From Candidatus Sulfotelmatobacter kueseliae (GTDB taxonomy: Bacteria > Acidobacteriota > Terriglobia > Terriglobales > Acidobacteriaceae): a DNA stretch of 64,000 nucleotides. The position numbers and the translations under genes were made by a program. Positions 1-64,000 of this stretch are shown piece by piece; position 1 is the stretch's first letter, and each line of letters starts with the position of its first letter. Location: the NCBI GenBank assembly GCA_900290255.1, contig OMOD01000188.1, positions 1 to 64,000 on the forward strand, written 5' to 3'. The notes beneath the pieces were generated by a model, which ran no database searches, was not told the DNA's origin, and worked only from the letters and a program-made list of their open reading frames with translations.

Positions 1-5
1 GGGGA

Positions 6-68
6 GCCATGAGGGTACGCCTCGCTGCGCTCGGCGGGGCGGACGAATGCGTCCGCCCCTACATCGCC
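6..68. repeat. Dispersed repeat, family B, copy 1
   Basis: GC-rich repeat containing GAGGGTACGCCTCGC and then the hairpin GGGCGGACGAATGCGTCCGC followed by CCCTACAT. Related copies lie at 22784-22897 and 30842-30947. This copy is truncated at the window edge or lacks the upstream CTAGTGGGGTGTCGCAG part. It lies downstream of the F420 operon and has no coding potential of its own. Confidence 0.85.
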
Positions 69-107
69 ACCCAAAACCGAGTTTTTCAGCACTCTGTAAA
101 GCTCCCA

Positions 108-154
108 CTGCGGAGCTTCGCTCCGCCGGACAGCCGAGGGCGGCTGTCCCTACA
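108..154. repeat. Dispersed palindromic repeat, family A, copy 1
   Basis: 47-base element made of two hairpins: CGGAGCTTCGCTCCG and GGACAGCCGAGGGCGGCTGTCC. Near-identical copies are at 11598-11644, 12192-12238 and, in reverse orientation inside a cytochrome gene, 57172-57218. It behaves like a REP element. Here it sits just downstream of npdG (transcribed leftward), where the double hairpin could also help end transcription. Confidence 0.88.
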
Positions 155-171
155 GCAACTGCGGAACCGCT

Positions 172-882
172 CTAGCGGTAGGCTAGCGGCGGCAGGCCGG
201 TGATGCGGATTCCGGCGTGGCCTTTGTGGCGGATGTTCAATCCGATGAGCAGGGCGGTGATTTGCTCGACGATGCGGGAATTTTCCAGTGCACCGCCGTT
301 AATGGGACGAACGCCGGGAATCCTCGCCGCAAGGTCGCGGGTGAGCTGAGCCGCGTCCGGGTCGTCGCTGCAGACGATGACGTCGCAGTCGAGAGGCAAG
401 TCTCCCCAGAGCAATTCTGCGGAAAGATTGTGAAAGGCGGCGACCACGCTGACTTCCTCGGGCACGATCTCGTCGGCCTGCTGGGCCGCGGAGCCTTGCC
501 AGACACCGAGAGTGCGCGAAGCGCGGCCGCCCACTCCAGCGGCGAGAGGAACCGTGGCGTCAATCAGGATGCTGCCTGCGGTCATCGCCGGTTTGAGTTG
601 TTTGAGCAGGGAAGCCTGGCCTTCGAAGGGCACGGTGAGCATCAGAATGTCAGCGGCGGCGCAAGCGGCGGCGTTATCCATGCCGGAGACTCGGGCCTGC
701 GGGCCGCCTCGCAGTTGAATCGCCGCGGCGGCTTGCCGGGCCCGCTCCGCCTCGCGCGAGCCGATGATGATGGTTTCCCCGGAGCGCGCCCAGCGCAGAG
801 CGAGTCCCATGCCTGCCGGACCGGTGCCGCCGATGATCGCGATCGGCCTCGCCGACGCTCCGCCCGCTTCTTGCGCGCTCAT
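172..882 (-). CDS. npdG: NADPH-dependent F420 reductase (F420H2:NADP+ oxidoreductase)
   Basis: A cytoplasmic enzyme that moves hydride between NADPH and coenzyme F420. The N-terminus shows a Rossmann nucleotide site, IAIIGGTGPAGMGLALRWA, followed by GSREAERA, which suits binding of the NADPH 2'-phosphate. The length of 236 residues is normal for the family. The start codon overlaps the last four bases of cofH, so translation is probably coupled. It is the last gene of the F420 operon, as expected for the enzyme that recharges the cofactor made by the upstream genes. Assignment rests on the motif plus context. Confidence 0.93.
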   Translation of the reverse strand: MSAQEAGGASARPIAIIGGTGPAGMGLALRWARSGETIIIGSREAERARQAAAAIQLRGGPQARVSGMDNAAACAAADILMLTVPFEGQASLLKQLKPAMTAGSILIDATVPLAAGVGGRASRTLGVWQGSAAQQADEIVPEEVSVVAAFHNLSAELLWGDLPLDCDVIVCSDDPDAAQLTRDLAARIPGVRPINGGALENSRIVEQITALLIGLNIRHKGHAGIRITGLPPLAYR

Positions 883-2129
883 GCGAACTCAGCCTCCATG
901 GCCTGTTCCGCCGTGAATTCCTCGAGCGGGAGCTTGACCTTGATGCGGGTATAGGTGGTGTTGCGCTCGGCGGGAATGCGTCCGATCTCCAGAATCAGCG
1001 CTTGAAAATCTTCCGGGCTGGTGTACTGGCCGGCGGTCGCGCCGGCTTCGCGCGAGATATTTTCTTCCATCAAGGTGCCGCCGTAATCGTTGGCACCGGC
1101 GTCGAGGCAAAGCTGCGAGAGACGCCGGTTCAGCTTCACCCACGAAACCTGAAGGTTGTTGATGGATCCGGCAAGCAGCAGCCGCGCCAGCGCGTGAACC
1201 TTGAGATGCTCGGCCAGCGTGGGGCCGGTGCGGGCCAGTCCCTGCTGGAAAAGCAGCGTGTTCTGGTGTACGAAGCCGAGCGGTACGAATTCGGTGAAAC
1301 CTCCGGTTTCGGCCTGAATCTCGCGCAACAGCCGCATCTGCCGCACCCAGTGCGCGGGCGTTTCGGCGTGGCCATACATGAGTGTCGAGGTGGTGCGAAT
1401 GCCCGAGCGGTGCGCTGTTCGAATGACTTCCACCCATTGCGCGGTGGAAAGTTTGTTGGCGGAAAGAATGTGGCGGATTTCATCGTCGAGAATTTCCGCG
1501 GCGGTGCCGGGCAACGTGCCCAGCCCGTTGTCGCGCAGCATCGAAAGATAGTCGGCCAGCGGCATGCCGGTGAGTTCGACGCCGTAGACAATTTCCATGG
1601 GCGAAAAGGCATGAATGTGCATGCCGGGGACGGCGCGCTTCACCGCGCGCAGAATGTCGCGGTAGTAAAACTTGGGAAGATCGCGCGGCAGCCCGCCCTG
1701 GATGCAGACTTCGGTGGCGCCGATCTGCCACGCCTCGACCGCTTTTTGCGCCATGTCATCGAGGGTGTGGAAATAGGCGTCCGCCTCGCGCGGGCCGCGG
1801 CTGAAGGCGCAGAACTTGCATCCGATGAAACAGATGTTGGTGAAGTTGATGTTGCGGTTGACGACGTAGGTCACGATGTTGCCGGCCAATTCGGCGCGCA
1901 GAAGGTTGGCGGCCACGAGCAGGCCCAGCAGGTCGTTGCCTTCGGCGCCGGCCAGCGCGCAGGACTCTTCGAGCGACAAGTCCCCGCCATTCTGCGTGGC
2001 CAGCACGGTTTCGATGGAGCGACGAAGCGCCGGCGCCATGCGCGGCGCGACGTCAGACCAGTCGAGCGACGGGAAGGATTCGAGTTCAGACCATGCAAGT
2101 TCGCGGGACACAAGTTCCTCCAACTTCAA
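879..2129 (-). CDS. cofH: FO synthase subunit 2 (5-amino-6-ribitylaminouracil:tyrosine 4-hydroxyphenyl transferase)
   Basis: A radical SAM enzyme that joins a tyrosine-derived p-hydroxybenzyl group to 5-amino-6-(D-ribitylamino)uracil on the way to the deazaflavin FO. The radical SAM cluster motif CX3CX2C is visible as NICFIGCKFCAF near residue 100. The family is close to the menaquinone enzymes MqnC and MqnE, but cofG, cofC, cofD and cofE in the same operon settle the assignment. In actinobacteria CofG and CofH are fused as FbiC. Here they are separate genes at opposite ends of the operon. 416 residues. Confidence 0.94.
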   Translation of the reverse strand: MKLEELVSRELAWSELESFPSLDWSDVAPRMAPALRRSIETVLATQNGGDLSLEESCALAGAEGNDLLGLLVAANLLRAELAGNIVTYVVNRNINFTNICFIGCKFCAFSRGPREADAYFHTLDDMAQKAVEAWQIGATEVCIQGGLPRDLPKFYYRDILRAVKRAVPGMHIHAFSPMEIVYGVELTGMPLADYLSMLRDNGLGTLPGTAAEILDDEIRHILSANKLSTAQWVEVIRTAHRSGIRTTSTLMYGHAETPAHWVRQMRLLREIQAETGGFTEFVPLGFVHQNTLLFQQGLARTGPTLAEHLKVHALARLLLAGSINNLQVSWVKLNRRLSQLCLDAGANDYGGTLMEENISREAGATAGQYTSPEDFQALILEIGRIPAERNTTYTRIKVKLPLEEFTAEQAMEAEFA

Positions 2130-2155
2130 ACGGGCTGGTCACGATACCACTGCCG

Positions 2156-3148
2156 CTACGCCAGGAAGATTTCCGGGTTCGCCGTGGGTCCATCCAGATG
2201 CCCGACCAGGCGCTTCTCCAGCCCCTCACGAAAAGGCCCGAGTTGCTGCCGCAGGCGCTCCTTCTCCTGATCGTTGAGCGGTGAAAAGCTGCGCGCAGTT
2301 TCCACGTTGTGTGCCAGCATTTCCGGGCGGGGCATTCCCACGACCGCCGTGGTTACTGGCAAGCTCATGGAATATCGCAGCAGAGAATTCATGTCGGCTT
2401 TGCCCGGACCGTCGCCCACCAGAAACTCCTGACCGGTCACCTTCATCGCGATCACGCCAAGATTCCTGGCGTTGGCAGCGGGCAGGGCGAGTTCTTCAAA
2501 CCGGCCGTTCCGCGAGGCGTTCAGCGCCATCTGCACGCAGTCCAAATCATGGCGCTCGATCGCCTTAGCCATTACTTCTCCGTTGGTATGGCTGGTCATG
2601 CCGGCAAACCGCGCCATTTTCTGTTCGCGGGCTTCCATCAAACCTTTGAGAGCGCCGTCGGGAGCCTCGATTTTCGCGAGATCGTCAGCCTGGCCCAGGC
2701 TATGAATGTGGACCAAATCCACGTGGTCGGTCTGCAGCCGCTTTAGACTTCCTTGCAGGCGGCGCAGGAATTCGTCCCGGGTCCGATCGGGAATCTTCGT
2801 CGCCAGCCAGACGTCGTTGCGGCGGGAAGCCATCACTTTGCCGACGCGGGTTTCGCTCTGGCCATCTCCGTATGCGTACGCCGTGTCCAGATAAGTGATG
2901 CCCAGATCAATCGCGTGGTTGAGGATCGCCGAGGCGCTTTCTTCGTCTTTGTACATCAGGAAGCGGCTGCCGCAGCCGAAAGCAAGGATCGAGACCTTGG
3001 CGCCGGTTCGTCCCAGAGTCCGCGAAGGAATCAGCTCGGTTCCCGGGCGCGCGTTGGCAACGTCCTTGAGCAGCAAGAGACTCGTACCGGCCGCGGTTCC
3101 TAATCCGATCTTCTCCAGAAACTGTCTGCGTGAGATTTCCTTGTCCAT
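2156..3148 (-). CDS. Tat-exported aldo/keto reductase
   Basis: 330-residue aldo/keto reductase barrel. The N-terminus carries a twin-arginine signal (SRRQFLEKIGLGTAAGTSLLLL), so the protein is probably exported folded with its nicotinamide cofactor. The catalytic tetrad can be traced: Asp and Tyr in LDTAYAYGDGQSE, Lys in LATKIPD, His in LVHIHSL. It lies inside the F420 gene set, between cofE and cofH, 26 bases before cofH. No known step of F420 synthesis needs an exported aldo/keto reductase. It may be an unrelated insertion into the operon. Its substrate cannot be read from the sequence. Confidence 0.86.
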   Translation of the reverse strand: MDKEISRRQFLEKIGLGTAAGTSLLLLKDVANARPGTELIPSRTLGRTGAKVSILAFGCGSRFLMYKDEESASAILNHAIDLGITYLDTAYAYGDGQSETRVGKVMASRRNDVWLATKIPDRTRDEFLRRLQGSLKRLQTDHVDLVHIHSLGQADDLAKIEAPDGALKGLMEAREQKMARFAGMTSHTNGEVMAKAIERHDLDCVQMALNASRNGRFEELALPAANARNLGVIAMKVTGQEFLVGDGPGKADMNSLLRYSMSLPVTTAVVGMPRPEMLAHNVETARSFSPLNDQEKERLRQQLGPFREGLEKRLVGHLDGPTANPEIFLA

Positions 3149-3240
3149 GGTCCCTCCTGAATCGCAGCTCCCAAAAGCTGCGGCATCAAACGTGAAGATC
3201 GTGCCAGCCTGAATCGAACACAGAACCGTTCCGAGACAGT

Positions 3241-4128
3241 CTACCGGAACAGATCATTCGCTGCAGGCCGAAGCAGATGGCGAACCCTGCCCGCGCCAGC
3301 CTCATACTCAAACCCGCGGACGATGCACGCCGGGGTTCGGTTGAGTTTGCCGCAGACCAGGCCCGCGGCGCAAGCCAGTTCGTCGGCTACAGCCTCAACG
3401 CTGGCGCGCAATTGGTAGCCGTGGGGGTCGCGGCGTCCACGCTCATCGCGCAGCGGCTTGATGCCGGCAATGCCGATCGCGACTTCGGTCAGCCCCTCGC
3501 GCCAGGGGCGGCCAAAGCTGTCAGTAATGATCACCGGGACGGTTACGCCCGTGCGCCTCCTGAGGTCGCGGCGAAGATTCGCGGCGGAACGATCGGGATC
3601 TTCGGGAAGCAGCAAGGCGTGCCCGCCGCCGTCGACGTTCGAAACATCCACGCCGCTGTTGGCGCAGAGGAAGCCGTGTTGGGTCTCGGTGATCAGAACG
3701 CCGTTCCGGCGGCGAATGACGGCGCGGGCCTGGCGCAGAGCCAGTTCTATCACGCGCGGGTTGAGGTTGTATTGCTTGGCCCAGGCGATCGATTCCTCAG
3801 AAGGCGCGAGGCTCGCCAGATCAACCAGGCGGCCTTCGGCCTTGGAGACGATCTTGTGTTTCACGATGAGGATGTCGCCGGCCTGGAGGCGGAGGCGGTT
3901 GCGGTGCATGGATGCGAGCAACTTGTCAGCGAGTGAGTCGCCGGGATGGATTTCGTCCGCGAACGGGATGGGGATCACGCGAAGTTCCACGGACGACGCA
4001 GGCGGGAGTTGCTTTCGCCCCTTCGGGGCTGACGACTTTTTCGCAGCTGACCCACGGCTCCCGCCGTGGGCTGCATTCTTTCGCCGCATCGCGGCTGATT
4101 CCTTTCTGGCTGGGTTGAGCTTGCCCAT
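3241..4128 (-). CDS. cofE: Coenzyme F420:L-glutamate ligase
   Basis: Adds glutamate residues to F420-0 using GTP, in the cytoplasm. The family core starts near residue 47 (VELRVIPIPFADEIHPGDSL). It includes GDILIVKHKIVSKAEGR, the segment CANSGVDVSNVD, and the region PVIITDSFGRPWREGLTEVAIG. About 45 residues before the core are basic and not family-like (GGSRGSAAKKSSAPKGRK). Their DNA contains the hairpin CCCACGGCTCCCGCCGTGGG, a dispersed-repeat type of sequence. The true start may therefore be the GTG at 3990 or the ATG at 4089. Unlike mycobacterial FbiB there is no fused nitroreductase domain. Confidence 0.92.
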   Translation of the reverse strand: MGKLNPARKESAAMRRKNAAHGGSRGSAAKKSSAPKGRKQLPPASSVELRVIPIPFADEIHPGDSLADKLLASMHRNRLRLQAGDILIVKHKIVSKAEGRLVDLASLAPSEESIAWAKQYNLNPRVIELALRQARAVIRRRNGVLITETQHGFLCANSGVDVSNVDGGGHALLLPEDPDRSAANLRRDLRRRTGVTVPVIITDSFGRPWREGLTEVAIGIAGIKPLRDERGRRDPHGYQLRASVEAVADELACAAGLVCGKLNRTPACIVRGFEYEAGAGRVRHLLRPAANDLFR

Positions 4129-4147
4129 CAGGCAATATTACCCGGTC

Positions 4148-4343
4148 GGCACTGCCTCAGTTTGAATCTGTACTTCTGCGAGGGATATGGCGCGCGCCGC
4201 CGAGACGCCCCGCGCGAGATCCCTCGCTCCGCCTCGCTGCGCTCGCCCCCGGCTAAAGCCGGGGGTCTACCGAGGAAGAACGGCTTCGCTCGGGATGACG
4301 CCATCGAAAAAGGAGGTGGTCAAGTTCAAACTGAGGCATTACC
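4148..4343. repeat. MITE-like element with terminal inverted repeats, copy 1
   Basis: The ends match as an inverted repeat: GGCACTGCCTCAGTTTGAA on the left and the complement of GGTAATGCCTCAGTTTGAA on the right (17 of 19). The interior holds the hairpin-rich stretch GATCCCTCGC...CTCGGGATGACGCC. A second element with the same termini, internal motif and size is at 19741-19942. No transposase is encoded, so it would depend on one elsewhere. It lies between cofC and cofE within the F420 operon and may affect read-through. Confidence 0.75.
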
Positions 4344-4365
4344 TATCCGTCGGCACTGCCGAGAT

Positions 4366-5052
4366 TCACACAGCACCGTTTCGCGGCTGGACGGGCGGGG
4401 CGCCCGTCCCTCCATGGCCTGTGCCCACACGGGCATACTCTCGCGCCAGGCGCTGGGCCCGCGTCTCGCCGGGGAGCGAAATGAGTTGCTGCAGGTCGGC
4501 GGGATTATCCACGTCAACGGCGATGCCCGGCAGGTTGAGCACGACGCAGGGCTTGCCTGTGGCTTGCGCCGCCCGGTGATGCGGCTGGAAACTGTCGTTG
4601 CCGAAGCGCAATGGAAAAAGATTCGCGGGACGGCGGAAAGCCGCGTTGGTGCCGCGTCCATCGGCGGCAGGGACGAGCACGCTGCCTTCCACCGGCGCGT
4701 GCTTCATGATTTCCTCGAGTTCCCACGCCTCGACCAGGGGAATATCAGCCGGAATCACCAGCGTGCTGGCCGCGCCGAGCTCCAGCGAAACCCGAGTCGC
4801 CATTTCGATGGCGCCGGTCTCTCCCGGATTTTCGGGATCGGGGATCACTTCGAAGTGATAGTGTTGCGCCAGTTCCGCCGCGTAGGGATCGCCGGTAACC
4901 AGCGCAACCTGAGGCCGGGATTTCCAAACATGCAGCGCGGCCAGCACATCGTGCAGCATGGCCTGGGCCAGCCTGGTGCGCGAGGGCTGATCGAGCGCGC
5001 CGGCCAGCCGCTGTTTCGCCGTGGCCGAATTTTTCACCGGGATGAGAATCAA
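4366..5052 (-). CDS. cofC: 2-phospho-L-lactate guanylyltransferase (or PEP guanylyltransferase, FbiD-like)
   Basis: Activates phospholactate, or phosphoenolpyruvate in many bacteria, with GTP for transfer onto FO. The N-terminal nucleotide-binding segment LILIPVKNSATAKQRL and the later VIPADIPLVEAWELEE fit the family. I chose the TTG at 5052 because translation from there begins exactly at the conserved start and AGGG lies just upstream. An ATG at 5220 would overlap cofD by 127 bases with non-family sequence. The last 20 or so residues (GTGHGGTGAPPVQPRNG) come from a repeat-like palindrome, GGACGGGCGGGGCGCCCGTCC without its last base. 228 residues with this start. Confidence 0.9.
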   Translation of the reverse strand: MILIPVKNSATAKQRLAGALDQPSRTRLAQAMLHDVLAALHVWKSRPQVALVTGDPYAAELAQHYHFEVIPDPENPGETGAIEMATRVSLELGAASTLVIPADIPLVEAWELEEIMKHAPVEGSVLVPAADGRGTNAAFRRPANLFPLRFGNDSFQPHHRAAQATGKPCVVLNLPGIAVDVDNPADLQQLISLPGETRAQRLAREYARVGTGHGGTGAPPVQPRNGAV

Positions 5053-5093
5053 GGCTGACCCTGCCCAGTCTGGTCCTGGCGAGGCTGATTTGG

Positions 5094-6068
5094 TCAAGAT
5101 TGGTCCAGACGCCGGAAAGCGGTACCGGCCGGTTCGTCCCGCAGACCCGAGACCGAAGCCAGCACTTCCCGCGCCAGGGAGGCTTTGTCCTCGGGGCTGC
5201 GCATGATGGTCTGGGTGCACTCGACGCGCAAGCCCTTCTGGCGAAGATCGTCGGCGGCGCGGGCATCGCGGCTGTCCGAGATCAGCACATCGAGAAAATC
5301 TTCATAGGCCTGGGCGACGCCGGCAATGGAACAGGGCAGCCCCTGCGCGGTCATGAGAATTCCGGCCGGCCCGGCTACCGCCGTGCTGCCCACGATCGGG
5401 CTGACGGCGGCAATCTTGCCGCGGGCGCGCAGCAACGCGTCGCGAATGCCGGGCACAGCCAGAATGGGGCCAATGCTGGTGACCGGGTTGCTGGGCGCAA
5501 TCAAAACGGCGTCGGCGGAAGTGATGGCATCAATCACGCCGGGCGCGGCCTCGGCATCCGACGCGCCGGCGAAGCGCACCGACTTCACCGGATCCTGATA
5601 CCAGCGCTGCACAAAATATTCCTCAAAACTCAGCTCGCCGGCTGGGGTATCCACGCGCGTCTCAACCCGCGAGTTGGTCATGGGCAGAATCCGCGCTTTG
5701 ACGCTCAGCTTCTGGCAGATGGTCGCGGTCGCTTCCGAAAGAGTTTTACCTTCCGCCATCAGCCGCGACCGCAGCAGGTGCACGGCAAGGTCACGGTCGC
5801 CGGCGTGAAACCAGGTGGGCTCGCCCAGCTGCCCCATGGCTTGCAGGCAGAGGAAGGTGTCGCCCTTCACGCCCCATCCGCGCTCGCGGCTCAACATGCC
5901 AGAGAGCACGTAGGTGATCGAATCAATATCCGGAGAAACGTACAGCCCCCACCACATCAGGTCATCGCCGGTGTTGACGATGATGGTCAGTTCGTCGGCG
6001 GGCATGACCAGGCGCAGGCCGTCCACAAATTTCGCGCCGCCGGTGCCGCCGCTGAGCACGCAGATCAT
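5094..6068 (-). CDS. cofD: 2-phospho-L-lactate transferase
   Basis: Transfers the phospholactyl (or enolpyruvyl) group from the GDP-activated donor to FO, giving F420-0 or dehydro-F420-0. The start MICVLSGGTGGAKFVDGLR is the family glycine-rich loop. NTGDDLMWWGLYVSPDIDSITYVLSG and LIAPSNPVTSIGPILAVPGI, split here by intervening sequence, are family signatures. 324 residues, normal length. The ATG overlaps the end of cofG by four bases, showing tight coupling. Which donor the bacterium uses (2-phospholactate, phosphoenolpyruvate or 3-phosphoglycerate) cannot be told from this sequence alone. Confidence 0.95.
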   Translation of the reverse strand: MICVLSGGTGGAKFVDGLRLVMPADELTIIVNTGDDLMWWGLYVSPDIDSITYVLSGMLSRERGWGVKGDTFLCLQAMGQLGEPTWFHAGDRDLAVHLLRSRLMAEGKTLSEATATICQKLSVKARILPMTNSRVETRVDTPAGELSFEEYFVQRWYQDPVKSVRFAGASDAEAAPGVIDAITSADAVLIAPSNPVTSIGPILAVPGIRDALLRARGKIAAVSPIVGSTAVAGPAGILMTAQGLPCSIAGVAQAYEDFLDVLISDSRDARAADDLRQKGLRVECTQTIMRSPEDKASLAREVLASVSGLRDEPAGTAFRRLDQS

Positions 6069-7291
6069 CGGGCCCTCCCGATTCTAACCAAGCCGTTGCT
6101 AACCAGGCCGTGATCATCGGCGGCGGCGCGCAATTTTTCCGCGAGCAGCCCGCTCTTGGCGGCCGCGGCGTCCACAAATTCCGGGTACACGGGCAGACGC
6201 TGGCGCAGGCTGCATCGCTTGGCCTCGGTGCGCAGGCGCAGCTGCTCCAGATGCGGCCAGGGTTTTTCCGGATTGATGTAGTCAGGAGTCAGCGGCGACA
6301 CACCTCCCCAATCATTGATGCCGGCATCCACCAACTCTTCATAGTAAGGCGCGGAAAGATTGGGCGGCGCCTGAATATTCATCCGGGGGAGTAACAAGCG
6401 AGCTACCGCCACCGTGCGCAGCATGTCGCCCCGGCTGGGCTCGGGCCAGTGCGCCATCGGAATGTCAGGCTTTACGCGGAAATTTTGCACGATCACTTCC
6501 TGGATGTGCCCGTAGCGTTCATGGAGATCGCGGATGGCAACCAGCGTATCAACGCGATCTTCCGCCGATTCGCCGATGCCGACGAGCAGGCCGGTGGTAA
6601 AGGGAACGTGTTGTTTGCCGGCGTCTTCAATCGTGCGCAGGCGCCTGGCGGGAACTTTGTCGGGAGCGTTGTCGTGGGCCGCGCCCGCAGCCAGCAGCGC
6701 GGTGCTGGTGGTTTCGAGCATCAGCCCCATGCTGGGAGAAACTGCTGCCAGGCGCGCAATCCATTCGACACTGAGCAAGCCGGGATTCGGATGCGGCAAC
6801 AGGCTGGTCTGGCGCAGCACCAGCTCGCACATGGCTTCGAGATAATGCAGCGTGGACTTGTAGCCGAGGCGCCGCAAGGTCTCCCGCATTTCGGGGAAAA
6901 GCAATTCCGGCTTGTCGCCCAGGCTGAACAGAGCCTCGGTGCATCCCAGTTTCTCTCCGGCGCGGGCGACGGCAAGGACTTCCTCCGGCGTCATGGTGTG
7001 CGCACCCGGATCACCGGGATCGCGGCGGAAGGTGCAGTATCCGCAATAATCGCGGCAAAGATTGGTCAACGGCAGAAAGACTTTCCGCGAATAGGTGATG
7101 ACGCCGGGTTTGAAGCGTTCTTTGGCGGCGCGGGCCAGGGCGAGCAGGCCGGGAAGGTCTTCATCGGAGCACTGGATCAGGCGCAGCGCGGTCTCCCGCG
7201 AGATCGGCTCACCGGGAGACACGGCGGCCAGGTCTGCCGCGCAGGCAAGGCGGCGTTCCGGCGGGGTGGGCGTGATGGCGGTCAGGGTCAC
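6065..7291 (-). CDS. cofG: FO synthase subunit 1 (7,8-didemethyl-8-hydroxy-5-deazariboflavin synthase)
   Basis: A radical SAM enzyme that closes the deazaflavin ring to form FO. The cluster motif CX3CX2C is seen in NLCRDYCGYCTFRRDP. I set the start at the GTG at 7291 (VTLTAITPTPPERRL). The frame is open up to 7495, but that part overlaps the divergent flavin reductase and is not family-like. It is the first gene of the F420 operon, so the promoter should lie in the 67-base gap before 7359. About 408 residues. Confidence 0.94.
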   Translation of the reverse strand: MTLTAITPTPPERRLACAADLAAVSPGEPISRETALRLIQCSDEDLPGLLALARAAKERFKPGVITYSRKVFLPLTNLCRDYCGYCTFRRDPGDPGAHTMTPEEVLAVARAGEKLGCTEALFSLGDKPELLFPEMRETLRRLGYKSTLHYLEAMCELVLRQTSLLPHPNPGLLSVEWIARLAAVSPSMGLMLETTSTALLAAGAAHDNAPDKVPARRLRTIEDAGKQHVPFTTGLLVGIGESAEDRVDTLVAIRDLHERYGHIQEVIVQNFRVKPDIPMAHWPEPSRGDMLRTVAVARLLLPRMNIQAPPNLSAPYYEELVDAGINDWGGVSPLTPDYINPEKPWPHLEQLRLRTEAKRCSLRQRLPVYPEFVDAAAAKSGLLAEKLRAAADDHGLVSNGLVRIGRAR

Positions 7292-7358
7292 AATTGAATC
7301 GAATGATACAACGGTTGAACATGGTAACGTAGGCGGGCGGGTCCCTGAAACGACGGTT

Positions 7359-7856
7359 ATGACTTTGAGCGCAGCGGAATTTCGCAAAGCCATGGGCTGC
7401 TTCGCCACCGGGGTGACGATCATTACGGTGGACCTTGAGGGCTGTGTCCATGGCATGACCGCCAACGCTTTCGCCTCGGTGTCGCTCGATCCCATGCTGG
7501 TGCTGGTTTGCGTGGATCACAGCACGCGCACGCACGCGCATCTGCACGCCAAGAAGCGCTTCGGCATCAACGTGCTGGGGGAAGATCAGCGGGCCATCTC
7601 CGAGTACTATGCCCGACCCGACCGCAGCCACGAACACGCCGAAACCGAGGCCGGAGCGCGCTTTGTCCGCACTGCCCACGGCACTCCCATGCTGCACGGA
7701 TCGCTGGCCTATCTGGAATGCCGCCTGCATTCGGCCGAAGAGGCCGGCGATCACACTATCTTTATTGCCGAAGTCGAAGACGTGGTGGTGCGGGACGGCG
7801 ATCCGCTGCTGTATTTCCGGGGAAAGTACCGGAAGGTGGGAGCCCAGAGCCGGTGA
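7359..7856 (+). CDS. Flavin reductase family protein (FMN-binding)
   Basis: 165-residue protein of the flavin reductase-like (FMN-binding split-barrel) family. It shows the usual opening AEFRKAMGCFATGVTIITV, then GMTANAFASVSLDPMLVLVCVDH, and ends near DGDPLLYFRGKYRKVG. Such proteins reduce FMN with NAD(P)H for partner monooxygenases or act as small flavin reductases. The ATG at 7359 gives a family-like start. Upstream in-frame codons overlap cofG. It is divergent from the F420 operon, which hints at a shared regulatory region but does not prove a role in F420 chemistry. A degraded relative of its 3' end is at 11523-11594. Confidence 0.88.
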   Translation: MTLSAAEFRKAMGCFATGVTIITVDLEGCVHGMTANAFASVSLDPMLVLVCVDHSTRTHAHLHAKKRFGINVLGEDQRAISEYYARPDRSHEHAETEAGARFVRTAHGTPMLHGSLAYLECRLHSAEEAGDHTIFIAEVEDVVVRDGDPLLYFRGKYRKVGAQSR

Positions 7857-8027
7857 GTGGACGCGGCGAGTTAAGGGAGTCAAGGGGCCTGGGGCGAAAG
7901 ACCTGGCAATCGGTTGGCGACATTCTTAATGACGAGAGCGGGAAATGCCGCATCGCGCACAGCCATCATTACATCATCCATCAAAATCAGTTGTTCGAGC
8001 CACTCAGGATTGACGCGATGTTGCGGC

Positions 8028-8303
8028 TCATAACGAACGCAGACCAGCAGTGGATTCGGCAGCAGGGCGTTTGCCAGTGAGTGCTGCGATGAGATCGATC
8101 GAATCGATCTGGGTCTGATCGAAGCCAATCGCGGCAAAATCCAGGCCGAAGCGATTTTCCAGAAAGACCACAATCTCTACAGCATCAATTGACTGCAGCC
8201 GCCCCCCCAGGATTAATGACTCGGAGTCTGTAAATGGAGCCTGGTCTCCCTTCCGGCGGAGCAACTCTGCAACGAATGAGCGGATTTCAGCAGGTTCGTT
8301 CAT
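8028..8303 (-). CDS. Acyl carrier protein (DltC-like carrier of the adenylation/MBOAT module)
   Basis: 91-residue carrier protein. The phosphopantetheine site is the Ser in GGRLQSIDAVEIVVFLENRFGL, minus its last residues, with the typical S-x-D-x-V-E pattern and helix. It starts 6 bases after the MBOAT gene stop and is the last gene of a three-gene minus-strand unit. Order and spacing (adenylation enzyme, membrane acyltransferase, carrier) match dltA-dltB-dltC of Gram-positive bacteria. The carrier presumably holds the activated amino or acyl group for the membrane enzyme. No dltD is present nearby. Confidence 0.85.
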   Translation of the reverse strand: MNEPAEIRSFVAELLRRKGDQAPFTDSESLILGGRLQSIDAVEIVVFLENRFGLDFAAIGFDQTQIDSIDLIAALTGKRPAAESTAGLRSL

Positions 8304-8309
8304 CGGGTA

Positions 8310-9734
8310 TCATTTTCCCTTCAACAAAAATAGAAGATAGCGCAGACCGGGGCCGGGCGAAGTGATTTCAAAAACGTGCAGGAAACAATAAAAGCCCAAA
8401 ACGCAGGCCGGCGCGACCACCCTCTCGCGAAACCACCCTCGGGACCCGAGAGGTTTCCGAGGCCTCACTTGTGAAAGCGCAATGCCCAGCGCCAACAGGA
8501 CCGAATAGAAGAAATAGTTGCGAAAACTAAGGATCGTCGTCAGTAGACTAAAAGAGATTGCGGTGTGAAGAGTGCGGGTGAGGTGAAAGAGTGTGTTTCC
8601 CAGCGACGCTGCCACAAATGTTGCGAAGGCGATGCGAAGCTTCGGATACCGTTTGAAGCAGCGGATGAAGGTCGGATAAAAGAACATATCCACCAGGAGT
8701 TCTTTGAAATAGAAATAGTAGCGATTCCAATACTCGGCAATGGTTCTCGAAGAAAGAGGAGCGTAGGTATTGCGCAGCGCTCGGAACCCGGCCATGCGGC
8801 AGGTCGCGATAAAGGTATGTCCCCAGATCGAAATCTCCATCAACTGCTGCAACAGATCGTCGGGCCAGCTTAACCAGTTCCGTGCCCATCCCAGAGGTTG
8901 ACCCGCCTGAAACGCCTGAATGCACTGGCTGGGAGCGGGAATCGCCAATTTCTGATGGACCAAAAGTACGTAATAGCCTTGAACGCGACTCAGCAGCAAA
9001 CACCAGGCAATCAACTTCACTCCCTTGACCATGGTTACTGCCAAGTCTTCGGGGCTCCTGGCTTCTATGGTCCGCCAGTGCCTTGCGCCTTTCGGAATCG
9101 GAACACTGGTCGATCCCCAAAAGGGATGAAAAGTTCCGGCTTGCGACAGAAGGCGGTCACCCTGAGGCGTAGCGCAATCAGACATGGAATACGCCAGATA
9201 CCAAACGTAGAGGCAGAATGTATCGAGAAAAGCCCAGACTGCGAATCGGGCAAAGCCGAAGAGCGGCGCGTAGCAAGCCACAAGGAGCAAGGCGGAGCCG
9301 ATGCCCATCAGCACCAGCAGCGGCCTTCGGCCGACGAGGCTGTTCTTATAGGTTGCTGATAACCACATCAAGCCAGCGCAGAGGAAAACAAATGGAAGAA
9401 TGATCCAGAAGAATTCACTCGCGCGCGAGAATCCTGCCGGGGAGCGGCCCGCGGCCAAAGCCAGGGCTCCACGGTTAAACCAGAAGAAATCCGTAAGCAG
9501 GAGCGTGCCAATGGTGACCAGGAGGCGCCTCGCCTGAGGCACAAATGTTATGCAGGTGATGAGCGCCAGCTTCAATTGCCAGGCGCTACCCAGGATACTG
9601 AGAGCAAGGCCGAACACGGCCAGAAGGGCGAGCTTTCCAGGGACGGTTTGGACGAAGGCGATGACGCGAGGATCGTTTTCGAGACGGGGAATAAGCCGGA
9701 AATTTTTTGGCCAAGACGATACAGCTGGCAGCAA
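8310..9734 (-). CDS. MBOAT-like membrane O-acyltransferase (DltB-like position)
   Basis: 474-residue polytopic membrane protein with about ten hydrophobic segments. The region EYWNRYYFYFKELLVDMFFYP, read without its last residues, is the MBOAT-type cytoplasmic loop. A conserved-looking His lies in ASLGNTLFHLTRTLH, as expected for the active-site His of MBOAT enzymes. Such enzymes move an acyl or aminoacyl group from a carrier across the membrane onto a polymer. The reading frame begins with TTG at 9734 and has a weak ribosome site, so the start is uncertain. It lies between an amino-acid adenylating enzyme and a carrier protein. Target polymer unknown. Confidence 0.8.
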   Translation of the reverse strand: MLPAVSSWPKNFRLIPRLENDPRVIAFVQTVPGKLALLAVFGLALSILGSAWQLKLALITCITFVPQARRLLVTIGTLLLTDFFWFNRGALALAAGRSPAGFSRASEFFWIILPFVFLCAGLMWLSATYKNSLVGRRPLLVLMGIGSALLLVACYAPLFGFARFAVWAFLDTFCLYVWYLAYSMSDCATPQGDRLLSQAGTFHPFWGSTSVPIPKGARHWRTIEARSPEDLAVTMVKGVKLIAWCLLLSRVQGYYVLLVHQKLAIPAPSQCIQAFQAGQPLGWARNWLSWPDDLLQQLMEISIWGHTFIATCRMAGFRALRNTYAPLSSRTIAEYWNRYYFYFKELLVDMFFYPTFIRCFKRYPKLRIAFATFVAASLGNTLFHLTRTLHTAISFSLLTTILSFRNYFFYSVLLALGIALSQVRPRKPLGSRGWFRERVVAPACVLGFYCFLHVFEITSPGPGLRYLLFLLKGK

Positions 9735-9769
9735 GCCTTGTTTCCCGGGCGAGTCTAAAACCGCAGTGC

Positions 9770-11365
9770 TCAGAACTCCTCCTCATCCAGCTTTTTGGCG
9801 AGGATTTTTCGGTCCACCTTTCCACTTGAATTCACCGGCAGTTTATCCAGAACGTGCACCCTGTCCGGAACCATATAAGGCGGCATTCGCCGCCGCAGTT
9901 CGTCATTGGCTTCTCTGTCCGATCTCCCGGGCCCACTGACGAAGGCAACGATGCCGGCAGCCGTTCCAAACTGCATCGGCCATGCGACCGCGGCCACCGA
10001 CGGAGTGCGATAGACCTGCCGCAGGTGACTCTCAATGTCCTCAAGTTCCACCCGGTGGCCGCGAATCTTGACTTGGTTGTCGATGCGTCCGAGATGATGA
10101 AACAGGCCACGGCCGTCCTGGTATGCAAGGTCGCCAGTCAGGTACCATCGCGTGCCATTCTGCTCCACGAAACGTGCGGCAGTTTTCTCGGGGTCATCAA
10201 GATAGCCGAGCGCCAATTGCGGACCGGCGAGCACCAGTTCCCCGGTCACGCCTGTGGGTACGGTGCGGCGGGATGAATCCCACACGGCTGCAGCGGAACC
10301 CTCCAACGGCCTGCCAATCGCGATCACGTCCCGTTCCTTCGTGACATTTGGGATTTCGCCCACTCGTTCGTGCAGGCAGACCACGGTTGCTTCGGTTGGT
10401 CCATAGACGTTGTCCACAACGGAATTCGGGGCAGCTTCCTTCCAGGCCAGCGCGACTTTTGCCGGGAGGGGTTCCCCGGAAAACAGGCTGACTCGGAGGG
10501 TGGGGAAGGCTCCGGCTGCCAGCATGCCCATCCGTCCCATAGCCGCCGCCACGGATGGTACAGAGAACCAAACTGTAATGCCGTGTTCCTGGATGTACCT
10601 TGCCGGAGCGATTGCCTGGCTCCTGGGGATGGCATGCAGCGAGGCTCCGGCGTTCCAGGTCATAAACATGTCGAACACAGATATGTCAAAGCTGGTGTCT
10701 GCGGTCTCCGCGATACGGTCTTCAGCTTGAAGGTCATAACGGCGCTGCATGATCCTGATGAAATGGGACACAGCGCCATGCGGAATGGCCACTCCTTTTG
10801 GAATGCCTGTGCTACCGGAAGTGAATTCGATATAAGCCGGAGAGTCGGCTCGCACTGGCCGCGGTTCGAAACGGCGTGCTTCCGGGAGATCGCCGAATGT
10901 ACGCCACTGGGAATTGGCGGCAAGAGCTTCTTGCCCTGGAACCAGGACTTTCCGGGGCAGATGGGGGACAAGTTCCGCTGTCAGTTTCTGTAGTCCCGTG
11001 GAATCCGCGATCAGCGCATCCAGGTTCAGCCGGTCCAGGAGCGCAATGAGCGCCTCCGGCGGCTGACTCAGATTGAGGGCAACGTAAGCCGCTCCTGACC
11101 ATGCTGTGCCCAGAATACCGGCACACGCTTCCCAGCTGCGCGAGGCAAGAATGCCGACCCGGGAGGGTGTGAGCTGGCCGGATTCACTGAGCCACTCTGC
11201 AATCCGTCGTACTGTGGTCAAAGCTTCGCCGTACGTGTGTTCCTGTCCACCGGCAGAGACGCACAATCGATCAGGGAAGCGGCTGGCTGAGCGGGAAAAA
11301 GGCCATGCAAGATTAAGGCTTAGCCCCATCGCTACGCGGGCAGGACGCGCTCCACAGCCGGTCAT
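9770..11365 (-). CDS. Amino-acid adenylating enzyme (DltA-like / stand-alone NRPS A domain)
   Basis: 531-residue ANL-superfamily ligase that would activate an amino acid as its adenylate and load it on the carrier at 8028-8303. Core motifs in order: phosphate loop FTSGSTGIPKG, specificity region SFDISVFDMF (the Asp that binds the alpha-amino group is kept), NVYGPTEATV, YLTGDLAYQDGRG, hinge GRIDNQVKIRGHRVELE, and catalytic Lys in PVNSSGKVDRKIL. No condensation or carrier domain is fused. First gene of the three-gene unit, 35 bases before the MBOAT gene. The substrate may be D-alanine as in DltA, but the binding pocket cannot be decoded reliably by eye. Confidence 0.87.
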   Translation of the reverse strand: MTGCGARPARVAMGLSLNLAWPFSRSASRFPDRLCVSAGGQEHTYGEALTTVRRIAEWLSESGQLTPSRVGILASRSWEACAGILGTAWSGAAYVALNLSQPPEALIALLDRLNLDALIADSTGLQKLTAELVPHLPRKVLVPGQEALAANSQWRTFGDLPEARRFEPRPVRADSPAYIEFTSGSTGIPKGVAIPHGAVSHFIRIMQRRYDLQAEDRIAETADTSFDISVFDMFMTWNAGASLHAIPRSQAIAPARYIQEHGITVWFSVPSVAAAMGRMGMLAAGAFPTLRVSLFSGEPLPAKVALAWKEAAPNSVVDNVYGPTEATVVCLHERVGEIPNVTKERDVIAIGRPLEGSAAAVWDSSRRTVPTGVTGELVLAGPQLALGYLDDPEKTAARFVEQNGTRWYLTGDLAYQDGRGLFHHLGRIDNQVKIRGHRVELEDIESHLRQVYRTPSVAAVAWPMQFGTAAGIVAFVSGPGRSDREANDELRRRMPPYMVPDRVHVLDKLPVNSSGKVDRKILAKKLDEEEF

Positions 11366-11522
11366 TTCGGACAGTTATCCCCCTCGTTCATTTCAGTTGA
11401 GCGGAGATTGACTGAGCAGTGAGCTAGATCACATACGCATTACTTTGGTTTGCTGTCTTTTTCTCGATCTTGCTTTCCTCATCGAGGGTTCCTGATGGGG
11501 GCGCCGGCCTGCGTCTCCGGGC

Positions 11523-11594
11523 GTGCGGGAAGGCGATCCGCTGCTGTTTTTCCGGGGAAAATACCGGAGGGTGGGTGAAGAGGACGGGCAGTAG
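11523..11594 (+). pseudogene. 3'-terminal remnant of a flavin reductase gene
   Basis: Translates as VREGDPLLFFRGKYRRVGEEDG and a stop. This matches the last residues of the intact flavin reductase at 7359-7856 (VVRDGDPLLYFRGKYRKVG) almost residue for residue. The DNA is about 80 percent identical by eye, so it is an old paralogue rather than a fresh copy. Nothing upstream in any frame continues the match. The remnant and the intact gene bracket the dlt-like module. Confidence 0.8.
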
Positions 11595-11597
11595 CCA

Positions 11598-11644
11598 CTG
11601 CGGAGCTTCGCCCCGCCGGACAGCCGAGGGCGGCTGTCCCTACA
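11598..11644. repeat. Dispersed palindromic repeat, family A, copy 2
   Basis: Same 47-base double hairpin as at 108-154, with one visible change (CGCCCCG for CGCTCCG). It begins three bases after the stop codon of the flavin reductase remnant. Confidence 0.88.
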
Positions 11645-11738
11645 TGGCCGGTGGAGAAGGTAGCCCAACCCGCCACTTTTGGCGCTTTCGATCATCTAAC
11701 GATCATCAGTAAAGCGACATCATCGAAATGGAGTTCCT

Positions 11739-12155
11739 ATGGTCGAAAAGACTGCAGAGAAGATTGCGAAATCAGAGGCCGAATGGAAGCAGAAGCTCAC
11801 GCCCGAGCAGTATCACGTGACGCGCGGGGCCGGCACGGAATGCGCCTTTACCGGCGCTTACTGGAACAATCACGACGCCGGGATGTACCACTGCGTCTGC
11901 TGCGGGGCTCCGCTGTTCGATTCCAACACGAAGTTCAACTCGGGTACGGGCTGGCCCAGCTTCAACCAGCCGGTGGAGGGCGGCGGCGTGGTCGAGCACC
12001 GCGACTCCAGCCATGGCATGGTGCGCACCGAGGTGCGCTGCGCCCGTTGCGACGCGCATCTGGGGCACGTCTTCGAGGATGGCCCGCCGCCCACCGGGTT
12101 GCGCTATTGCATGAACTCGGCGGCGCTGGATTTTCGGCCGGGGGAGAAGAAGTAA
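11739..12155 (+). CDS. msrB: Peptide-methionine (R)-S-oxide reductase
   Basis: 138-residue cytoplasmic repair enzyme that reduces the R form of methionine sulfoxide in proteins. Two zinc CxxC pairs are visible, CVCCGAPLF and [12 protein letters not shown]. The catalytic Cys is in [11 protein letters not shown]. The substrate loop [13 protein letters not shown] is intact. No signal peptide, so it is cytoplasmic. No msrA is nearby. It stands alone between repeats, convergent with the bactofilin gene. Confidence 0.96.
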
Positions 12156-12191
12156 TTTGCGCCGGTTGGCGGCGGAGACGCTGGAGCACGG

Positions 12192-12238
12192 CTGCGGAGC
12201 TTCGCTCCGCCGGACAGCCGAGGGCGGCTGTCCCCACA
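12192..12238. repeat. Dispersed palindromic repeat, family A, copy 3
   Basis: Same element as at 108-154 with only the end changed (CCCCACA for CCCTACA). It lies 36 bases after the msrB stop. Confidence 0.88.
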
Positions 12239-12264
12239 TAGTTTGTGGTGGCAAGAAAGAAACC

Positions 12265-12286
12265 GGGGCACGCGCGAGCGTGCCCC
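12265..12286. terminator. Hairpin terminator between convergent msrB and bactofilin genes
   Basis: Perfect 9-bp stem GGGGCACGC / GCGTGCCCC with a GCGA loop. On the minus strand it is followed by GGTTTCTTTC, which suits intrinsic termination of the bactofilin transcript. On the plus strand the tail is not U-rich. Confidence 0.65.
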
Positions 12287-12315
12287 TCATTCACACGGTA
12301 ATTGTTTTCCGCCAA

Positions 12316-12804
12316 TTAGGCGCTGGCTGTGGCGGCCAGAGCCTTCGCCGCCTCGGCGGGTTTGGCTTGCGCGTGGCCCTGCTTGTGCGGTTCGGCGTGC
12401 ACCTGGATTCCGCCTTTGAGCGCGGCTCCGTCTTCGACGCTGATGCGCGCGGTCGAGATATCACCGCTGACCGAACCCTCGGCGCGGATATCCACGCGGT
12501 CGCTGCATTCGATGTTGCCATTCACCTTGCCCATGATCACGACTTCGCGGGCATGGATGCTGGCGTCGACTTTGCCGTTGCGGCCGATGGTGACGCGGCT
12601 CTCGGGCATGATGATCTTGCCTTCGATGCGGCCATCAATGTAGAGCGCTTCCGAGCCGGTGACTTCGCCCTTGATGACCAAAGTGCGGCCGATGGTGGCC
12701 TGGTCCACGGGCGCGGTTACGGTTTTGACTTGGTTGAAAGTGTTGGGGTTGGAAGCCGGGATTGCCGACTTCAGGCTGAACGAGTTCTCCGACGACTGAA
12801 GCAT
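12316..12804 (-). CDS. Bactofilin (polymer-forming cytoskeletal protein)
   Basis: 162-residue bactofilin that should form filaments by stacking right-handed beta-helices. The core repeats are visible: GRTLVIKGEVTGSEALYIDG, RIEGKIIMPESRVTIGRNG, KVDASIHAREVVIMGKVNGN and IECSDRVDIRAEGSVSGDIS. A flexible N-terminal segment and an Ala/Lys-rich C-terminal tail (KPAEAAKALAATASA) flank it, as usual. The start is set at ATG 12804 because AAGGAAGG lies four bases upstream. An in-frame ATG at 12915 gives non-family sequence. Role: cell shape or a scaffold for polar or envelope complexes. Confidence 0.92.
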   Translation of the reverse strand: MLQSSENSFSLKSAIPASNPNTFNQVKTVTAPVDQATIGRTLVIKGEVTGSEALYIDGRIEGKIIMPESRVTIGRNGKVDASIHAREVVIMGKVNGNIECSDRVDIRAEGSVSGDISTARISVEDGAALKGGIQVHAEPHKQGHAQAKPAEAAKALAATASA

Positions 12805-13116
12805 GCGACCTTCCTTGGGTTCCGCGCGGCGCCTCGCCGGGCCTGCGCCTGGCGGCGATCTATGCGGCTGGTCTTGAAATTTGTGGCCTTCGGCAGTGCG
12901 TGGCCACTCGGCCATCCTGACTATGGCACAGGGGTTAGCGGGAAAGAGAGATTACGGAAGGAGGTGTCCCGTGGGCGGAGGGCTGCAGACAGGGCGATGA
13001 GCGCGATCGCGATCTTGCACCAGCTATCCGCGTTTGATGTGCAAAATTGAACAGTTTTCTTCTGCAGATTGCCGCATCATCCGTAACCGTGAAGGCAGGG
13101 AAGGAGCGGCACAATA
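12805..13116. other. Intergenic region without recognised genes
   Basis: 312 bases between the bactofilin start and the small ORF at 13117. No convincing reading frame, hairpin terminator or repeat seen. It should contain the bactofilin promoter on the minus strand and one for the small ORF on the plus strand. Confidence 0.5.
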
Positions 13117-13278
13117 ATGTCCACCATTAGAGAAGTGAGAGCAGCCGAGGAGAAGATGAAAAGTGTTCTGGACGTGCTCCACACAGCCAAAGCAGAAGAC
13201 CCGAACTACCTCGGTACTGAATTGAGGAGCGCGAGTGACGAGTACGAAAGAGCGATTCGCGAATTGGAATGGACCTAG
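13117..13278 (+). CDS. Small helical protein of unknown function (53 aa)
   Basis: 53-residue ORF starting MSTIREVRAAEEKMKSVLD and ending IRELEWT. It is charged (about 11 Glu and 3 Asp against 9 Lys and Arg) and predicted to form one or two amphipathic helices. AAGGAG lies ten bases before the ATG, a good ribosome site. Codon use is ordinary. No family recognised. It is flanked by gene remnants, but its good Shine-Dalgarno and lack of repeat sequence suggest a real gene. Confidence 0.6.
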   Translation: MSTIREVRAAEEKMKSVLDVLHTAKAEDPNYLGTELRSASDEYERAIRELEWT

Positions 13279-13415
13279 CCTACTAACATGAGCGGGGCTT
13301 ACTGCCGAGAAAACACTTCCCGTCCCTAGTGTGGTGAGTCAGAAATTCGTTGCATAATGCAGGGCCTCGTATCAGGGCACGGCTTTAGCCGTGGCGAAAC
13401 GCCCCGCTCAGCACG

Positions 13416-13642
13416 CAGTTGAAAAGCATCAACACCTACGCCGGGGCCTCCATCATGGGGACGGCCGGGTGGCCCTGATTCTGGATGTGCTGGGCCTGGC
13501 GCAGCGCGCCAACGTGGTCAGCGAAGTCCGGGACCGGGCGGTGACGGACAAAGACGGGAAACAGACGCTCGGAGCTGAAGTCACCCGGCAGAAGCTGGTC
13601 AACCCTTGCAGCTCTTCACCGTACCACTTCCTACGCAACTGA
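13416..13642 (+). pseudogene. Remnant of chemotaxis kinase CheA (C-terminal CheW-like domain)
   Basis: One frame reads QLKSINTYAGASIMG. One base later the next frame reads GDGRVALILDVLGLAQRANV. Joined, they match the C-terminal regulatory domain of CheA (LKSI..hAGAtILGDGrVALILDV). A single base lost in the G run near 13456 explains the break. No kinase, dimerisation or Hpt parts are present nearby and the end diverges, so this is a decaying fragment. The final residues up to the stop at 13642 may not be native. Confidence 0.7.
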
Positions 13643-13655
13643 TAATAAGCATGTT

Positions 13656-14322
13656 GTGGCAGCCGGACCTGTAAGCCGAATTCTGTCCGCCGGATTGCTC
13701 CGGCGGGACGGCCATTCCTCTGGGCCGCGCATTACTGCCCGGCTCTAGCGACCTACCCGGAGGTTTGACGCACCGAGCCGGCACGTGCTCCGCCGTCGCT
13801 CGCAGCGCTTTGAGGATGCGTGCCAAACGCGCCCTTCGGTCGCTTGCGCTCCCTCAGGGCAGGCTCCCAGGATTCGCGCGGCACGCCCAGATCCTTCGCT
13901 CAACAAAAAGACGTTTCGCTCAGGATGACAAGCGCTGAGAGCGACAGCGGGGCTCCCTCCCTATTTGGTCTTGCTCCGTGTGGGGTTTGCCATGCCCGCG
14001 GCATTACTGTCGCGGCGGTGCGCTCTTACCGCACCTTTTCACCCTTACCCTGGCGTCGTTGCAGGGGCTTTGTGGGGCGGGCACTCTTGCCCGCCAGCGC
14101 GCACAAGAGTGTGCGCGCCACACAAAGCCCTCACAACGACGCCAAGGCGGTATGTTTTCTGTGACGCTTTCCGTCCGCCAGACTTGAATCTGGCGTCCCG
14201 GACGTTATCCGGCACACTGCTCTGCGGAGTTCGGACTTTCCTCCCCGCCCATTCTCGTAAGAGCCGCCGGTGCGATGCTCTTGCCAGAATGGGCGGGGCG
14301 GCCGTCCGGTCCGGCTGCCTAC
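13656..14322 (-). ncRNA. rnpB: RNase P RNA, bacterial type A, with two large insertions
   Basis: The catalytic RNA of RNase P. On the minus strand the conserved core reads in order: GAGGAAAGTCCGAACTCC, CAGAAAACATACCGCC, GGTAAGGGTGAAAAGGTGCG, GTAAGAGCGCACCGCC, GGCATGGCAAACCCC, AGCAAGACCAAATAGGGAGG, CCGGGTAGGTCGCTAGAGCC and ACAGAATTCGGCTTACAGG. The ends pair as helix P1 (GGCAGCCGGACC with GGTCCGGCTGCC). The gene is about 667 nt, against roughly 350-420 in most bacteria. Two stretches account for the excess: P12 (14051-14145) and the P15-P17 region (about 13763-13956). Both contain palindromes of dispersed-repeat type. All reading frames across it are spurious. Confidence 0.95.
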
Positions 14323-14328
14323 GGGAAC

Positions 14329-14334
14329 ATTATA
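14329..14334 (-). promoter_or_regulatory. -10 box of the rnpB promoter
   Basis: Minus strand TATAAT, a perfect sigma-70 -10 element, placed 6 bases before the expected 5' end of the RNase P RNA at 14322. No good -35 is seen. That region is already inside the CAGACYT repeat array. Confidence 0.75.
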
Positions 14335-14343
14335 TGCGAAGGC

Positions 14344-14629
14344 CAGACTTCAGACCTCAGACTTCAGACCTCAGACTTCAGACCTCAGACTTCAGACCTC
14401 AGACTTCAGACCTCAGACCTCAGACTTCAGACTTCAGACTTCGGACCTCAGACTTCAGACCTCAGACTTCGGACCTCAGACTTCGGACCTCAGACTTCGG
14501 ACCGACCTCGGACTTCAGACTTCAGACCTCGGACCTCGGACCTCAGACTTCAGACCTCAGACTTCAGACTTCAGACCTCGGACCTCGGACTTCAGACTTC
14601 AGACCTCGGACTTCAGACTTCAGACCTCG
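14344..14629. repeat. Heptanucleotide tandem array (CAGACTT/CAGACCT, variants CGGACYT)
   Basis: About 40 units of a 7-base motif alternating CAGACTT and CAGACCT, with CGGAC variants more frequent toward the right. One phase break is near 14504. The unit is not a multiple of three, so every frame stays open and translates to the same heptapeptide pattern (TSDLRLQ, TSDFRPQ). Those reading frames are artefacts. The array begins 10 bases beyond the rnpB -10 box. Confidence 0.95.
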
Positions 14630-14730
14630 GGACCGCCGATTTTGGAGCCTGACGTCGACGAATCGCGTAACACCCTGTTTGGAGACCATTCATTCGCTGT
14701 TAGACTGATATCGGCCCGGCAGTTCCGCGG

Positions 14731-14762
14731 CCTGAGGTCCGCGGTCTGAGGTCCGAGGTCCG
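14731..14762. repeat. Short inverted block of the heptanucleotide repeat
   Basis: CCTGAGGTCCGCGGTCTGAG followed by GTCCGAGGTCCG is the reverse complement type of the array at 14344-14629. It sits directly before the start of the first MacB-like permease (ATG 14768) and replaces any clear ribosome site. Confidence 0.8.
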
Positions 14763-14767
14763 CTCCC

Positions 14768-16000
14768 ATGCATCTCGCCGAATCCATTCGCATCGCGGTG
14801 CGGTCCCTGTGGGCCAACAAGCTGCGCTCCGTGTTGACGCTGCTGGGTGTAGTCATCGGGATCGCCTCGGTGATTGCGGTGGTGACCTTCGTCTCCGGGA
14901 TCAATGATTATGTAGCGACCAGGATCTTCAACCTCGGCGCCGATGTTTTTATAATTTTCAAGGTTTCTCCGGCGGTCACCAACGTCGACCACTACCTCGA
15001 GGCGGAAAAGCGCAAAGATCTTATGCTGGACGACTACTATGCCGTGGCGGAAGGTTGCCGGCACTGCCAACTGGTCGCAGCTTCGACCCGCAATGAGACC
15101 GGGCACGTAAAGTATGGCGGGCAGTCCATCAGCGATACTGTGATACGCGGAATCACTCCCGGCATGGCTACCGTTCTCGACACCGATCTGGCCGCCGGCC
15201 GCATGCTGAATGAAACCGACCTGAACAATCGCTCGCCAGTGGTGGTGGTGGGCAATGATATCGTCGAGCATCTGATGCCGGGCACCGATCCCGTGGGGAA
15301 GGAAGTCCGGGTGGAAGGCTGGACTTACCAGGTGGTCGGCGTGGCGAAGAAAAAGGGCACGACGCTGGGGCAGAGCCTCGACAACTTCGTGATGATGCCG
15401 ATTACTACCGGCCTCAAACAATTCGGGTCGCATGATAGTAACCTGCGCATTGCCGGCAAAGCGGCCAACGGTGGCGTGGCGCTCAGCGAAGCTGTGGATG
15501 AAGCCCGGGTTGCCCTTCGAGCCAGGCGCCACGACCGGCCTGGCGCCGAAGACAGTTTCGATATTGAGACCAACGCCAGCCTGGTCGGCATCTGGACCGA
15601 CCTGAGCCATACATTTTTCATGGCGACCATCGGCATTGCCGCGGTCTCGCTGGTGGTGGGCGGCATCGTGATCATGAACATCATGCTGGTTTCGGTAACG
15701 GAGCGAACCCGCGAAATCGGCATTCGCAAGGCGCTGGGGGCGCGGCGCGAGGACGTGCTGCTGCAGTTCCTGATTGAAGCGGTGATTCTGGCTTTGATCG
15801 GCGGGGTGCTGGGAGTTCTCTCTGGAATAGCCGTTGCCGAAAGCGTGTCTGCGCTGATCGGCATGCCTGCAGCGATCAAGCTGTGGGCGGTGATAGCCGG
15901 ATTATTGGTCGCGGCCAGCGTGGGCGTGTTCTTTGGCGTCTATCCCGCGCGTAAAGCGGCGCGGCTGGATCCGATTGTGGCATTACGATTTGAAATGTAG
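14768..16000 (+). CDS. MacB/FtsX-type ABC transporter permease
   Basis: 410-residue permease of the MacB_PCD plus FtsX architecture. One N-terminal membrane segment (LTLLGVVIGIASVIAVVTF) is followed by a large periplasmic domain. Three C-terminal membrane segments start with GIAAVSLVVGGIVIMNIMLV, then [18 protein letters not shown], the cytoplasmic coupling helix region. This family couples to a MacB-type ATPase and moves lipoproteins, peptides or drugs outward by mechanotransmission. No ATPase or membrane-fusion gene is in the window. A second permease of the same type follows after 68 bases. Confidence 0.9.
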   Translation: MHLAESIRIAVRSLWANKLRSVLTLLGVVIGIASVIAVVTFVSGINDYVATRIFNLGADVFIIFKVSPAVTNVDHYLEAEKRKDLMLDDYYAVAEGCRHCQLVAASTRNETGHVKYGGQSISDTVIRGITPGMATVLDTDLAAGRMLNETDLNNRSPVVVVGNDIVEHLMPGTDPVGKEVRVEGWTYQVVGVAKKKGTTLGQSLDNFVMMPITTGLKQFGSHDSNLRIAGKAANGGVALSEAVDEARVALRARRHDRPGAEDSFDIETNASLVGIWTDLSHTFFMATIGIAAVSLVVGGIVIMNIMLVSVTERTREIGIRKALGARREDVLLQFLIEAVILALIGGVLGVLSGIAVAESVSALIGMPAAIKLWAVIAGLLVAASVGVFFGVYPARKAARLDPIVALRFEM

Positions 16001-16013
16001 GGGTGAAAAGGAA

Positions 16014-16044
16014 TTGTCGTTCCTCGCTCCGCTCGGAATGACAA
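16014..16044. repeat. Short palindromic repeat between the two permease genes
   Basis: Inverted arms TTGTCGTTCC and GGAATGACAA (9 of 10 paired) around TCGCTCCGCTC. Elements of this look (GAATGACAA after a CGCTC loop) recur in the longer repeats at 4148-4343 and 13763-13956. Confidence 0.7.
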
Positions 16045-16068
16045 GCACGAAGTGGCGCTGAACTTCTC

Positions 16069-17330
16069 ATGGTGCATACCAGCGAATTCGGTGAAATCGT
16101 CCAGATGGCGACGGACACGATCCGCAGTAACAAGCTGCGTTCGGGTCTGACCGTGCTGGGCATCGTCATTGGAGTTGTGGTGGTGATCGGCGTGTCCTCC
16201 ATCGGGCGCGGACTGGACGACAACGTCCGTGAAATCGTCAGCAGTGTCGGCTCCGATGTGGTCTTTGCCTTCCATCTCGAGCCCATTGTCTTTAGCCGGC
16301 CCACCGAAGAGATGCGGACCCGCAAGGAACTCACCATGGAGGACGCCCAGGCCGTGCGCGAACTGCCCCACATCAAGGCGGTCACTGCGGTTCTGCAATA
16401 TATTGAGCCGCAATTTGGCGTAGGAACGTTCGCGGTGAAATATGGAAACCGCAAGTCAAAGAATACCATTCTCACAGGCGAGCAGGCTGCTGCTCAATAC
16501 ATCTTCGACTTGCCCGTCGCCTCAGGCCGGTGGATCAGCGAGACTGACGAGGAGCACCGGTCGGCCGTGGTTCTGCTGTGCGCCGACACCAAGGAGGAGC
16601 TGTTCGGCACGGAGGATCCGATCGGCAAGGAAGTGAACATCGAGGGCCAGCTTTTTACTGTGATTGGAGTGGCGGAGAAGGAGAAGTCGCTGGTCGGCGG
16701 CGGCAAGAATCCCGATGATAACCAGGTAATTTTCCCGCTGAGCACGTTGCGTAAGCTTCATCCTGAACTCAAGCAGCATTGGATTATGGCCAAGGCCACG
16801 TCCCAGGCCGAGGTGCCCAAGGCGATTGATGAGATTCGGGAACTGCTGCGCCGCCGGCGAAGAGTTGCCTTTGACAAACCCGACAATTTCGCAGTCTTCA
16901 CTTCCACCCAGATCACCGAGGTATGGAACCAGCTTACGGGCGCGCTGTTCATCGGAATGTTCGCCATTTCCAGCGTGGGATTGGTCGTGGGCGGGGTGGG
17001 GGTGATGAATATTATGCTGGTGAGCGTGACCGAGCGGACGCGCGAAATCGGCGTGCGGCGAGCGATCGGCGCCCGCAAGCGCGATATCCTGTTGCAATTC
17101 ACGTCGAGGCCATCATGCTAACCGCGGTGGGCGGCGTCTTTGGCGTGCTGTTGGGAGCGGCGGTGGTGTGGGTCATCCCGGCCGTGTGGCCGTCGCTGCC
17201 GGCGCACCTGTCCATGTTCTGGGTCACGTTTGGTTTCGGCTCTGCCGCTGGAGTCGGGCTGGTCTTCGGGATTTATCCGGCGTGGAAGGCGGCGAATCTG
17301 GATCCCATTGAGTCGTTGCGGTACGAATAA
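16069..17330 (+). pseudogene. MacB/FtsX-type ABC transporter permease, single frameshift
   Basis: A second permease with the same architecture: N-terminal segment [18 protein letters not shown], periplasmic domain, then [20 protein letters not shown] and [20 protein letters not shown]. The frame starting at 16069 ends at 17121 after ILLQF. The next frame resumes with [20 protein letters not shown] and runs to 17330, giving the missing last two membrane segments. One base is missing near 17099-17102 (CAATTCACGTCGAGG). Everything else is intact, so this is either a sequencing error or a very recent mutation. About 420 residues if corrected. Confidence 0.85.
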
Positions 17331-17398
17331 ATGCAGCCGTCGGCCCTCAGCCGTCAAGCGTCAGAGAATTCTTTCGCTTTCGGTGGCCGCGCTCACGC

Positions 17399-18655
17399 AT
17401 GATTCAATTACTTGTCAGTTTCTGCGAGCTCGTGGCCGTTATCGGCTGTGTCACCAGCTCCATCTACTATTTGATCTGCCTGCGGGGCGCGGCGGCGTTT
17501 CTGCGAAAACGCAGGGCGGACAGGGCCCGCTCCGAGCGCGCGGGCGAGAGCGCCCGCGCCACACAGACTCTGCCTCCGGTCTCGATTCTCAAGCCGCTGA
17601 AAGGGACCGACCCTGAAATCTACGAGAGTTTCCGCAGCCATTGCCTGCAGGACTATCCGGAGTACGAAATCATTTTCGGGGTGAGCGATCCCAACGATCC
17701 CGCCGCCGCCAGGGTGCAGGAACTGCAGCGGGAGTTTTCCGGCTATCCCATCCGGCTGGTGATTTGCCCGGAGAAGCTCGGCCCCAACCTGAAGGTCAGC
17801 AATCTCGAGCAAATGCTGCGGTCGGCGCGATACGAGCACCTGATCGTCAACGACAGCGACATCCGCGTCGAGCCCGATTATCTGCGCCGCGTGATGAGGC
17901 CGCTCGTGACCCAGCCGAGCACGGCTGATCCGGACGCGCCTGATCCGATCAACCAGCAGCAGGTCGGCATGGTCACGTGTCTTTACCGCGGAGTCGCAGC
18001 GAACACATTCGGTTCGCGGCTGGAGTCGCTGGGCATCAGCACGGATTTCTGCCCCGGGGTACTGGCAGCGCATCAACTCGAAGGCAGCCTGCACTTTGCA
18101 CTCGGCTCGACGTTGGCCTTCCGGCGAGCCGACCTGGAACTCATCGGAGGATTTCGGGCGATGGTTGACTATCTCGCAGACGATTACGAACTCGGACGCA
18201 GAATCGCCGATCTCGGCCGGGAGGTGCGCCTTTCCGACGTGGTCGTCGAGACCCATCTTCCCGCGTACGACCGGCGCGGGTTCCTGGCGCATCAACTGCG
18301 CTGGGCGCGGGGTGTGCGCGATTCGCGTCCCGGCGGCTACTTCGGTTTAGTCTCAACCTTCGGCCTGATGTGGGCTCTGCTCGCTCTGGCGGCCGCGCAG
18401 GCCGCGACCTGGTCGTGGGAGGTGCTGGGGGTGGTTGTTCTGTTGCGTTTGGCTGTGGCACTCGGCGTTGGTCACAGCGTTTTGCGGGACCGGCAGTTGC
18501 TGCGGAACCTGTGGTTGCTTCCGTTGCGCGACCTGGTCGGAGCTGCGGTGTGGATTGCGAGTTTCACCGGCCACGCCGTGACTTGGCGCGGCGATCGGTT
18601 TGAACTGAAGGATGGCCGCCTGATTCAGCTGGAACAGGGAAAAAACGCTTCCTGA
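17399..18655 (+). CDS. GT2/GT21 glycosyltransferase, HpnI / ceramide-glucosyltransferase-like
   Basis: 418-residue membrane glycosyltransferase that would add a sugar from a nucleotide donor to a lipid acceptor. It has an N-terminal membrane segment, then the catalytic domain opening PPVSILKPLKGTDPEI. Motifs NDSDIRVEPDYL, LADDYELGRRI and the (Q)xxRW-type HQLRWARGVRD follow, then three C-terminal membrane segments. HpnI makes N-acetylglucosaminyl hopanoid intermediates, but no other hpn gene is close. Residues about 40-58 (RADRARSERAGESARAT) are coded by a GC-rich palindrome of repeat type. A second gene of this family is at 19971. Confidence 0.82.
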   Translation: MIQLLVSFCELVAVIGCVTSSIYYLICLRGAAAFLRKRRADRARSERAGESARATQTLPPVSILKPLKGTDPEIYESFRSHCLQDYPEYEIIFGVSDPNDPAAARVQELQREFSGYPIRLVICPEKLGPNLKVSNLEQMLRSARYEHLIVNDSDIRVEPDYLRRVMRPLVTQPSTADPDAPDPINQQQVGMVTCLYRGVAANTFGSRLESLGISTDFCPGVLAAHQLEGSLHFALGSTLAFRRADLELIGGFRAMVDYLADDYELGRRIADLGREVRLSDVVVETHLPAYDRRGFLAHQLRWARGVRDSRPGGYFGLVSTFGLMWALLALAAAQAATWSWEVLGVVVLLRLAVALGVGHSVLRDRQLLRNLWLLPLRDLVGAAVWIASFTGHAVTWRGDRFELKDGRLIQLEQGKNAS

Positions 18656-18690
18656 CAACCACGGCACGCGCAAAGGAGTCTTAGTAACTT

Positions 18691-18825
18691 ATGGCATTGA
18701 GGAACCGGCAAATCGCCATGCTCTCCATCCGGCCCACATCCCCCGTCCTGCTGGCTCTCGGGATGCTGCTCACTTCGGTGCCTGCCCGTTCTCAACTCGT
18801 CCCCGGATCGATGGACGTTCACTGA
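18691..18825 (+). other. Signal-peptide ORF in frame with the next MBL gene, ended by TGA
   Basis: ATG at 18691 gives an export signal (SPVLLALGMLLTSVPARSQ) and then PGSMDVH before TGA at 18823. The same frame stays open after the stop (NEGAQDCAKNPPPPLQVHPYN) directly into the metallo-beta-lactamase-fold protein. The two parts look like one ancestral gene with a sense codon, perhaps TGG, turned into TGA. Confidence 0.7.
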
Positions 18826-18867
18826 AATGAGGGCGCGCAGGATTGCGCGAAGAACCCACCGCCTCCT

Positions 18868-19731
18868 TTGCAGGTGCATCCCTACAATGCGCGAACGTTC
18901 ATCCTGCGCGAGGACCTTTGCGCCACCTTCGAGGCTCCTTTCATATACCTCCTCGTGGGATCAACCAAGGCGCTTCTGATCGACACCGGAGATGTTGCCG
19001 ACCCAACCCAGATGCCGCTGGCCAGCACGCTGATGCACTTGCTGACCGCAGCCGGATCGGCAGAGCTTCCCTGGCTTGTGGTACATACCCACAGGCACCT
19101 TGACCATCGCGCGGGCGATGGTCAATTCGCGCATTTACCCAACGTTCAGGTCGTGGGATTTGACCTTGATAGCGTGCGGCGCTTCTACAACTTCAGCGAC
19201 TGGCCGAATGGCCTGGCTCAGATCGATCTCGGCGATCGCACCGTCGATGTGATTCCCACCCCCGGCCACAACGAGACCGAGGTATCGTTTTACGACCGCA
19301 ATACAGGCCTGTTCTTTTTCGGAGACTTCCTGATGCCGGCGCGTCTTCTCGTCGACAATGCCCGCGCCTACCTGACTAGCGCGGAAACAGTCGCTGCCTT
19401 CGTCCGGGATCGCCCCGTCACCTTCGTTCTCGGCGGGCATATCGAGATGAACTCCAGCGGGGAGCTATTTCCTTGGGAATCCCAATACCATCCTCACGAA
19501 CGCGTCCTCGAGATGACGAAAGATGATTTGCTGGCCCTGCCGGCGGCCCTCCGAAACTTTAATGGCTTCTATACGCACAGCGGCAACTTCATACTGATCG
19601 ATTCGATGCGCATCCTCATCGTGTGCGCGGGTCTGGCGGGAGTCATCCTAATTGCGCTGGTGTGGATACTGGTTCGCTACTTGCGCCGCCGAAGCCGCGC
19701 TCGCAGATTGCGCCCCGCGACTCAAGGCTGA
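18868..19731 (+). CDS. Metallo-beta-lactamase-fold hydrolase with C-terminal membrane anchor
   Basis: Zinc hydrolase fold with the binuclear metal motif THRHLDH, later ligands in TPGHNETEV, FFFGD and GGHIEM, and a C-terminal membrane segment LIVCAGLAGVILIALVWILV before a basic tail. The frame can start only at TTG 18868 or GTG 18874, because an in-frame TGA at 18823 separates it from the signal peptide at 18691-18825. Without the signal the active domain would stay in the cytoplasm, on the wrong side for the apparent anchor. This may be a pseudogene, a mutation or a sequencing error. Substrate unknown. Confidence 0.75.
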   Translation: MQVHPYNARTFILREDLCATFEAPFIYLLVGSTKALLIDTGDVADPTQMPLASTLMHLLTAAGSAELPWLVVHTHRHLDHRAGDGQFAHLPNVQVVGFDLDSVRRFYNFSDWPNGLAQIDLGDRTVDVIPTPGHNETEVSFYDRNTGLFFFGDFLMPARLLVDNARAYLTSAETVAAFVRDRPVTFVLGGHIEMNSSGELFPWESQYHPHERVLEMTKDDLLALPAALRNFNGFYTHSGNFILIDSMRILIVCAGLAGVILIALVWILVRYLRRRSRARRLRPATQG

Positions 19732-19740
19732 CCGGAACCT

Positions 19741-19942
19741 GGTAGTGGCTCAGTTTGAATTGCCTGCCATCCTCACCTTCCTCGATGGCGTCATCCCGAG
19801 CGCAGCCGCTTTTCAGGCGGAGCGAGGGATCTCGCGCGGAGCGTCTCGGTAGTGCGCGCCAGATCCCTCGGCCCGCTGGTGAAAGCGCGGGCCTTCGGGA
19901 TGACGCCTCACAGGAGGATAAAATTCAAACTGAGCCACTACC
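19741..19942. repeat. MITE-like element with perfect terminal inverted repeats, copy 2
   Basis: 202 bases. The left end GGTAGTGGCTCAGTTTGAAT is matched perfectly by the complement at the right end (to 19942), 21 bp in total. Inside are GGCGTCATCCCGAGC and the complementary GGGATGACGCC, so the element is a long imperfect palindrome. It shares ends, size and internal motif with 4148-4343. No transposase. It lies between the convergent MBL and glycosyltransferase genes. Confidence 0.88.
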
Positions 19943-19970
19943 CCGAACTTCCCCCGACCTGCTCGTTGGG

Positions 19971-21257
19971 TTACGGGGAACTCGCTCCCGGCCTCTCGAG
20001 CGGCGCGATTCTTCCTCCCTTGCCGAAGCGATAGGTCTCGCCGCGCCAATAGAATTCCCGGCCGGTGTAACTCAGCGCCCAGACGATGAAGCCGAAGAAA
20101 TCCCGCAGCGGATAGAGCCAGCACAACCACACCGCGCGCGGATCGCGAGCCACGCCCCATCCCACCACCACCGACTGAATCATCCGGTTCAAACCGGCCA
20201 GCGCCAACCACCCGATTCCCAGCTGCCAATGGCCGAGGACTGCACCAGCGATCAATCCCAGAGTGCCGAAAGGCATGGCGTAGGTAAGGCCGGTGCCCGC
20301 ATGCCCGAGAGGTCGTGAGTAGCGCGTGCTCTTCATCCAGCGCAGTTGATCGCCAAGCGTGCGCAGCGGGGAGCGGTGGGTGAGCACGTTGTGAACAATG
20401 TGGTGCGAAAGAATCACTTTGAAACCTTTGGCCCAGATGCGATTGCCCAGTTCAAAATCGTCGGCATAATAGTCGGCAACAACGGCGATGCCGCCGATCG
20501 CGTCAATGGCATCGCGCCGCACCGCCATCGCCGGACCCAGTGCGAAACGCATGCCCTCGACCATGTCGGCGACCATCACGCCGCTCGACATCTCCACCGA
20601 AAGCCCGAGAGCTTCCAGCCACGACCAGAAGTCGGAAGCCGGAATGCCCCGGTACAGGCAGGTGATCAGGCCGACCTTGGGATCGAGCAGGGGCGGGATC
20701 GTGTTGCGCAGAAAATCGGGCGCCACGCGAACGTCGCTGTCGCTGATGATGAAGTACGACCGCGACGAGGAGGCGATCATCTTGTCGAGCGAAAAGATCT
20801 TGGCGTTGGGCCAGACCGGCGGCCCGGAAACGATCAACTGGCTGGGAATGTGAGGGTAGCGGGCGCGAGTTTGTTCGGCGATCTTCGCCGCCGGATTGTC
20901 GCGATCACGCACCCCGAAAATCACCTCATAGTCGGGATAGTCCTGAAGAAAGAAACTCTCCAGATTCGCCGCCAGCTGATCTTCCATGCCATGCACTGGT
21001 TTGAAGATGGTGACCGGCGGCAGGGAACTCGGCGGCGTGGCGGCGGCAGCAGACCGCGCCACGCGGGCCCGGCGCACATGGCGCACGGTGGCGATCAGGG
21101 TCATGGCCAGGTAGATCGTGGAAGTGAACGAACCGGCCAGGGCTACGAACAGCAGGGCCAGCCAAACGAAATCAACTCCATGTGCGTTGAGAACGCCAGG
21201 AATCATCAGGAAAGCACGATTATACAGGCCGCCGAAAAATGTGAATGCGTGCACCAC
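19971..21257 (-). CDS. GT2/GT21 glycosyltransferase, HpnI / ceramide-glucosyltransferase-like (second copy)
   Basis: 428 residues with the same plan as the plus-strand enzyme at 17399. N-terminal membrane segment FVWLALLFVALAGSFTSTIY, then PPVTIFKPVHGMEDQ, SDSDVRVAPDFL, YYADDFELGNRIW and QLRWMKSTRYSRP, then C-terminal membrane segments. The two proteins are related but clearly diverged, so not a recent duplication. They face each other across the MBL gene and a MITE-like element. The lipid acceptor may be a ceramide, hopanoid or diacylglycerol. The start at 21257 (GTG) is uncertain. ATG 21206 is possible. Confidence 0.82.
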   Translation of the reverse strand: MVHAFTFFGGLYNRAFLMIPGVLNAHGVDFVWLALLFVALAGSFTSTIYLAMTLIATVRHVRRARVARSAAAATPPSSLPPVTIFKPVHGMEDQLAANLESFFLQDYPDYEVIFGVRDRDNPAAKIAEQTRARYPHIPSQLIVSGPPVWPNAKIFSLDKMIASSSRSYFIISDSDVRVAPDFLRNTIPPLLDPKVGLITCLYRGIPASDFWSWLEALGLSVEMSSGVMVADMVEGMRFALGPAMAVRRDAIDAIGGIAVVADYYADDFELGNRIWAKGFKVILSHHIVHNVLTHRSPLRTLGDQLRWMKSTRYSRPLGHAGTGLTYAMPFGTLGLIAGAVLGHWQLGIGWLALAGLNRMIQSVVVGWGVARDPRAVWLCWLYPLRDFFGFIVWALSYTGREFYWRGETYRFGKGGRIAPLERPGASSP

Positions 21258-21298
21258 CGGGGAAGAGCAGCGCCTTCCGCGCCGTGATTGGCCACCGG

Positions 21299-22663
21299 CT
21301 ATAAATCAGGGGCTTCGCTGCCGGTTTGAAAATCATGTTCCCAGCGCGAGATAACCACCGTCGCCAGGCAATTGCCGAGCACATTCACCGAGGTGCGGGC
21401 CATATCCATGAGCTGATCAATCCCAAGAAGTATGAACACTGGCTCGGTCGGCAGGCCGAACGAGCCCACGGTTCCGAGGAGAATCACAAGCGCAGCGCGC
21501 GAGACGCCGGCCACGCCCTTGCTGGTCAGCATGAGCGTGACCACCAGCAGCAACTGACGGCCGAAACTGAGATGGATACCGGCGGCTTGCGCGACAAAAA
21601 TGGAAGCCAGAGACAGGTACAGCGTGCTTCCGTCAAGGTTGAAGCTGTACCCGGCCGGCATGACGAATGCCACGACCGGCCGCGGCACTCCGATGCGTTC
21701 CATCGCTTCCATGGCACGGGGCAAGGCAGCTTCGGAGCTGGACGTCCCGAATGCAATAGACACCGGCTCGATCACGGCGGCGATGAACTTACGGAACGGA
21801 ACTCGCGTCAGCCATGCGATCGGAAGCAGCACGCCGAAAACAAAAACCAGCAAGGCGGCATAGAGCGTGAGCAGCAGCTTTGCGAGATTCAGCAGGATAC
21901 CCGCGCCGGTACTGCCCACGGTGTAGGCGATGGCCGCTCCCACCCCCAGCGGTGCGAAGTACATCACGATGTTCGTGAACTTGAACATGGTTTCCGCCAG
22001 GCTCTCGGTCAGATTGAGCAACGGGCGGCGGCGTTCCTCGCGGACCAGGGCCAGCGCAATCCCGAACAGGAGACTGAACACCACGACTTGCAGGACCTGG
22101 CCTTCCGCCACCGACCGGGCAATGTTCTCCGGGAAGATATGCAGGATTGTTTCACTGAACGTCATCTTCTGAACCGGCAGGGTCTCCGCCGATGCGGCCG
22201 GAATGGAGGCCCCTACGCCCGCCCGGCTGATATTGATGGCCGCCAGTCCGATGGCGAGCGCCAGAGTGGTGACGACCTCAAAGTAGATGATCGCCTTGAC
22301 CCCCATGCGGCCGACTTTCTTGAGGTCAGAGTGCGCCGCGATGCCACTCACCAGCGTGGCGAAGAGCAGAGGAGCGATGATGGTCTTGATCAGCCGCAAG
22401 AAAACTAAGCTGATGACACGCAGGTTGATTGCAATCCCCGGCCAGTCGTGACCGATCGCAGCGCCGGTAAACATCGCGATCAGGATCCAATTGGTTAGCG
22501 TTCTGCGGTAGAAACCCTGGAGGAACAGCGCTCCAATCGCGATCCATCGCATGCTGAAAAGCAAGCGCGCGGGCAGCGGCATGAGCTCGCGACTGACGAT
22601 GCTCAGGACTGCGGCGATGGAAAGGAGAGTGACGGCGAGCAGCAGTGACTTGGATTTCATCAA
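21299..22663 (-). CDS. Dicarboxylate/amino acid:cation symporter (DAACS family)
   Basis: 454-residue inner-membrane transporter of the GltP/DctA family, taking up C4-dicarboxylates or glutamate/aspartate with protons or sodium. Signatures: FLRLIKTIIAPLLFATLVSG, the serine-rich hairpin FGTSSSEAALPRAMEA, MPAGYSFNLDGSTLYL, and RAALVILLGTVGSFGLP with GIDQLMDMARTSVNVLGN. The N-terminus has two extra hydrophobic segments before the family start. No regulator or metabolic partner is adjacent, so the substrate cannot be narrowed. Confidence 0.93.
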   Translation of the reverse strand: MMKSKSLLLAVTLLSIAAVLSIVSRELMPLPARLLFSMRWIAIGALFLQGFYRRTLTNWILIAMFTGAAIGHDWPGIAINLRVISLVFLRLIKTIIAPLLFATLVSGIAAHSDLKKVGRMGVKAIIYFEVVTTLALAIGLAAINISRAGVGASIPAASAETLPVQKMTFSETILHIFPENIARSVAEGQVLQVVVFSLLFGIALALVREERRRPLLNLTESLAETMFKFTNIVMYFAPLGVGAAIAYTVGSTGAGILLNLAKLLLTLYAALLVFVFGVLLPIAWLTRVPFRKFIAAVIEPVSIAFGTSSSEAALPRAMEAMERIGVPRPVVAFVMPAGYSFNLDGSTLYLSLASIFVAQAAGIHLSFGRQLLLVVTLMLTSKGVAGVSRAALVILLGTVGSFGLPTEPVFILLGIDQLMDMARTSVNVLGNCLATVVISRWEHDFQTGSEAPDL

Positions 22664-22783
22664 AGCACCCGGCTTCGACTCGATACCGCTTGAGCGTCAA
22701 GATTGTCGTCTTGGCGTCCGCACACAGCATACTTGGGGAACAGCCCTCCCCGCGAGGGCAAAAGCTGTGCTGCATCCCCTCAT

Positions 22784-22897
22784 CTAGTGGGGTGTCGCAG
22801 TGAAAGCGTTAGCGGCGAGCCATGAGGGTACCATGAGGGTACGCCTCGCCGTGCTCGGCGGGGCGGACGAATGCGTCCGCCCCTACATCGCCCGCGG
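22784..22897. repeat. Dispersed repeat, family B, copy 2 (overlaps the GH30 3' end)
   Basis: Longest form of the repeat: CTAGTGGGGTGTCGCAG, then AAGCGTTAGCGGCGAGCCAT, GAGGGTACGCCTCGC and the hairpin GGGCGGACGAATGCGTCCGC. The piece CCATGAGGGTA is doubled here. The GH30 reading frame (minus strand) ends inside it at 22809. Confidence 0.88.
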
Positions 22898-24428
22898 CTT
22901 CCGCTTTAGCGGGCTTGCTACTCCACAATGCGGTCGTGATCGAAATTGCCGGCAGCTTCATGCGGAGCACTCGATCGTGGAATTTCACCCCTACTTCCAC
23001 ATCTTCCTTTTTGCTGTTCATCAGCTCGGCCACAATGCTTCCGTCCGGCGCCTGGAATGCCATTACCCGCACTCCGTCGAGTGAACCTGTAGTCTTGACG
23101 CGGATGTCCCCTGGCCGTACGAACTTGCTGAAGTGGGCGAGGTAATAGTAGAGACCGGTGTAGGTCACCTTTTTCGAGTGTCGATCAATGATCACCACGG
23201 AGTGCTGAACGTTGGGGTCCGGGTTCCCATGAATCTTGGACACGGACCAGGGTCCGCCTTTTTCATCCAATATCATGTTCCAGTAGATCCAGGCGGACGT
23301 GTGGACTTCGAGATCGTTGAAAATCTGATTGCCCCAGTAATCGCCGTCCTCAAAATCGAAGCGGGGAAGGGACATGGATTTAGGAGTGCCGGAATCGTAG
23401 GCATAGCACACCTCCGTCATCCATAAAGGCAGATCCGGATATTGACGATGCAAGTTCAGGATTTTGTCCCAGTCTTGATTGTCGTATCCGTGATAAGGCA
23501 CGACTGAGACGTACTGACGCGCCGCCGGATCGTCGAGCACCAGCGGATAATTGCGGGCTGCATCCTCCCGGTTCGGCGCTTCGCTCAACATAATGCGGGT
23601 GCGAATCCCCTCCTTTTTGAAAAGCGGCCCCACATGGTCCTTTAGCAGAGCATCGATCTCGTCGTATGGAATCTTGGTGTAGATATCGGGCTCGTTGAAG
23701 AGGCTCAGATAGTCGACGAATACCCCGTACCTTTCGTACTCCTGGAGATAGCGGAGATAGTAGTGAGCCAGCGCATCGTAGTATCGCGGATTCACGTCCT
23801 GGTTCTTGTTCACATCGATCAACATCCAGTCGGGTGGATAATCCATCGGAGCTTGTAAAACAAAGTTGCCATAGCGTCGGGCCAGCTTGATGAAAGTAAT
23901 CAGTCCGTTTGGCCCGAGGTCGCGCTCAATGGAGAAGTGGTTCATGGCGACGTCACCAGGCACGCCGTCATAGCTGTAGAAGGGCCCCGCTGACATGAAG
24001 TCAGTAGAGGCGATTACGGTCTTCATCGCCGAGAAACCGGCGCCTGTGTCGGGATCGAAGAGCGCCCGCAAAACGGATTCGCGCTTCGCGGGCGGCAAGC
24101 GGTTGAGGCAAATGAGGCCCGCCTCCAGGAAAGACGCCCCAAAGCCATCCATCTTCTGGTACCTGACGTTCTCATCGATCGCGAAATTCACGGTCGCGGA
24201 ATCGCGACCCGGCGCGAACTGAAGAGCCGGCTTTGGACTGATGCGGTCGCCCGCTTTGGAGGACACAAATCGCCGGACGTCCTGCGCGACGGTTGCCGCG
24301 CAGGACATCAAAAGGAATAAGACCAGAACGACGGCGAGGCATGGTTTGTCTATTCGCGCTGTGTCGAAGTTTTTCACGCGCAATCTCTCTCCTTTCGCGT
24401 CGAGAATGGAGTTGGCCGGGGCCTGCAC
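22809..24428 (-). CDS. Glycoside hydrolase family 30 protein
   Basis: 539-residue secreted glycosidase of the GH30 type (beta-glucosidase, glucosylceramidase or xylanase-like). A signal anchor (LAVVLVLFLLMSCAATVAQ) is followed by the (beta/alpha)8 barrel. YQKMDGFGASFLEAG is the family opening, SLFNEPDIYTKIP carries the acid/base Glu and LPLWMTEVCYAYD the nucleophile Glu. A small beta domain follows (VMAFQAPDGSIVAELMN). The last 29 residues or so (AGDVGADAFVRPAEHGEAYP) are translated from the family B repeat and are not part of the enzyme. It likely works with the GH5 enzyme upstream of it. Confidence 0.9.
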   Translation of the reverse strand: MQAPANSILDAKGERLRVKNFDTARIDKPCLAVVLVLFLLMSCAATVAQDVRRFVSSKAGDRISPKPALQFAPGRDSATVNFAIDENVRYQKMDGFGASFLEAGLICLNRLPPAKRESVLRALFDPDTGAGFSAMKTVIASTDFMSAGPFYSYDGVPGDVAMNHFSIERDLGPNGLITFIKLARRYGNFVLQAPMDYPPDWMLIDVNKNQDVNPRYYDALAHYYLRYLQEYERYGVFVDYLSLFNEPDIYTKIPYDEIDALLKDHVGPLFKKEGIRTRIMLSEAPNREDAARNYPLVLDDPAARQYVSVVPYHGYDNQDWDKILNLHRQYPDLPLWMTEVCYAYDSGTPKSMSLPRFDFEDGDYWGNQIFNDLEVHTSAWIYWNMILDEKGGPWSVSKIHGNPDPNVQHSVVIIDRHSKKVTYTGLYYYLAHFSKFVRPGDIRVKTTGSLDGVRVMAFQAPDGSIVAELMNSKKEDVEVGVKFHDRVLRMKLPAISITTALWSSKPAKAEAAGDVGADAFVRPAEHGEAYPHGTLMARR

Positions 24429-24459
24429 TAAGAGTGCTCATATCGGCCATCAACCGCGG

Positions 24460-25734
24460 TCACTGGATGGCGGTCAACGCGCTCTGCGCTGCTGCACCAT
24501 ATCCCGACGCCGCAGTAAAGGGGCTAGCATTGGTTTTTAAGAGCACGGGCTCGCTGCAACCACCAGCTTTGGTGAATGCCCAGAACCAATAGCCAACTTG
24601 AGGAGACGAACCGTTGGCCCAACTTACCATCGACTTCGTTTCAGTGCCGGTACAGCCGTCTCCGCCCTGCTTCTTCGGCAACTCGCCGGTTTCATCGATG
24701 ACGATCGGGTAACCGGCGGTCTGGAAGATAGGTGTCCAGGTGCTGTTCCAACATGTAGCAGTGGTGCAGTCCAGGTCGTAGTAGAGGTGAATTCCAGCGG
24801 CAATCTGTTTATCAGTTACGTACTCGGGTACGTAGGTGGTCCAGTCGTTGAGCTGGTTCGAATAGTCGAGCCCCGCAATGATGATCACATTCGATGCGCC
24901 CTCGTTGCGGATCGCCGTCACCACACTCGCCAGTCCTTGAACGTTCCAGGTGTTGCCCGACCCACTGGGGCCCTGGCAACTATTATTCTCGCAGGCTGTT
25001 GTGTTGCAGCCTCCATTGAGGTAGCACGTCCAATCGGCAGCCGCAGTGCTCCCGCTGCCCAGAAACTCCGGTTCATTGGTGAGATTGAAGATGACCGATG
25101 GGTTGTTCTTGAACTGAGCCGCCACCGACTGCCAGAACTGGAGTGAATAGTTCGTGTCCATTGCGGGAAAGTTATCAATCTGATTGCTTTTCGCGTTGAC
25201 AAGCTCCGGACCACCGCCAACGTGAAGGTCGACCTCAGCGACCATGCCGGAGGCGTTGGCAACGTTGATGAAGTTCACGATCGGCGTAATGTAGTTCGAA
25301 CCGTATATCATCGTCGATTGACCACTCGTGGGCACGCCCAGCCAGCAATCCTCATTGAGTGGTATGCGGACAACGTTCGCATGCCAGTTGTTAATCATGC
25401 CGTTAACGACCGCCTGATAGTCGCTGGTATTGGCCGGCAAATTTGATGAGTCCCAGACCGTTGCTGAGCCGTCGTTGGTGCCGTCGCCCAGACACGAATA
25501 TTCCGTGCCGCTTATGTTGACCCCGCGCAGGACGACTGCCTGATTCGCACTGACGCTCTTAAGGCCTAGGGTTCCCGCTGAGGTGGTGACAAACTGGTTT
25601 CCGACAACTTTAATGCCAGGAGCTGCACCTGCAAACGCCTGGGACCCGGTGGATGCGACAAGCACCGAGAGCATCCCGAGCAATATCAAGAGATTGGTAA
25701 AGCTTGTCGAATGTTCATGCGCTGCTTTCTTCAT
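24460..25734 (-). CDS. Glycoside hydrolase family 5 (cellulase-like)
   Basis: Secreted endoglucanase-like enzyme. Start set at ATG 25734 (MKKAAHEHSTSF), since AAAGGAT lies nine bases upstream. A longer frame to 25824 is less likely. Signal peptide LLILLGMLSVLVASTGSQAFA, then the barrel with VVLRGVNISG, NVVRIPLNEDCW, the acid/base Glu in NLTNEPEF and the nucleophile Glu in VIDETGEL. Numerous Cys residues in NGGCNTTACENNSCQG suggest disulfides, fitting an extracellular place. About 424 residues. It lies between the TonB receptor and the GH30 gene, all on the minus strand. Confidence 0.9.
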   Translation of the reverse strand: MKKAAHEHSTSFTNLLILLGMLSVLVASTGSQAFAGAAPGIKVVGNQFVTTSAGTLGLKSVSANQAVVLRGVNISGTEYSCLGDGTNDGSATVWDSSNLPANTSDYQAVVNGMINNWHANVVRIPLNEDCWLGVPTSGQSTMIYGSNYITPIVNFINVANASGMVAEVDLHVGGGPELVNAKSNQIDNFPAMDTNYSLQFWQSVAAQFKNNPSVIFNLTNEPEFLGSGSTAAADWTCYLNGGCNTTACENNSCQGPSGSGNTWNVQGLASVVTAIRNEGASNVIIIAGLDYSNQLNDWTTYVPEYVTDKQIAAGIHLYYDLDCTTATCWNSTWTPIFQTAGYPIVIDETGELPKKQGGDGCTGTETKSMVSWANGSSPQVGYWFWAFTKAGGCSEPVLLKTNASPFTAASGYGAAAQSALTAIQ

Positions 25735-25828
25735 CGTAAATATCCTTTCATGTACGTGTCTTCCCTCTGATGGCCGATCATGCCGAACGATTCTGGCGAT
25801 TGACGGGAACCAGACGCGGTTCACCGCC

Positions 25829-28800
25829 CTAGAAAACGAACTTCAGTGCGACCTGACCGATGCGAGGATCGCGGGCGGTGCTGATGATCCCAAAACTTGA
25901 GCCCGGCCCGGCGCAGCTCTGTCCCGGTGAACTTGCCACACAGGTTCCGGTGCTCGGCGTCCCGAAACCACTGGTGGCCACGAATTGGGCGTGATTGAAA
26001 GCGTTGAAAAACTCGGCCCGGAACTCGAAGTGCAAACGCTCGTTAACGGCAAACTCTTTCAGCAGGGCCATATCCCAGTTGTTGATTCCCGGGCCGCGAA
26101 AAAAACGCCGCCACGAGTTTCCCAACTGACCGAGTTGTTCTGAAGTGAACAGCGAGGTATTGAAATAAGGTTGGCCGCTTCGCGGGTCCGTAAAGCTCAA
26201 GCTGCCGGGAACAACGTTTGGCACGTCAATACCGTTGCAGTTCGGTCCTGCGCAGTTGGTGCCGATGAGCGAGTTATCATCCAGTTCGAGCAGGGTCACG
26301 GGCAGGCCGGTGGAAAATCTGGTGATTCCCGAGAGCTTCCAGCCGCCAAGCAGTCGGGGAGCCCGCCGCGACAAGCGATCAAAAGGCAATTCGTAGGTGT
26401 AGCTGAAAACGAAATTGTTCCTGAGGTCGAAGGCGGCTAATTCCCTGGTCAGTTTCGGATCAAAAGGATTGACTTGATCGCCCAGTCCGGACGCCTGATC
26501 AAGGGTTTTGCTGTATGTATAACCCGCCAGGAATTCAAGTCGGCCGCTGCGATGCCGCGCCGTAACTTCAAGGGCGTTGTAGTTTGCATTACCGATATTT
26601 TCGTACAGGCCGGTGCTGCCGAAGTCTGCTCCCAATGGTTGACGTGGAACTACGGTTTGTCCTGAGACTGTCGTAAAAGTGCCGGTTTCAGCAAACGGGC
26701 CGCAAGTCGCAGTGTTCGGCGCGACCTGGCTGGATTGGCTTACAGAAAGACAGAGCGCTGGAATGGAAGGGTTGGCCTCCACCAATACAAGCAGTCGATG
26801 GCTCTGGGTTCCGACATAGCTGATATTCAACAGCGAATTGCTTCCCAGTTGCCGCTCCAACGACAATTCGTAATGCTCGGCGTAGGGAAGACGGTTCTTG
26901 TACCAGTATCCTGGTGAACTTGAGATGGGGAGATACTGCGACCAGTTCACGTTCGGATCGGGGTTGGAAGCTGACACATTTGCAGGAGGGAACACCACGG
27001 GAAAGCGCTGCCCTTCAGGGTTTCCAGTGCCGCGATCCACGAAGGGAGTTGCGAATAGAGGAGGATTTGGACTGGAATAAAACAACCCATACGGAGGGTC
27101 CCCCACCTCCAGCGCGTCGGTGAGATCCTCGATTGCCGTATAGAACAAACCGTAGCCGGCTCGGATGCTGGTCTGGCCGCTGCCTCCGAATAAGCGGTGA
27201 AGGATACCGGTATCGACGGAAGGCGAATAGGCCAGTCCGACTCGTGGAGCGAAATTGTTGTAGCGGGTAGGCGCCAAAGTAGATGGCACATTTGGATCAC
27301 CCGGGAAAACCCATCCGGTAGGAGCGCCGGGAAATACTCGGGATTGCTCTCCCGGAATAATGGTTTCCAACTGGTTGTTTTCCTCCCACCACGACGAGCT
27401 TACGTCCCAGCGCAGCCCATAATTCAACGTCAGAGCGGAGGCAACCCGCCAGCTATCCTGGCCGTAGAGCCCGTAATATCGGCTTCTGGAGTGAAGCGGG
27501 GCCTGCTGCCCCTGCTGATAGTACGCCGGCGCACCGATCAGGAAGTCGACAAAGTCGAGTCCCGTTTCCGATCCATCAAAACCGAAGCTGCCGTTGTTCG
27601 CACCGAAGGTATGCTGAGTGATTTGGTCGTAATGGAAATTTCCGCCGAATTCGATGGAATGGGTGCCGACTACTTTCGAATAATTATCCAGCACCTGGTA
27701 TGTATTGTTGTATTGCGCCTGCGGGTACGCATTCACGCCGAAAGTGAAATTATTGAAGGTAGTGTTGGGTACGCCCTGAAACTGAGGCGCGAGAGCAACA
27801 ATCCCCGCGGTGTTCGTTCCCGTGACAAATCCTAAAGAAGAGAGAGAGGGCCCCACGCCCACAGGTTGGCCCGAAAAGCTGGCGAAGCGCATGTAATGCA
27901 AACGGAACTCGTTCACCGCGGTTGGGCTCTGCGTCGTGGTATCGCTCACGTTGGCCATCTGTGCTCTGCCGTAATTCAGAACGCCAAATCCAGGCAAAGA
28001 CGCGAAGCAGTACGGGCACTGCTGCCTATAGTCATCCAGGAAGTAGTACGCGGAGAGCATGCCGACGCGGCTGCTGCCATCGACACGGACTCCACCCTTG
28101 TCGTCGCGCAGCACGTCGTTATACGCGGAACTCTCGAAGTACGGCTGACCATCGATAGACGTAGTCGGCGGCGGGAGGTACTTCAGGAGCGCCTGGGAAG
28201 GAGCGGATATTGCCGATGACGGAATGGTGGCATTGGGGAAAACGCACACCGAGGGATCGGTACAGCCAGGCGCATAATAATTTTCGCCATTCGCAACTGG
28301 ATATCCCAGTTCAGACGAGAGTGCACTTGCCCAGGACGTCCCATTGACCGTGCCGGTGAGCGCGCCGGCCGCATCCGCCAAGTTTCCAGTCAGGTCTGCA
28401 GCGGAAGGGACCGGGACTTCGGCAACCTGGCCCTCGGTCAGGCGCGTGCCCTGATAGTCGATGAAGAAAAAAACTTTCTTGCGTGCGATCGGCCCGCCGA
28501 ATGTGCCGCCAAACTGGTTCTGCTTGAACGCCCCGCGGATGCCGCTGAAATAATTTCGCGCGTCCAGAGCATCATTTCGCAAGAACTCGAACGCTTCTCC
28601 GTGAAACTCGTTGGTGCCTGACTTGGTGATCGCGTTTACCTGGCCGCCGCTGTAATTTCCATACTCGGCATTAAAATTGTTGGTAATGATTCGAAACTCA
28701 GCGATGGAATCAAGATTAGGAACGATTGAAGTAGTCTGGCTCACGCCTTCGTTGACGTTGCCGCCATTGACCATGAAGCCGTTGGCTGTTTCCCGCTGGC

Positions 28801-29425
28801 CACTGACCGAGAGACTGCCGGCGTTCAAATTGCCGGAAGGCGAAAGCGGTGTGTACTCTCCCGAGCTTTCCGCCGCCACTCCAGGTTGCAGAGCCAGCAG
28901 ATCCGTATAGCTTCGTCCATTGAGCGGAAGGGACTCCATCTTAGTGCTGCCGATCACCTCGCCCATTTGCGTATTCGTGGTTTCAACGCGGACTGCGCTG
29001 CTGGAGATGGTCACTTCCTCGTGCACGCCGCCGACTTGAAGGCGCGCATCTACCCGGACCGCACTATTCGCGCTGATGGCGATGCCGGTCTGGTGAAACT
29101 CCTTGAAGCCGGTCTTGCGCACGCTGACGGTATAGGTGCCAACCGGCAACGCCAGAAAAGAGTAGAAGCCCTTCTCATCAGTGTGAACCGACCGCTCGAT
29201 CCCAGTTTCGAGGCCGCGGGCAGTGATCTCCGCTTGGGCAATCACGGCTCCACTCTCGTCGGTTACAATTCCCGAAATGCTTCCGGTTACGCTGGCGCTG
29301 GCACTCTGAAAAGTGAATAGGCAGAACCAGCCGGCGACGAGCACCCACGAGACGATTACAGGCAAACGAATGCATCGGGGTTGATGCTCGAAACCGGTTC
29401 GCAGTGCAACTCGCGTATGGGACAT
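25829..29425 (-). CDS. TonB-dependent receptor with carboxypeptidase-regulatory-like N-terminus
   Basis: 1,198-residue outer-membrane transporter. A signal peptide is followed by a CarboxypepD_reg-like domain (ISGIVTDESGAVIAQAEITA to YTVSVRKTGF). Then come a plug (ESLPLNGRSYTDLLALQPG, VNAITKSGTNEFHGEAFEFL, split by intervening residues) and a long barrel ending in ALKFVF with a terminal Phe. These large receptors are abundant in Acidobacteriota and import glycans or other large ligands. It is the first gene of the minus-strand unit with GH5 and GH30, and is divergent from a ROK regulator 159 bases away. The ribosome site is GCGGAG eight bases before the ATG. Confidence 0.93.
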   Translation of the reverse strand: MSHTRVALRTGFEHQPRCIRLPVIVSWVLVAGWFCLFTFQSASASVTGSISGIVTDESGAVIAQAEITARGLETGIERSVHTDEKGFYSFLALPVGTYTVSVRKTGFKEFHQTGIAISANSAVRVDARLQVGGVHEEVTISSSAVRVETTNTQMGEVIGSTKMESLPLNGRSYTDLLALQPGVAAESSGEYTPLSPSGNLNAGSLSVSGQRETANGFMVNGGNVNEGVSQTTSIVPNLDSIAEFRIITNNFNAEYGNYSGGQVNAITKSGTNEFHGEAFEFLRNDALDARNYFSGIRGAFKQNQFGGTFGGPIARKKVFFFIDYQGTRLTEGQVAEVPVPSAADLTGNLADAAGALTGTVNGTSWASALSSELGYPVANGENYYAPGCTDPSVCVFPNATIPSSAISAPSQALLKYLPPPTTSIDGQPYFESSAYNDVLRDDKGGVRVDGSSRVGMLSAYYFLDDYRQQCPYCFASLPGFGVLNYGRAQMANVSDTTTQSPTAVNEFRLHYMRFASFSGQPVGVGPSLSSLGFVTGTNTAGIVALAPQFQGVPNTTFNNFTFGVNAYPQAQYNNTYQVLDNYSKVVGTHSIEFGGNFHYDQITQHTFGANNGSFGFDGSETGLDFVDFLIGAPAYYQQGQQAPLHSRSRYYGLYGQDSWRVASALTLNYGLRWDVSSSWWEENNQLETIIPGEQSRVFPGAPTGWVFPGDPNVPSTLAPTRYNNFAPRVGLAYSPSVDTGILHRLFGGSGQTSIRAGYGLFYTAIEDLTDALEVGDPPYGLFYSSPNPPLFATPFVDRGTGNPEGQRFPVVFPPANVSASNPDPNVNWSQYLPISSSPGYWYKNRLPYAEHYELSLERQLGSNSLLNISYVGTQSHRLLVLVEANPSIPALCLSVSQSSQVAPNTATCGPFAETGTFTTVSGQTVVPRQPLGADFGSTGLYENIGNANYNALEVTARHRSGRLEFLAGYTYSKTLDQASGLGDQVNPFDPKLTRELAAFDLRNNFVFSYTYELPFDRLSRRAPRLLGGWKLSGITRFSTGLPVTLLELDDNSLIGTNCAGPNCNGIDVPNVVPGSLSFTDPRSGQPYFNTSLFTSEQLGQLGNSWRRFFRGPGINNWDMALLKEFAVNERLHFEFRAEFFNAFNHAQFVATSGFGTPSTGTCVASSPGQSCAGPGSSFGIISTARDPRIGQVALKFVF

Positions 29426-29584
29426 AGTTTCTCCGCGTTTCTGCTCGGGCGGCGAAAAAAACCTTGCCTTTATTTCATTAACTGAAGTAACATGCCGACT
29501 TTGCGCCCAATATGTACGCGATTTAGTTCAATTATGTCAAGAAGTATTTGTGAGCGCTCCTCCGTTGAGGAAGGAGATGAATCC
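29426..29584. promoter_or_regulatory. Divergent regulatory region between TonB receptor and ROK regulator
   Basis: AT-rich 159-base gap that must hold both promoters. It contains the near-palindrome TTAACTGAAGTAA (29478-29490), a possible operator for the ROK protein. I could not fix -35/-10 boxes with confidence. Confidence 0.4.
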
Positions 29585-30838
29585 GTGGCCACAAGGAGTC
29601 GACGCGGGTCCCAAGCTCGAAGTACGGAACTGAGATCTTTCAAGCGCGAATTAAATGTTTTGCGCCTCATTCACTCAAAATGTAATATCTCGCGGATCGA
29701 ACTATCCAAGGAAACTGGCCTGAGTGCAGCTTCCATTACGGCCATCGTGCAAAATCTGATCGACAAAGGCCTGGTTTCAGAAACCGGCCACAACACCAGT
29801 GCCCTGGGACGAAAGCCGGTTTCTCTCAGCCTGCGCGATGATGCCGGATTCGTGGTCGGAGTGGACCTGGGATCGTTCTACACCAGAGTAGTGGTCACAG
29901 ACGTTCGAGGCACTCTGGTCTGCAAGGAGGAATCAAAGACAGGAATGCCGGATGGCCGGGATCTTGTTATCTCCCGGACGCTGCAGACAATTCACCGAGC
30001 GATTCATGATTCCGGAAAGCCGAGAAGCGCGTTCCGGGGGATCGGAATGGGGCATTCGGGAGTGATCGATGCCAGCAAAGGCCTGGTATTGTCCTTCCCT
30101 CGCCCCGGTCAGATGGCCGAATGGAAGAACGTCCCGCTGAGAGACATCCTGGAGCGTGAATTCGGCGTGCCCTGCCTGCTTGAGGACAGCGTACGCGCAA
30201 TCGCAACCGCGGAGAAGCATTTTGGACTCGAAGCGGGCCTGGCTGACTTTATATACGTGGACGTGGGAATGGGAATTGGCGCCGCGATTTTTCTCGACGG
30301 AAAGCTCTACCGCGGATCTGGAGGCAGCGCCGGCGAATTCGGTCACATGACCGTGGACGAACACGGTCCCCTGTGTTGCTGCGGCAACAATGGATGCCTG
30401 GAGACGCTTGCGTCTTGCGGAGCCATCATCCAGTCAGTGAGAAGCGCGATCGAAAAAGGAGTGGATTCAAAAGTTCGAGAGTGGGCACAGGGAGATCTGA
30501 GCCGGATCAGTATTGAGATGATCGGCCAAGCTGCCCGTCAAAATGACAGCCTGTCCTTTCGCGTTCTGCACGACGCGGTGTCCCACATTGCGGTAGCTCT
30601 GGCCGACGTTGTGAACCTGCTGAATCCGCACATTCTCGTTTTTGGAGGAGCTTTATTTCGTTCGGCGCCTGAACTATTCCTGGAGCCGTTGCAACGCACC
30701 ATAAAACAAAGGGCGTTGGAAAAATCAGCCAATGAAGTGCAACTTAAGATCTCTACTCTAGGCAGTGAAGCGGGCGCCCTCGGAGCCGGAAGATTGATTT
30801 CCGAGATTGTGGTGGAAAGACTTTACCAGGAAGCCTGA
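29585..30838 (+). CDS. ROK-family transcriptional regulator
   Basis: DNA-binding repressor or activator that senses a sugar. N-terminal winged helix (VLRLIHSKCNISRIELSKET, GLSAASITAIVQNLIDKGLV), then the ROK ATPase-like fold VVGVDLGSFYTRVVV. GGSAGEFGHMTVDEHGPLCC leads into the zinc motif CCCGNNGCLE, with the His in EFGHM. The start is set at GTG 29585 because AAGGAG is eight bases before it. ATG codons at 29492 and 29534 lack such a site. Divergent from the TonB receptor/GH5/GH30 unit, which it probably controls in response to an oligosaccharide. 417 residues. Confidence 0.92.
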   Translation: MATRSRRGSQARSTELRSFKRELNVLRLIHSKCNISRIELSKETGLSAASITAIVQNLIDKGLVSETGHNTSALGRKPVSLSLRDDAGFVVGVDLGSFYTRVVVTDVRGTLVCKEESKTGMPDGRDLVISRTLQTIHRAIHDSGKPRSAFRGIGMGHSGVIDASKGLVLSFPRPGQMAEWKNVPLRDILEREFGVPCLLEDSVRAIATAEKHFGLEAGLADFIYVDVGMGIGAAIFLDGKLYRGSGGSAGEFGHMTVDEHGPLCCCGNNGCLETLASCGAIIQSVRSAIEKGVDSKVREWAQGDLSRISIEMIGQAARQNDSLSFRVLHDAVSHIAVALADVVNLLNPHILVFGGALFRSAPELFLEPLQRTIKQRALEKSANEVQLKISTLGSEAGALGAGRLISEIVVERLYQEA

Positions 30839-30841
30839 AGA

Positions 30842-30947
30842 CTAGTGGGGTGTCGCAGTGAAAACGTTAGCGGCGAACCATGGCGAGGGTACGCCTCGCT
30901 GTGCTCGGCGGGGCGGACGAATGCGTCCGCCCCTACATGGCCCGCGG
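30842..30947. repeat. Dispersed repeat, family B, copy 3
   Basis: CTAGTGGGGTGTCGCAGTGA, AACGTTAGCGGCGAACCATG, GAGGGTACGCCTCGC and the hairpin GGGCGGACGAATGCGTCCGC. It begins three bases after the ROK stop. Beyond it to 31111 lies further non-coding repeat-like sequence, including the hairpin GGCACGGCTGAAGCCGTGCC at 31000-31019. Confidence 0.88.
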
Positions 30948-31111
30948 TAACCGTCGGCTCCCTCAGGGGCTAAAGCCCGCGTCCTGGTTGGCTCTGGGCG
31001 GCACGGCTGAAGCCGTGCCCTTCCCAAAACCATTTATGAGACAGCCTCTAGACCTGGTTCCCGCAAGAGACGCACAAATCAAGGTTACTCACCGGGTTCT
31101 TCCGGATTGAC

Positions 31112-33187
31112 TCACCCGGACGTTTTCCTCGACTGCTTCGTCAGTTCCGGAAAGATGGTGAGCCGCAAGTGTGTCGCGCCATAGGGCGTCAGTGTTATGT
31201 GCTCCGCGGCTTCGTTCATCCGGGCGGTTTGAACATCCGGCAATGGCGGAGTAAACATCTGTTCCGGATTGTCGGGATTCTTCTGCAGATCCCACCCTTC
31301 TATCTTTCGAGCCTCGACCTTCACGCTCACCGGAGGGTCGGTCCATGGGTCCGCCGTCATCGGCTTTCTTTCAAGAGTCGCTCTTACGGCGCTCGTTCCT
31401 GCATTCGTCATCAGCCCGTATTCCCACGAGCTCACCGGCACAGCGTTCCAGTCAGGGAATTCCTCGGTAGAGTATTTCTGTTCCACGACCGAAGTCCATT
31501 TCTCCTGAATCGCAAGCGAGTAAACCAGCGGCCCGTGTTCGATTCCTATGCCATTTTGCGGCCACCGGCTGGTTGAGAACTTCATGGGCAAGGTCAGAGA
31601 GATTTTGTCGTTTGCTCGAAACCTGCGCCGCAGCTGGACAAAACCGCGGTTTATTGGGGGAAGAGGAATGGGCTTCCCGTTCATTGCCAGTGCCGGTGCG
31701 CTACACCACTCTGGAATTCTCAACGACAGCGGAAACTCAACCGGCTGTCTGGTTCCGATGATGAAGTCGATCTTTTCGCCAAACGGATAATCTGTCTCCT
31801 GCACGATCTCGATCTCCCGCCGATCCTTCCCCACTGTCGTACTCAACTTCGAGGGGCCATAAAGCGTTGCCGCCAATCCATCGTCTGCATCTTTCATCCA
31901 CATACGGATGACGTAGTTGGGAAATACGCGGTGCACATTTCCTGCGCAGCAGGCAGAGTCCTCTCCCGGATTCGGCTGGAAGCTCATGAGCCGGCCGCCA
32001 TGGATCAGCACATTATGGTCGGAATTCAGGGTAGCGAGGAATTGGTTGGGGCAGGAGAGGTACTGCAGCGCCTTCCAGTCTTTCTTGAGGCAGCCCATGC
32101 CCGCGTTCAGACAGGCGCGCTCCACACGATCGGCCCACAGACCGTCCCCGGTGGCCATGAGCATGTAGCCCCACGACCATGTGTGATCGGCAATGTCGCA
32201 GGTTTCGTGCGAATCGAGGGCCGTGCGGGTTCGGTAGTCCTCGGTAGTGGACGGTATGCCATCGATCAGCATGTGATGATCGAAGATCCGGCGCTGAGCC
32301 GCGAGAGCAAATCTCAAATACTCTTCATTTCCGGTATACAGGTAGAGGATCGCCGGTTGCTTCGCGGTCTCAATGTAGGTAACGCCGTGCGCCATGATCG
32401 GGCCTGCCCCGTACACCTGCATTTCGGACAGATTCCCGTGTTCGGTTTCTCCGGCAAATTTCAAATAGTCGCGCCATGCGTTCTCCGCCAGCGCCAGGAG
32501 CTTCTGGTCCCCAGTCTGGCCATAACACCAGAGCATGCTCTCTACATTCATGATGTTGCGAAGCGGCTCGCTGTAAGACGCCTGGTCGGAAAGATAGTGC
32601 TGTCGCATGAGGTCGGGGATGTCATTTCTTTGTTGCGCCTCGGAAAAGGCCGCCAGCGCGCGAAAGAAGATGGCATGCGGCCAGCGATGGAAGTCTCCTT
32701 TCGGATCGCTGAAGTTCTGGGGCCCGAGGTATCGGTTGGCCCCGGCATGGGTCAATGTGTAATCGATGGGCGCGCCCACCCTTTGCATGAGTTGCTCGTC
32801 GTTCAGCACGAGCGCGAGGCGGCCTGCTCCATCGATCCAATAGGCGCGCTGTTCCCAGGGCCACCACGATTCTGCCTTTTCTTCCCCGTCCCAATAAGCC
32901 CCGGTGAACGGCCATGAGACATCCGCTAACTTCGAACCAAGTTGTTGCGCTTGTTTCTCCAGATAGAGACGCAACCAGCCTGCGGGGCGGACGGCTCCGG
33001 GCGGCAGCGAACGAAATTTCGCATAAGCCGCGCCTGGAGCCGAAGAGACATTGTCCACGCCGAAGAACGGCGTCGGAGCTAGAGCGACTCCGGAACTCAT
33101 CAGCGCCAGGCGGAGAAATTCACGACGGTCCAGATCAGCACCTCTTACCACTTTCTCAAGGCTTAGGCCTTCCTGCTGATCGCACAT
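31112..33187 (-). CDS. GH127-like (DUF1680) beta-L-arabinofuranosidase-fold protein, Tat-exported
   Basis: 691 residues. A twin-arginine signal (DRREFLRLALMSSGVALAP) is followed by an (alpha/alpha)6-barrel protein of the DUF1680/GH127 group. The zinc and nucleophile site of this family (Glu, Cys, Cys-Cys) is visible as SHETCDIADH and DSACCAGNVHR. GH127 and GH146 enzymes remove L-arabinofuranose from plant glycans. The exact family and linkage are not certain. It lies next to the GH30/GH5/TonB/ROK group, but beyond the ROK gene and facing it, so it may be part of the same glycan system with its own promoter. Confidence 0.85.
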   Translation of the reverse strand: MCDQQEGLSLEKVVRGADLDRREFLRLALMSSGVALAPTPFFGVDNVSSAPGAAYAKFRSLPPGAVRPAGWLRLYLEKQAQQLGSKLADVSWPFTGAYWDGEEKAESWWPWEQRAYWIDGAGRLALVLNDEQLMQRVGAPIDYTLTHAGANRYLGPQNFSDPKGDFHRWPHAIFFRALAAFSEAQQRNDIPDLMRQHYLSDQASYSEPLRNIMNVESMLWCYGQTGDQKLLALAENAWRDYLKFAGETEHGNLSEMQVYGAGPIMAHGVTYIETAKQPAILYLYTGNEEYLRFALAAQRRIFDHHMLIDGIPSTTEDYRTRTALDSHETCDIADHTWSWGYMLMATGDGLWADRVERACLNAGMGCLKKDWKALQYLSCPNQFLATLNSDHNVLIHGGRLMSFQPNPGEDSACCAGNVHRVFPNYVIRMWMKDADDGLAATLYGPSKLSTTVGKDRREIEIVQETDYPFGEKIDFIIGTRQPVEFPLSLRIPEWCSAPALAMNGKPIPLPPINRGFVQLRRRFRANDKISLTLPMKFSTSRWPQNGIGIEHGPLVYSLAIQEKWTSVVEQKYSTEEFPDWNAVPVSSWEYGLMTNAGTSAVRATLERKPMTADPWTDPPVSVKVEARKIEGWDLQKNPDNPEQMFTPPLPDVQTARMNEAAEHITLTPYGATHLRLTIFPELTKQSRKTSG

Positions 33188-33219
33188 GAATGATTCCTCC
33201 GCCTTCTATACGCACTTCT

Positions 33220-34431
33220 TCACGAAGTATGAATTACGGATGCTAACGGGGCGCAGCTTCCAGCCGCGCTTCCGAGCAGCGGCGCCTCCCGACCGCGGGC
33301 TGAAACCGGCTCTACGGACGCGATCTGCCCATTGCGCACCAGCAGTGCAGAATCGAAATTGTTCACCGTGGGGCAAACGTGGCGGGGAAGCAGATAAAGT
33401 ACCTCGCCGATCGGCGGTCGGCCAGGCGCGTGGCTCGAGCGCAAGGGCAGATGCTCTTCACTGGGAGAAAGCGGCATCAGTCCCGGATGCCCGACGACCA
33501 CGCACGTGGGCACGCCGGCATCAGCGGATACTGCCTTGTGCCCTGCGTCGCAGGTGACGATGTCGTCGTGCGGATGACTCACTACGCGGCTCAGCACCAG
33601 CGCCGCCGGGGCATAGCCGTACTCGCCGGGAAGTTGCGCCAGACTGGTGGCATCGCAGTACACAATCGTTCCGGGGGAGACGCGATGCGTGAATCCTCCC
33701 TGCCGAAAACCTTCGTAATTGAGCGAGCAAGGAAACGTCGGCGTTCCCGCGGTGATCACCTCTGGCACGCTGCCACCGCTGCCTCGAATCTCACTCACAA
33801 GTTCCAGCAGGCGATCATAGCCGCCATGCGCGGCCGCGGTTCGCTGGCGCTCTTCCAACCCGCCATACTGTCCGTCATAGTAATGAAGGCCGCGGAACTC
33901 CAACCCTGCTTCCCTCACCGCACGCACAATACGAACCGCCCGACCCTTGTCGCTTTGCTCGACTCCGGTTCGGTCCATGCCAGGATTGATATCGAGAAAA
34001 ATGCCGACCCGGGCGGCTCGCCATTGTTGCACTTGTTCTTCGTTCTCGACCAGGACGGAGATTCGCACCTGGGAGAACTGTTCCGCTATTTCGCGGACCC
34101 GCCGCGCATTGGCGCCCACCACCGGATAAGCGAGAAGCACATCCGCTGCCCCGCTGCGACAGGCGACCAGCAATTCGAGCGTGGTGGCGCATTTAAAAGT
34201 CCGGACACCGCGCCCCACCAGCATGCCCACGGTGTAATCCAGCTTTGCCGTCTTAATGTGCGCCCGCCAGCGATCCGCGTTCCCGTCCAGCAGACGCAAG
34301 GTTTGGGTTATGTTCGACGCAATGATTTCCGGATACACCACGAGCGCAGGGGTAAGCACGTCGTCGACGTCCGTCACGCGGTAACGTTCGTCCCAGGAAA
34401 ACTCGCTCAGCATGAAATTCTGCGGTGCCAT
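33220..34431 (-). CDS. D-threonine aldolase / D-serine dehydratase-family PLP enzyme
   Basis: 403-residue PLP enzyme with an alanine-racemase-type barrel and the D-serine-dehydratase-like C-terminal domain. The PLP Lys is in WRAHIKTAKLDY. The PLP-phosphate region is near TAGTPTFPCS. Metal ligands of the C-terminal domain appear as HVCPTVNNFD. Members cleave D-threonine or D-3-hydroxyaspartate, or deaminate D-serine. Which reaction cannot be told here. Start set at ATG 34431 (MAPQNFMLSEFSW). The frame extends to 34968, but that part overlaps the divergent permease gene. Next to an amino-acid permease, which fits amino-acid breakdown. Confidence 0.88.
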   Translation of the reverse strand: MAPQNFMLSEFSWDERYRVTDVDDVLTPALVVYPEIIASNITQTLRLLDGNADRWRAHIKTAKLDYTVGMLVGRGVRTFKCATTLELLVACRSGAADVLLAYPVVGANARRVREIAEQFSQVRISVLVENEEQVQQWRAARVGIFLDINPGMDRTGVEQSDKGRAVRIVRAVREAGLEFRGLHYYDGQYGGLEERQRTAAAHGGYDRLLELVSEIRGSGGSVPEVITAGTPTFPCSLNYEGFRQGGFTHRVSPGTIVYCDATSLAQLPGEYGYAPAALVLSRVVSHPHDDIVTCDAGHKAVSADAGVPTCVVVGHPGLMPLSPSEEHLPLRSSHAPGRPPIGEVLYLLPRHVCPTVNNFDSALLVRNGQIASVEPVSARGREAPLLGSAAGSCAPLASVIHTS

Positions 34432-34575
34432 AGCGCTTCGATGATAGCCCGTAAATGCGACGCAAAACCAGCGCAACTTCAAATTCCTCTTCGGCACAGG
34501 TCCGCGGTGCGGTAATGGCGATGAAGTTGGTTGACCAACCCGCTCGCCCCGAGTAGGCTCTGAATTCCGTGTGCG

Positions 34576-35983
34576 ATGGCCGACAATCTGGCTGACAATG
34601 CAGAGCGGTCCCACTTGGTTCGCGGCCTGGGTCTCTGGTCCGCGACCGCCATCGTTATTGGTGACACCATCGGCACCGGCGTTTTTCTTGTCGCCAGCGA
34701 CATGGCGCGCGCCGTCGGTTCCGCCAAACTCGTTTTTGCGGCATGGATCCTCGGCGGGCTCATCGTGCTCATGGGCGCTTTCTGTTATGCCGAACTGGGC
34801 GCCGCATTTCCCAAGGCAGGAGGTCCTTACGTTTACCTGGGCCGGGGCCTTGGGCCTCTTTGGGGATTTCTCTTTGGTTGGATGAGTTCGGTTCTGGAGC
34901 GGCCGGTAGCCATGGCTACGCTGGCCGCGGGGTTCGTGCGGTTTCTGGCTTTTTTTCCCTGGCATCACGACTCCTTGGTTTACGTGTCACATCGGCGTTT
35001 ACGAGTTCACATTCACCGCAGCCCAACCGCTCGCGGCGTTCGTGGTAGTGATCGTGACGGCGGTCAATTGTTTCAGTGTGAAGCTGAGTGGTGCGATCCA
35101 GGTTTTACTGACGTCCTTGAAAGTGTGCGCGATCCTGGTCATTGTTGTCGGAGGATTTCTGTTCGGAGCAGCGGGGACCAGCGGGGCCGCGCCGCCCGTC
35201 CCCAGCCTGGGGTTGGGAACGATTGGCGCTTTGCTGGCCGCGCTTGTTCCCGCCATGTGGGCATACAACGGTTTCAACGATCTGGGTGACCTGGGTGAAG
35301 AGATTCTGCAGCCGCAAAGGAACATCCCACGCGCCATCATTTTGGGCCTGCTCACCGTGGGCGGCCTGTACCTGGCGGCGAATGTCATTTACTTCCGTGT
35401 CCTGCCGTTCGAGCGCATAGCCGCGTCCCGGCACGTTGCGTCCGATGTAGTCGAGTCATTCGCCGGCCGTCGCGGCGCGACTGGGCTCACTCTCGCCATG
35501 GCTCTATGCGCTCTGGGAGCGCTCCACGTCGTGGTCCTGACCGGCGCCCGCATCCCCTATGCCATGGCGCGTGACGGAGTCTTCTTTCGTTTTGCGGAGC
35601 GCATGCACCCTTCGCGTCGCACCCCGACTGGCGCGTTGGTCTTCCTCGGCTCCATCGCAGCCCTGCTCACGCTGACGGGAACGTTCGAAGAACTCTATTC
35701 GCTGTTTGTTTTCGCTGTCTGGATATTCTTTGCCCTGACGGCGATTGCCTTACTGCGCTTACGGCAAAAGGAGCCAAACCTGATTCGGCCGTACCGGGCT
35801 TTGGGCTATCCCTGGACGCCGCTCATCTTCTTGAGTGCCGCAGTGGCTCTCACCGTGCATTTGTGGATGGTCCGGCCGATCCGCTCTTCGCTCGGCCTGG
35901 CAGTGATCCTCTTAGGCATTCCGCTTTTTTACCGCTGGCACAGTCCATCTCGCAATGCAGTCGAGGTCCGCAAACAGAAGTAG
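34576..35983 (+). pseudogene. APC-family amino acid permease with a frameshift in a T7 tract
   Basis: The first frame starts MADNLADNAERSHLVRGLGL and includes the APC signature TAIVIGDTIGTGVFL, then AELGAAFPKAGGPYVYL. It loses family likeness after FVRFLAFF. The +1 frame continues FFPGITTPWFT...IGVYEFTFTAAQPLAAFVVV and runs through VPAMWAYNGFNDLGDLGEEI and the remaining membrane segments to 35983. The switch falls in GCTTTTTTTCCC (seven T, 34950-34956), so one T too many explains it. The corrected protein is about 468 residues, normal for the family. Either a slippage or sequencing error, or a phase-variable tract. Divergent from the PLP enzyme. Confidence 0.87.
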
Positions 35984-36061
35984 TTTGATCGATTGCGCCT
36001 GAAAGTCGAATTCGCGAGCCGCCGATTCGGGGCTCATGCGGGGCGACCGCGCCCGCCGCCC

Positions 36062-37267
36062 TTACGCCGCGGGCCTCAGCACTGTACAAACAGAGGCGCA
36101 GATGGGGCCCCCGATGTTGAACGTCGCCGCCACACGCGGATTCTTCACTTGCAATTCGGCGGGAGCCTTGCCCCGGAGTTGCCACGCGCACCAACCCAGC
36201 ATGGCGACCCCGGTGGCGCCGATGGGATGGCCTTTGGCAATCAGTCCGCCGGAGGTATTGATGGCGCACTCGCCGTCCACGCCCGCCTTGCCCTCGCACC
36301 AGTACCGGGCGCCCTGGCCGACGGCAGCCTTGCCCAAAACTTCTGTGCCGATGGCGCCCATCACCGTGAAACAATCGTGCACCTCGGCCAGGCTCACATC
36401 CCCGGGCTTGACGCCGGCCATGTCATAGGCCTTGTTCATCGCCCGGTAAGCGCCCTCGGGGCGCAGAACATCGCGTCCCGCTTTCTTCAGGGGATCGGTC
36501 GCCTGAGCATAGCCGGCGATCTCCACGCAGTCGGCCTTGGTCACGCCGAGCTTCTGCAACCCCTCATCGGTGGCCAGGATGAGGCTGGCGTAACCATCGG
36601 TGATCTGGGAACAATCGTAGGTCTTCAGCGGCAGGCCCTCGACGATATAACGATTGATGCCTTCGATCTTCATCGCCTGGTCCAGAGTGATCTGCACATT
36701 GCGCATCTGCGCGTAAGGATTGTGGCGGGCGTTGGCGTACTCGACAACCGCAATCTGCGCCAGGTCCTCCTCCCGCACTCGATGCACTTTCAAATAGCAC
36801 TCCATGATCTCGGCGAACAGGTGGGGAAAGATGAATACCTTGCCTTCGCGCTCATCGGGGTGGGAAAAGTAGCCCAGAGCCTTGCCGATGAGCTTGCCAT
36901 CCATCTTGCCTTCGGCATCGCGCATCTTCTCGTACCCGACAGCGACGCCGACGTCGCCCCAGCCCAGCAGGAGCTTCTGGATGACGGAGAGCACGGCCTG
37001 ACCGCCGGAGGCGCAGGCGTTCTCGACGGATTCTATGGGTTTGCCGCCCAGGCCCGGCAGCATCGCCATCAAGCCGGCGAGCAGACCCTGTTCGTTAAGG
37101 GAAATGTTGCAGGTAGCTCCGATCGAGCCTACATCCAGCGCCGCCGGCTCGACGCCAATCTCGCTGCACGCGCCGAGGATTGCGTTCTGGATGATCTCCG
37201 GTACAGACATGGCCATGAGTTTTCCAAACTTGGATTGATGGTAGGCGGCGATGTAAATGCGTTTCAT
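36062..37267 (-). CDS. SCP2/SCP-x-type thiolase family protein
   Basis: 401-residue thiolase. The acyl-accepting Cys is in VENACASGGQAV. The active-site His residues are in AEVHDCFTVMGAIG and GGLIAKGHPIGATG. The second catalytic Cys motif of classical thiolases (CSGGG type) is absent, as usual for SCP-x-like members. In archaea such thiolases pair with a DUF35 zinc protein, but none is here. Last gene of a seven-gene minus-strand operon, 10 bases after the acyl-CoA synthetase. It would cleave a beta-keto-acyl-CoA or make a carbon-carbon bond in reverse. Confidence 0.9.
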   Translation of the reverse strand: MKRIYIAAYHQSKFGKLMAMSVPEIIQNAILGACSEIGVEPAALDVGSIGATCNISLNEQGLLAGLMAMLPGLGGKPIESVENACASGGQAVLSVIQKLLLGWGDVGVAVGYEKMRDAEGKMDGKLIGKALGYFSHPDEREGKVFIFPHLFAEIMECYLKVHRVREEDLAQIAVVEYANARHNPYAQMRNVQITLDQAMKIEGINRYIVEGLPLKTYDCSQITDGYASLILATDEGLQKLGVTKADCVEIAGYAQATDPLKKAGRDVLRPEGAYRAMNKAYDMAGVKPGDVSLAEVHDCFTVMGAIGTEVLGKAAVGQGARYWCEGKAGVDGECAINTSGGLIAKGHPIGATGVAMLGWCAWQLRGKAPAELQVKNPRVAATFNIGGPICASVCTVLRPAA

Positions 37268-37277
37268 AGAACACCTC

Positions 37278-38882
37278 TTAAGATGGCTTGCGGGATGATT
37301 TGCCGGCTGACTTGCGCTTTGGCTTGGCAGTATCGCTTCCGGCGGCGGCAGGCTTGAGGTTCCGCAATCGATCTTGGAGCTCGAGTTTCAGGACCTTGCC
37401 GTAGGCATTGCGCGGCAATGCTTCTGTGAAAATTACTCGCCGGGGCAGTTTGATCTTATTGATGCGGGGACGGAGGAACTCGATGAGTTCGTCGGCGCTG
37501 GCCCGCGCGCCTGATTTCAGCGCAACGAAGGCGACTGGAACCTCGCCCCACTTCTCGTCGGTCGCTCCCACGACCGAGACCTCGGCAATGGCCGGATGAT
37601 CGAGTAATTCCTTCTCGATCTCCGCCGGATATATGTTGACGCCGCCGCTGATGATCATGTCTTTGGAGCGGCCTGCGATGTAGTAGAACCCATCTTCGTC
37701 GCATCGCGCCAGGTCGCCGGTGTGAAACCATCCCTCGGCGTCAAGCACCTGGGCGGTGGCGGCTGGATTGTTCCAATAGCCCCGGCAAACGTGCGGCCCA
37801 CGCAGGCAGAGTTCCCCAACCTGATTGGCGGCAACCTGCTTACCCTGGGGATCAAGGAGTTTCGCCTCCGTGAACATCATCGGCTTACCAACGGAACCAG
37901 ACTTACGCAGGGAGTCTTCGTTGCTCATGGCAAAGCAGTTCACGCCGACCTCGGTCAGCCCGTAGCCTTGGCGAAAAATAAGTCCGCGCTCCTGGTAGGC
38001 CCGGAGAATTTGCAGCGGAAGCGGAGCGCCTCCGCTGGCACACCAGCGCAGACGGCTGTCATCGAGCGCTGCTAAGTCTGGCGATTCCAAGAGCATTTTG
38101 AAGATTGTCGGTACGCCGAAAAAGAGGGTGCACTGGTAGTCTCGCAGCGCTTGCATAATTTCAGCGGCGTCGAAACCGTCATGCAGAACGATGCTGCCCC
38201 CGATGGCGAACAGCGGGGTCAGGAACACGGTGAGGCCGCCGGCGTGATACATGGGCGTGTAAACCTGAACCCGGTCACTCTGCCGCAACTGCCAGGAGAT
38301 CGCCGTGTTGTAGGCGTTCCATGCGATCTGCCGGTGTGGAATCATTACGCCCTTCGGCTGTCCGGTGGTGCCGCTGGTATAGAGCAGGCAGAAGACATCC
38401 TCGGGTTGGACTTTCGTTGCCAGCGGGTCTGGACGAACCCGATCTACAGCTTCGGCATAACTTAGCGTCTTCGGCGCACTACCTTCGGCATCCAGACTTA
38501 TTAAGTGCTCGAAGGCCACGAGCTGTTGGAGTTCCTTCGCGATCTTCTCGTACCGGGCGGAGTACATGAGGCAGCGCGGTTTGCAGTCCGCGAGTATCTG
38601 GTGCAGCTCACGAGCCGTGCTGCGTGTCCCCAGAGGAACGAGGATGATGCCGGATTTGCCCGCTGCCCAAAAGGCATCCACATATTCAACCCGGTTTTCG
38701 GAAAGAATGCAGACGCGATCTTCCGGGAGGAGAGCGCAGAGATCGGTCCAGACCCGCGCACACTGCAGGGCCCGTCGATTTAATTCCGCATAAGTGAACT
38801 CCCGGCGCGTGGGAATGTGGATCAACGCGACCGTGTCCGGGCTGAGACGGGCGCGCTCTCCGAGAATATCGCCTGTAATCAC
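37278..38882 (-). CDS. AMP-forming acyl-CoA synthetase
   Basis: 534-residue ANL-superfamily ligase. Motifs: FCLLYTSGTTGQPKGVMIPH, YGLTEVGVN, FHTGDLARCDEDGFYYIAGR and the catalytic Lys in LPRNAYGKVLK. It would activate a carboxylic acid (fatty, aromatic or other) as its CoA thioester. A Lys/Ser-rich tail (KPKRKSAGKSSRKPS) follows the enzyme part. The start overlaps the hydrolase stop by four bases. Within the operon it may prepare the acid released by the alpha/beta hydrolase for the thiolase. Confidence 0.91.
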   Translation of the reverse strand: MITGDILGERARLSPDTVALIHIPTRREFTYAELNRRALQCARVWTDLCALLPEDRVCILSENRVEYVDAFWAAGKSGIILVPLGTRSTARELHQILADCKPRCLMYSARYEKIAKELQQLVAFEHLISLDAEGSAPKTLSYAEAVDRVRPDPLATKVQPEDVFCLLYTSGTTGQPKGVMIPHRQIAWNAYNTAISWQLRQSDRVQVYTPMYHAGGLTVFLTPLFAIGGSIVLHDGFDAAEIMQALRDYQCTLFFGVPTIFKMLLESPDLAALDDSRLRWCASGGAPLPLQILRAYQERGLIFRQGYGLTEVGVNCFAMSNEDSLRKSGSVGKPMMFTEAKLLDPQGKQVAANQVGELCLRGPHVCRGYWNNPAATAQVLDAEGWFHTGDLARCDEDGFYYIAGRSKDMIISGGVNIYPAEIEKELLDHPAIAEVSVVGATDEKWGEVPVAFVALKSGARASADELIEFLRPRINKIKLPRRVIFTEALPRNAYGKVLKLELQDRLRNLKPAAAGSDTAKPKRKSAGKSSRKPS

Positions 38883-39859
38883 GAGTTCTCCCCTGGCTGT
38901 TTGTGAACGGACGGTGCAGCGGCGAACGCGCGGGCCGACTCGGGCGCGAGTATTTGCAACAAGACCCGCGTCAATTCCCGGGGACGCTCGAACTGGGGTG
39001 CGTGGCCGCAGCGCTCAATGACCGTAAGCGTGCAATGGGACAGCTGCGACTGTAGTTTCTTCGCATAGTCCAGCGGAACGAGACGATCGGAAGCGCCCCA
39101 CACGAGATCAACGGGCATTTGAAAGCTTCCCAGTTTGTCTTCGAGCAGGTAGTTCGATATATCTTCGACGCCGGCGGCCAGCAGCCGCGAAATGGGACCT
39201 GTATTTGAGACACGAACCAAATCATCGAGGACGAAATTCGCCGGACGAGGCGTGGAAGGATCCAGCACGGCGTCAAAGGCGCGCCGAGCTTCCTCCCGAC
39301 TCTTTGGCATGAGGCCAATCTCCGATGTGTTCCTGATGGGGCCCCCACCGATGAGGATGACCCGCGTCACCCGACGCGGGTATTTCTGCGCATAGAGCAT
39401 TGCCATCCAGGCCCCGAGCGAATTGCCAGCGAGCACCATCGGTGTGTCTCGCCATGGCATCGCGTCGAGCACCTGCTCCAGTGCGGTGAGCAGAGTGCCT
39501 AGACTCAGCACGCCCTGAACCGGGTCGCTCCCGCCATGGCCGGCAAGGTCCGGCATCAGCAGTTGAAAGTGGCGCTTCAGTTCGGCCGCCACTTTGTTCC
39601 AGGTTCCCGCTTGATCGCCTGCGCCATGGAGCAACACCAGCAAAGGGCCGGAGCCGCCGTGCCACACGGTCTGTCCTCCCACCGTGGTCGTAAGCTTTGT
39701 CTTCCGAAGGCCGGCGCGGCGAAGCGCATTCCTCCGTAACCAGACGATCGTGGCGAGAGGCCGCACAAAAAGAAAGATGAAGAAGGCAATCAGAGCAGCA
39801 ACTGCGGCGGAAACCAGCAGCAGTAGAATTTTGATTGCCAGGCCCACTCTGCTCCTCAC
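38879..39859 (-). CDS. Membrane-anchored alpha/beta hydrolase
   Basis: About 326 residues. An N-terminal membrane segment (LLLLVSAAVAALIAFFIFLF) is followed by an alpha/beta hydrolase. The oxyanion region is LVLLHGAGDQAGTW, the nucleophile elbow GNSLGAWMA, the Asp in WGASDRLVP and the His in RCGHAPQFERP. It could be an esterase, thioesterase or C-C hydrolase. Start taken as GTG 39859. GTG 39847 has AGGAG just before it and is equally possible. An open frame to 40135 overlaps the KASIII-like gene and is not protein-like. Part of the seven-gene operon. Confidence 0.86.
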   Translation of the reverse strand: MRSRVGLAIKILLLLVSAAVAALIAFFIFLFVRPLATIVWLRRNALRRAGLRKTKLTTTVGGQTVWHGGSGPLLVLLHGAGDQAGTWNKVAAELKRHFQLLMPDLAGHGGSDPVQGVLSLGTLLTALEQVLDAMPWRDTPMVLAGNSLGAWMAMLYAQKYPRRVTRVILIGGGPIRNTSEIGLMPKSREEARRAFDAVLDPSTPRPANFVLDDLVRVSNTGPISRLLAAGVEDISNYLLEDKLGSFQMPVDLVWGASDRLVPLDYAKKLQSQLSHCTLTVIERCGHAPQFERPRELTRVLLQILAPESARAFAAAPSVHKQPGENS

Positions 39860-39894
39860 GGGCGACTTGTTCAGAGATCGAGTCCGAAAGCCGT

Positions 39895-40890
39895 CTAGGG
39901 CATACGAAATGCGCAGCCCGCCTGATTGTAGCCAACCCCCGAACCCACCATCACGACCAGGTTGCCGGATTTGACCTTGCCCTGCTCGATGGCATGGTCG
40001 AGTGCCATGCCGACGCAGGCGGAGCCGGTGTAGCCATACTGTTCCATGACGGTATGGGCACGTTCCGCGGGTACGCCGAGACGCTCCATCACGCGTTCGA
40101 TCGTAGGTTTCCGCACTTGAGTAAAGATGAAGCAATCGACGCCGCGCAGATCAAAACCACCGTCCCTGGCGAGTCGTTCTACGATGACCGGCCAGGTCTC
40201 CTCGTTCAACTCCGGAGGATAGCGCTTCTTGATCGTGCAGGCGGTGCGCCCGGCCTTCACCGAGTCCTCGCTCGCCGGTTCGAAGGTGCCTCCGGAATAG
40301 ATTCCCCAATAGTCGTGATAGGAGCCGTCGGCGCGAAAGGTCGAAGTGATGAAGCCCGGGGAAGCGGCAGGTTCGAGCACCGCCGCGCCCGCGCCATCAC
40401 CATAGAAGAAGACCATGGGATCGGCAGCCGTCGTAAGCTTGTGCATAAGATAGACGCCGACGACCAGCACCGTCTGGATGCCCGGGTTGGCGGCGATGAT
40501 TCCCGCGGCCGCGGAAAGACCGGTTGGAAACGACGCACAGGCACAACCGACGTCGAACGTGCCGGCATTTTTCGCGCCCAGCTTGTACTGCAGCACGACC
40601 GAGGTAGCGGGCGTTATGTAGTCCGGTGAATCGGTGCCCAGGATGATCAGATCGACATCCTCGGGTTTCTTGCCGGCGCGCTCCAGGGCGAGCTTGGCCG
40701 CGGGCAGGGCGACGTCGCTGGTAGCCCAGTTTTCGGGGGCATGCCAGCGCGTCTTGATGCCGCTGCTGGCCTCCATCTTGTCGACAAATTCCGGAAGGGT
40801 AGCTTTGAAGCGCTCCCGCAGCATGTCATTGGTCACTTCTATCTCGGGTACGTACCTGCCGGTGGCAACAATGGTTGCGTAGCGCGTCAT
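39895..40890 (-). CDS. KASIII (FabH)-like ketoacyl synthase with replaced His and Asn
   Basis: 331-residue thiolase-fold enzyme of the FabH type. The nucleophile Cys118 is kept (DVGCACASFPTGL). The FabH segment with catalytic His (PHQANLRI type) reads FTQVRKPTIERV, giving Thr257. The segment with catalytic Asn (GNTSAAS type) reads GYTGSACV, giving Tyr287. These two regions align without gaps to FabH, so the replacement is real. Such an enzyme can probably take an acyl group on Cys, but decarboxylating condensation as in FabH is unlikely. ATG 40890 has GAGGA eight bases upstream. Third enzyme-coding position in the operon after the TonB receptor and SDR. Confidence 0.88.
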   Translation of the reverse strand: MTRYATIVATGRYVPEIEVTNDMLRERFKATLPEFVDKMEASSGIKTRWHAPENWATSDVALPAAKLALERAGKKPEDVDLIILGTDSPDYITPATSVVLQYKLGAKNAGTFDVGCACASFPTGLSAAAGIIAANPGIQTVLVVGVYLMHKLTTAADPMVFFYGDGAGAAVLEPAASPGFITSTFRADGSYHDYWGIYSGGTFEPASEDSVKAGRTACTIKKRYPPELNEETWPVIVERLARDGGFDLRGVDCFIFTQVRKPTIERVMERLGVPAERAHTVMEQYGYTGSACVGMALDHAIEQGKVKSGNLVVMVGSGVGYNQAGCAFRMP

Positions 40891-40918
40891 GGATGAGTCC
40901 TCGTGAAATTGCGGTATT

Positions 40919-41701
40919 TCAGGTTCCCAGTACAAATCCCCCATCGACGGAAAGCACGGTACCGGTGACGAATGATGCCGCGCCGGAGGCCAGCCACACG
41001 TAAGCCTCGGCAACATCTTCAGGTGTTCCCATGCGGCCCAGAGGCGTGTGCGAAACCATGGTCTGGATGACCTTCTCCGGCATCTTCTGCACCATTTCGG
41101 TCGCGATGAAACCGGGAGCAACGGCATTTACGCGGATATTGTATTTTGCCAGTTCCCGCGCCCATGTCCGGGCAAACGCTATGACTCCGGCCTTGGTGGC
41201 GGCGTAATTGGTCTGGCCGAAATTTCCGTACAAACCCACAATGGAAGAGGCGTTGAGGATCACGCCTGAGCCTTGGCGGATCATGTGGGGCACGACGGCC
41301 CGCGAACAAAGGAAGACACCTTTGAGGTTGACCGAGATGACCGAATCGAACGCTTCATCGGTCATCGTACCGACGACTGCGCCATCCTTCCACTTCACGA
41401 ACTGCGCGTCGCGCGTGATGCCCGCGTTGTTGATCAGTACGTCGACCGTGTTCCAACGGGCGACGATTTCCTGAACGCCCGCCTCGACGTCGCCGGAGTC
41501 ACACACGTTGGTTTTGCGGAACAGCGGCTCTCCTCCGGCCGAGGACAATTCGCGCAGCAACTCTTCCTGTCCGGAATCGTTGACATCCCATGCCGCCACC
41601 CGGCAGCCTTCGCTGGCGAACCGCCGGGCCGTGGCGCGGCCGATCCCCGCCGCGGCCCCGGTAACGATGGCGACCTTACCGCGCAGACCTGTGTCTTTCA
41701 T
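40919..41701 (-). CDS. Short-chain dehydrogenase/reductase (FabG-like)
   Basis: 260-residue NAD(P)-dependent reductase. Cofactor motif VTGAAAGIGRATA, NNAGITRDAQF, the catalytic Ser in LNASSIVGLYGN and Tyr/Lys in TNYAATKAG. The C-terminus (TGTVLSVDGGFVLGT) is typical. It probably acts on a 3-oxo or 3-hydroxyacyl group carried by CoA. It starts 7 bases after the TonB receptor stop, so it is clearly co-transcribed with the receptor. A role in general fatty-acid synthesis is unlikely in this context. Confidence 0.91.
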   Translation of the reverse strand: MKDTGLRGKVAIVTGAAAGIGRATARRFASEGCRVAAWDVNDSGQEELLRELSSAGGEPLFRKTNVCDSGDVEAGVQEIVARWNTVDVLINNAGITRDAQFVKWKDGAVVGTMTDEAFDSVISVNLKGVFLCSRAVVPHMIRQGSGVILNASSIVGLYGNFGQTNYAATKAGVIAFARTWARELAKYNIRVNAVAPGFIATEMVQKMPEKVIQTMVSHTPLGRMGTPEDVAEAYVWLASGAASFVTGTVLSVDGGFVLGT

Positions 41702-41708
41702 GCCTCTC

Positions 41709-44700
41709 CTAAAACGCGTACTTCAGTGCAAACTGGATGACCCTGGGCCCGGTGCTGGTCGACACGATGGACCCAAAGTTAGACGAGGGGTAGATTATGC
41801 TGACCGGGTTGGCAAAATTCACGTTGTTGAACAGATTGAAGAACTCGGCCCGGAACTCTACCCGTTGGCTTTCCGTCACCGGAATGAACTTCATGATGGA
41901 GAGGTCCGTGTTGATCTGTTTCGGGCCGCGAATGATGTTCCTGCCTAACTGTCCCCAGTCGGGAGTGAAGGCGGGGGGCAGCATGAAGGCCGTCGGGTCG
42001 AAATAAGCGCTCAAGCGGTCTTCAACGTTGCCGCTCTTGATTGCGGATGCCAGGGTTCGGCCGGTTACCAGGTCGGCTCTGGTCGCCTCAAACGCGTCTG
42101 CCCGTCCGAAGATGGAGAACGGCATGCCCGATTGCAGGGTCACGATGCCCGACAAGCTCCAGGAGTTGAGCGCTTTTTTCGCGAACCCCGAGCCGCCGTG
42201 ATAAGCGTCCGGGAGGTTATATAGATAGCTTGCGACGAAGCGCTGCCGCCGGTCGAAATCCGAAGAGGCATAGTTGCTCTGTTCGTCGACCATGTTGCCC
42301 GGGATCACCCCGATGTCGCTCACGTCGCTCCCGGAATAGTCATCCAGGGAATGTGACCAGGTGTAGCTGAGCAGCATTTGCAGGCCCTGAGCCAAGCGCT
42401 TGTTGAGGGTTACCTGGAGAGAGTTGTAATTGGAGTTAGAGTTACTCTCCATCAGGAAGCTGCCCAGTCCGGGGGCGGTCAGGTTGCTGAAACCGGGATA
42501 GAAAGGTCCGCCCAGACTTCCCGCCGAGGGCGGGACCAATGCGGGCAGGTCAAACCCAAACACTGTCGTCGGGGTATTCGCCTGGTTGAATGAGAACAGG
42601 CGCGGAAACTTGCGCCCTTCCGAACCGACGTAGCCCACGTCCAGCATCCAGTTATTGGCGAAGCTGGTTTGCACTCCGAGGTTGAAGGTTTGCACGTACG
42701 GGATGCTCCAGTCCTTCAGGTCCGGATAGAGCCCGGTGGCCGGAATTGGAAAGTCGATTGGCGCCGTCGTACCGTAAAACTGCACTGGCAGGAAGGCCGG
42801 ATATCCTCCAAATGGGAAGATGCCGGCATTACTCGGGCTCAGCGGGTCCAGCGGGAAGGCACTGGGTTGTGGAACCTGCACAAATGGATTTTCGTTCGGG
42901 GTAGCCAGCGCGGCGGCCATCATTTCGTAAGGCATGTTGAACAATTGGCTGTTATACAACCGCATGTTGGGCCGGTCGAAGAAGATGCCATAGCCGCCAC
43001 GCACCACAACCCGGCCGTTGTCCGTCGCCTGATAAGCGAAACCCAGCCGCGGCCCGAAGTTCTTGTAGTTGGGGTTCACCAAGCCGTTGCCGACCTTGGG
43101 AAATCCAGGCAGGTTTCCATTGCCGGCCTGGACGAATCCGCCGGTGACGACCGAGCCGCAGGTGCTTGGCGTGGCTGGGCAAGCAAGACCAAGCCCCGGA
43201 ATCAGCAGAGGAGTAGTGACGGCCTTCGTCGGATCGAAACCGACAAAATGGCCGTCGGTCTCGGTGGTGGGACCGAAGTAGTCATAGCGCAGCCCGAGGT
43301 TTAGCGTAAGCCGTGGGGCGACCTTCCAATCATCCTGGAAGAATGCCGAAAAGTCGTTGGCGCGGTTGTGCAGGCTGTTGGTGCCCGAGCCAATCACAGA
43401 GGCGCCGGTAAGCCCAGCGAGGAAATCTCCGAACGGATTGCCGGTGAAGCCCAGGTAGAAGAGCTCGCCGTTGGGGAAGACATCAAAATAGGGAGCGTCC
43501 AGCTCCTGCCGCTTGTATTCCCCACCGAACTTGAGCGTGTGCCGGCCCTTGATCCACGTCATCATATCGCCGCCGCTGTAGGTGTTGGTTGCCGCGTAGT
43601 TACTGGCCAACGGAGACGGCCCCAAAGTGAACATGTTCGTGAATGACATGGTCGGCATTCCCGGGAACAACGTACTTAGCGGCGACGCAATCCCTAACTG
43701 GGTGGAGGTGATGGGTTGAGATGGTTTGCCGGGGCCGTAAATCGTACTCCAGCCGAACCTCACCTCATTCAGCAAATGGGTCGTGATCATCGAAGTTACG
43801 CCTACCGAAAGCAGGCGCTGGTCAACATCTTCTTCGGTCGGCCAACCCGGCGCCTGCAGCGGGTTGCCATCGCCAAACTGATCATAGAGCGCCTGAACTG
43901 TGCGGTTGGCGGCAAAGAAGTACTTGGCGAAGAAGCGGTTTGAATTATTCAGTTTGACATCCAGATTGGTGTTGAACTGGTCCTCTTTATAGGTCGAGTT
44001 CGAGGGAATCGTCTGCACGACCGGACTGACCGACGCCCCGGTTGGGCAATTGCCAGTGGTGACACCGGGTATCGAAGGAATCATGTACTGGCCGTTGGGG
44101 AGGGTAGCGGTCAGAGCCGCTGCGGCCACGGGATCGACATATCCCAGGAATGTGGGGTTGTAACACATCGAAAGGGCAGCCAGAGAAGCGGGATCGCGCT
44201 CCGATCCCAGGAAGGCCGGCAGGAACATGGTGGAGAGCGAGTTGGTCAGCGAGGTGCCATTAGTTTCGCGAGTGCCCTGATAGGAGATAAAAAACCAGGC
44301 ACGATCCTTCACCAGCGGACCGCCCAGGGTGCCGCCAAACTGGTTGCGGTCGTAAGTGGGCCGCGGAGTGCCTTCGCTGTTCAGGAAGAAATTGTTGCCA
44401 TCGAGATCGGTGTTCCGCAGGAATTCGTAAAGATCACCATGGAACTTGTTGCTGCCGGACTTGGTGACCGCGGCCACGGCGCCGCCCGCGTTGCGGCCCG
44501 CCGAAGCATCGTACATGCTGGTCTGAACGATGAATTCCTGGAGCGAGTCGATGGAGGGCACGGCCAGATTTGGCATTGATCCCGTGCCGATGGAGTTGGC
44601 ATCGACGCCATTGATGACCACACTGTTGGAGAGCGCACGCTGCCCATTGACGTATACGGCGGCATCGCCGCGTCCCAGATCGGAGGAGTTCTGGATGGAA

Positions 44701-45200
44701 CCCGAGGTCCCCGTAGTCAGAGCCAGCAACTGCTGGAAGTTGCGGGTCGGCAGCGGTAGATCGCGCACCTGGCTCTCATCGATGACGGTACCGCGTGCCG
44801 AGCTTTCGGTTTGCACCAGCGGCGATTCGCCCGTGACCATAACCGTGGTCGGCGCAGTTGCCACCTTGAGGGCAACGTCGACGACCGTGCTTTCGGTGAT
44901 CTTGACCACGATGCCTTCCAGTTGCGCCGATGCAAATCCTGTCTGGATCACTTCCAGCCGGTAGGCGCCCGGGTCGAGCAGAGGAAACGTGTAACGGCCG
45001 TTGCCGCCGGTTGGGGCCTCGCGCCGCACGCCGGCGTCGCTGGTCAGGACGACTTTTGCTCCTGCCACGACGAATCCGCTGGGATCCGTCACCACGCCCA
45101 CGACCTGGCCGGTGGTGGCCGTCTGCGCCTGCGTTGCCGGTGCTATAAGACAGAAAATGCCGGCCGCCGCCAGCAGCGTCGCGAGTGTTAGCCTTCGCAT
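41709..45200 (-). CDS. TonB-dependent receptor with carboxypeptidase-regulatory-like N-terminus
   Basis: About 1,163 residues. Signal peptide LTLATLLAAAGIFCLIAPATQA, then the regulatory-like domain (GVVTDPSGFVVAGAKVVLTS to YRLEVIQTGFASA). The plug (LPTRNFQQLLALTTG, VAAVTKSGSNKFHGDLYEFL) and a barrel ending ALKYAF with terminal Phe follow. Start at ATG 45200, because AAGGAG lies five bases upstream. ATG 45221, which overlaps the tetR stop, would also be in frame. A dedicated receptor fused into an operon of CoA-type enzymes points to uptake of their substrate or its precursor. It differs from the receptor at 25829, which sits with glycosidases. Confidence 0.93.
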   Translation of the reverse strand: MRRLTLATLLAAAGIFCLIAPATQAQTATTGQVVGVVTDPSGFVVAGAKVVLTSDAGVRREAPTGGNGRYTFPLLDPGAYRLEVIQTGFASAQLEGIVVKITESTVVDVALKVATAPTTVMVTGESPLVQTESSARGTVIDESQVRDLPLPTRNFQQLLALTTGTSGSIQNSSDLGRGDAAVYVNGQRALSNSVVINGVDANSIGTGSMPNLAVPSIDSLQEFIVQTSMYDASAGRNAGGAVAAVTKSGSNKFHGDLYEFLRNTDLDGNNFFLNSEGTPRPTYDRNQFGGTLGGPLVKDRAWFFISYQGTRETNGTSLTNSLSTMFLPAFLGSERDPASLAALSMCYNPTFLGYVDPVAAAALTATLPNGQYMIPSIPGVTTGNCPTGASVSPVVQTIPSNSTYKEDQFNTNLDVKLNNSNRFFAKYFFAANRTVQALYDQFGDGNPLQAPGWPTEEDVDQRLLSVGVTSMITTHLLNEVRFGWSTIYGPGKPSQPITSTQLGIASPLSTLFPGMPTMSFTNMFTLGPSPLASNYAATNTYSGGDMMTWIKGRHTLKFGGEYKRQELDAPYFDVFPNGELFYLGFTGNPFGDFLAGLTGASVIGSGTNSLHNRANDFSAFFQDDWKVAPRLTLNLGLRYDYFGPTTETDGHFVGFDPTKAVTTPLLIPGLGLACPATPSTCGSVVTGGFVQAGNGNLPGFPKVGNGLVNPNYKNFGPRLGFAYQATDNGRVVVRGGYGIFFDRPNMRLYNSQLFNMPYEMMAAALATPNENPFVQVPQPSAFPLDPLSPSNAGIFPFGGYPAFLPVQFYGTTAPIDFPIPATGLYPDLKDWSIPYVQTFNLGVQTSFANNWMLDVGYVGSEGRKFPRLFSFNQANTPTTVFGFDLPALVPPSAGSLGGPFYPGFSNLTAPGLGSFLMESNSNSNYNSLQVTLNKRLAQGLQMLLSYTWSHSLDDYSGSDVSDIGVIPGNMVDEQSNYASSDFDRRQRFVASYLYNLPDAYHGGSGFAKKALNSWSLSGIVTLQSGMPFSIFGRADAFEATRADLVTGRTLASAIKSGNVEDRLSAYFDPTAFMLPPAFTPDWGQLGRNIIRGPKQINTDLSIMKFIPVTESQRVEFRAEFFNLFNNVNFANPVSIIYPSSNFGSIVSTSTGPRVIQFALKYAF

Positions 45201-45220
45201 ATTTTCTCCTTGTGTCGCCA

Positions 45221-45847
45221 TTACGGCTTCAAAGCTCGATCCTTAAGGTTGCGGGTGTAGAGACGGACAAACTGATCCACCGCTTCTTCGTTACTCACGC
45301 CGAGGTAGCGCCTGGCGCCGAAGAGCTCCTCCACCAGAAAATAAGTGACAAACTGCATGTACAGGCTGACGTAGGCAAGACCCGGGTTCACGTTGCGGGG
45401 AAAGGGAATCGGCGCCTTTTGAAACAAGGCGGCCGAATAAGTGCGCAGCCCTCCGGCCACTTCACGATAGCTCTGAATGAAATGCTTATGACGGAACTCG
45501 ACGACGTCGACGTACATGAGCCGCCAGTAGTCCAGATTCTCCGAGACGACGCGGCCGATGGCCATCCCCAGCTTCTTCAGCGACTCCGGATCGGGGGATT
45601 GCATCAAGGGGAAAATCTTTCTCTGCCGGAGGGCCTCCATTTTCTGCTCCATGCGCCGGACCAGACCGATGAATATGTCTTCCTTGGTCGGGTAGTAGAG
45701 ATAGAGCTTGCCCATGGATACGCCGGCCTGCTGGGCGATTTCCCGGACGGTGGTGCCGTGAAATCCTTGCCGGGTGAAAAGTTTTTGCGCCGCGCGTTCG
45801 ATCTTGAGCCGGTTCTTGGCGACGGTGTCGTCCAGAAGCTTGGGCAT
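45221..45847 (-). CDS. TetR/AcrR-family transcriptional regulator
   Basis: 208 residues. The N-terminal helix-turn-helix is classic: IERAAQKLFTRQGFHGTTVR, EIAQQAGVSMGKLYLYYPTK, EDIFIGLV. The C-terminal ligand domain is of its own kind. It is the first gene of the operon. Its stop overlaps the first possible start of the TonB receptor by one base. It very likely represses its own operon through the palindrome at 45869-45878 next to the promoter, with a substrate or acyl-CoA as the inducer. Confidence 0.93.
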   Translation of the reverse strand: MPKLLDDTVAKNRLKIERAAQKLFTRQGFHGTTVREIAQQAGVSMGKLYLYYPTKEDIFIGLVRRMEQKMEALRQRKIFPLMQSPDPESLKKLGMAIGRVVSENLDYWRLMYVDVVEFRHKHFIQSYREVAGGLRTYSAALFQKAPIPFPRNVNPGLAYVSLYMQFVTYFLVEELFGARRYLGVSNEEAVDQFVRLYTRNLKDRALKP

Positions 45848-45868
45848 ATCTTTATCCGCTAACCAAAA

Positions 45869-45878
45869 CGAGCGCTCG
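45869..45878. promoter_or_regulatory. Palindromic operator for the TetR-type regulator
   Basis: Perfect 10-bp palindrome CGAGCGCTCG lying about 7-16 bases downstream of the predicted transcription start, between promoter and the tetR ATG. A TetR dimer bound here would block RNA polymerase. Predicted from position and symmetry only. Confidence 0.6.
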
Positions 45879-45891
45879 CTCTAGGATGCGG

Positions 45892-45920
45892 ATTCTAAAA
45901 CGCCCCCTTTCGACTGTCAA
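45892..45920 (-). promoter_or_regulatory. Sigma-70-type promoter of the tetR-TonB-enzyme operon
   Basis: On the minus strand TTGACA (45920-45915), a 17-base spacer and TAGAAT (45897-45892). This is a perfect -35, optimal spacing and a five-of-six -10. Predicted start of transcription near 45885, about 38 bases before the tetR ATG. Confidence 0.75.
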
Positions 45921-45997
45921 GAGGATTTCGCGGCGGGAACTTTCCGCCCGGTTACAACGCAGGGCAGGTTTCGAACAGCGGCAGGCTGTTTCGTCCC

Positions 45998-47218
45998 TCA
46001 GACGAGGCCAGAAAACAGGCTGACCGGCTGTGCTTTCAATTGCGCAATCTTCCGCCCGATCTGCACCGTGTTTCGGCAAGTTGCCAGGCAGGACTCGCAG
46101 GCGCCACAAGCTTCGAGTCCCCGGCCCGGTGCAGCCGACGCCAGCATCTCCCGCGCCATCCCCAGATTTCGGTATTGCACGGCATACATGTGGGACCTCA
46201 TCAATACCGGGATATCCACCTGCCTGGGGCAACCGGAGATGCATTCGCCGCACTGCTGGCAAAATTCTGCCTGGTCCGCGAAAGTCTTATCAGCCAGGAA
46301 CAGCTCTTCTTCGCGGGTGTAGGCCAGGTTGCGCGCCACGGAAAAATCCTGTTCGAGATGTTCGTAAGTGCTGAAACCCGGTATGGCCGTAGTAACAAAC
46401 TCGTGATTCAGGGCCCACTTCAACAGCGCGGTTTGGCTCGCCGCCGGCAATTCTTTGGGAAGTTTCGCGTCCGGCCTTACCGTGCCTCCGGCCTGGGTTT
46501 TCATCGCAACCATTCCCATTCCGCTCTTGGCCGCTTTCTCGATCGTCGAGAGGATCCCGGCGTCGTGCGCCATCGTGTAGTTCAGCGTCACCAGCCCTAC
46601 GTCAAACAGACCCAGACGTATCGCTTCGCTCAATACATCCACGGTTTTGTGCGTCGATAGCCCGATGAACCTTGTTTTGCCATCTTTCTTCAAGCTTTGC
46701 AGCGCTTCCAGCGGCCCTTCTGCCTGGGCGTCCTCTACCGAGTCCACCGAGTGGTGGTAAAGAATATCGACGTAATCCATCTGCAGCCTTTTTAAACTGC
46801 CCTCCACTCCCTTGACAAAGCGCATCTTGGCCTCGGCGGCGTTTTGTAAACGCCTGGGTGACGGCTGCTTGGTCGAGATCACAACCTGGTCGCGCACCCC
46901 CATCTCTTTGATGACCTGTCCCACCATCTCTTCGTTGCGTCCGTTCTGGTAACCCGCCGCCGTATCAAAATGGCGTATGCCTAACTCATACGCGCGCCGC
47001 AGTAATCCAGGCACGTCGGCGTTCATCACTCCCATGCTGACCACCGGCAGAGACAGGCCTGTCTTTCCCAGCGTGCGTTGCAAGATGGGCGAAGCCGAAG
47101 TCTCGAGGGCAGGACTCGCCCCCAGTAAATCCGTCTTCGCTAACACGCTCGCCGCTCCTGCCCAAAGAATCGGTTTCACGATGAATTCCCGGCGGTTCCA
47201 GTTTCCCTGCTTATTCAT
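45998..47218 (-). CDS. Tat-exported aldo/keto reductase with C-terminal [4Fe-4S] domain
   Basis: 406 residues. A twin-arginine signal (NRREFIVKPILWAGAASVL) and an aldo/keto reductase barrel (HFDTAAGYQNGRNEEMVGQ, VVISTKQP, DILYHHSVDS) come first. A ferredoxin-like C-terminus follows with CQQCGECISGCPRQVDIP and CGACESCLATCRNTV. The two Cys groups could hold two [4Fe-4S] clusters. This architecture is known for a group of oxidoreductases of poorly defined substrate. It is followed by a DUF6599 gene upstream on the same strand (51 bases), which is probably co-transcribed with it. Confidence 0.9.
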   Translation of the reverse strand: MNKQGNWNRREFIVKPILWAGAASVLAKTDLLGASPALETSASPILQRTLGKTGLSLPVVSMGVMNADVPGLLRRAYELGIRHFDTAAGYQNGRNEEMVGQVIKEMGVRDQVVISTKQPSPRRLQNAAEAKMRFVKGVEGSLKRLQMDYVDILYHHSVDSVEDAQAEGPLEALQSLKKDGKTRFIGLSTHKTVDVLSEAIRLGLFDVGLVTLNYTMAHDAGILSTIEKAAKSGMGMVAMKTQAGGTVRPDAKLPKELPAASQTALLKWALNHEFVTTAIPGFSTYEHLEQDFSVARNLAYTREEELFLADKTFADQAEFCQQCGECISGCPRQVDIPVLMRSHMYAVQYRNLGMAREMLASAAPGRGLEACGACESCLATCRNTVQIGRKIAQLKAQPVSLFSGLV

Positions 47219-47269
47219 GGCTCAACTCCTCAAAACGGATTCCACATCTGATGAATGCTTTCCAGTTCG

Positions 47270-48199
47270 TCACGGAAGATTCTGCGCTACCGCCTTCAGA
47301 ATCTCGGCTCCATTGTCCGGGGGATTCAGCAACGCAATTACATAGCGCCCCCGCGTGCGCGCGATCAGGCGTCCCTCGTAGTTGTTTCTTGCCCGGATTC
47401 CACCTTCTCCCAACTCAGGCGCCGAAGCACACTCACCGCTTTCCCTGAAATGCTTCGCGAGTTGTTCCGATCGCGACTTAGCTTCCTGCGCGTTGTTGGC
47501 CACCGATACCACGAGCTTGCTCTCCTGCTTCCCCTGTGCGTACGCCACCACATACGCCGGGGCCAGGAACGCATGTCCCAGCGGATCCTTCCTAATATAT
47601 TGTTCGGAATGAAAAACCCGATGTTCTCGGGGAAGCTTTCCGAGCAGTGCCGGCAGTGTACGCGTCCCGCCGATTCGTCCGGAAAGCAGCTGCGCAAATT
47701 GATCGAGCAGCCCGTCCGCGTTCGCGCCGGAACCGGAGAGCTTCACGTAGTAGTGGTCCTGCAGGAAATTCACGACTCCCTTATCTCGATATCCCTCGGC
47801 GCCGATCGAAACGAATTCATAACCAGGGGAGCGCTCTGCCGCGTAGATCCCAAATGCATCCTCTGTCCCGTCCATCTCATAGACGTCCACCGTCAACTCT
47901 GCCGCGCCGCTCTTGAAATCCTGATGCAGCAGATTCTTGAAGTCATAGAGGAGATAGATATCCGCTCCGCCGTCAATGTACTGATAGAGACTGTCCGGGT
48001 TATAGAACGAAGGCGAGGCTTGCGCCCGCGCGTGGCCCGGAAGAGGTTCGCGCAGAAGATTTGCCAATTGCTTCTCCCGCGTATCCAGGGCTCCGGTGGG
48101 GGAGCCGCTATTGGGGGATGCCGAACTCTGCGCCTGCACGGTTGCCAGGGTTAACGTGGCACAGATCAGTCCCGCACTCCATCGCGTCCGAAGTTTCAT
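47270..48199 (-). CDS. DUF6599-type secreted protein of unknown function
   Basis: About 309 residues, with a signal peptide (SAGLICATLTLATVQAQ). The segment SLYQYIDGGADIYLLYDFKN followed by LTVDVYEMDGTEDAFGIYA is typical of DUF6599 proteins, which are common in acidobacteria next to Tat-exported aldo/keto reductases and ferredoxin-type proteins. No catalytic motif is visible. Start set at ATG 48199 (MKLRTRWSAG). A frame to 48265 exists. It lies 51 bases upstream of the [4Fe-4S] aldo/keto reductase on the same strand. The family name is from memory of the motif. Confidence 0.7.
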   Translation of the reverse strand: MKLRTRWSAGLICATLTLATVQAQSSASPNSGSPTGALDTREKQLANLLREPLPGHARAQASPSFYNPDSLYQYIDGGADIYLLYDFKNLLHQDFKSGAAELTVDVYEMDGTEDAFGIYAAERSPGYEFVSIGAEGYRDKGVVNFLQDHYYVKLSGSGANADGLLDQFAQLLSGRIGGTRTLPALLGKLPREHRVFHSEQYIRKDPLGHAFLAPAYVVAYAQGKQESKLVVSVANNAQEAKSRSEQLAKHFRESGECASAPELGEGGIRARNNYEGRLIARTRGRYVIALLNPPDNGAEILKAVAQNLP

Positions 48200-48828
48200 T
48201 CTGATTCGCCGAATTTCCGCCGACCGAAACATACCTTGGCTTCCTGCCGCAGACCAAGGCCACAAACTCTTGATTTGCGTCCGAACTTTTTCGGCCGCCG
48301 ATCGCGAGACCAGCTGGTGGCGAAGTTACAAACCTATTCTTCAGTTTTGGTGCGCCATGCTTCTGTGACTCGAATCACGTCTCGTCGTGTTTCCGGGTTG
48401 CCTCGAACCAAGGAGGTTCTGCTCGACGGCCGCATCGTATGGAACCGCTGGACTGCGGGTAAGACCGGACACTGTCGCCTCGACCACCCTCTCTCTTGAT
48501 CCCGTCGCAGCCGCCGATGCAACATCGGGCGCCAACGTTTTCGCTCACCTCCCAACGTCTCTCAGAGGTACCCGATTTGTGATTGAAATCACTTGCTAGT
48601 GTGATTTAACATCCGGCAAAGCTTCTACGACTATCGGTACTATCACGCCCAAGCTTGGATCAAGATTAGGGGTTCCAAACTCTCGGAATCTTAAACGAAC
48701 GTAGGAGGCGGGTCGAATGCGCTTTCGCAGGCCCATATTTGCTTGATGAATCCGCGACCGCAAGGCGTGGACACTGCCGACGTTTCGCGCAGAGAACAGG
48801 GAAGCAGAAGCCAAAAAGGAGATTTCTG
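48200..48828. other. Long intergenic region before the electron-transfer operon
   Basis: 629 bases between divergent genes with no convincing reading frame. It holds a CRP/FNR-like palindrome at 48578-48593 and a second TGTGATTTAACA half-site-like stretch at 48602-48613. The rest has no recognised repeat. A long 5' leader for the cytochrome operon is possible. Confidence 0.5.
48578..48593. promoter_or_regulatory. CRP/FNR-family binding site
   Basis: TGTGATTGAAATCACT: half-sites TGTGA and TCACT around a six-base spacer, a near-perfect CRP/FNR-type palindrome. It lies 235 bases before the Cyc2-like start and could link the cytochrome operon to oxygen, redox or nucleotide signals. The cognate regulator is not in the window. 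Confidence 0.6.
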
Positions 48829-50256
48829 ATGAAAAGAGTGGTGTTTTTCTTGCTCGTGGCAATCCCCGTCGTGGTTTTACTGTGTGTTGCGGCATTGAAT
48901 CCGCCCAAAGCGGCGGCGGTTCCAAGCTATGCCCGGCAAACAGGTTTGGCCTGCAGCGGCTGCCACTACGCTCCTCCGGAACTCAACCCTGCCGGGCGAA
49001 GGTTCAAGCTGCTGGGTTACGTGGATCGAGCCGATGAGACCAAAACCGTAAAGGCCGATGGGGGCAAAAAGCGTGCCGCACTTGACCTTCTGGCTTCATT
49101 ACCCCTTTCCGTCATGCTGGAGACTTCATTCACCGCGACCAAGTCACCCGTGCCGAACGTAGCCACCAATCCAACACCTCCACCGGCTTATACGGTGACG
49201 CCGACCCAGAATGGCAATTTCCAGTTTCCTCAGGACATTTCCCTCTTCCTTGCTGGTGCGTGGACCAGCAACATCGGCAGCTTTCTGCAGGTGACCTACG
49301 AGACCCAAGGCGACCACTTCAGCATGGATAACACGGATATCCGCTACGCGAATAAGACGAAGCTGGGTGGGAAAGAACTGGTTTACGGCCTGGACCTCAA
49401 CAACAATCCAACCTTAGACGACCTGTGGAACAGTACGCCGGCATGGGGTTCCCCCTGGATCGCCAGCAATTCTGCACCCACACCAAACGCTACCCCCATC
49501 ATTAATGGTGCGTTGGCGCAGGACGTCGCCGGATTCGGCGGCTATGCCATGTGGAATAGTCATCTGTATCTGGACCTGTCGGTTTATCGCTCGGAACACG
49601 TGGGTGGCCCTCAGCCGAACCCAGGAACTGGTTTCGGATATAACATTCACGGGGTCGCACCCTACTGGCGGGTCGCGTGGCAGCAATTGTCAGCCAAGAC
49701 CCAGTATGAGATCGGCACCTACGGCATGCACATGCGGTCCACTCCCAACCAGATAGTAGGTGCGAACGGAGTGACGGGCCCGGAGGATGAGTACACCGAC
49801 TATGCCTTTGACACTCAGATTGATCGGACGTTATTCCGGACCGATGTGCTCTCGTTCCGGGGCACGTATATCCGCGAAAATTCCGATTTGTTATCCAGCT
49901 ATCTTGTTCAGAGTGCGGCCGGGTTCGGCCCCCATCATCTGAATACTGTTATGGCAAATGCCGAGTACCATATCGGCAACAAATATACGGGTACATTTGG
50001 CTGGTTCGATACCACCGGCACGTCTGACATTACTCTGTATCCGCCAAACGTACCCGTGAGCGGCAACTACAATGGCAACCCGAGTGGCGCCGGGTATATT
50101 GCAAACATCTCGTTCTGGCCGTGGCAGAATCTGCAGCTTGCAGCGCAATACACCGGATATACGCGCTTCAATGGCGCCCAAAATAACTACGACGGCGCCG
50201 GACGCAACGCCAGCAGTAACAACACAATCTATCTGGATGCGAGAATCTTTTTCTGA
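48829..50256 (+). CDS. Cyc2-like fused monoheme cytochrome c / outer-membrane beta-barrel
   Basis: 475 residues. Signal peptide (LLVAIPVVVLLCVAALNPPK), then VPSYARQTGLACSGCHYAPP with a single heme motif C42-S-G-C45-H46, followed by ELNPAGRRFKLLGYV. The rest is beta-rich, alternating, with aromatic strand ends and a terminal Phe (YLDARIFF), as in porins. N-terminal monoheme plus porin barrel of about 400-480 residues is the plan of Cyc2, the iron oxidase of Fe(II)-oxidising bacteria. The ARQTG..C..CH..PEL...GR.FKL.GY pattern resembles it. AAGGAG is eight bases before the ATG. It opens the electron-transfer block. The function in iron oxidation is inferred. Confidence 0.8.
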   Translation: MKRVVFFLLVAIPVVVLLCVAALNPPKAAAVPSYARQTGLACSGCHYAPPELNPAGRRFKLLGYVDRADETKTVKADGGKKRAALDLLASLPLSVMLETSFTATKSPVPNVATNPTPPPAYTVTPTQNGNFQFPQDISLFLAGAWTSNIGSFLQVTYETQGDHFSMDNTDIRYANKTKLGGKELVYGLDLNNNPTLDDLWNSTPAWGSPWIASNSAPTPNATPIINGALAQDVAGFGGYAMWNSHLYLDLSVYRSEHVGGPQPNPGTGFGYNIHGVAPYWRVAWQQLSAKTQYEIGTYGMHMRSTPNQIVGANGVTGPEDEYTDYAFDTQIDRTLFRTDVLSFRGTYIRENSDLLSSYLVQSAAGFGPHHLNTVMANAEYHIGNKYTGTFGWFDTTGTSDITLYPPNVPVSGNYNGNPSGAGYIANISFWPWQNLQLAAQYTGYTRFNGAQNNYDGAGRNASSNNTIYLDARIFF

Positions 50257-50312
50257 CCCGCACGCCAGGGATTACCATTTGCGAATTGACAAATTGAGAG
50301 GAGAACAACGTG

Positions 50313-50894
50313 ATGAGGTGCAAAGCATTCGTACTCGTGGTACTGACAGCAGGATTATGCATCAGCGCGTGGGCCGGCGATATCGACGGCAAAGTTACTG
50401 GAATGAAGGGTCAGTCCGTAGTTTACGTCGAGGCCATTGCGGGCAAGACGTTTCCCGCTCCCAAAGAGCACCCGGTCATGGATCAAAAGGGGCTAGTCTT
50501 CGTGCCGCACATCATGGCGGTACAACAGGGCACGACAGTTGAATTCCTGAACAGCGACACCGTGCAGCATAACGTCTTCTGGACTGCGATCGGCGGCGAC
50601 AAGAAGGCAGGACACAATCTCGGTACCTGGCCCAAGGGTGAAAAGCGGTCCTTTACCTTCGATAAGCCGGGCGCGGTTCCGGTGCTCTGCAATGTGCACC
50701 CGGACATGGCGGGATATATCATTGTCAGCCCAACTCCCTACTTTGCCGAGACCGATGACAGCGGCAATTACAAGATCAAAGACGTTCCCGATGGAAGCTA
50801 CACGGTGACGGTTTGGCATGAAGGTGCCAAGAATCAGTCCAAGCCTGTGACCGTGTCTGGCGGGGGCAAGGCAGATTTCACCCTCACCAAGTAA
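50313..50894 (+). CDS. Periplasmic cupredoxin-like protein with carboxypeptidase-regulatory-like tail
   Basis: 193 residues. Signal peptide (AFVLVVLTAGLCISAWAG), then a plastocyanin-like fold with copper ligands His in TVQHNVFW and Cys/His/Met in VLCNVHPDMAGYI, spaced as in type 1 blue copper sites. The C-terminal part (TDDSGNYKIKDVPDGSYTVT) resembles a small regulatory-like beta domain. It follows the Cyc2-like gene by 56 bases, and GAGAGGAG precedes the start. ATG 50313 is chosen. GTG 50310 is just before. A likely soluble electron carrier, in the position rusticyanin has beside Cyc2. Confidence 0.85.
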   Translation: MRCKAFVLVVLTAGLCISAWAGDIDGKVTGMKGQSVVYVEAIAGKTFPAPKEHPVMDQKGLVFVPHIMAVQQGTTVEFLNSDTVQHNVFWTAIGGDKKAGHNLGTWPKGEKRSFTFDKPGAVPVLCNVHPDMAGYIIVSPTPYFAETDDSGNYKIKDVPDGSYTVTVWHEGAKNQSKPVTVSGGGKADFTLTK

Positions 50895-50910
50895 AGGAGC
50901 TTTAGAGCAT

Positions 50911-50944
50911 GGGGAGCGGTTGCGCCGCGCTGACTTCGCTCCCC
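50911..50944 (+). terminator. Hairpin after the cupredoxin gene
   Basis: Inverted arms GGGGAGCG and CGCTCCCC around 18 bases, followed by GTATTCGTTCTTAATCC. The U-run is poor, so it may be a partial terminator or an RNA-processing hairpin between the Cyc2/cupredoxin pair and the bc-type complex genes. Confidence 0.45.
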
Positions 50945-51015
50945 GTATTCGTTCTTAATCCAACAATGCGAAGAACGTTCGGCCGTGCGCACTTGCCAAA
51001 ATTGAAACTGTCGCC

Positions 51016-52971
51016 ATGCTGAAGCGATTCAAGAACAAGAAGGTCGATGCGGATTGGCTGCACACGAACTTCCCTTGCATGATGGCCTGTCCGGCTCACA
51101 CCAACGCCGGCCGTTATGTGGGCTTGATTGCCGAGGGTCGCTTCGAAGACGCCTATCGCATCGCACGCGATCCAAATCCTTTGGCCAGCATCTGTGGACG
51201 AGTCTGCGCGCATCCCTGCGAAACTGCCTGCCGTCGCGGCGAAATCGACCGGCCCATCTCCATTCGCGCGCTCAAGCGATTTCTGACCGAGCAGCATGGG
51301 CCGGAGTCGAAGCATCCCATCAACGTCAATGAAGGTCGCGGCCAGAAGAAGTTGCCATATAAGGTCGCGGTGGTGGGCGGAGGTCCGGTGGGACTTTCCG
51401 CAGCCCACGATCTCGCGCTGATGGGCTATGCAGTCACGATTTTCGAAGCCGCTCCGGTCGCCGGTGGAATGCTGTATCTGGGAATTCCGGAATATCGCCT
51501 GCCGCGCGATGTGGTCGAAGCCCAGGTGCGCGAGATTCTTGAGACTGGCGACATTACGCTTAAGCTGAATCACGCCGCCGGCCGCGACTTCACCATCTCC
51601 GATCTGCGCCGCCAGGGATTCGACGCGGTTCTGATCGCCGTGGGCGCGCACCGCAGCCGCGATCTAAGCATTCCCGGCGTCGATCTCGATGGCGTGTACA
51701 AAGGGATCGATTTCCTGCTCAATGTGAATCTCGGCTACAAGTTCACCATCGGGAAGAAAGTGATCGTGATCGGCGGCGGCAACGTCGCCATGGATGTGGC
51801 GCGCTCCGCCGCTCGTGAGGTGGTCAAGCAGCACGCCGCCGGTGTCGAGGATGTCGAACCCTCCGAGGAAAACGTCTCCGCGGTCGCCACCAAGGAAATG
51901 GTCGACATCTCACTCTCGGCTCTACGCATGGGTGCGCGCGAAGTGAATCTGGTTTGCCTGGAACGTCGCAACGAAATGCCGGCCGCGCTCGAAGAGATCG
52001 AAGAAGCCGAAGAAGAGGGAATCATTATTCATCCCGGCTTTGGGCCCAAGCGAATTCTGGGCCAGGACGGCAAGGTGGTCGCTCTCGAGACGCTGAAGAC
52101 GAAGTGGGTCTTCGATCAGAACCGGCGCTTCAACCCCGCTTTTTACGACAATAGCGAGAGCCAGATCGATTGCGACACGATCATCATGGCGATCGGTCAG
52201 GCCCCGCGCCTCGACTTCCTTACGCCGGAAGATAAGGTTGAACTTTCCCCCCGCGGCCTGATTGCGGTCAATCCACAAACCCTGATGACCTCCGCGCCCG
52301 GCATCTTCGCCGGCGGCGACTGCGTGTTCGGTCCGCGGCTGATTATTGACAGCGTCGGCGACGGCAAACGCGCGGCGGTCGGTATCGACGAATATCTCCG
52401 CGGCGGAAAGCACCCCGAACCGATTATCGAAGTGGAAGTCCTCAAGCGGCACGCCATGACGCTCGGCTACCTTGACATCAGCCGCCAGTCGGTCCCCATG
52501 CTTCCGCTGGAGCGCCGTACCGGCGTCACCGAAGTCGAGGTGGGCTATGACGCGCCGGCCGCCATGGCCGAAGCGCAGCGTTGCCTGCACTGCTGGGTCA
52601 ATACGATCTTTGAAGGCGCGCCGGAAGATGGCAGCATGTGCATTCTGTGTGGCGGCTGCGTCGATGTTTGCCCGGAAAAATGTCTGGAACTGGTTTCGCT
52701 CGACCGCATCTCGTTTGAGCCGGAAACCGTGCAGCACATCCGCGACAACCAGGAATGCTTTGGTGTGGAGCTTGACGAAGTGGCTGCCGACGAACTAGGA
52801 ATTGTCACCGGTGCCGCCATGTTGAAGGACGAGACCCGATGCATCCGTTGCGGCTTGTGTGCCATGCGTTGTCCCGTGGGCACGATCACCATGGAGTCGT
52901 ACAACCTGCTCGCCGCCGAGCCGACGGGCTTGATCTCAGTGGCCTCGATTGGTGCGGGGCTGCAGAAGTAA
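51016..52971 (+). CDS. GltD-like FAD/NAD(P) oxidoreductase with N- and C-terminal Fe-S domains
   Basis: 651 residues, no signal, so cytoplasmic face. The N-terminal Fe-S region (CMMACPAHTNAG, SICGRVCAHPCETACRRG) is as in glutamate synthase small subunit. FAD site VAVVGGGPVGLSAAHDL near 117, NAD(P) site VIVIGGGNVAMDVARSA near 250, and GIFAGGDCVFG. Two ferredoxin motifs close the chain, CILCGGCVDVCPEKC and CIRCGLCAMRCPVGT. It is the first gene of the Rieske/cytochrome b set (14 bases before the Rieske start). Likely passes electrons between NAD(P)(H) and the complex. Comparable subunits are known with Rieske/b complexes of anammox and some other bacteria. Confidence 0.88.
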   Translation: MLKRFKNKKVDADWLHTNFPCMMACPAHTNAGRYVGLIAEGRFEDAYRIARDPNPLASICGRVCAHPCETACRRGEIDRPISIRALKRFLTEQHGPESKHPINVNEGRGQKKLPYKVAVVGGGPVGLSAAHDLALMGYAVTIFEAAPVAGGMLYLGIPEYRLPRDVVEAQVREILETGDITLKLNHAAGRDFTISDLRRQGFDAVLIAVGAHRSRDLSIPGVDLDGVYKGIDFLLNVNLGYKFTIGKKVIVIGGGNVAMDVARSAAREVVKQHAAGVEDVEPSEENVSAVATKEMVDISLSALRMGAREVNLVCLERRNEMPAALEEIEEAEEEGIIIHPGFGPKRILGQDGKVVALETLKTKWVFDQNRRFNPAFYDNSESQIDCDTIIMAIGQAPRLDFLTPEDKVELSPRGLIAVNPQTLMTSAPGIFAGGDCVFGPRLIIDSVGDGKRAAVGIDEYLRGGKHPEPIIEVEVLKRHAMTLGYLDISRQSVPMLPLERRTGVTEVEVGYDAPAAMAEAQRCLHCWVNTIFEGAPEDGSMCILCGGCVDVCPEKCLELVSLDRISFEPETVQHIRDNQECFGVELDEVAADELGIVTGAAMLKDETRCIRCGLCAMRCPVGTITMESYNLLAAEPTGLISVASIGAGLQK

Positions 52972-52984
52972 GTTAGAGGAGCTG

Positions 52985-53491
52985 ATGGCAGACGACACCA
53001 GAAAGACCGACGACGTTACCCGGCGGGAGTTCTTTACCAAGCTTGGACTCGGGTCGTTAAGCATCGCGGCGGTGGGCACGGCTGCGTTTTCCTATCAGTA
53101 TCTTGAGCCGAATGTGCTTTACGAGCCGTCGCCCGTGGTCAATGAAGGCAAGCCGGACCGCTATCCGCTGGACTCGGTTACGCTCGACGTGAATTCAGGC
53201 ATCTACATCATCCACTCGCAGGAGGGCTATTTCTCGCTGAGCGCAGTCTGCACGCATCTGGGCTGTCTGACCGCGTGGAAGCCGGAGTTGGGCATCATTG
53301 CCTGCCCCTGTCACGGCAGCAAGTTTGCAGTTTCGGAGCAAGGCAAGGTGAAGCCGGGCGACAAAATCGAAGGTCCCGCGCCCCGGCCCCTGCCGTGGAA
53401 ACGCATCTGGCTCAACGACGACGGCGACCTGCTGGTGGATCGCTCCACCGACGTTCCGCCGCTGGCGCCGGATTCATTCGTGAGGGTCTGA
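52985..53491 (+). CDS. Rieske iron-sulfur protein
   Basis: 168 residues. A Tat-type N-terminal anchor ([20 protein letters not shown], split by continuing residues) is followed by the Rieske domain with CTHLGC and CPCHGSKF, the [2Fe-2S] ligand boxes. Start at ATG 52985, with GAGGAG six bases upstream. It takes electrons from quinol at the Qo site of cytochrome b and hands them to the c-type cytochromes. Located between the FAD subunit and cytochrome b with 16-base spacing. Confidence 0.95.
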
Positions 53492-53507
53492 CTTAGAGAA
53501 AATCAGC

Positions 53508-54359
<852 letters not shown>

Positions 54360-54361
54360 TC

Positions 54362-55069
54362 ATGGCCGACCCCAAAGATTTCATCGCCGGCGTCGATTCC
54401 AACGCGAAAAAGTCTCCCCGCCGCATCGTCTTCATTACGCGGCGCACTTCGGCGCAAGTGAAAGCCGAAACCGAAGATCAAATCCAGACCTTCCCGGAAG
54501 TGCTGTTCCGCGCGGCTGTCGCGATCATGACGCTTTCCGTCGCGCTGGTGTGGATCTCGTTGATGTTCAATGCCCCGCTCGAGGGGCTTGCCGATCCTTC
54601 GCACACCCCGAATCCTGCCAAAGCTCCCTGGTACTTCCTGGGTCTTCAGGAAATGCTGCATTACTTCCCACCGGTGGTTGCCGGGGTTTTGGTCCCCGGC
54701 CTGGTCGTGATGGCGCTCATCGTCATTCCCTACTTCAGAGTCAACATCGAAGCGGATGGACTGTTCCTGAAGGACGGCGAAAAGCGGCGGCGGATCTTCT
54801 ATGTCGTCGCCATCGCTCTTTCGGTTTTCCTGCTCTTATTCAAGGTCTACGCGGCTCTGGTGCCGACGCTGATCATCGTCGGCGTGATGCTGCTGGCGGC
54901 GCATAGCTCTCCGGAGTCGCCTTCAGCCTTCCGCCGGTATCTGGCAGCGAGGCCGCTCTCGTATTGGGTGATGACGTGGTTCTTATTCGAACTGGTGGTG
55001 CTTACGGCCATCGGCACATTTTTCCGCGGACCGGGCTGGTCGTGGGTCTGGCCGTGGCAGGGTTCATAA
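54362..55069 (+). CDS. Cytochrome b subunit IV-like protein
   Basis: 235 residues. Carries the C-terminal helices of cytochrome b: ALVWISLMFNAPLEGLADPS, then the Qo loop NPAKAPWYFLGLQEMLHYFP, then further helices and a C-terminal one (WFLFELVVLTAIGTFF). The classical PEWY motif is APWY here, so the catalytic Glu is absent, as in several menaquinone-type complexes. The start is two bases beyond the b6 stop. About five hydrophobic segments in all, more than the usual three of subunit IV. Works with the b6 and Rieske proteins. Confidence 0.9.
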   Translation: MADPKDFIAGVDSNAKKSPRRIVFITRRTSAQVKAETEDQIQTFPEVLFRAAVAIMTLSVALVWISLMFNAPLEGLADPSHTPNPAKAPWYFLGLQEMLHYFPPVVAGVLVPGLVVMALIVIPYFRVNIEADGLFLKDGEKRRRIFYVVAIALSVFLLLFKVYAALVPTLIIVGVMLLAAHSSPESPSAFRRYLAARPLSYWVMTWFLFELVVLTAIGTFFRGPGWSWVWPWQGS

Positions 55070-55106
55070 GGATGTCGATCAGGATGACGATTGGGATGCG
55101 GCGCTC

Positions 55107-57152
55107 ATGAAAGAGAAGCTAACTTCGCTTTGGCAAAATTTGTTCGGAGATCCGGTTCGCGCCTTTGGCGTGGTCAGCCTCATCTTCCTGGTCTCGCTGG
55201 CGATCGCCCCGGCCAAGAATTATTTCAGCGAATGGCGTCACTACCAGCACGACTATCTCGGGATGATCCGCAATCGCAGCGAGGCCAACACGCTGCAGCG
55301 GCACTTCCACGGCGGTATTCAGCAGATCTGGCTGCCCGAACTCGGAGTGGTCGACCGCTGCACCAGTTGTCACGTTGGGCTGAAGGAAGCCGGCCTTGCC
55401 GATGTTTCCACCCAGCCTTTCCGCATGCACCCCGTCATCCCCCATAAGATCGAGCAATTCGGATGCACCGTTTGCCATCGTGGACAGGGTGCCGCAACCA
55501 CCGTCGCCGAAGCGCACAACAGCACGCTCGCCTGGGAGCAGCCGATTCTTCCGGCCAAGTACATCGAGTCTTCGTGCGGAGAGTGCCACCGCGGCCCCCT
55601 GCCCGGAACCCCGGTCCTGAATCAGGGGCGCAGCCTGCTTTCGCGCTACGGCTGCGTGCACTGCCATACCGTGAAACTGCCCGATGGCAGCACGATGAAG
55701 GCGGATGACGATCCGCCGTCGCTTTCGCACATCGCGGACAAGACTACGCGCGAATGGATTTATGCCTGGCTGAAAGATCCGCAGGCCTACGCCGCCACCG
55801 CGACCATGCCGAATTTCAAGCTGAGCGACGACGACGCCCGCGACATGTCGGCGTTCCTGATGGCCAACTCCACTGCCGTCGCGGGAGATACCATTGCGCT
55901 CTCGGCGAAACCTTCCTCCGATCCTGCGGCCGGCGCCAGCCTTTATGGAGAATCGTTCTGCGCCTCGTGCCACGCGGTGCAGAATGCGGCGGGAAATATA
56001 GTCGGCGGCGACATTGGCCCCGAGTTGACTCGCGTCGGCAACAAGGTTAAGCCGGAGTGGTTGCAGGCCTGGGTGCGGAATCCGCGCGCCTACGATGCGG
56101 GCACGGCGATGCCGCATTATCGCTTCAACGATCCGCAGATCGCGACCCTCTCCGGATTCCTTCTGGCGAAGGCGGATTCCGATCTGCTGGCGAATGTCCA
56201 TCTGGACGCCGCCACGCCAGAACAGATCGCCCACGGCAAGCGCCTGGTTTCGGATTACGGCTGCGCTTCCTGCCACGAAATCGCTGGCATCAAGAAACCG
56301 GAAAACTTCGCGCCGGAACTCAGCCGTATTGGCAGCAAACCGGTCACTCAGCTTATTTTCCTGCCCGGGATGCCGCACACTCTGCCCGACTACATCGCAG
56401 GCAAGATCAGGCAGCCGCGGGCGTTTTCGCCGGGCCTGAAGATGCCGCAGTACACGTTCACGCCGCCGCAGATCGATTCGCTGACCACGGCACTGCTCGC
56501 GTTGAACGATCGCTCGATTACGCTGCCGCCGTCGCTCGCCGTGCCTGCGACCCCCGAGTCGGACTACCAGCCCGCAGGCAAAGCGGGAAAACTGATGAAC
56601 GATTTAGCCTGCCTCAGTTGTCATCGCATCAACGGCCATGGCGGCGACATGGCGCCCGACCTCACCTGGGAAGGGAGTTCGGTGCAGCGCCAGTGGCTGG
56701 TCGAGTTCCTGAAGAATCCGGGGACGCTCCGTCCCGCGCTGATTCGCCGCATGCCGCGCTTCAACCTGACCGACGCCGAAACCAACGAGCTCACCGACTA
56801 CATCATGACTGTCTACCAGAGTCCCACGGTCGATCGCGACTCCATGCCGTTGACCGGCTACTCGCAAGGCCAGATTGAACTGGGCCGGCAACTGTTCTAT
56901 GGCAAGTACTCGTGCCAGGGCTGCCACATTGTGGACACCAAAACCGATAAGGGCTACATCGGTCCAACCCTGACGCACGTGGGCTCGCGCCTCACCTCGG
57001 CCTGGATCTACCAATGGATGAAAAATCCGCAGGCTCTGCGGCCCGGCACGATCGAGCCGAATCGCGCCATGAGTGACGAAGATGCCGCTGCTCTCACCGC
57101 ATTCCTGATTTCGCAGAAAGGCGGAGCTAAACCGGAGGTGGCAAAGAAATGA
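55107..57152 (+). CDS. Octaheme membrane-anchored c-type cytochrome
   Basis: 681 residues, with an N-terminal membrane anchor (VVSLIFLVSLAIAPAKNYF). Eight CxxCH motifs in order: CTSCH, CTVCH, CGECH, CVHCH, CASCH, CASCH, CLSCH, CQGCH. The last five sit in repeated monoheme cytochrome c domains (about 100 residues each). The first three are in a different N-terminal domain. Probably periplasmic, taking electrons from the Rieske protein and passing them on (or the reverse). Found in the cytochrome c1 position of the complex. Confidence 0.93.
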   Translation: MKEKLTSLWQNLFGDPVRAFGVVSLIFLVSLAIAPAKNYFSEWRHYQHDYLGMIRNRSEANTLQRHFHGGIQQIWLPELGVVDRCTSCHVGLKEAGLADVSTQPFRMHPVIPHKIEQFGCTVCHRGQGAATTVAEAHNSTLAWEQPILPAKYIESSCGECHRGPLPGTPVLNQGRSLLSRYGCVHCHTVKLPDGSTMKADDDPPSLSHIADKTTREWIYAWLKDPQAYAATATMPNFKLSDDDARDMSAFLMANSTAVAGDTIALSAKPSSDPAAGASLYGESFCASCHAVQNAAGNIVGGDIGPELTRVGNKVKPEWLQAWVRNPRAYDAGTAMPHYRFNDPQIATLSGFLLAKADSDLLANVHLDAATPEQIAHGKRLVSDYGCASCHEIAGIKKPENFAPELSRIGSKPVTQLIFLPGMPHTLPDYIAGKIRQPRAFSPGLKMPQYTFTPPQIDSLTTALLALNDRSITLPPSLAVPATPESDYQPAGKAGKLMNDLACLSCHRINGHGGDMAPDLTWEGSSVQRQWLVEFLKNPGTLRPALIRRMPRFNLTDAETNELTDYIMTVYQSPTVDRDSMPLTGYSQGQIELGRQLFYGKYSCQGCHIVDTKTDKGYIGPTLTHVGSRLTSAWIYQWMKNPQALRPGTIEPNRAMSDEDAAALTAFLISQKGGAKPEVAKK

Positions 57153-57943
57153 CCCGCTACTCCCTGAATCATGTGGGGACAGCCGCCCTCGGCTGTCCGG
57201 CCGAGCGAAGCTCGGCGGTTGCGCTGGCTGTCGCTGTGCTCGCAATACTGTTGGCGGCGTGCTGTTCGCGCACGGCATCGGTGACGGTGATTGTCCCCAA
57301 GCCGACCGCCTACGGCAGCGCCATCGTCGAATCGAGTGGGGGGAAGCAGATCGCGCAGACCGGAAGCTTGCTGCCACAGCCAGTCGTCGTCCAGGTGAAC
57401 GATGAGCAGGGAAACGCCGTGACGGGTGCCCTCGTCGAGTTCACGGCTGCCCCTGGGGTAACATTCGATCCCGCCAGTGGTCTTACCGATTCCAGCGGCC
57501 AGGTTACTACCAACGTTTCCCTCGGGGGCATGGCTGGACGCTACCAGATTCTTGCTTCCACCTTCGACAAGTCACACAAGAAAGTCGAGCTCAAGATCGA
57601 AGAGATTGCGCTCGGCTATCAGCAGACACTCGGCCGTCACCTCAACGATCAATACTGCGAGCGCTGTCACAATCCCGAGTCCACCGTCGAACGCGTCTCG
57701 AACTACGACAACCTGGAAGTCAAGCCGCACCCCTTCACCGAAGGCGACGCTCTGAACAAGATGAGCGACGCTGATCTCGCCGCCATCATTACTCACGGCG
57801 GCCCGGCTCTCAACAAATCCGCGCTCATGCCGGCATGGGGAAACACGCTCAGCAAGCCGGACATCGAGGCGCTGATCTCCTATATCCGTGCTGTCTCCGA
57901 TCCCCCATCTCGCGGAGCTGGGCCGGTGTTTGCGAAAAATTAG
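57149..57943 (+). CDS. Monoheme cytochrome c lipoprotein-like, with Ig-like domain and repeat-derived N-terminus
   Basis: 264 residues; the ATG overlaps the octaheme gene stop by four bases. Residues 8-23 (HVGTAALGCPAERSSA) are coded by a family A repeat inserted in the signal region. After that come LAVAVLAILLAACCSRT with a lipobox-like LAAC, a Big/Ig-like domain (GNAVTGALVEFTAAPGVTFD) and a cytochrome c domain with CERCHNPE and an axial Met probably in ALMPAWG. The likely mature protein is a lipid-anchored cytochrome. The family A insert left the frame open and the hydrophobic part intact. Confidence 0.87.
   Translation: MTRYSLNHVGTAALGCPAERSSAVALAVAVLAILLAACCSRTASVTVIVPKPTAYGSAIVESSGGKQIAQTGSLLPQPVVVQVNDEQGNAVTGALVEFTAAPGVTFDPASGLTDSSGQVTTNVSLGGMAGRYQILASTFDKSHKKVELKIEEIALGYQQTLGRHLNDQYCERCHNPESTVERVSNYDNLEVKPHPFTEGDALNKMSDADLAAIITHGGPALNKSALMPAWGNTLSKPDIEALISYIRAVSDPPSRGAGPVFAKN
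57172..57218. repeat. Dispersed palindromic repeat, family A, copy 4 (inside a coding region)
   Basis: Reverse-complement copy of the 47-base element (TGTGGGGACAGCCGCCCTCG then GCTGTCCGGCCGAGCGAAGC). It lies within the first 70 bases of the cytochrome gene at 57149. Confidence 0.88.
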
Positions 57944-58030
57944 GGAAGCTTAGATTAAGCTCAAATCTGTCATTTCGAGCGGAGTCGAGAAACCTGCTTT
58001 TTGCTTTGGAGAGCTTAATCAGACTTTCCC
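57943..58030. repeat. Mini-element with imperfect terminal inverted repeats
   Basis: 88 bases. Left end GGGAAGCTTAGATTAAGCTC, right end complementary to GGGAAAGTCTGATTAAGCTC (about 16 of 20). Inside is GTCATTTCGAGCGGAGTCGA, typical of dispersed repeats. The last base of the cytochrome stop codon is the first base of the element. Confidence 0.65.
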
Positions 58031-58072
58031 TAGTCTCCTTCTCCTGTTCCCAACGATGCGAGCCTATGATGA

Positions 58073-59239
58073 CTAGCGGCAGAGTGCTTCCATCAGGCGA
58101 TATTCATCCTGGCTGCGTTGAATCCGGGCTCGCCATTCCCTCGACCAACTTTCCGCCTGTCCCGTTCGCGCTCCCGTAGTTTGTTGGATGGACTCATATC
58201 CCTGTTTCACTCCCGCAAGCGCTTTGTCGAAGTCGCCGTGCGCCCAGTCGAGCGCCACCTCGGCCTTCCTCCGCGTCACCGCCGAGGTGCGCTCCGGATG
58301 AGCCGCTCTCTTGAACCACACCTCTGCTTTGTGAGCGTCGTGCCGGTGCCACGCCATAAAGATTGCGCACTCCAGGAACAACTCATCCAGATTCTCCTCG
58401 CGCTCCTCCGGAGACAGCGGTCCCGAGGCGGCCAGGCAGCGTTCCAGACATTGGGCGGCGGTTTCCGGATCGGCAGCCAGTTCATACTTCAGCCAGTCAG
58501 TGTGAAACGTCGTGGTGAGAATCTCCGTGGGAGTCGCTGCCATCGCCATCCACCGGCGACTCCACAGCGAACGATCCACGCCGCGGTTCTTCAGCATGTA
58601 GAGCGCATGGGCCGCAATCTGCTGCTTGGCGCCGCCATACGACCGGAGCAGCGTTCGGAACAGCATTCCATCGCCGGCATAGCGGCCAAATCGGACCCGC
58701 CGCAAACTTTGAATGCCTGCCAGGAGCGAGAAAATCGCGAACCCGGCCATCGGCAACCCGATCGCGGGATTTCCTCCGATCTTTTCCGCCCGGCAGCTGA
58801 TCAATGCGGCCGTACCCGCAGTGAGGCTGGCGATTGGTCCGCCTGCTACCCATATCAGCAATCGCCGCCGCACGCGCCGCACCCGGTCGATAGACATCAA
58901 AATCAGCCCGCCGGTGAGATGACGGCGCCACCGCAGTTTCCACCGTCCGGAATCGCGCTTCAGCCAAAGCGGGCCGATGGCGAGAAAAGTGAGTCGGAAG
59001 CCCACGCTGTGTCCTGCCAGCCAGTGCCCGAACTCGTGCACTACGGCCACCACCAGGTTGATCGTGAAATAACCGAGGAGAATGGCCAGAACGGGAAGAT
59101 TCGGAAGCACAAGCGCTGCGGCAATCCCGGTCAGAAGAGCAACTACGTTGCGCAACCGGATGCCCTCAACTTGGGGTTGAGGAAGCGGCTCCGTCAGGTC
59201 AAGGATGGGCGTGGCGGACGCTGGCTCCCGTTCGGACAT
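58073..59239 (-). CDS. M50-family (site-2-type) membrane metallopeptidase-like protein
   Basis: 388 residues. The zinc motif HEFGH is at residues 68-72 within the hydrophobic segment INLVVAVVHEFGHWLAGH. Further membrane segments follow (LLIWVAGGPIASLTAGTAAL and IGLPMAGFAIFSLLAGI). GDGMLFRTLLR may supply the third ligand Asp, as in the LDG motif. The C-terminal half is soluble, helical and TPR-like (AAQCLERCLAASGPLSPEER). It could cleave a membrane protein or have a more general role. Convergent with the cytochrome operon. Confidence 0.8.
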   Translation of the reverse strand: MSEREPASATPILDLTEPLPQPQVEGIRLRNVVALLTGIAAALVLPNLPVLAILLGYFTINLVVAVVHEFGHWLAGHSVGFRLTFLAIGPLWLKRDSGRWKLRWRRHLTGGLILMSIDRVRRVRRRLLIWVAGGPIASLTAGTAALISCRAEKIGGNPAIGLPMAGFAIFSLLAGIQSLRRVRFGRYAGDGMLFRTLLRSYGGAKQQIAAHALYMLKNRGVDRSLWSRRWMAMAATPTEILTTTFHTDWLKYELAADPETAAQCLERCLAASGPLSPEEREENLDELFLECAIFMAWHRHDAHKAEVWFKRAAHPERTSAVTRRKAEVALDWAHGDFDKALAGVKQGYESIQQTTGARTGQAESWSREWRARIQRSQDEYRLMEALCR

Positions 59240-59336
59240 TGCAATTGGCTCGGCTTCTTCCGGAAGCTGCTTTTCCCGCGCTCCACCAGAAAGGGAGACT
59301 GGTTGGTTACTGACAGCTGACGGCTGGCGGATGTTT

Positions 59337-61721
59337 CTACTTCTTCTTCCCCAGCTTCTTCGAGATTTCTTCTACGATCTTGGGCCGCAGGTCGGCCAGA
59401 ACGCTGTCCACGATGCTGGCGATTTCGGCCGACTCGGCGCCGCCTTCGGCGGGAACTTCTTCGGGAGCCTTTTCTGCGCCCGCAGCGACGGCCATGGCAG
59501 CCTCATCCTTCTCTTTGGGAGCGGGCACTTCTTCAGCTTCCTTCTTGGAAGACTCGGGTGCGGAGTGGCCCTTTGGCCCCCCGGTCTCACGGATTCGCCG
59601 CCAGCTGGCCCAAGCGGCGGCGGTAGTAGCCGCGATTTCCTGTTCCTTTTTCGCCATATCTTCAGTGCCTCCTGCGGCAGGTTCGGCTGGCTCCGAACTC
59701 TCCGTGATTTGCGCTGCAACCTCGCGCGCCATAATCGGCTCGGCAGGGATTTCGCTTGCCGGAGCCGGCGCCACCGTTTCGGGTTCTTGCACACTCGAAG
59801 AAACTTCTGCGGGAGCGGCAACAGCCGCCTCCATTGCGGGCTGTGGCTCTTCCTGTTTCCGTTCCGCTAATTGTTCTGCTTCTGCCTTTTGTGCCTGGGC
59901 AACCGGTTCTGGTGCGATCGGCGGGCTGGCCGTTTCCGGCTCCGCTGCCGGCACGGGAGCGAGCTCCGGTTCCGCTGCGACGCTTTCCGCAACCGGCTTC
60001 TCTTCCGTCTTGGCTTCGATCTTCGCTTCGACTTTCGCTTCAACCGCTGGCGGAGGCTCAACCACCGGCTCAGCAACCGGCTCAACCACCGGCTCCGCCG
60101 CTTGTGCCGGGGCGGGTTCTGGTTCGGCAACGGGCGGCTTCGACTCAACCACCGATGACGCCACTGTCTCAAATTCCTTTACTGCAGCTTTAATTGCTTC
60201 CGCGGCCTGAGTGGCCACACTGCTTATGGTCCGCGCTACTTCCGGTAAGAAACCTGCCGGCTCCGGTACGGGCGGCTCGGCTGCTGGCGTCTCCACCGGT
60301 GATGCCATCACTGCGACAGGCTGGCTCTCCGCAACCGGCTCTTGAGGAGCCGTGTGCGCCATCTCCGCCGCGGCCAGGGCCGCGTACGTCTTCTGCATCT
60401 CCTGTTCGAGCGAAATCGCGGCTTCTTCGGGAAGAAGCGCGACCGGAACTGCCATCCAGCGGGACGCTGCGCTCACGTACTCCGCCCCGGCTGCAGCGGC
60501 CATGGTCATCGGCTCGTTGTCTTCAGCACGAGCGCTCGAACCATTTCCTGAGCTTGGAGCGAGGGATACATAGGTCGTCCCCAGCGGAAGGGCCATAATC
60601 GCCCCGGTCAGTTCGGCGGTAGCGGGATACGGGAGACCATGAGTTCGGTGATCGGGAGCGGCTTCGCTGGGTTTGTCCGGCGTCTCGCCCTTTTCTTTTT
60701 GCCCGGCCTCTTTCTCGGCCGCCGCCTCAACTGGAGGCGCTGCCGCTTCCTTCGCCACCTCAACGGCAGGCGTCTCTGGCTTTGCCTCAACAGTGGCTGG
60801 CGTGGCTTCGGCTGACACTTCGGCTTGAGCCGCCGCTTGTGTTGCCGGCTCGATAACCAGGGGCGGCGCGACTTCCACCTCCGCCGGAGGAATTTCTGCC
60901 GGGCGAGCTTCCGCTTGGCGGCTCTCTGTGGTCGGGACTTCTGCCACGCGGCTTTCTGTCTCTGGCTTGGTTTCAGCCGTGCCCTTGATCTGGGCCGCCG
61001 CTGCGGCTAGGGCCGCAATCTCTTCCGGAGTAACATCCTTGGGCAAGTGCGGCGCCAGGGCTCCGAGATCGACTCGAGGAGCCTCCTCTTTGGCCGGTTC
61101 CGGCTGGTGCGCTACCGGGTGCTCGACCGTCGTCCGCAGGTCCTTGTTGACCGGGTTATAGAACCCGGGATCATCCACGGTTTCCTCTTCCGCGGCTTTC
61201 CCCTTTTTCTTCTTGGAAGGAAACGCAATGCGGCTCTTCCAACCGGAATCCTCATTCGGATCGGCATCCATCGTCTTGTCGTAGCGGCCCTCCTCGACGG
61301 CGGCGATGGCGCGCGCAAAACGCCCCGGTTTGGGGGCTTCCGGCCGGGGCACAATCTTGTCTTCCAGCTTGCTCAGGGCACTCAGTAACTCGGTGGCTTC
61401 AAAGGGTTTCACGATGAAGGCATCGGCCCGCGCCCGCTTCGCCTCTTCCGGCTTAAAGGGCTCCAGTTTGCCCACCGTCAGCAGGATCGGAATGCGCGCC
61501 GTCTCATTCACTTCCTTGAGGCGCTGGCAGACTTCCAGCCCGCTATAGCCGGGCATGTAAACATCCAGAATAATGATGTCGGGCTTGGCTTCATTGACCT
61601 TTTTCAGCGCCGCCGATCCGTTATTGACGGTGACCACTTCGTAGCCCGCATCGGCAAGGATCTTTCGCCCCATATTCTGGGCGGTTACGCTGTCATCGGC
61701 GAGCAGTATCTTCCGGGCCAA
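59337..61721 (-). CDS. Response regulator receiver protein with very long Ala/Pro/Glu-rich tail
   Basis: 794 residues. The first 125 form a CheY-like receiver: Asp9/Asp10 in LLADDSV, phospho-acceptor Asp53 in IIILDVYMPG, Thr82 and Lys105 in FIVKPFE. The remaining 650 are low-complexity, rich in Ala, Pro, Glu and Val. A short structured end follows (IASIVDSVLADLRPKIVEEI, SKKLGKKK). No output DNA-binding or enzyme domain. The C-terminal segment resembles the conserved tail of some acidobacterial and myxobacterial receiver proteins. A scaffold or motility role is possible but not shown. Confidence 0.88.
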   Translation of the reverse strand: MARKILLADDSVTAQNMGRKILADAGYEVVTVNNGSAALKKVNEAKPDIIILDVYMPGYSGLEVCQRLKEVNETARIPILLTVGKLEPFKPEEAKRARADAFIVKPFEATELLSALSKLEDKIVPRPEAPKPGRFARAIAAVEEGRYDKTMDADPNEDSGWKSRIAFPSKKKKGKAAEEETVDDPGFYNPVNKDLRTTVEHPVAHQPEPAKEEAPRVDLGALAPHLPKDVTPEEIAALAAAAAQIKGTAETKPETESRVAEVPTTESRQAEARPAEIPPAEVEVAPPLVIEPATQAAAQAEVSAEATPATVEAKPETPAVEVAKEAAAPPVEAAAEKEAGQKEKGETPDKPSEAAPDHRTHGLPYPATAELTGAIMALPLGTTYVSLAPSSGNGSSARAEDNEPMTMAAAAGAEYVSAASRWMAVPVALLPEEAAISLEQEMQKTYAALAAAEMAHTAPQEPVAESQPVAVMASPVETPAAEPPVPEPAGFLPEVARTISSVATQAAEAIKAAVKEFETVASSVVESKPPVAEPEPAPAQAAEPVVEPVAEPVVEPPPAVEAKVEAKIEAKTEEKPVAESVAAEPELAPVPAAEPETASPPIAPEPVAQAQKAEAEQLAERKQEEPQPAMEAAVAAPAEVSSSVQEPETVAPAPASEIPAEPIMAREVAAQITESSEPAEPAAGGTEDMAKKEQEIAATTAAAWASWRRIRETGGPKGHSAPESSKKEAEEVPAPKEKDEAAMAVAAGAEKAPEEVPAEGGAESAEIASIVDSVLADLRPKIVEEISKKLGKKK

Positions 61722-62090
61722 AGGTTTTCCTCTGCATGAGGGGAGATACCGCGAAGGTAACCCGATAGCCAGCCTAAGTCAATGACGCAGAAGGGAGGTA
61801 ACAGGTTACTATTGGTCAACACCGACCGAGGTGCCCGAGGCCGGAAAGTGCCTCTCCCGGGCACACGGGGTCCTGCAAATCCGGACGGATCTCGACCAAA
61901 ACGCCCTTTTTCATGTAACCTTTGCCATCTTCCACGCGTCCAGCCGGGACATACTTCTCCGCGGGCTGCCCCACCCGGAGCCTGTCCTGAGCGAAGTCGA
62001 AGGACGGTTTTCGAAGGGTGGGCACCACGAGGGGGACTGAAGCGATGACTGAATCCCAACTCCGGATGGCTGATGGCTGAGAGCTGACAG
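61722..62090. other. Intergenic region with repeat debris and a doubtful small frame
   Basis: 369 bases. It contains the dispersed motif TGTCCTGAGCGAAGTCGAAG (61982-62001) and palindromic debris such as GGCTGATGGCTGAG near 62066-62083. On the minus strand a frame ending at 61816 reads EKYVPAGRVEDGKGYMKKGV and LVEIRPDLQDPVCPGEALSG, which looks more protein-like than its surroundings. It has no clear start of its own and upstream it runs into the repeat. No family recognised. Confidence 0.35.
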
Positions 62091-63548
62091 CTAAAACGGA
62101 ACGATCTTCCTCAAGCCCTTCTTTTTTTTCTTCTTGCTGCTGGAAATCTCCTGGTCGCTGGCCGGCGTGTTGTCGGCACTGGCCGAGGCGGAAGACGACT
62201 GCCCCTGCTGAATTTCGTTCATTTGCGGCGGCGGAGGAGGCAGCGCCTGATCACCCGCATTGTCAACCGGCTTCAGTTCATTGGAGTCGGCGGGCACATC
62301 GGGTTTCAGCTCATTCTCGTCAGCCGCGGCCGGCTTTGTGCCTCCGGAAACGGCAGGCTGCCCAAACGGCTGGCCCGGCGGTGGAGTCGTGCCGGCTGCC
62401 GGCTCGGTCGCGGCCGGTTGCTCTGGCTTCACGATGGTCAGCCCCAGGTCATTCTTGCCCGGCGGTGCCATCGCGCCGAGCGCCTCGTTCTGGACTACCC
62501 TGTTCGGGCTCACCGGCTCCGGATCCACCAGCGACGGTTCGCCTACCTTGGCCGCCGCCGTCACGTCCGGCCCTCTTTTCACGAAGCCCATCATCTTTTG
62601 CACCGTGGTGGGTTCGCGGCGGCTGGCGTCCTCAGCCTTATTCAGCGCCAGCGCAGCTTTGGTCGCGCGCGGGATCGGCTGGTGCAAAGCCGCCAGGCGC
62701 TTCTTGGCGTCGTCGGCGCGATCCATGATGGGATAGCGCGTCAGAATTCTGTCGTACTTTTCGGCCGCCAGTTTGGTCAGCTCTTCGCCATAGCGTGCCT
62801 TTACCGCTTCGGTTGTGCAACCTCGCGGCAGGCCATGCGCGTCGCAAGTCGGGGCGTTGCGCAGGCGCGCCATCTGTCCCTCATAATTCTGCCCCAGCAG
62901 ATACAGCGCCTCATCGACGCGGCTGTAAAGTGGATACTTGTCCACCAGCGATTGCAGGCGTGCGATGGACGCGGGATACGATTCACGCAAATAGTAGAAC
63001 CGCCCGATCTGGAACTCGCGGTCGGCCAGCACTTCCTGCACTTCCAGCAAGCGCTGCTTGGCCTCGGGCACCAGCTTGCTGTCGGGAAACTGCAGAATCA
63101 TCTTGCGGTATTCGTCTTCGGCGCGCTTGGCGTGAGTGTAGTCGCGGTCGGATTTCTCCATCTGCTGATAATGAATGTTGGCGATTTTCAGCTGCGCTTC
63201 CGCGGCTTCCGGCATGTTGGGGAAGAACACGATGAAATCGCTGTACTCCTGCTCCGCCTGGGCTAACGATGTCGCGCCCCCCTCGGCATACCAGGAGTCG
63301 CCCACCGCCAGCTTGGCGCGGGCCACGAACTCAGAGTCGGGATAGGTATTGATCAGGGTCTGCAGCGTCAACCGCGCCACGTCGAAACGGTTGTGCTTCA
63401 TGGCGTCCATGGCCTTGTCGAACAGGACCTTATCCGGCTGCTTGGTGCCGATGTTGGCCAGCGGGTTGGCTGATTTCTTGTTGGTGCAAGCGGCCGTGAA
63501 CGCCAGCAGCATGCCCAGCACCACCATCCATGAAATTCGACGTGACAT
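62091..63548 (-). CDS. bamD: Outer-membrane assembly lipoprotein BamD (YfiO family) with long tail
   Basis: About 485 residues. Lipoprotein signal with lipobox LLAFTAAC. Then TPR-type repeats: LFDKAMDAMKHNRFDVARLT, FVARAKLAVGDSWYAEGGAT, AEQEYSDFIVFFPNMPEAAE, as in BamD, part of the machine that inserts barrels in the outer membrane. The usual BamD is about 240-280 residues. The extra C-terminal 190 are Pro/Ala/Gln-rich, ending SSSKKKKKKGLRKIVPF. Start at ATG 63548, with GAGG a few bases upstream. An ATG at 63575 is in frame. Confidence 0.88.
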   Translation of the reverse strand: MSRRISWMVVLGMLLAFTAACTNKKSANPLANIGTKQPDKVLFDKAMDAMKHNRFDVARLTLQTLINTYPDSEFVARAKLAVGDSWYAEGGATSLAQAEQEYSDFIVFFPNMPEAAEAQLKIANIHYQQMEKSDRDYTHAKRAEDEYRKMILQFPDSKLVPEAKQRLLEVQEVLADREFQIGRFYYLRESYPASIARLQSLVDKYPLYSRVDEALYLLGQNYEGQMARLRNAPTCDAHGLPRGCTTEAVKARYGEELTKLAAEKYDRILTRYPIMDRADDAKKRLAALHQPIPRATKAALALNKAEDASRREPTTVQKMMGFVKRGPDVTAAAKVGEPSLVDPEPVSPNRVVQNEALGAMAPPGKNDLGLTIVKPEQPAATEPAAGTTPPPGQPFGQPAVSGGTKPAAADENELKPDVPADSNELKPVDNAGDQALPPPPPQMNEIQQGQSSSASASADNTPASDQEISSSKKKKKKGLRKIVPF

Positions 63549-63610
63549 AGAACCTCGGGAATTTCCGATTGCCAATTTCCGATTTACGATTTGAGATCAG
63601 TCAGGTTTTG

Positions 63611-63643
63611 CAATCGGCAATCGAAAATCGGCAATCGAAAATC
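63611..63643. repeat. 14-base tandem repeat upstream of bamD
   Basis: Two-and-a-bit copies of AATCGGCAATCGAA, with related fragments (GATTGCCAATTTCCGATT) at 63569-63586. The repeats lie in the 98-base gap between rpe and bamD. Confidence 0.7.
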
Positions 63644-63646
63644 AAT

Positions 63647-64000
63647 TCAGACTCTCTGCAGCGCCGCTTCCGTCGCCGCCTTCAGCAGCGCCGCCGCATT
63701 CTTGCTTGGATCGCCGTTGCCGAACACCGCGTTGCCCGCCACCAGAATTTCCGCCCCGGCGCGGACCACATCGGCCACGGTTTCGAGCGCCACCCCGCCA
63801 TCTACTTCGATGCGGTAATTCAGCCCGCGTTGGCTGCGAATCTCGGCCAGGCGGCGCATTTTGTGCAGCGTGGACGGAATAAAGGGCTGGGCGCCAAAGC
63901 CCGGATTCACCGACATCACCAGCACATAGTCTACAACGTCAAGCACTTCCGCGAGCGTCTCGACCGGCGTCGCCGGGTTGATCACCACCCCGGCCAGGCA
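63647..64000 (-). CDS. rpe: Ribulose-phosphate 3-epimerase (partial, C-terminal part)
   Basis: C-terminal 117 residues of the pentose-phosphate / Calvin epimerase that interconverts ribulose-5-phosphate and xylulose-5-phosphate. Family motifs VVINPATPVETL, DYVLVMSVNPGFGAQPFIPS (active-site Met/Asn region), IEVDGGVALETV with the catalytic Asp, and LVAGNAVFG (phosphate binding). The 5' part lies beyond the right edge of the window. Followed (on the minus strand) by bamD after a 98-base gap with a tandem repeat. Confidence 0.95.
   Translation of the reverse strand, partial: CLAGVVINPATPVETLAEVLDVVDYVLVMSVNPGFGAQPFIPSTLHKMRRLAEIRSQRGLNYRIEVDGGVALETVADVVRAGAEILVAGNAVFGNGDPSKNAAALLKAATEAALQRV

Follow-up and report, generated by a model that had tools for sequence, protein, structure and literature searches.

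Results

The window, a 64,000-nucleotide stretch of the genome of Candidatus Sulfotelmatobacter kueseliae, contains seven ORFs that all lie on the minus strand, neighbors being separated by no more than 35 bases, as seen in the ORF list and in profile searches of the window (Table 1). Their order is TetR, TonB receptor, SDR, KASIII-like enzyme, hydrolase, ligase and thiolase, and both frames and families confirm the one-strand set of seven closely spaced or overlapping genes that the initial annotation had described; the successive junctions are a 1-base overlap, gaps of 7, 28 and ~35 bases, a 4-base overlap and a gap of 10 bases. Completeness of the assembly stands at 96.1% and contamination at 8.46%, and the recurrence of the gene set in other genomes argues against a chimera.

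Table 1. Features of the operon and its upstream region.
Feature	Position	Strand	Evidence
Sigma-70-type promoter TTGACA-17-TAGAAT	45892..45920	minus	Promoter scan, 11/12 consensus positions; similar layout before TetR in relatives
Operator-like palindrome GAGCGAGCGCTCGTTT (also written GAGCGAGCGCTC)	45866..45881	minus	Directly downstream of the -10
TetR-family regulator, 208 aa	45221..45847	minus	PF00440 E 1.3e-14
TonB-dependent-type outer-membrane receptor, 1170 aa	41709..45221	minus	PF25183 E 4.5e-198, PF13620 E 1.3e-16
FabG-like SDR, 260 aa	40919..41701	minus	PF13561 E 3e-69
KASIII-like enzyme, 331 aa	39895..40890	minus	PF08545/PF08541; predicted-structure mean pLDDT 90.5
Alpha/beta hydrolase, start inferred	~38879..39859	minus	PF00561 E 1.3e-23 (scored on longer frame)
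AMP-forming acyl-CoA ligase, 534 aa	37278..38882	minus	PF00501 E 1e-88
SCP2-type thiolase, 401 aa, Cys + HDCF motif	36062..37267	minus	PF22691 E 1.8e-29; PF00108

The receptor combines a CarboxypepD_reg domain with a PF25183 barrel, its Plug match falling slightly below cut-off. The SDR matches PF13561/PF00106 and carries Asp39, a residue present in 23/23 rows having a residue at that position (one further row is gapped) and one typical of NAD-type SDRs. In an alignment of 15 thiolase rows HDCF and NACA are invariant; the operon thiolase has both the active Cys and HDCF, presumably the SCP2-type motif, and the thiolases match 6esq and PhlC chains. The listed TTG start of the hydrolase, at 40135, falls within the KASIII-like gene, and the probable start is instead the GTG at 39859, giving a protein that opens with a helix of computed hydrophobic character.

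The best PDB matches of the hydrolase are ABHD6 and 6i8w, the ligase is FadD-like by NCBIfam profile search (best model NF004837, 452 bits, below the cut-off of 476), and the best NCBIfam model for TetR is the FadR model NF053878 (43 bits vs a cut-off of 200). All three would suit ordinary salvage of fatty acids or monoacylglycerols controlled by a FadR-like TetR, in which the KASIII-like protein would be a minor thioesterase; however, a housekeeping role would not account for 6/200 genomes in the order, and it leaves unexplained a family-specific KASIII-like enzyme that is highly conserved (57–94% identity to the window's copy among 13 chosen rows from two phyla), so we regard salvage as very unlikely.

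The KASIII-like enzyme has the thiolase fold with ACP_syn_III domains, as seen from its domain matches, predicted structure (Table 1) and PDB match. It shares with FabH both this fold, the nearest structures being 4ryb and 4dfe at TM ~0.9, and the active Cys (Cys118), but Thr257 and Tyr287 occupy the usual His and Asn positions, and Trp32, Arg151 and Arg249 of FabH are likewise replaced in the family. Across the family alignment the nucleophilic Cys is kept in 43/43 rows, His is replaced by Thr in 42 and by Ser in 1, and Asn by Tyr in 43/43, so that the Cys-His-Asn triad of condensing KASIII is absent from every row; the organism's own FabH1 and FabH2 retain all three residues. Because His and Asn are replaced, normal decarboxylating condensation is unlikely. 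In the tree, which carries a long-branch warning for the PRK06840 row and L077, the KASIII-like proteins group apart from the organism's own FabH pair (98/88), and on sequence grounds the protein is a distinct subfamily.

The KASIII-like gene occurs in at least 35/396 sampled Acidobacteriota genomes, the organism's own included. Matches were found in 45/396 genomes, of which 35 belong to the family by score; the other 34 of these were all fetched, as were 2 of the 10 weaker-scoring genomes, the remaining 8 being left out. One of those 8 (G517) matches model positions 1–203 only, at the family's bits per position, and may thus be a cut family copy, in which case 35 would be low by one. Four further loci were added from a search of the order; the 396-genome set and the contig set overlap and are therefore not independent.

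The 38 fetched loci comprise 25 receptor-type loci, in which the KASIII-like gene accompanies receptor, SDR, hydrolase and ligase and sometimes thiolase, and 13 importer-type loci with a porin and a LIV-type ABC importer, mostly together with SDR, thiolase and hydrolase. The script had split them 26/12, and L147 was reassigned by hand to the importer type; the tree script also used the 25/13 split. Several loci stop at a contig edge, so the counted presences are lower bounds. The gene order is conserved across acidobacterial genomes, contrary to the scattered homologues named in the initial annotation as evidence against a system, and its proposal of a unit for import and CoA-ester processing that matches no known pathway holds in that the unit is conserved and reached the cut-off of none of the pathway models tried.

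The KASIII-like gene is the one constant member of the module. The thiolase is an optional member, present in 11/25 receptor-type runs and not found in the other 14; a genome search at E 1e-20 gave no thiolase match in two genomes (G014, G093), and in a third (G094) the thiolase lies on another contig. One importer-type locus (L131) shows no thiolase, SDR or TetR, and two loci (L164, L165) form a third arrangement in which hydrolase, KAS and ligase are adjacent and the sequence fetched contains no match to the thiolase. Two gammaproteobacterial KASIII-like copies reveal no shared partner and lie among unrelated neighbors. VWA-domain proteins occur downstream in five loci, the one copy identified, that in L071, being TIGR03436, and were set aside as lineage-specific neighbors rather than operon members.

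The exchange of the receptor for a porin, a solute-binding protein and Liv ABC genes occurred once, the 13 importer-type rows forming one clade (100/99) nested among receptor-type rows. In this clade the run lacks the ligase, and a CoA transferase lies nearby in some loci: one of butyryl-CoA:acetate type (below its cut-off) is near the unit in 4/13, and in L147 a FadX-like one (also below its cut-off) lies between KAS and thiolase. CoA activation thus comes in varied forms, ANL ligase or CoA transferases. Of the 25 receptor-type runs, 10 and 7 carry PcaD-like hydrolases, below that model's cut-off. The "large hydrophobic" cargo first proposed is not established, since one clade swaps the receptor for a porin and ABC importer; PF25183 is also abundant, with 70 matches including fragments in the organism's own genome alone, and in three relatives the receptor is of the Plug/PF00593 type.

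In another possible reading, hydroxyalkanoate oligomers (PHA-oligomer-like) or lactones enter by receptor or porin and are cut by alpha/beta hydrolases, with the SDR oxidizing the 3-hydroxy acid, the ligase or CoA transferase activating it and the thiolase splitting the product. This would accommodate every gene but the KASIII-like one; the CoA transferases are akin to those for short acids, and PHA-depolymerase and lactonase models also pick up the relatives' hydrolases, far under cut-off. However, no curated PHA family was matched, the hydrolase matches amount to general alpha/beta-hydrolase similarity, and the most conserved gene is left without a role, which makes this reading distinctly unlikely.

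The promoter scan of 11.6 kb gave a single match, at 45920-45892, and shuffled versions of the scanned region averaged 3.3, so the scan alone proves nothing. What places promoter and palindrome beyond chance is that layout and gene order recur in related genomes, some of which have GAACGnnCGTTC-like sites in the corresponding position; the good promoter and palindrome reported ahead of tetR are thus borne out. Strong operator-like sites in the fetched loci fall in promoter zones in 11/42 cases vs 1.3 expected, counted with a consensus first taken from records partly recurring in the counted set and with overlapping registers in L154 and L161 entered more than once. Four comparison palindromes, each with fewer total sites, gave 1/9, 0/5, 0/21 and 2/28. 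An operator-like site is conserved at the operon promoter, and many loci are without a strong one. No regulon can be read from the organism's own genome, as a search gave 28 sites vs 17 for a backward control and the only exact match was the window's own palindrome; a one-mismatch site at C55 had no evident target in the ORF list of its surroundings.

Among known systems, OleABCD likewise has one each of a KASIII-fold enzyme, an alpha/beta hydrolase, an ANL enzyme and an SDR. The active site of OleA includes His and Asn, which the operon's KASIII-like enzyme lacks; the operon SDR is FabG-like, with no match at 0.001 to PF01073, which we take to be the OleD-type family; and the operon carries a second thiolase in addition to its receptor or importer. 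Against the PDB the KASIII-like protein scores best with FabH (138 bits), entries that we take to be OleA (the table does not name them so) scoring ~56 bits. At FabH Phe87, presumably the position equivalent to OleA Glu117, the family has Thr/Ser, in a comparison made with no OleA sequence in the alignment. Glu117-Pro in OleA has been described (PMC7064751). We reject OleABCD on the family of the SDR and on the active-site residues of the KASIII-like enzyme, and the comparison suggested initially is not supported.

A biosynthetic operon would have the ligase activate a fatty acid, the KASIII-like enzyme join two acyl units, the SDR reduce the product and the hydrolase release a lipid or lactone, with the receptor retrieving product or signal. 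The kinds of gene present are similar to those of Ole and other KAS/ligase/SDR/hydrolase sets, and the side-by-side genes of L164 and L165 are in keeping with it, but the loss of His and Asn throughout the family, the importing kind of ABC system (with solute-binding protein) in the derived clade, and an SCP2 thiolase with HDCF alongside an NAD-type SDR, which suggest degradation, make biosynthesis unlikely.

PhlACB and the archaeal thiolase/HMGCS complexes also keep genes for a KASIII/HMGCS-like protein and an SCP2-type thiolase together. The bridging-subunit (DUF35-type) domain PF01796 was found in 0/10 genomes, in a search confined to that domain and whose control was positive in 6/14, and on this result we reject DUF35-bridged complexes; moreover, the KASIII-like family keeps the Cys that PhlA lacks (PMC6392133).

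With beta-oxidation by an SCP2-type thiolase the operon shares ligase, NAD-type SDR and thiolase, but it has an extra KASIII-like enzyme and a dedicated receptor or importer, and neither an acyl-CoA dehydrogenase nor a hydratase was identified among the conserved neighbors. PF02771 matches occur in 10/10 genomes, and dehydrogenase and hydratase may act in trans. Steroid side-chain degradation was set aside because no curated model was matched at cut-off, the ligase scoring 272 bits vs 750 with the steroid-24-oyl-CoA synthetase model, which was not its best match. A literature match to the Pseudomonas TetR PA3973 belongs to a different system, and titles and abstract openings yielded no paper on this gene set within the terms and library searched.

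Discussion

What is observed is the set of genes and their families, a gene order that is conserved, a promoter and palindrome that recur, and the named residues. On this basis we consider the best explanation, with a probability of about one half, to be a TetR-controlled catabolic operon for uptake of an acyl ester or lactone followed by hydrolysis, CoA activation, oxidation and cleavage. Bound to the palindrome, TetR would shut off its own promoter, and an acyl ligand would relieve this block. The receptor would carry the ester or lactone across the outer membrane, and the membrane-anchored hydrolase, aided in some relatives by PcaD-like hydrolases, would free the acid for conversion to acyl-CoA by the ligase. 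The SDR would then oxidize 3-hydroxyacyl-CoA with NAD and the SCP2-type thiolase cut 3-ketoacyl-CoA, and the KASIII-like Cys may act on CoA thioesters without decarboxylation, by acyl transfer or a Claisen/retro-Claisen reaction on the imported acid. The importer-type clade, with porin and LIV ABC importer for receptor and, in some loci, a CoA transferase nearby, would keep the same logic.

This catabolic reading draws support from the synteny, the single importer swap, the CoA-activation variants and the PcaD-like hydrolases, as well as from Asp39, Cys with HDCF, the Cys-Thr-Tyr residues and operator-site enrichment. Counting against it are the failure to identify a dehydrogenase or hydratase among the conserved neighbors, the receptor-type runs without thiolase, the reduced locus L131 and the two gammaproteobacterial copies among unrelated genes; in addition, transporter families prove no metabolic direction, and a FabG-like SDR is also able to reduce.

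Soils and sediments are rich in Acidobacteriota, yet to our knowledge the substrate is known for few of their uptake systems. We tentatively raise the possibility that the KASIII-like enzyme represents a functional class new to the thiolase superfamily, in which Cys-Thr-Tyr would serve non-decarboxylative C-C cleavage or transfer of an acyl group with an imported acyl-CoA as substrate, and that an interchangeable acidobacterial uptake module (TonB receptor, or porin and ABC importer) has been assembled around it. The module would serve some compound that is common in soil or sediment and has no described breakdown pathway. A receptor that conserved synteny links with a small number of enzymes offers a direct route to a substrate, and the KASIII-like subfamily would probe what a thiolase fold is capable of when His and Asn, the residues defining the condensing type, are absent.

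Results

The seven-gene, same-strand set described in the initial annotation, comprising TetR, receptor, SDR, KASIII-like, alpha/beta hydrolase, AMP-forming ligase and SCP2-type thiolase genes, was confirmed together with its families, and the conserved gene order that the annotation had proposed looking for was found across Acidobacteriota loci. A scan of genome contigs using the KASIII-like protein as query gave 65 loci, of which 48, judged from the table, belong to the family (57-95% identity), three of them represented by pieces of 63-201 residues at contig ends; the other 17 are more distantly related (23-35% identity). When these loci were searched by tblastn with the window's proteins, a ligase was also present in 34 of the 48 family loci, the other 14 being loci of the importer type (units with a porin and LIV-type ABC importer), short contigs and two gammaproteobacterial contigs; at the 17 distant loci the same queries found no receptor, hydrolase, thiolase or TetR match, with ligase matches in four (24-27%) and SDR matches in six (33-43%). 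A close KASIII-like copy occurs in 6 of 200 genomes of the order and the family in 35 of 396 genomes of the phylum (E <= 1.1e-173), both counts including the window's own genome. Ten further phylum genomes match at 3e-111 to 9.5e-117; we regard these as weaker relatives, G517 among them perhaps being a cut family copy. Forty loci were fetched: the phylum set supplied 34, the order set 4 and the ten weaker matches 2. On the two gammaproteobacterial contigs the KASIII-like gene lacks the other members, and that of L077 overlaps an NAD-glutamate dehydrogenase gene.

Features located in the window and in related loci
Feature	Sequence	Position	Strand	Remark
Seven-gene operon	window	45847 to 36062	-	
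KASIII-like gene	window	start 40890 (corrected)	-	
Hydrolase gene	window	start near 39859, very likely, not the listed TTG	-	hydrophobic helix at that start (mean KD 3.0 across 19 residues)
Amino-acid permease gene (PF13520)	window	34576-35983	+	just past operon end; two overlapping frames (profile 1-107 and 126-404)
RNase P RNA, class A	window	13656-14317	-	662 bases vs 367-position model; several long insertions
Acido-Lenti-1 RNA match	window	4051-4096	+	47.4 bits vs gathering score 37
Tandem duplicate of family KASIII-like gene	L047	9947-12195		
Second KASIII-like gene	L075	8900-9913		PRK06840 family, 418 bits vs cut-off 315
KASIII-like gene	L076	2074-3087		gammaproteobacterial contig
KASIII-like gene	L077	9995-11008		gammaproteobacterial contig

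Thirty-eight family loci fall into two ARRANGEMENTS, a receptor type (n = 25) and an importer type (n = 13), L147 having been reassigned by hand relative to the scripted count. Counted as same-strand runs, the receptor type includes the ligase in 24 of 25 (it lies on the opposite strand in L139), the SDR in 23, the hydrolase in 22, a PF25183-like receptor in 20, TetR in 16 and the thiolase in 11. The order SDR, KAS, ligase is kept in 22 runs (exceptions L139, L157 and L168), and the full seven-gene order in 5 (L144, L151, L152, L166 and L167) plus the window. Between KAS and ligase, L155 and L162 have no hydrolase, that of L155 sitting upstream of TetR (28% identity), and L163 has a second KASIII-like gene; Plug/PF00593 receptors substitute in three loci (L150, L161 and L163). 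The window's receptor is of the CarboxypepD_reg plus PF25183 type, which has 70 matches in its own genome, fragments included, so that receptor presence by itself says little.

The fullest importer-type order, TetR-KAS-thiolase-SDR-porin-solute-binding protein-LivG-LivF-LivH-LivM-hydrolase, occurs in 6 of 13 loci (L132, L133, L134, L142, L145 and L146). A CoA transferase lies nearby in four others of the 13 (L131, L140, L141 and L153), and L147 carries a FadX-like one inside the unit, scoring under the model's cut-off. In a 46-row tree the 13 importer-type rows form a single clade (100/99) nested in the receptor type. A third, more distant arrangement, hydrolase-KAS-ligase, is found in L164 and L165 (45-48% identity); the L164 hydrolase is PcaD-like and its ligase FadD11-like, both under cut-off.

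Several neighboring features were also recorded. Downstream of the operon, L052, L065, L066, L068 and L071 carry between one and three related genes in tandem, and the L071 copy encodes a VWA-domain protein (TIGR03436). A second KASIII-like gene adjoins or lies near the first in L075, L140, L141, L153 and L163, similarity to the L075 second copy being 82-85% in L140, L141 and L153 and 43% in L163. The window's permease gene looks frameshifted, or reflects an assembly error.

Discussion

The unit is real and conserved, and its one constant enzyme is the KASIII-like protein. In an alignment of 43 rows (the window's copy, 25 copies from receptor-type and 13 from importer-type loci, 2 from the third arrangement and 2 from the gammaproteobacterial contigs) the Cys is always retained, whereas the His position holds Thr in 42 rows and Ser in one, and the Asn position Tyr in all; both FabH copies of the window's own genome, in contrast, retain Cys, His and Asn. 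FabH Arg249 is replaced in 43/43 rows, the Arg151 position is Pro or Lys, and the Trp32 position is Phe in 40/43. The CAC, TQ and GYTGSA motifs show no variation across the 46 rows of the first alignment set, and the predicted structure (mean pLDDT 90.5) has FabH as its nearest structures. By inference from established KASIII chemistry, an enzyme without this His and Asn would be unlikely to carry out decarboxylative condensation. As far as these searches go, the enzyme represents an undescribed subfamily.

The promoter and palindrome noted ahead of tetR are present as TTGACA-17-TAGAAT with the GAGCGAGCGCTC palindrome directly behind. Among 11 printed upstream regions (the window and ten relatives), TTGACA is visible by eye in 10 and GA(A/G)CGnnCG(T/C)TC in 6, with near forms in others; the same layout precedes the KASIII-like gene in two importer-type loci (L142 and L148). 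Across the 38 loci, 11 of 42 strong operator-like sites fall in promoter zones, taken as the 200 bases ahead of any TetR, receptor, SDR or KAS gene of the unit, vs 1.3 expected; four comparison palindromes gave 1/9, 0/5, 0/21 and 2/28 in the same zones, and a strong site is absent from many of the loci scanned. The recurring sites and layout support autoregulation by TetR at this putative operator.

The remaining enzymes belong to known families, as do the unit's parts generally. The SDR keeps its active-site Tyr and Lys in 24/24 rows and Asp39, an Asp there being the usual mark of NAD use, in all 23 rows having a residue at that position. Thiolase Cys and HDCF (15 rows) and the hydrolase GNS-G motif, one Asp and one His (20 rows) are invariant. 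Of 24 hydrolase copies, 20, including two from importer-type loci, have a hydrophobic stretch in the reading frame around the N-terminus. The best PDB entries were ABHD6 and 6i8w for the hydrolase and 8weu, 8wev and FadD13 for the ligase, which reached the cut-off of none among the 25 models shown.

The comparisons with OleABCD (for the unit), FabH (for the KASIII-like enzyme), PhlACB/HMGCS-type complexes and the steroid ligase all break down on one or more of the features tested. In the searches made here, the unit matches no described pathway. Against a catabolic reading, no acyl-CoA dehydrogenase or hydratase was identified within the unit (PF02771 matches occur elsewhere in 10/10 genomes), the thiolase is optional, and the role of the one constant enzyme is left unexplained. 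Taken together, the swap of importers, the varied means of CoA activation, the extra hydrolases, the NAD-type SDR and the thiolase point to a unit that would import an acyl ester or lactone and degrade it.
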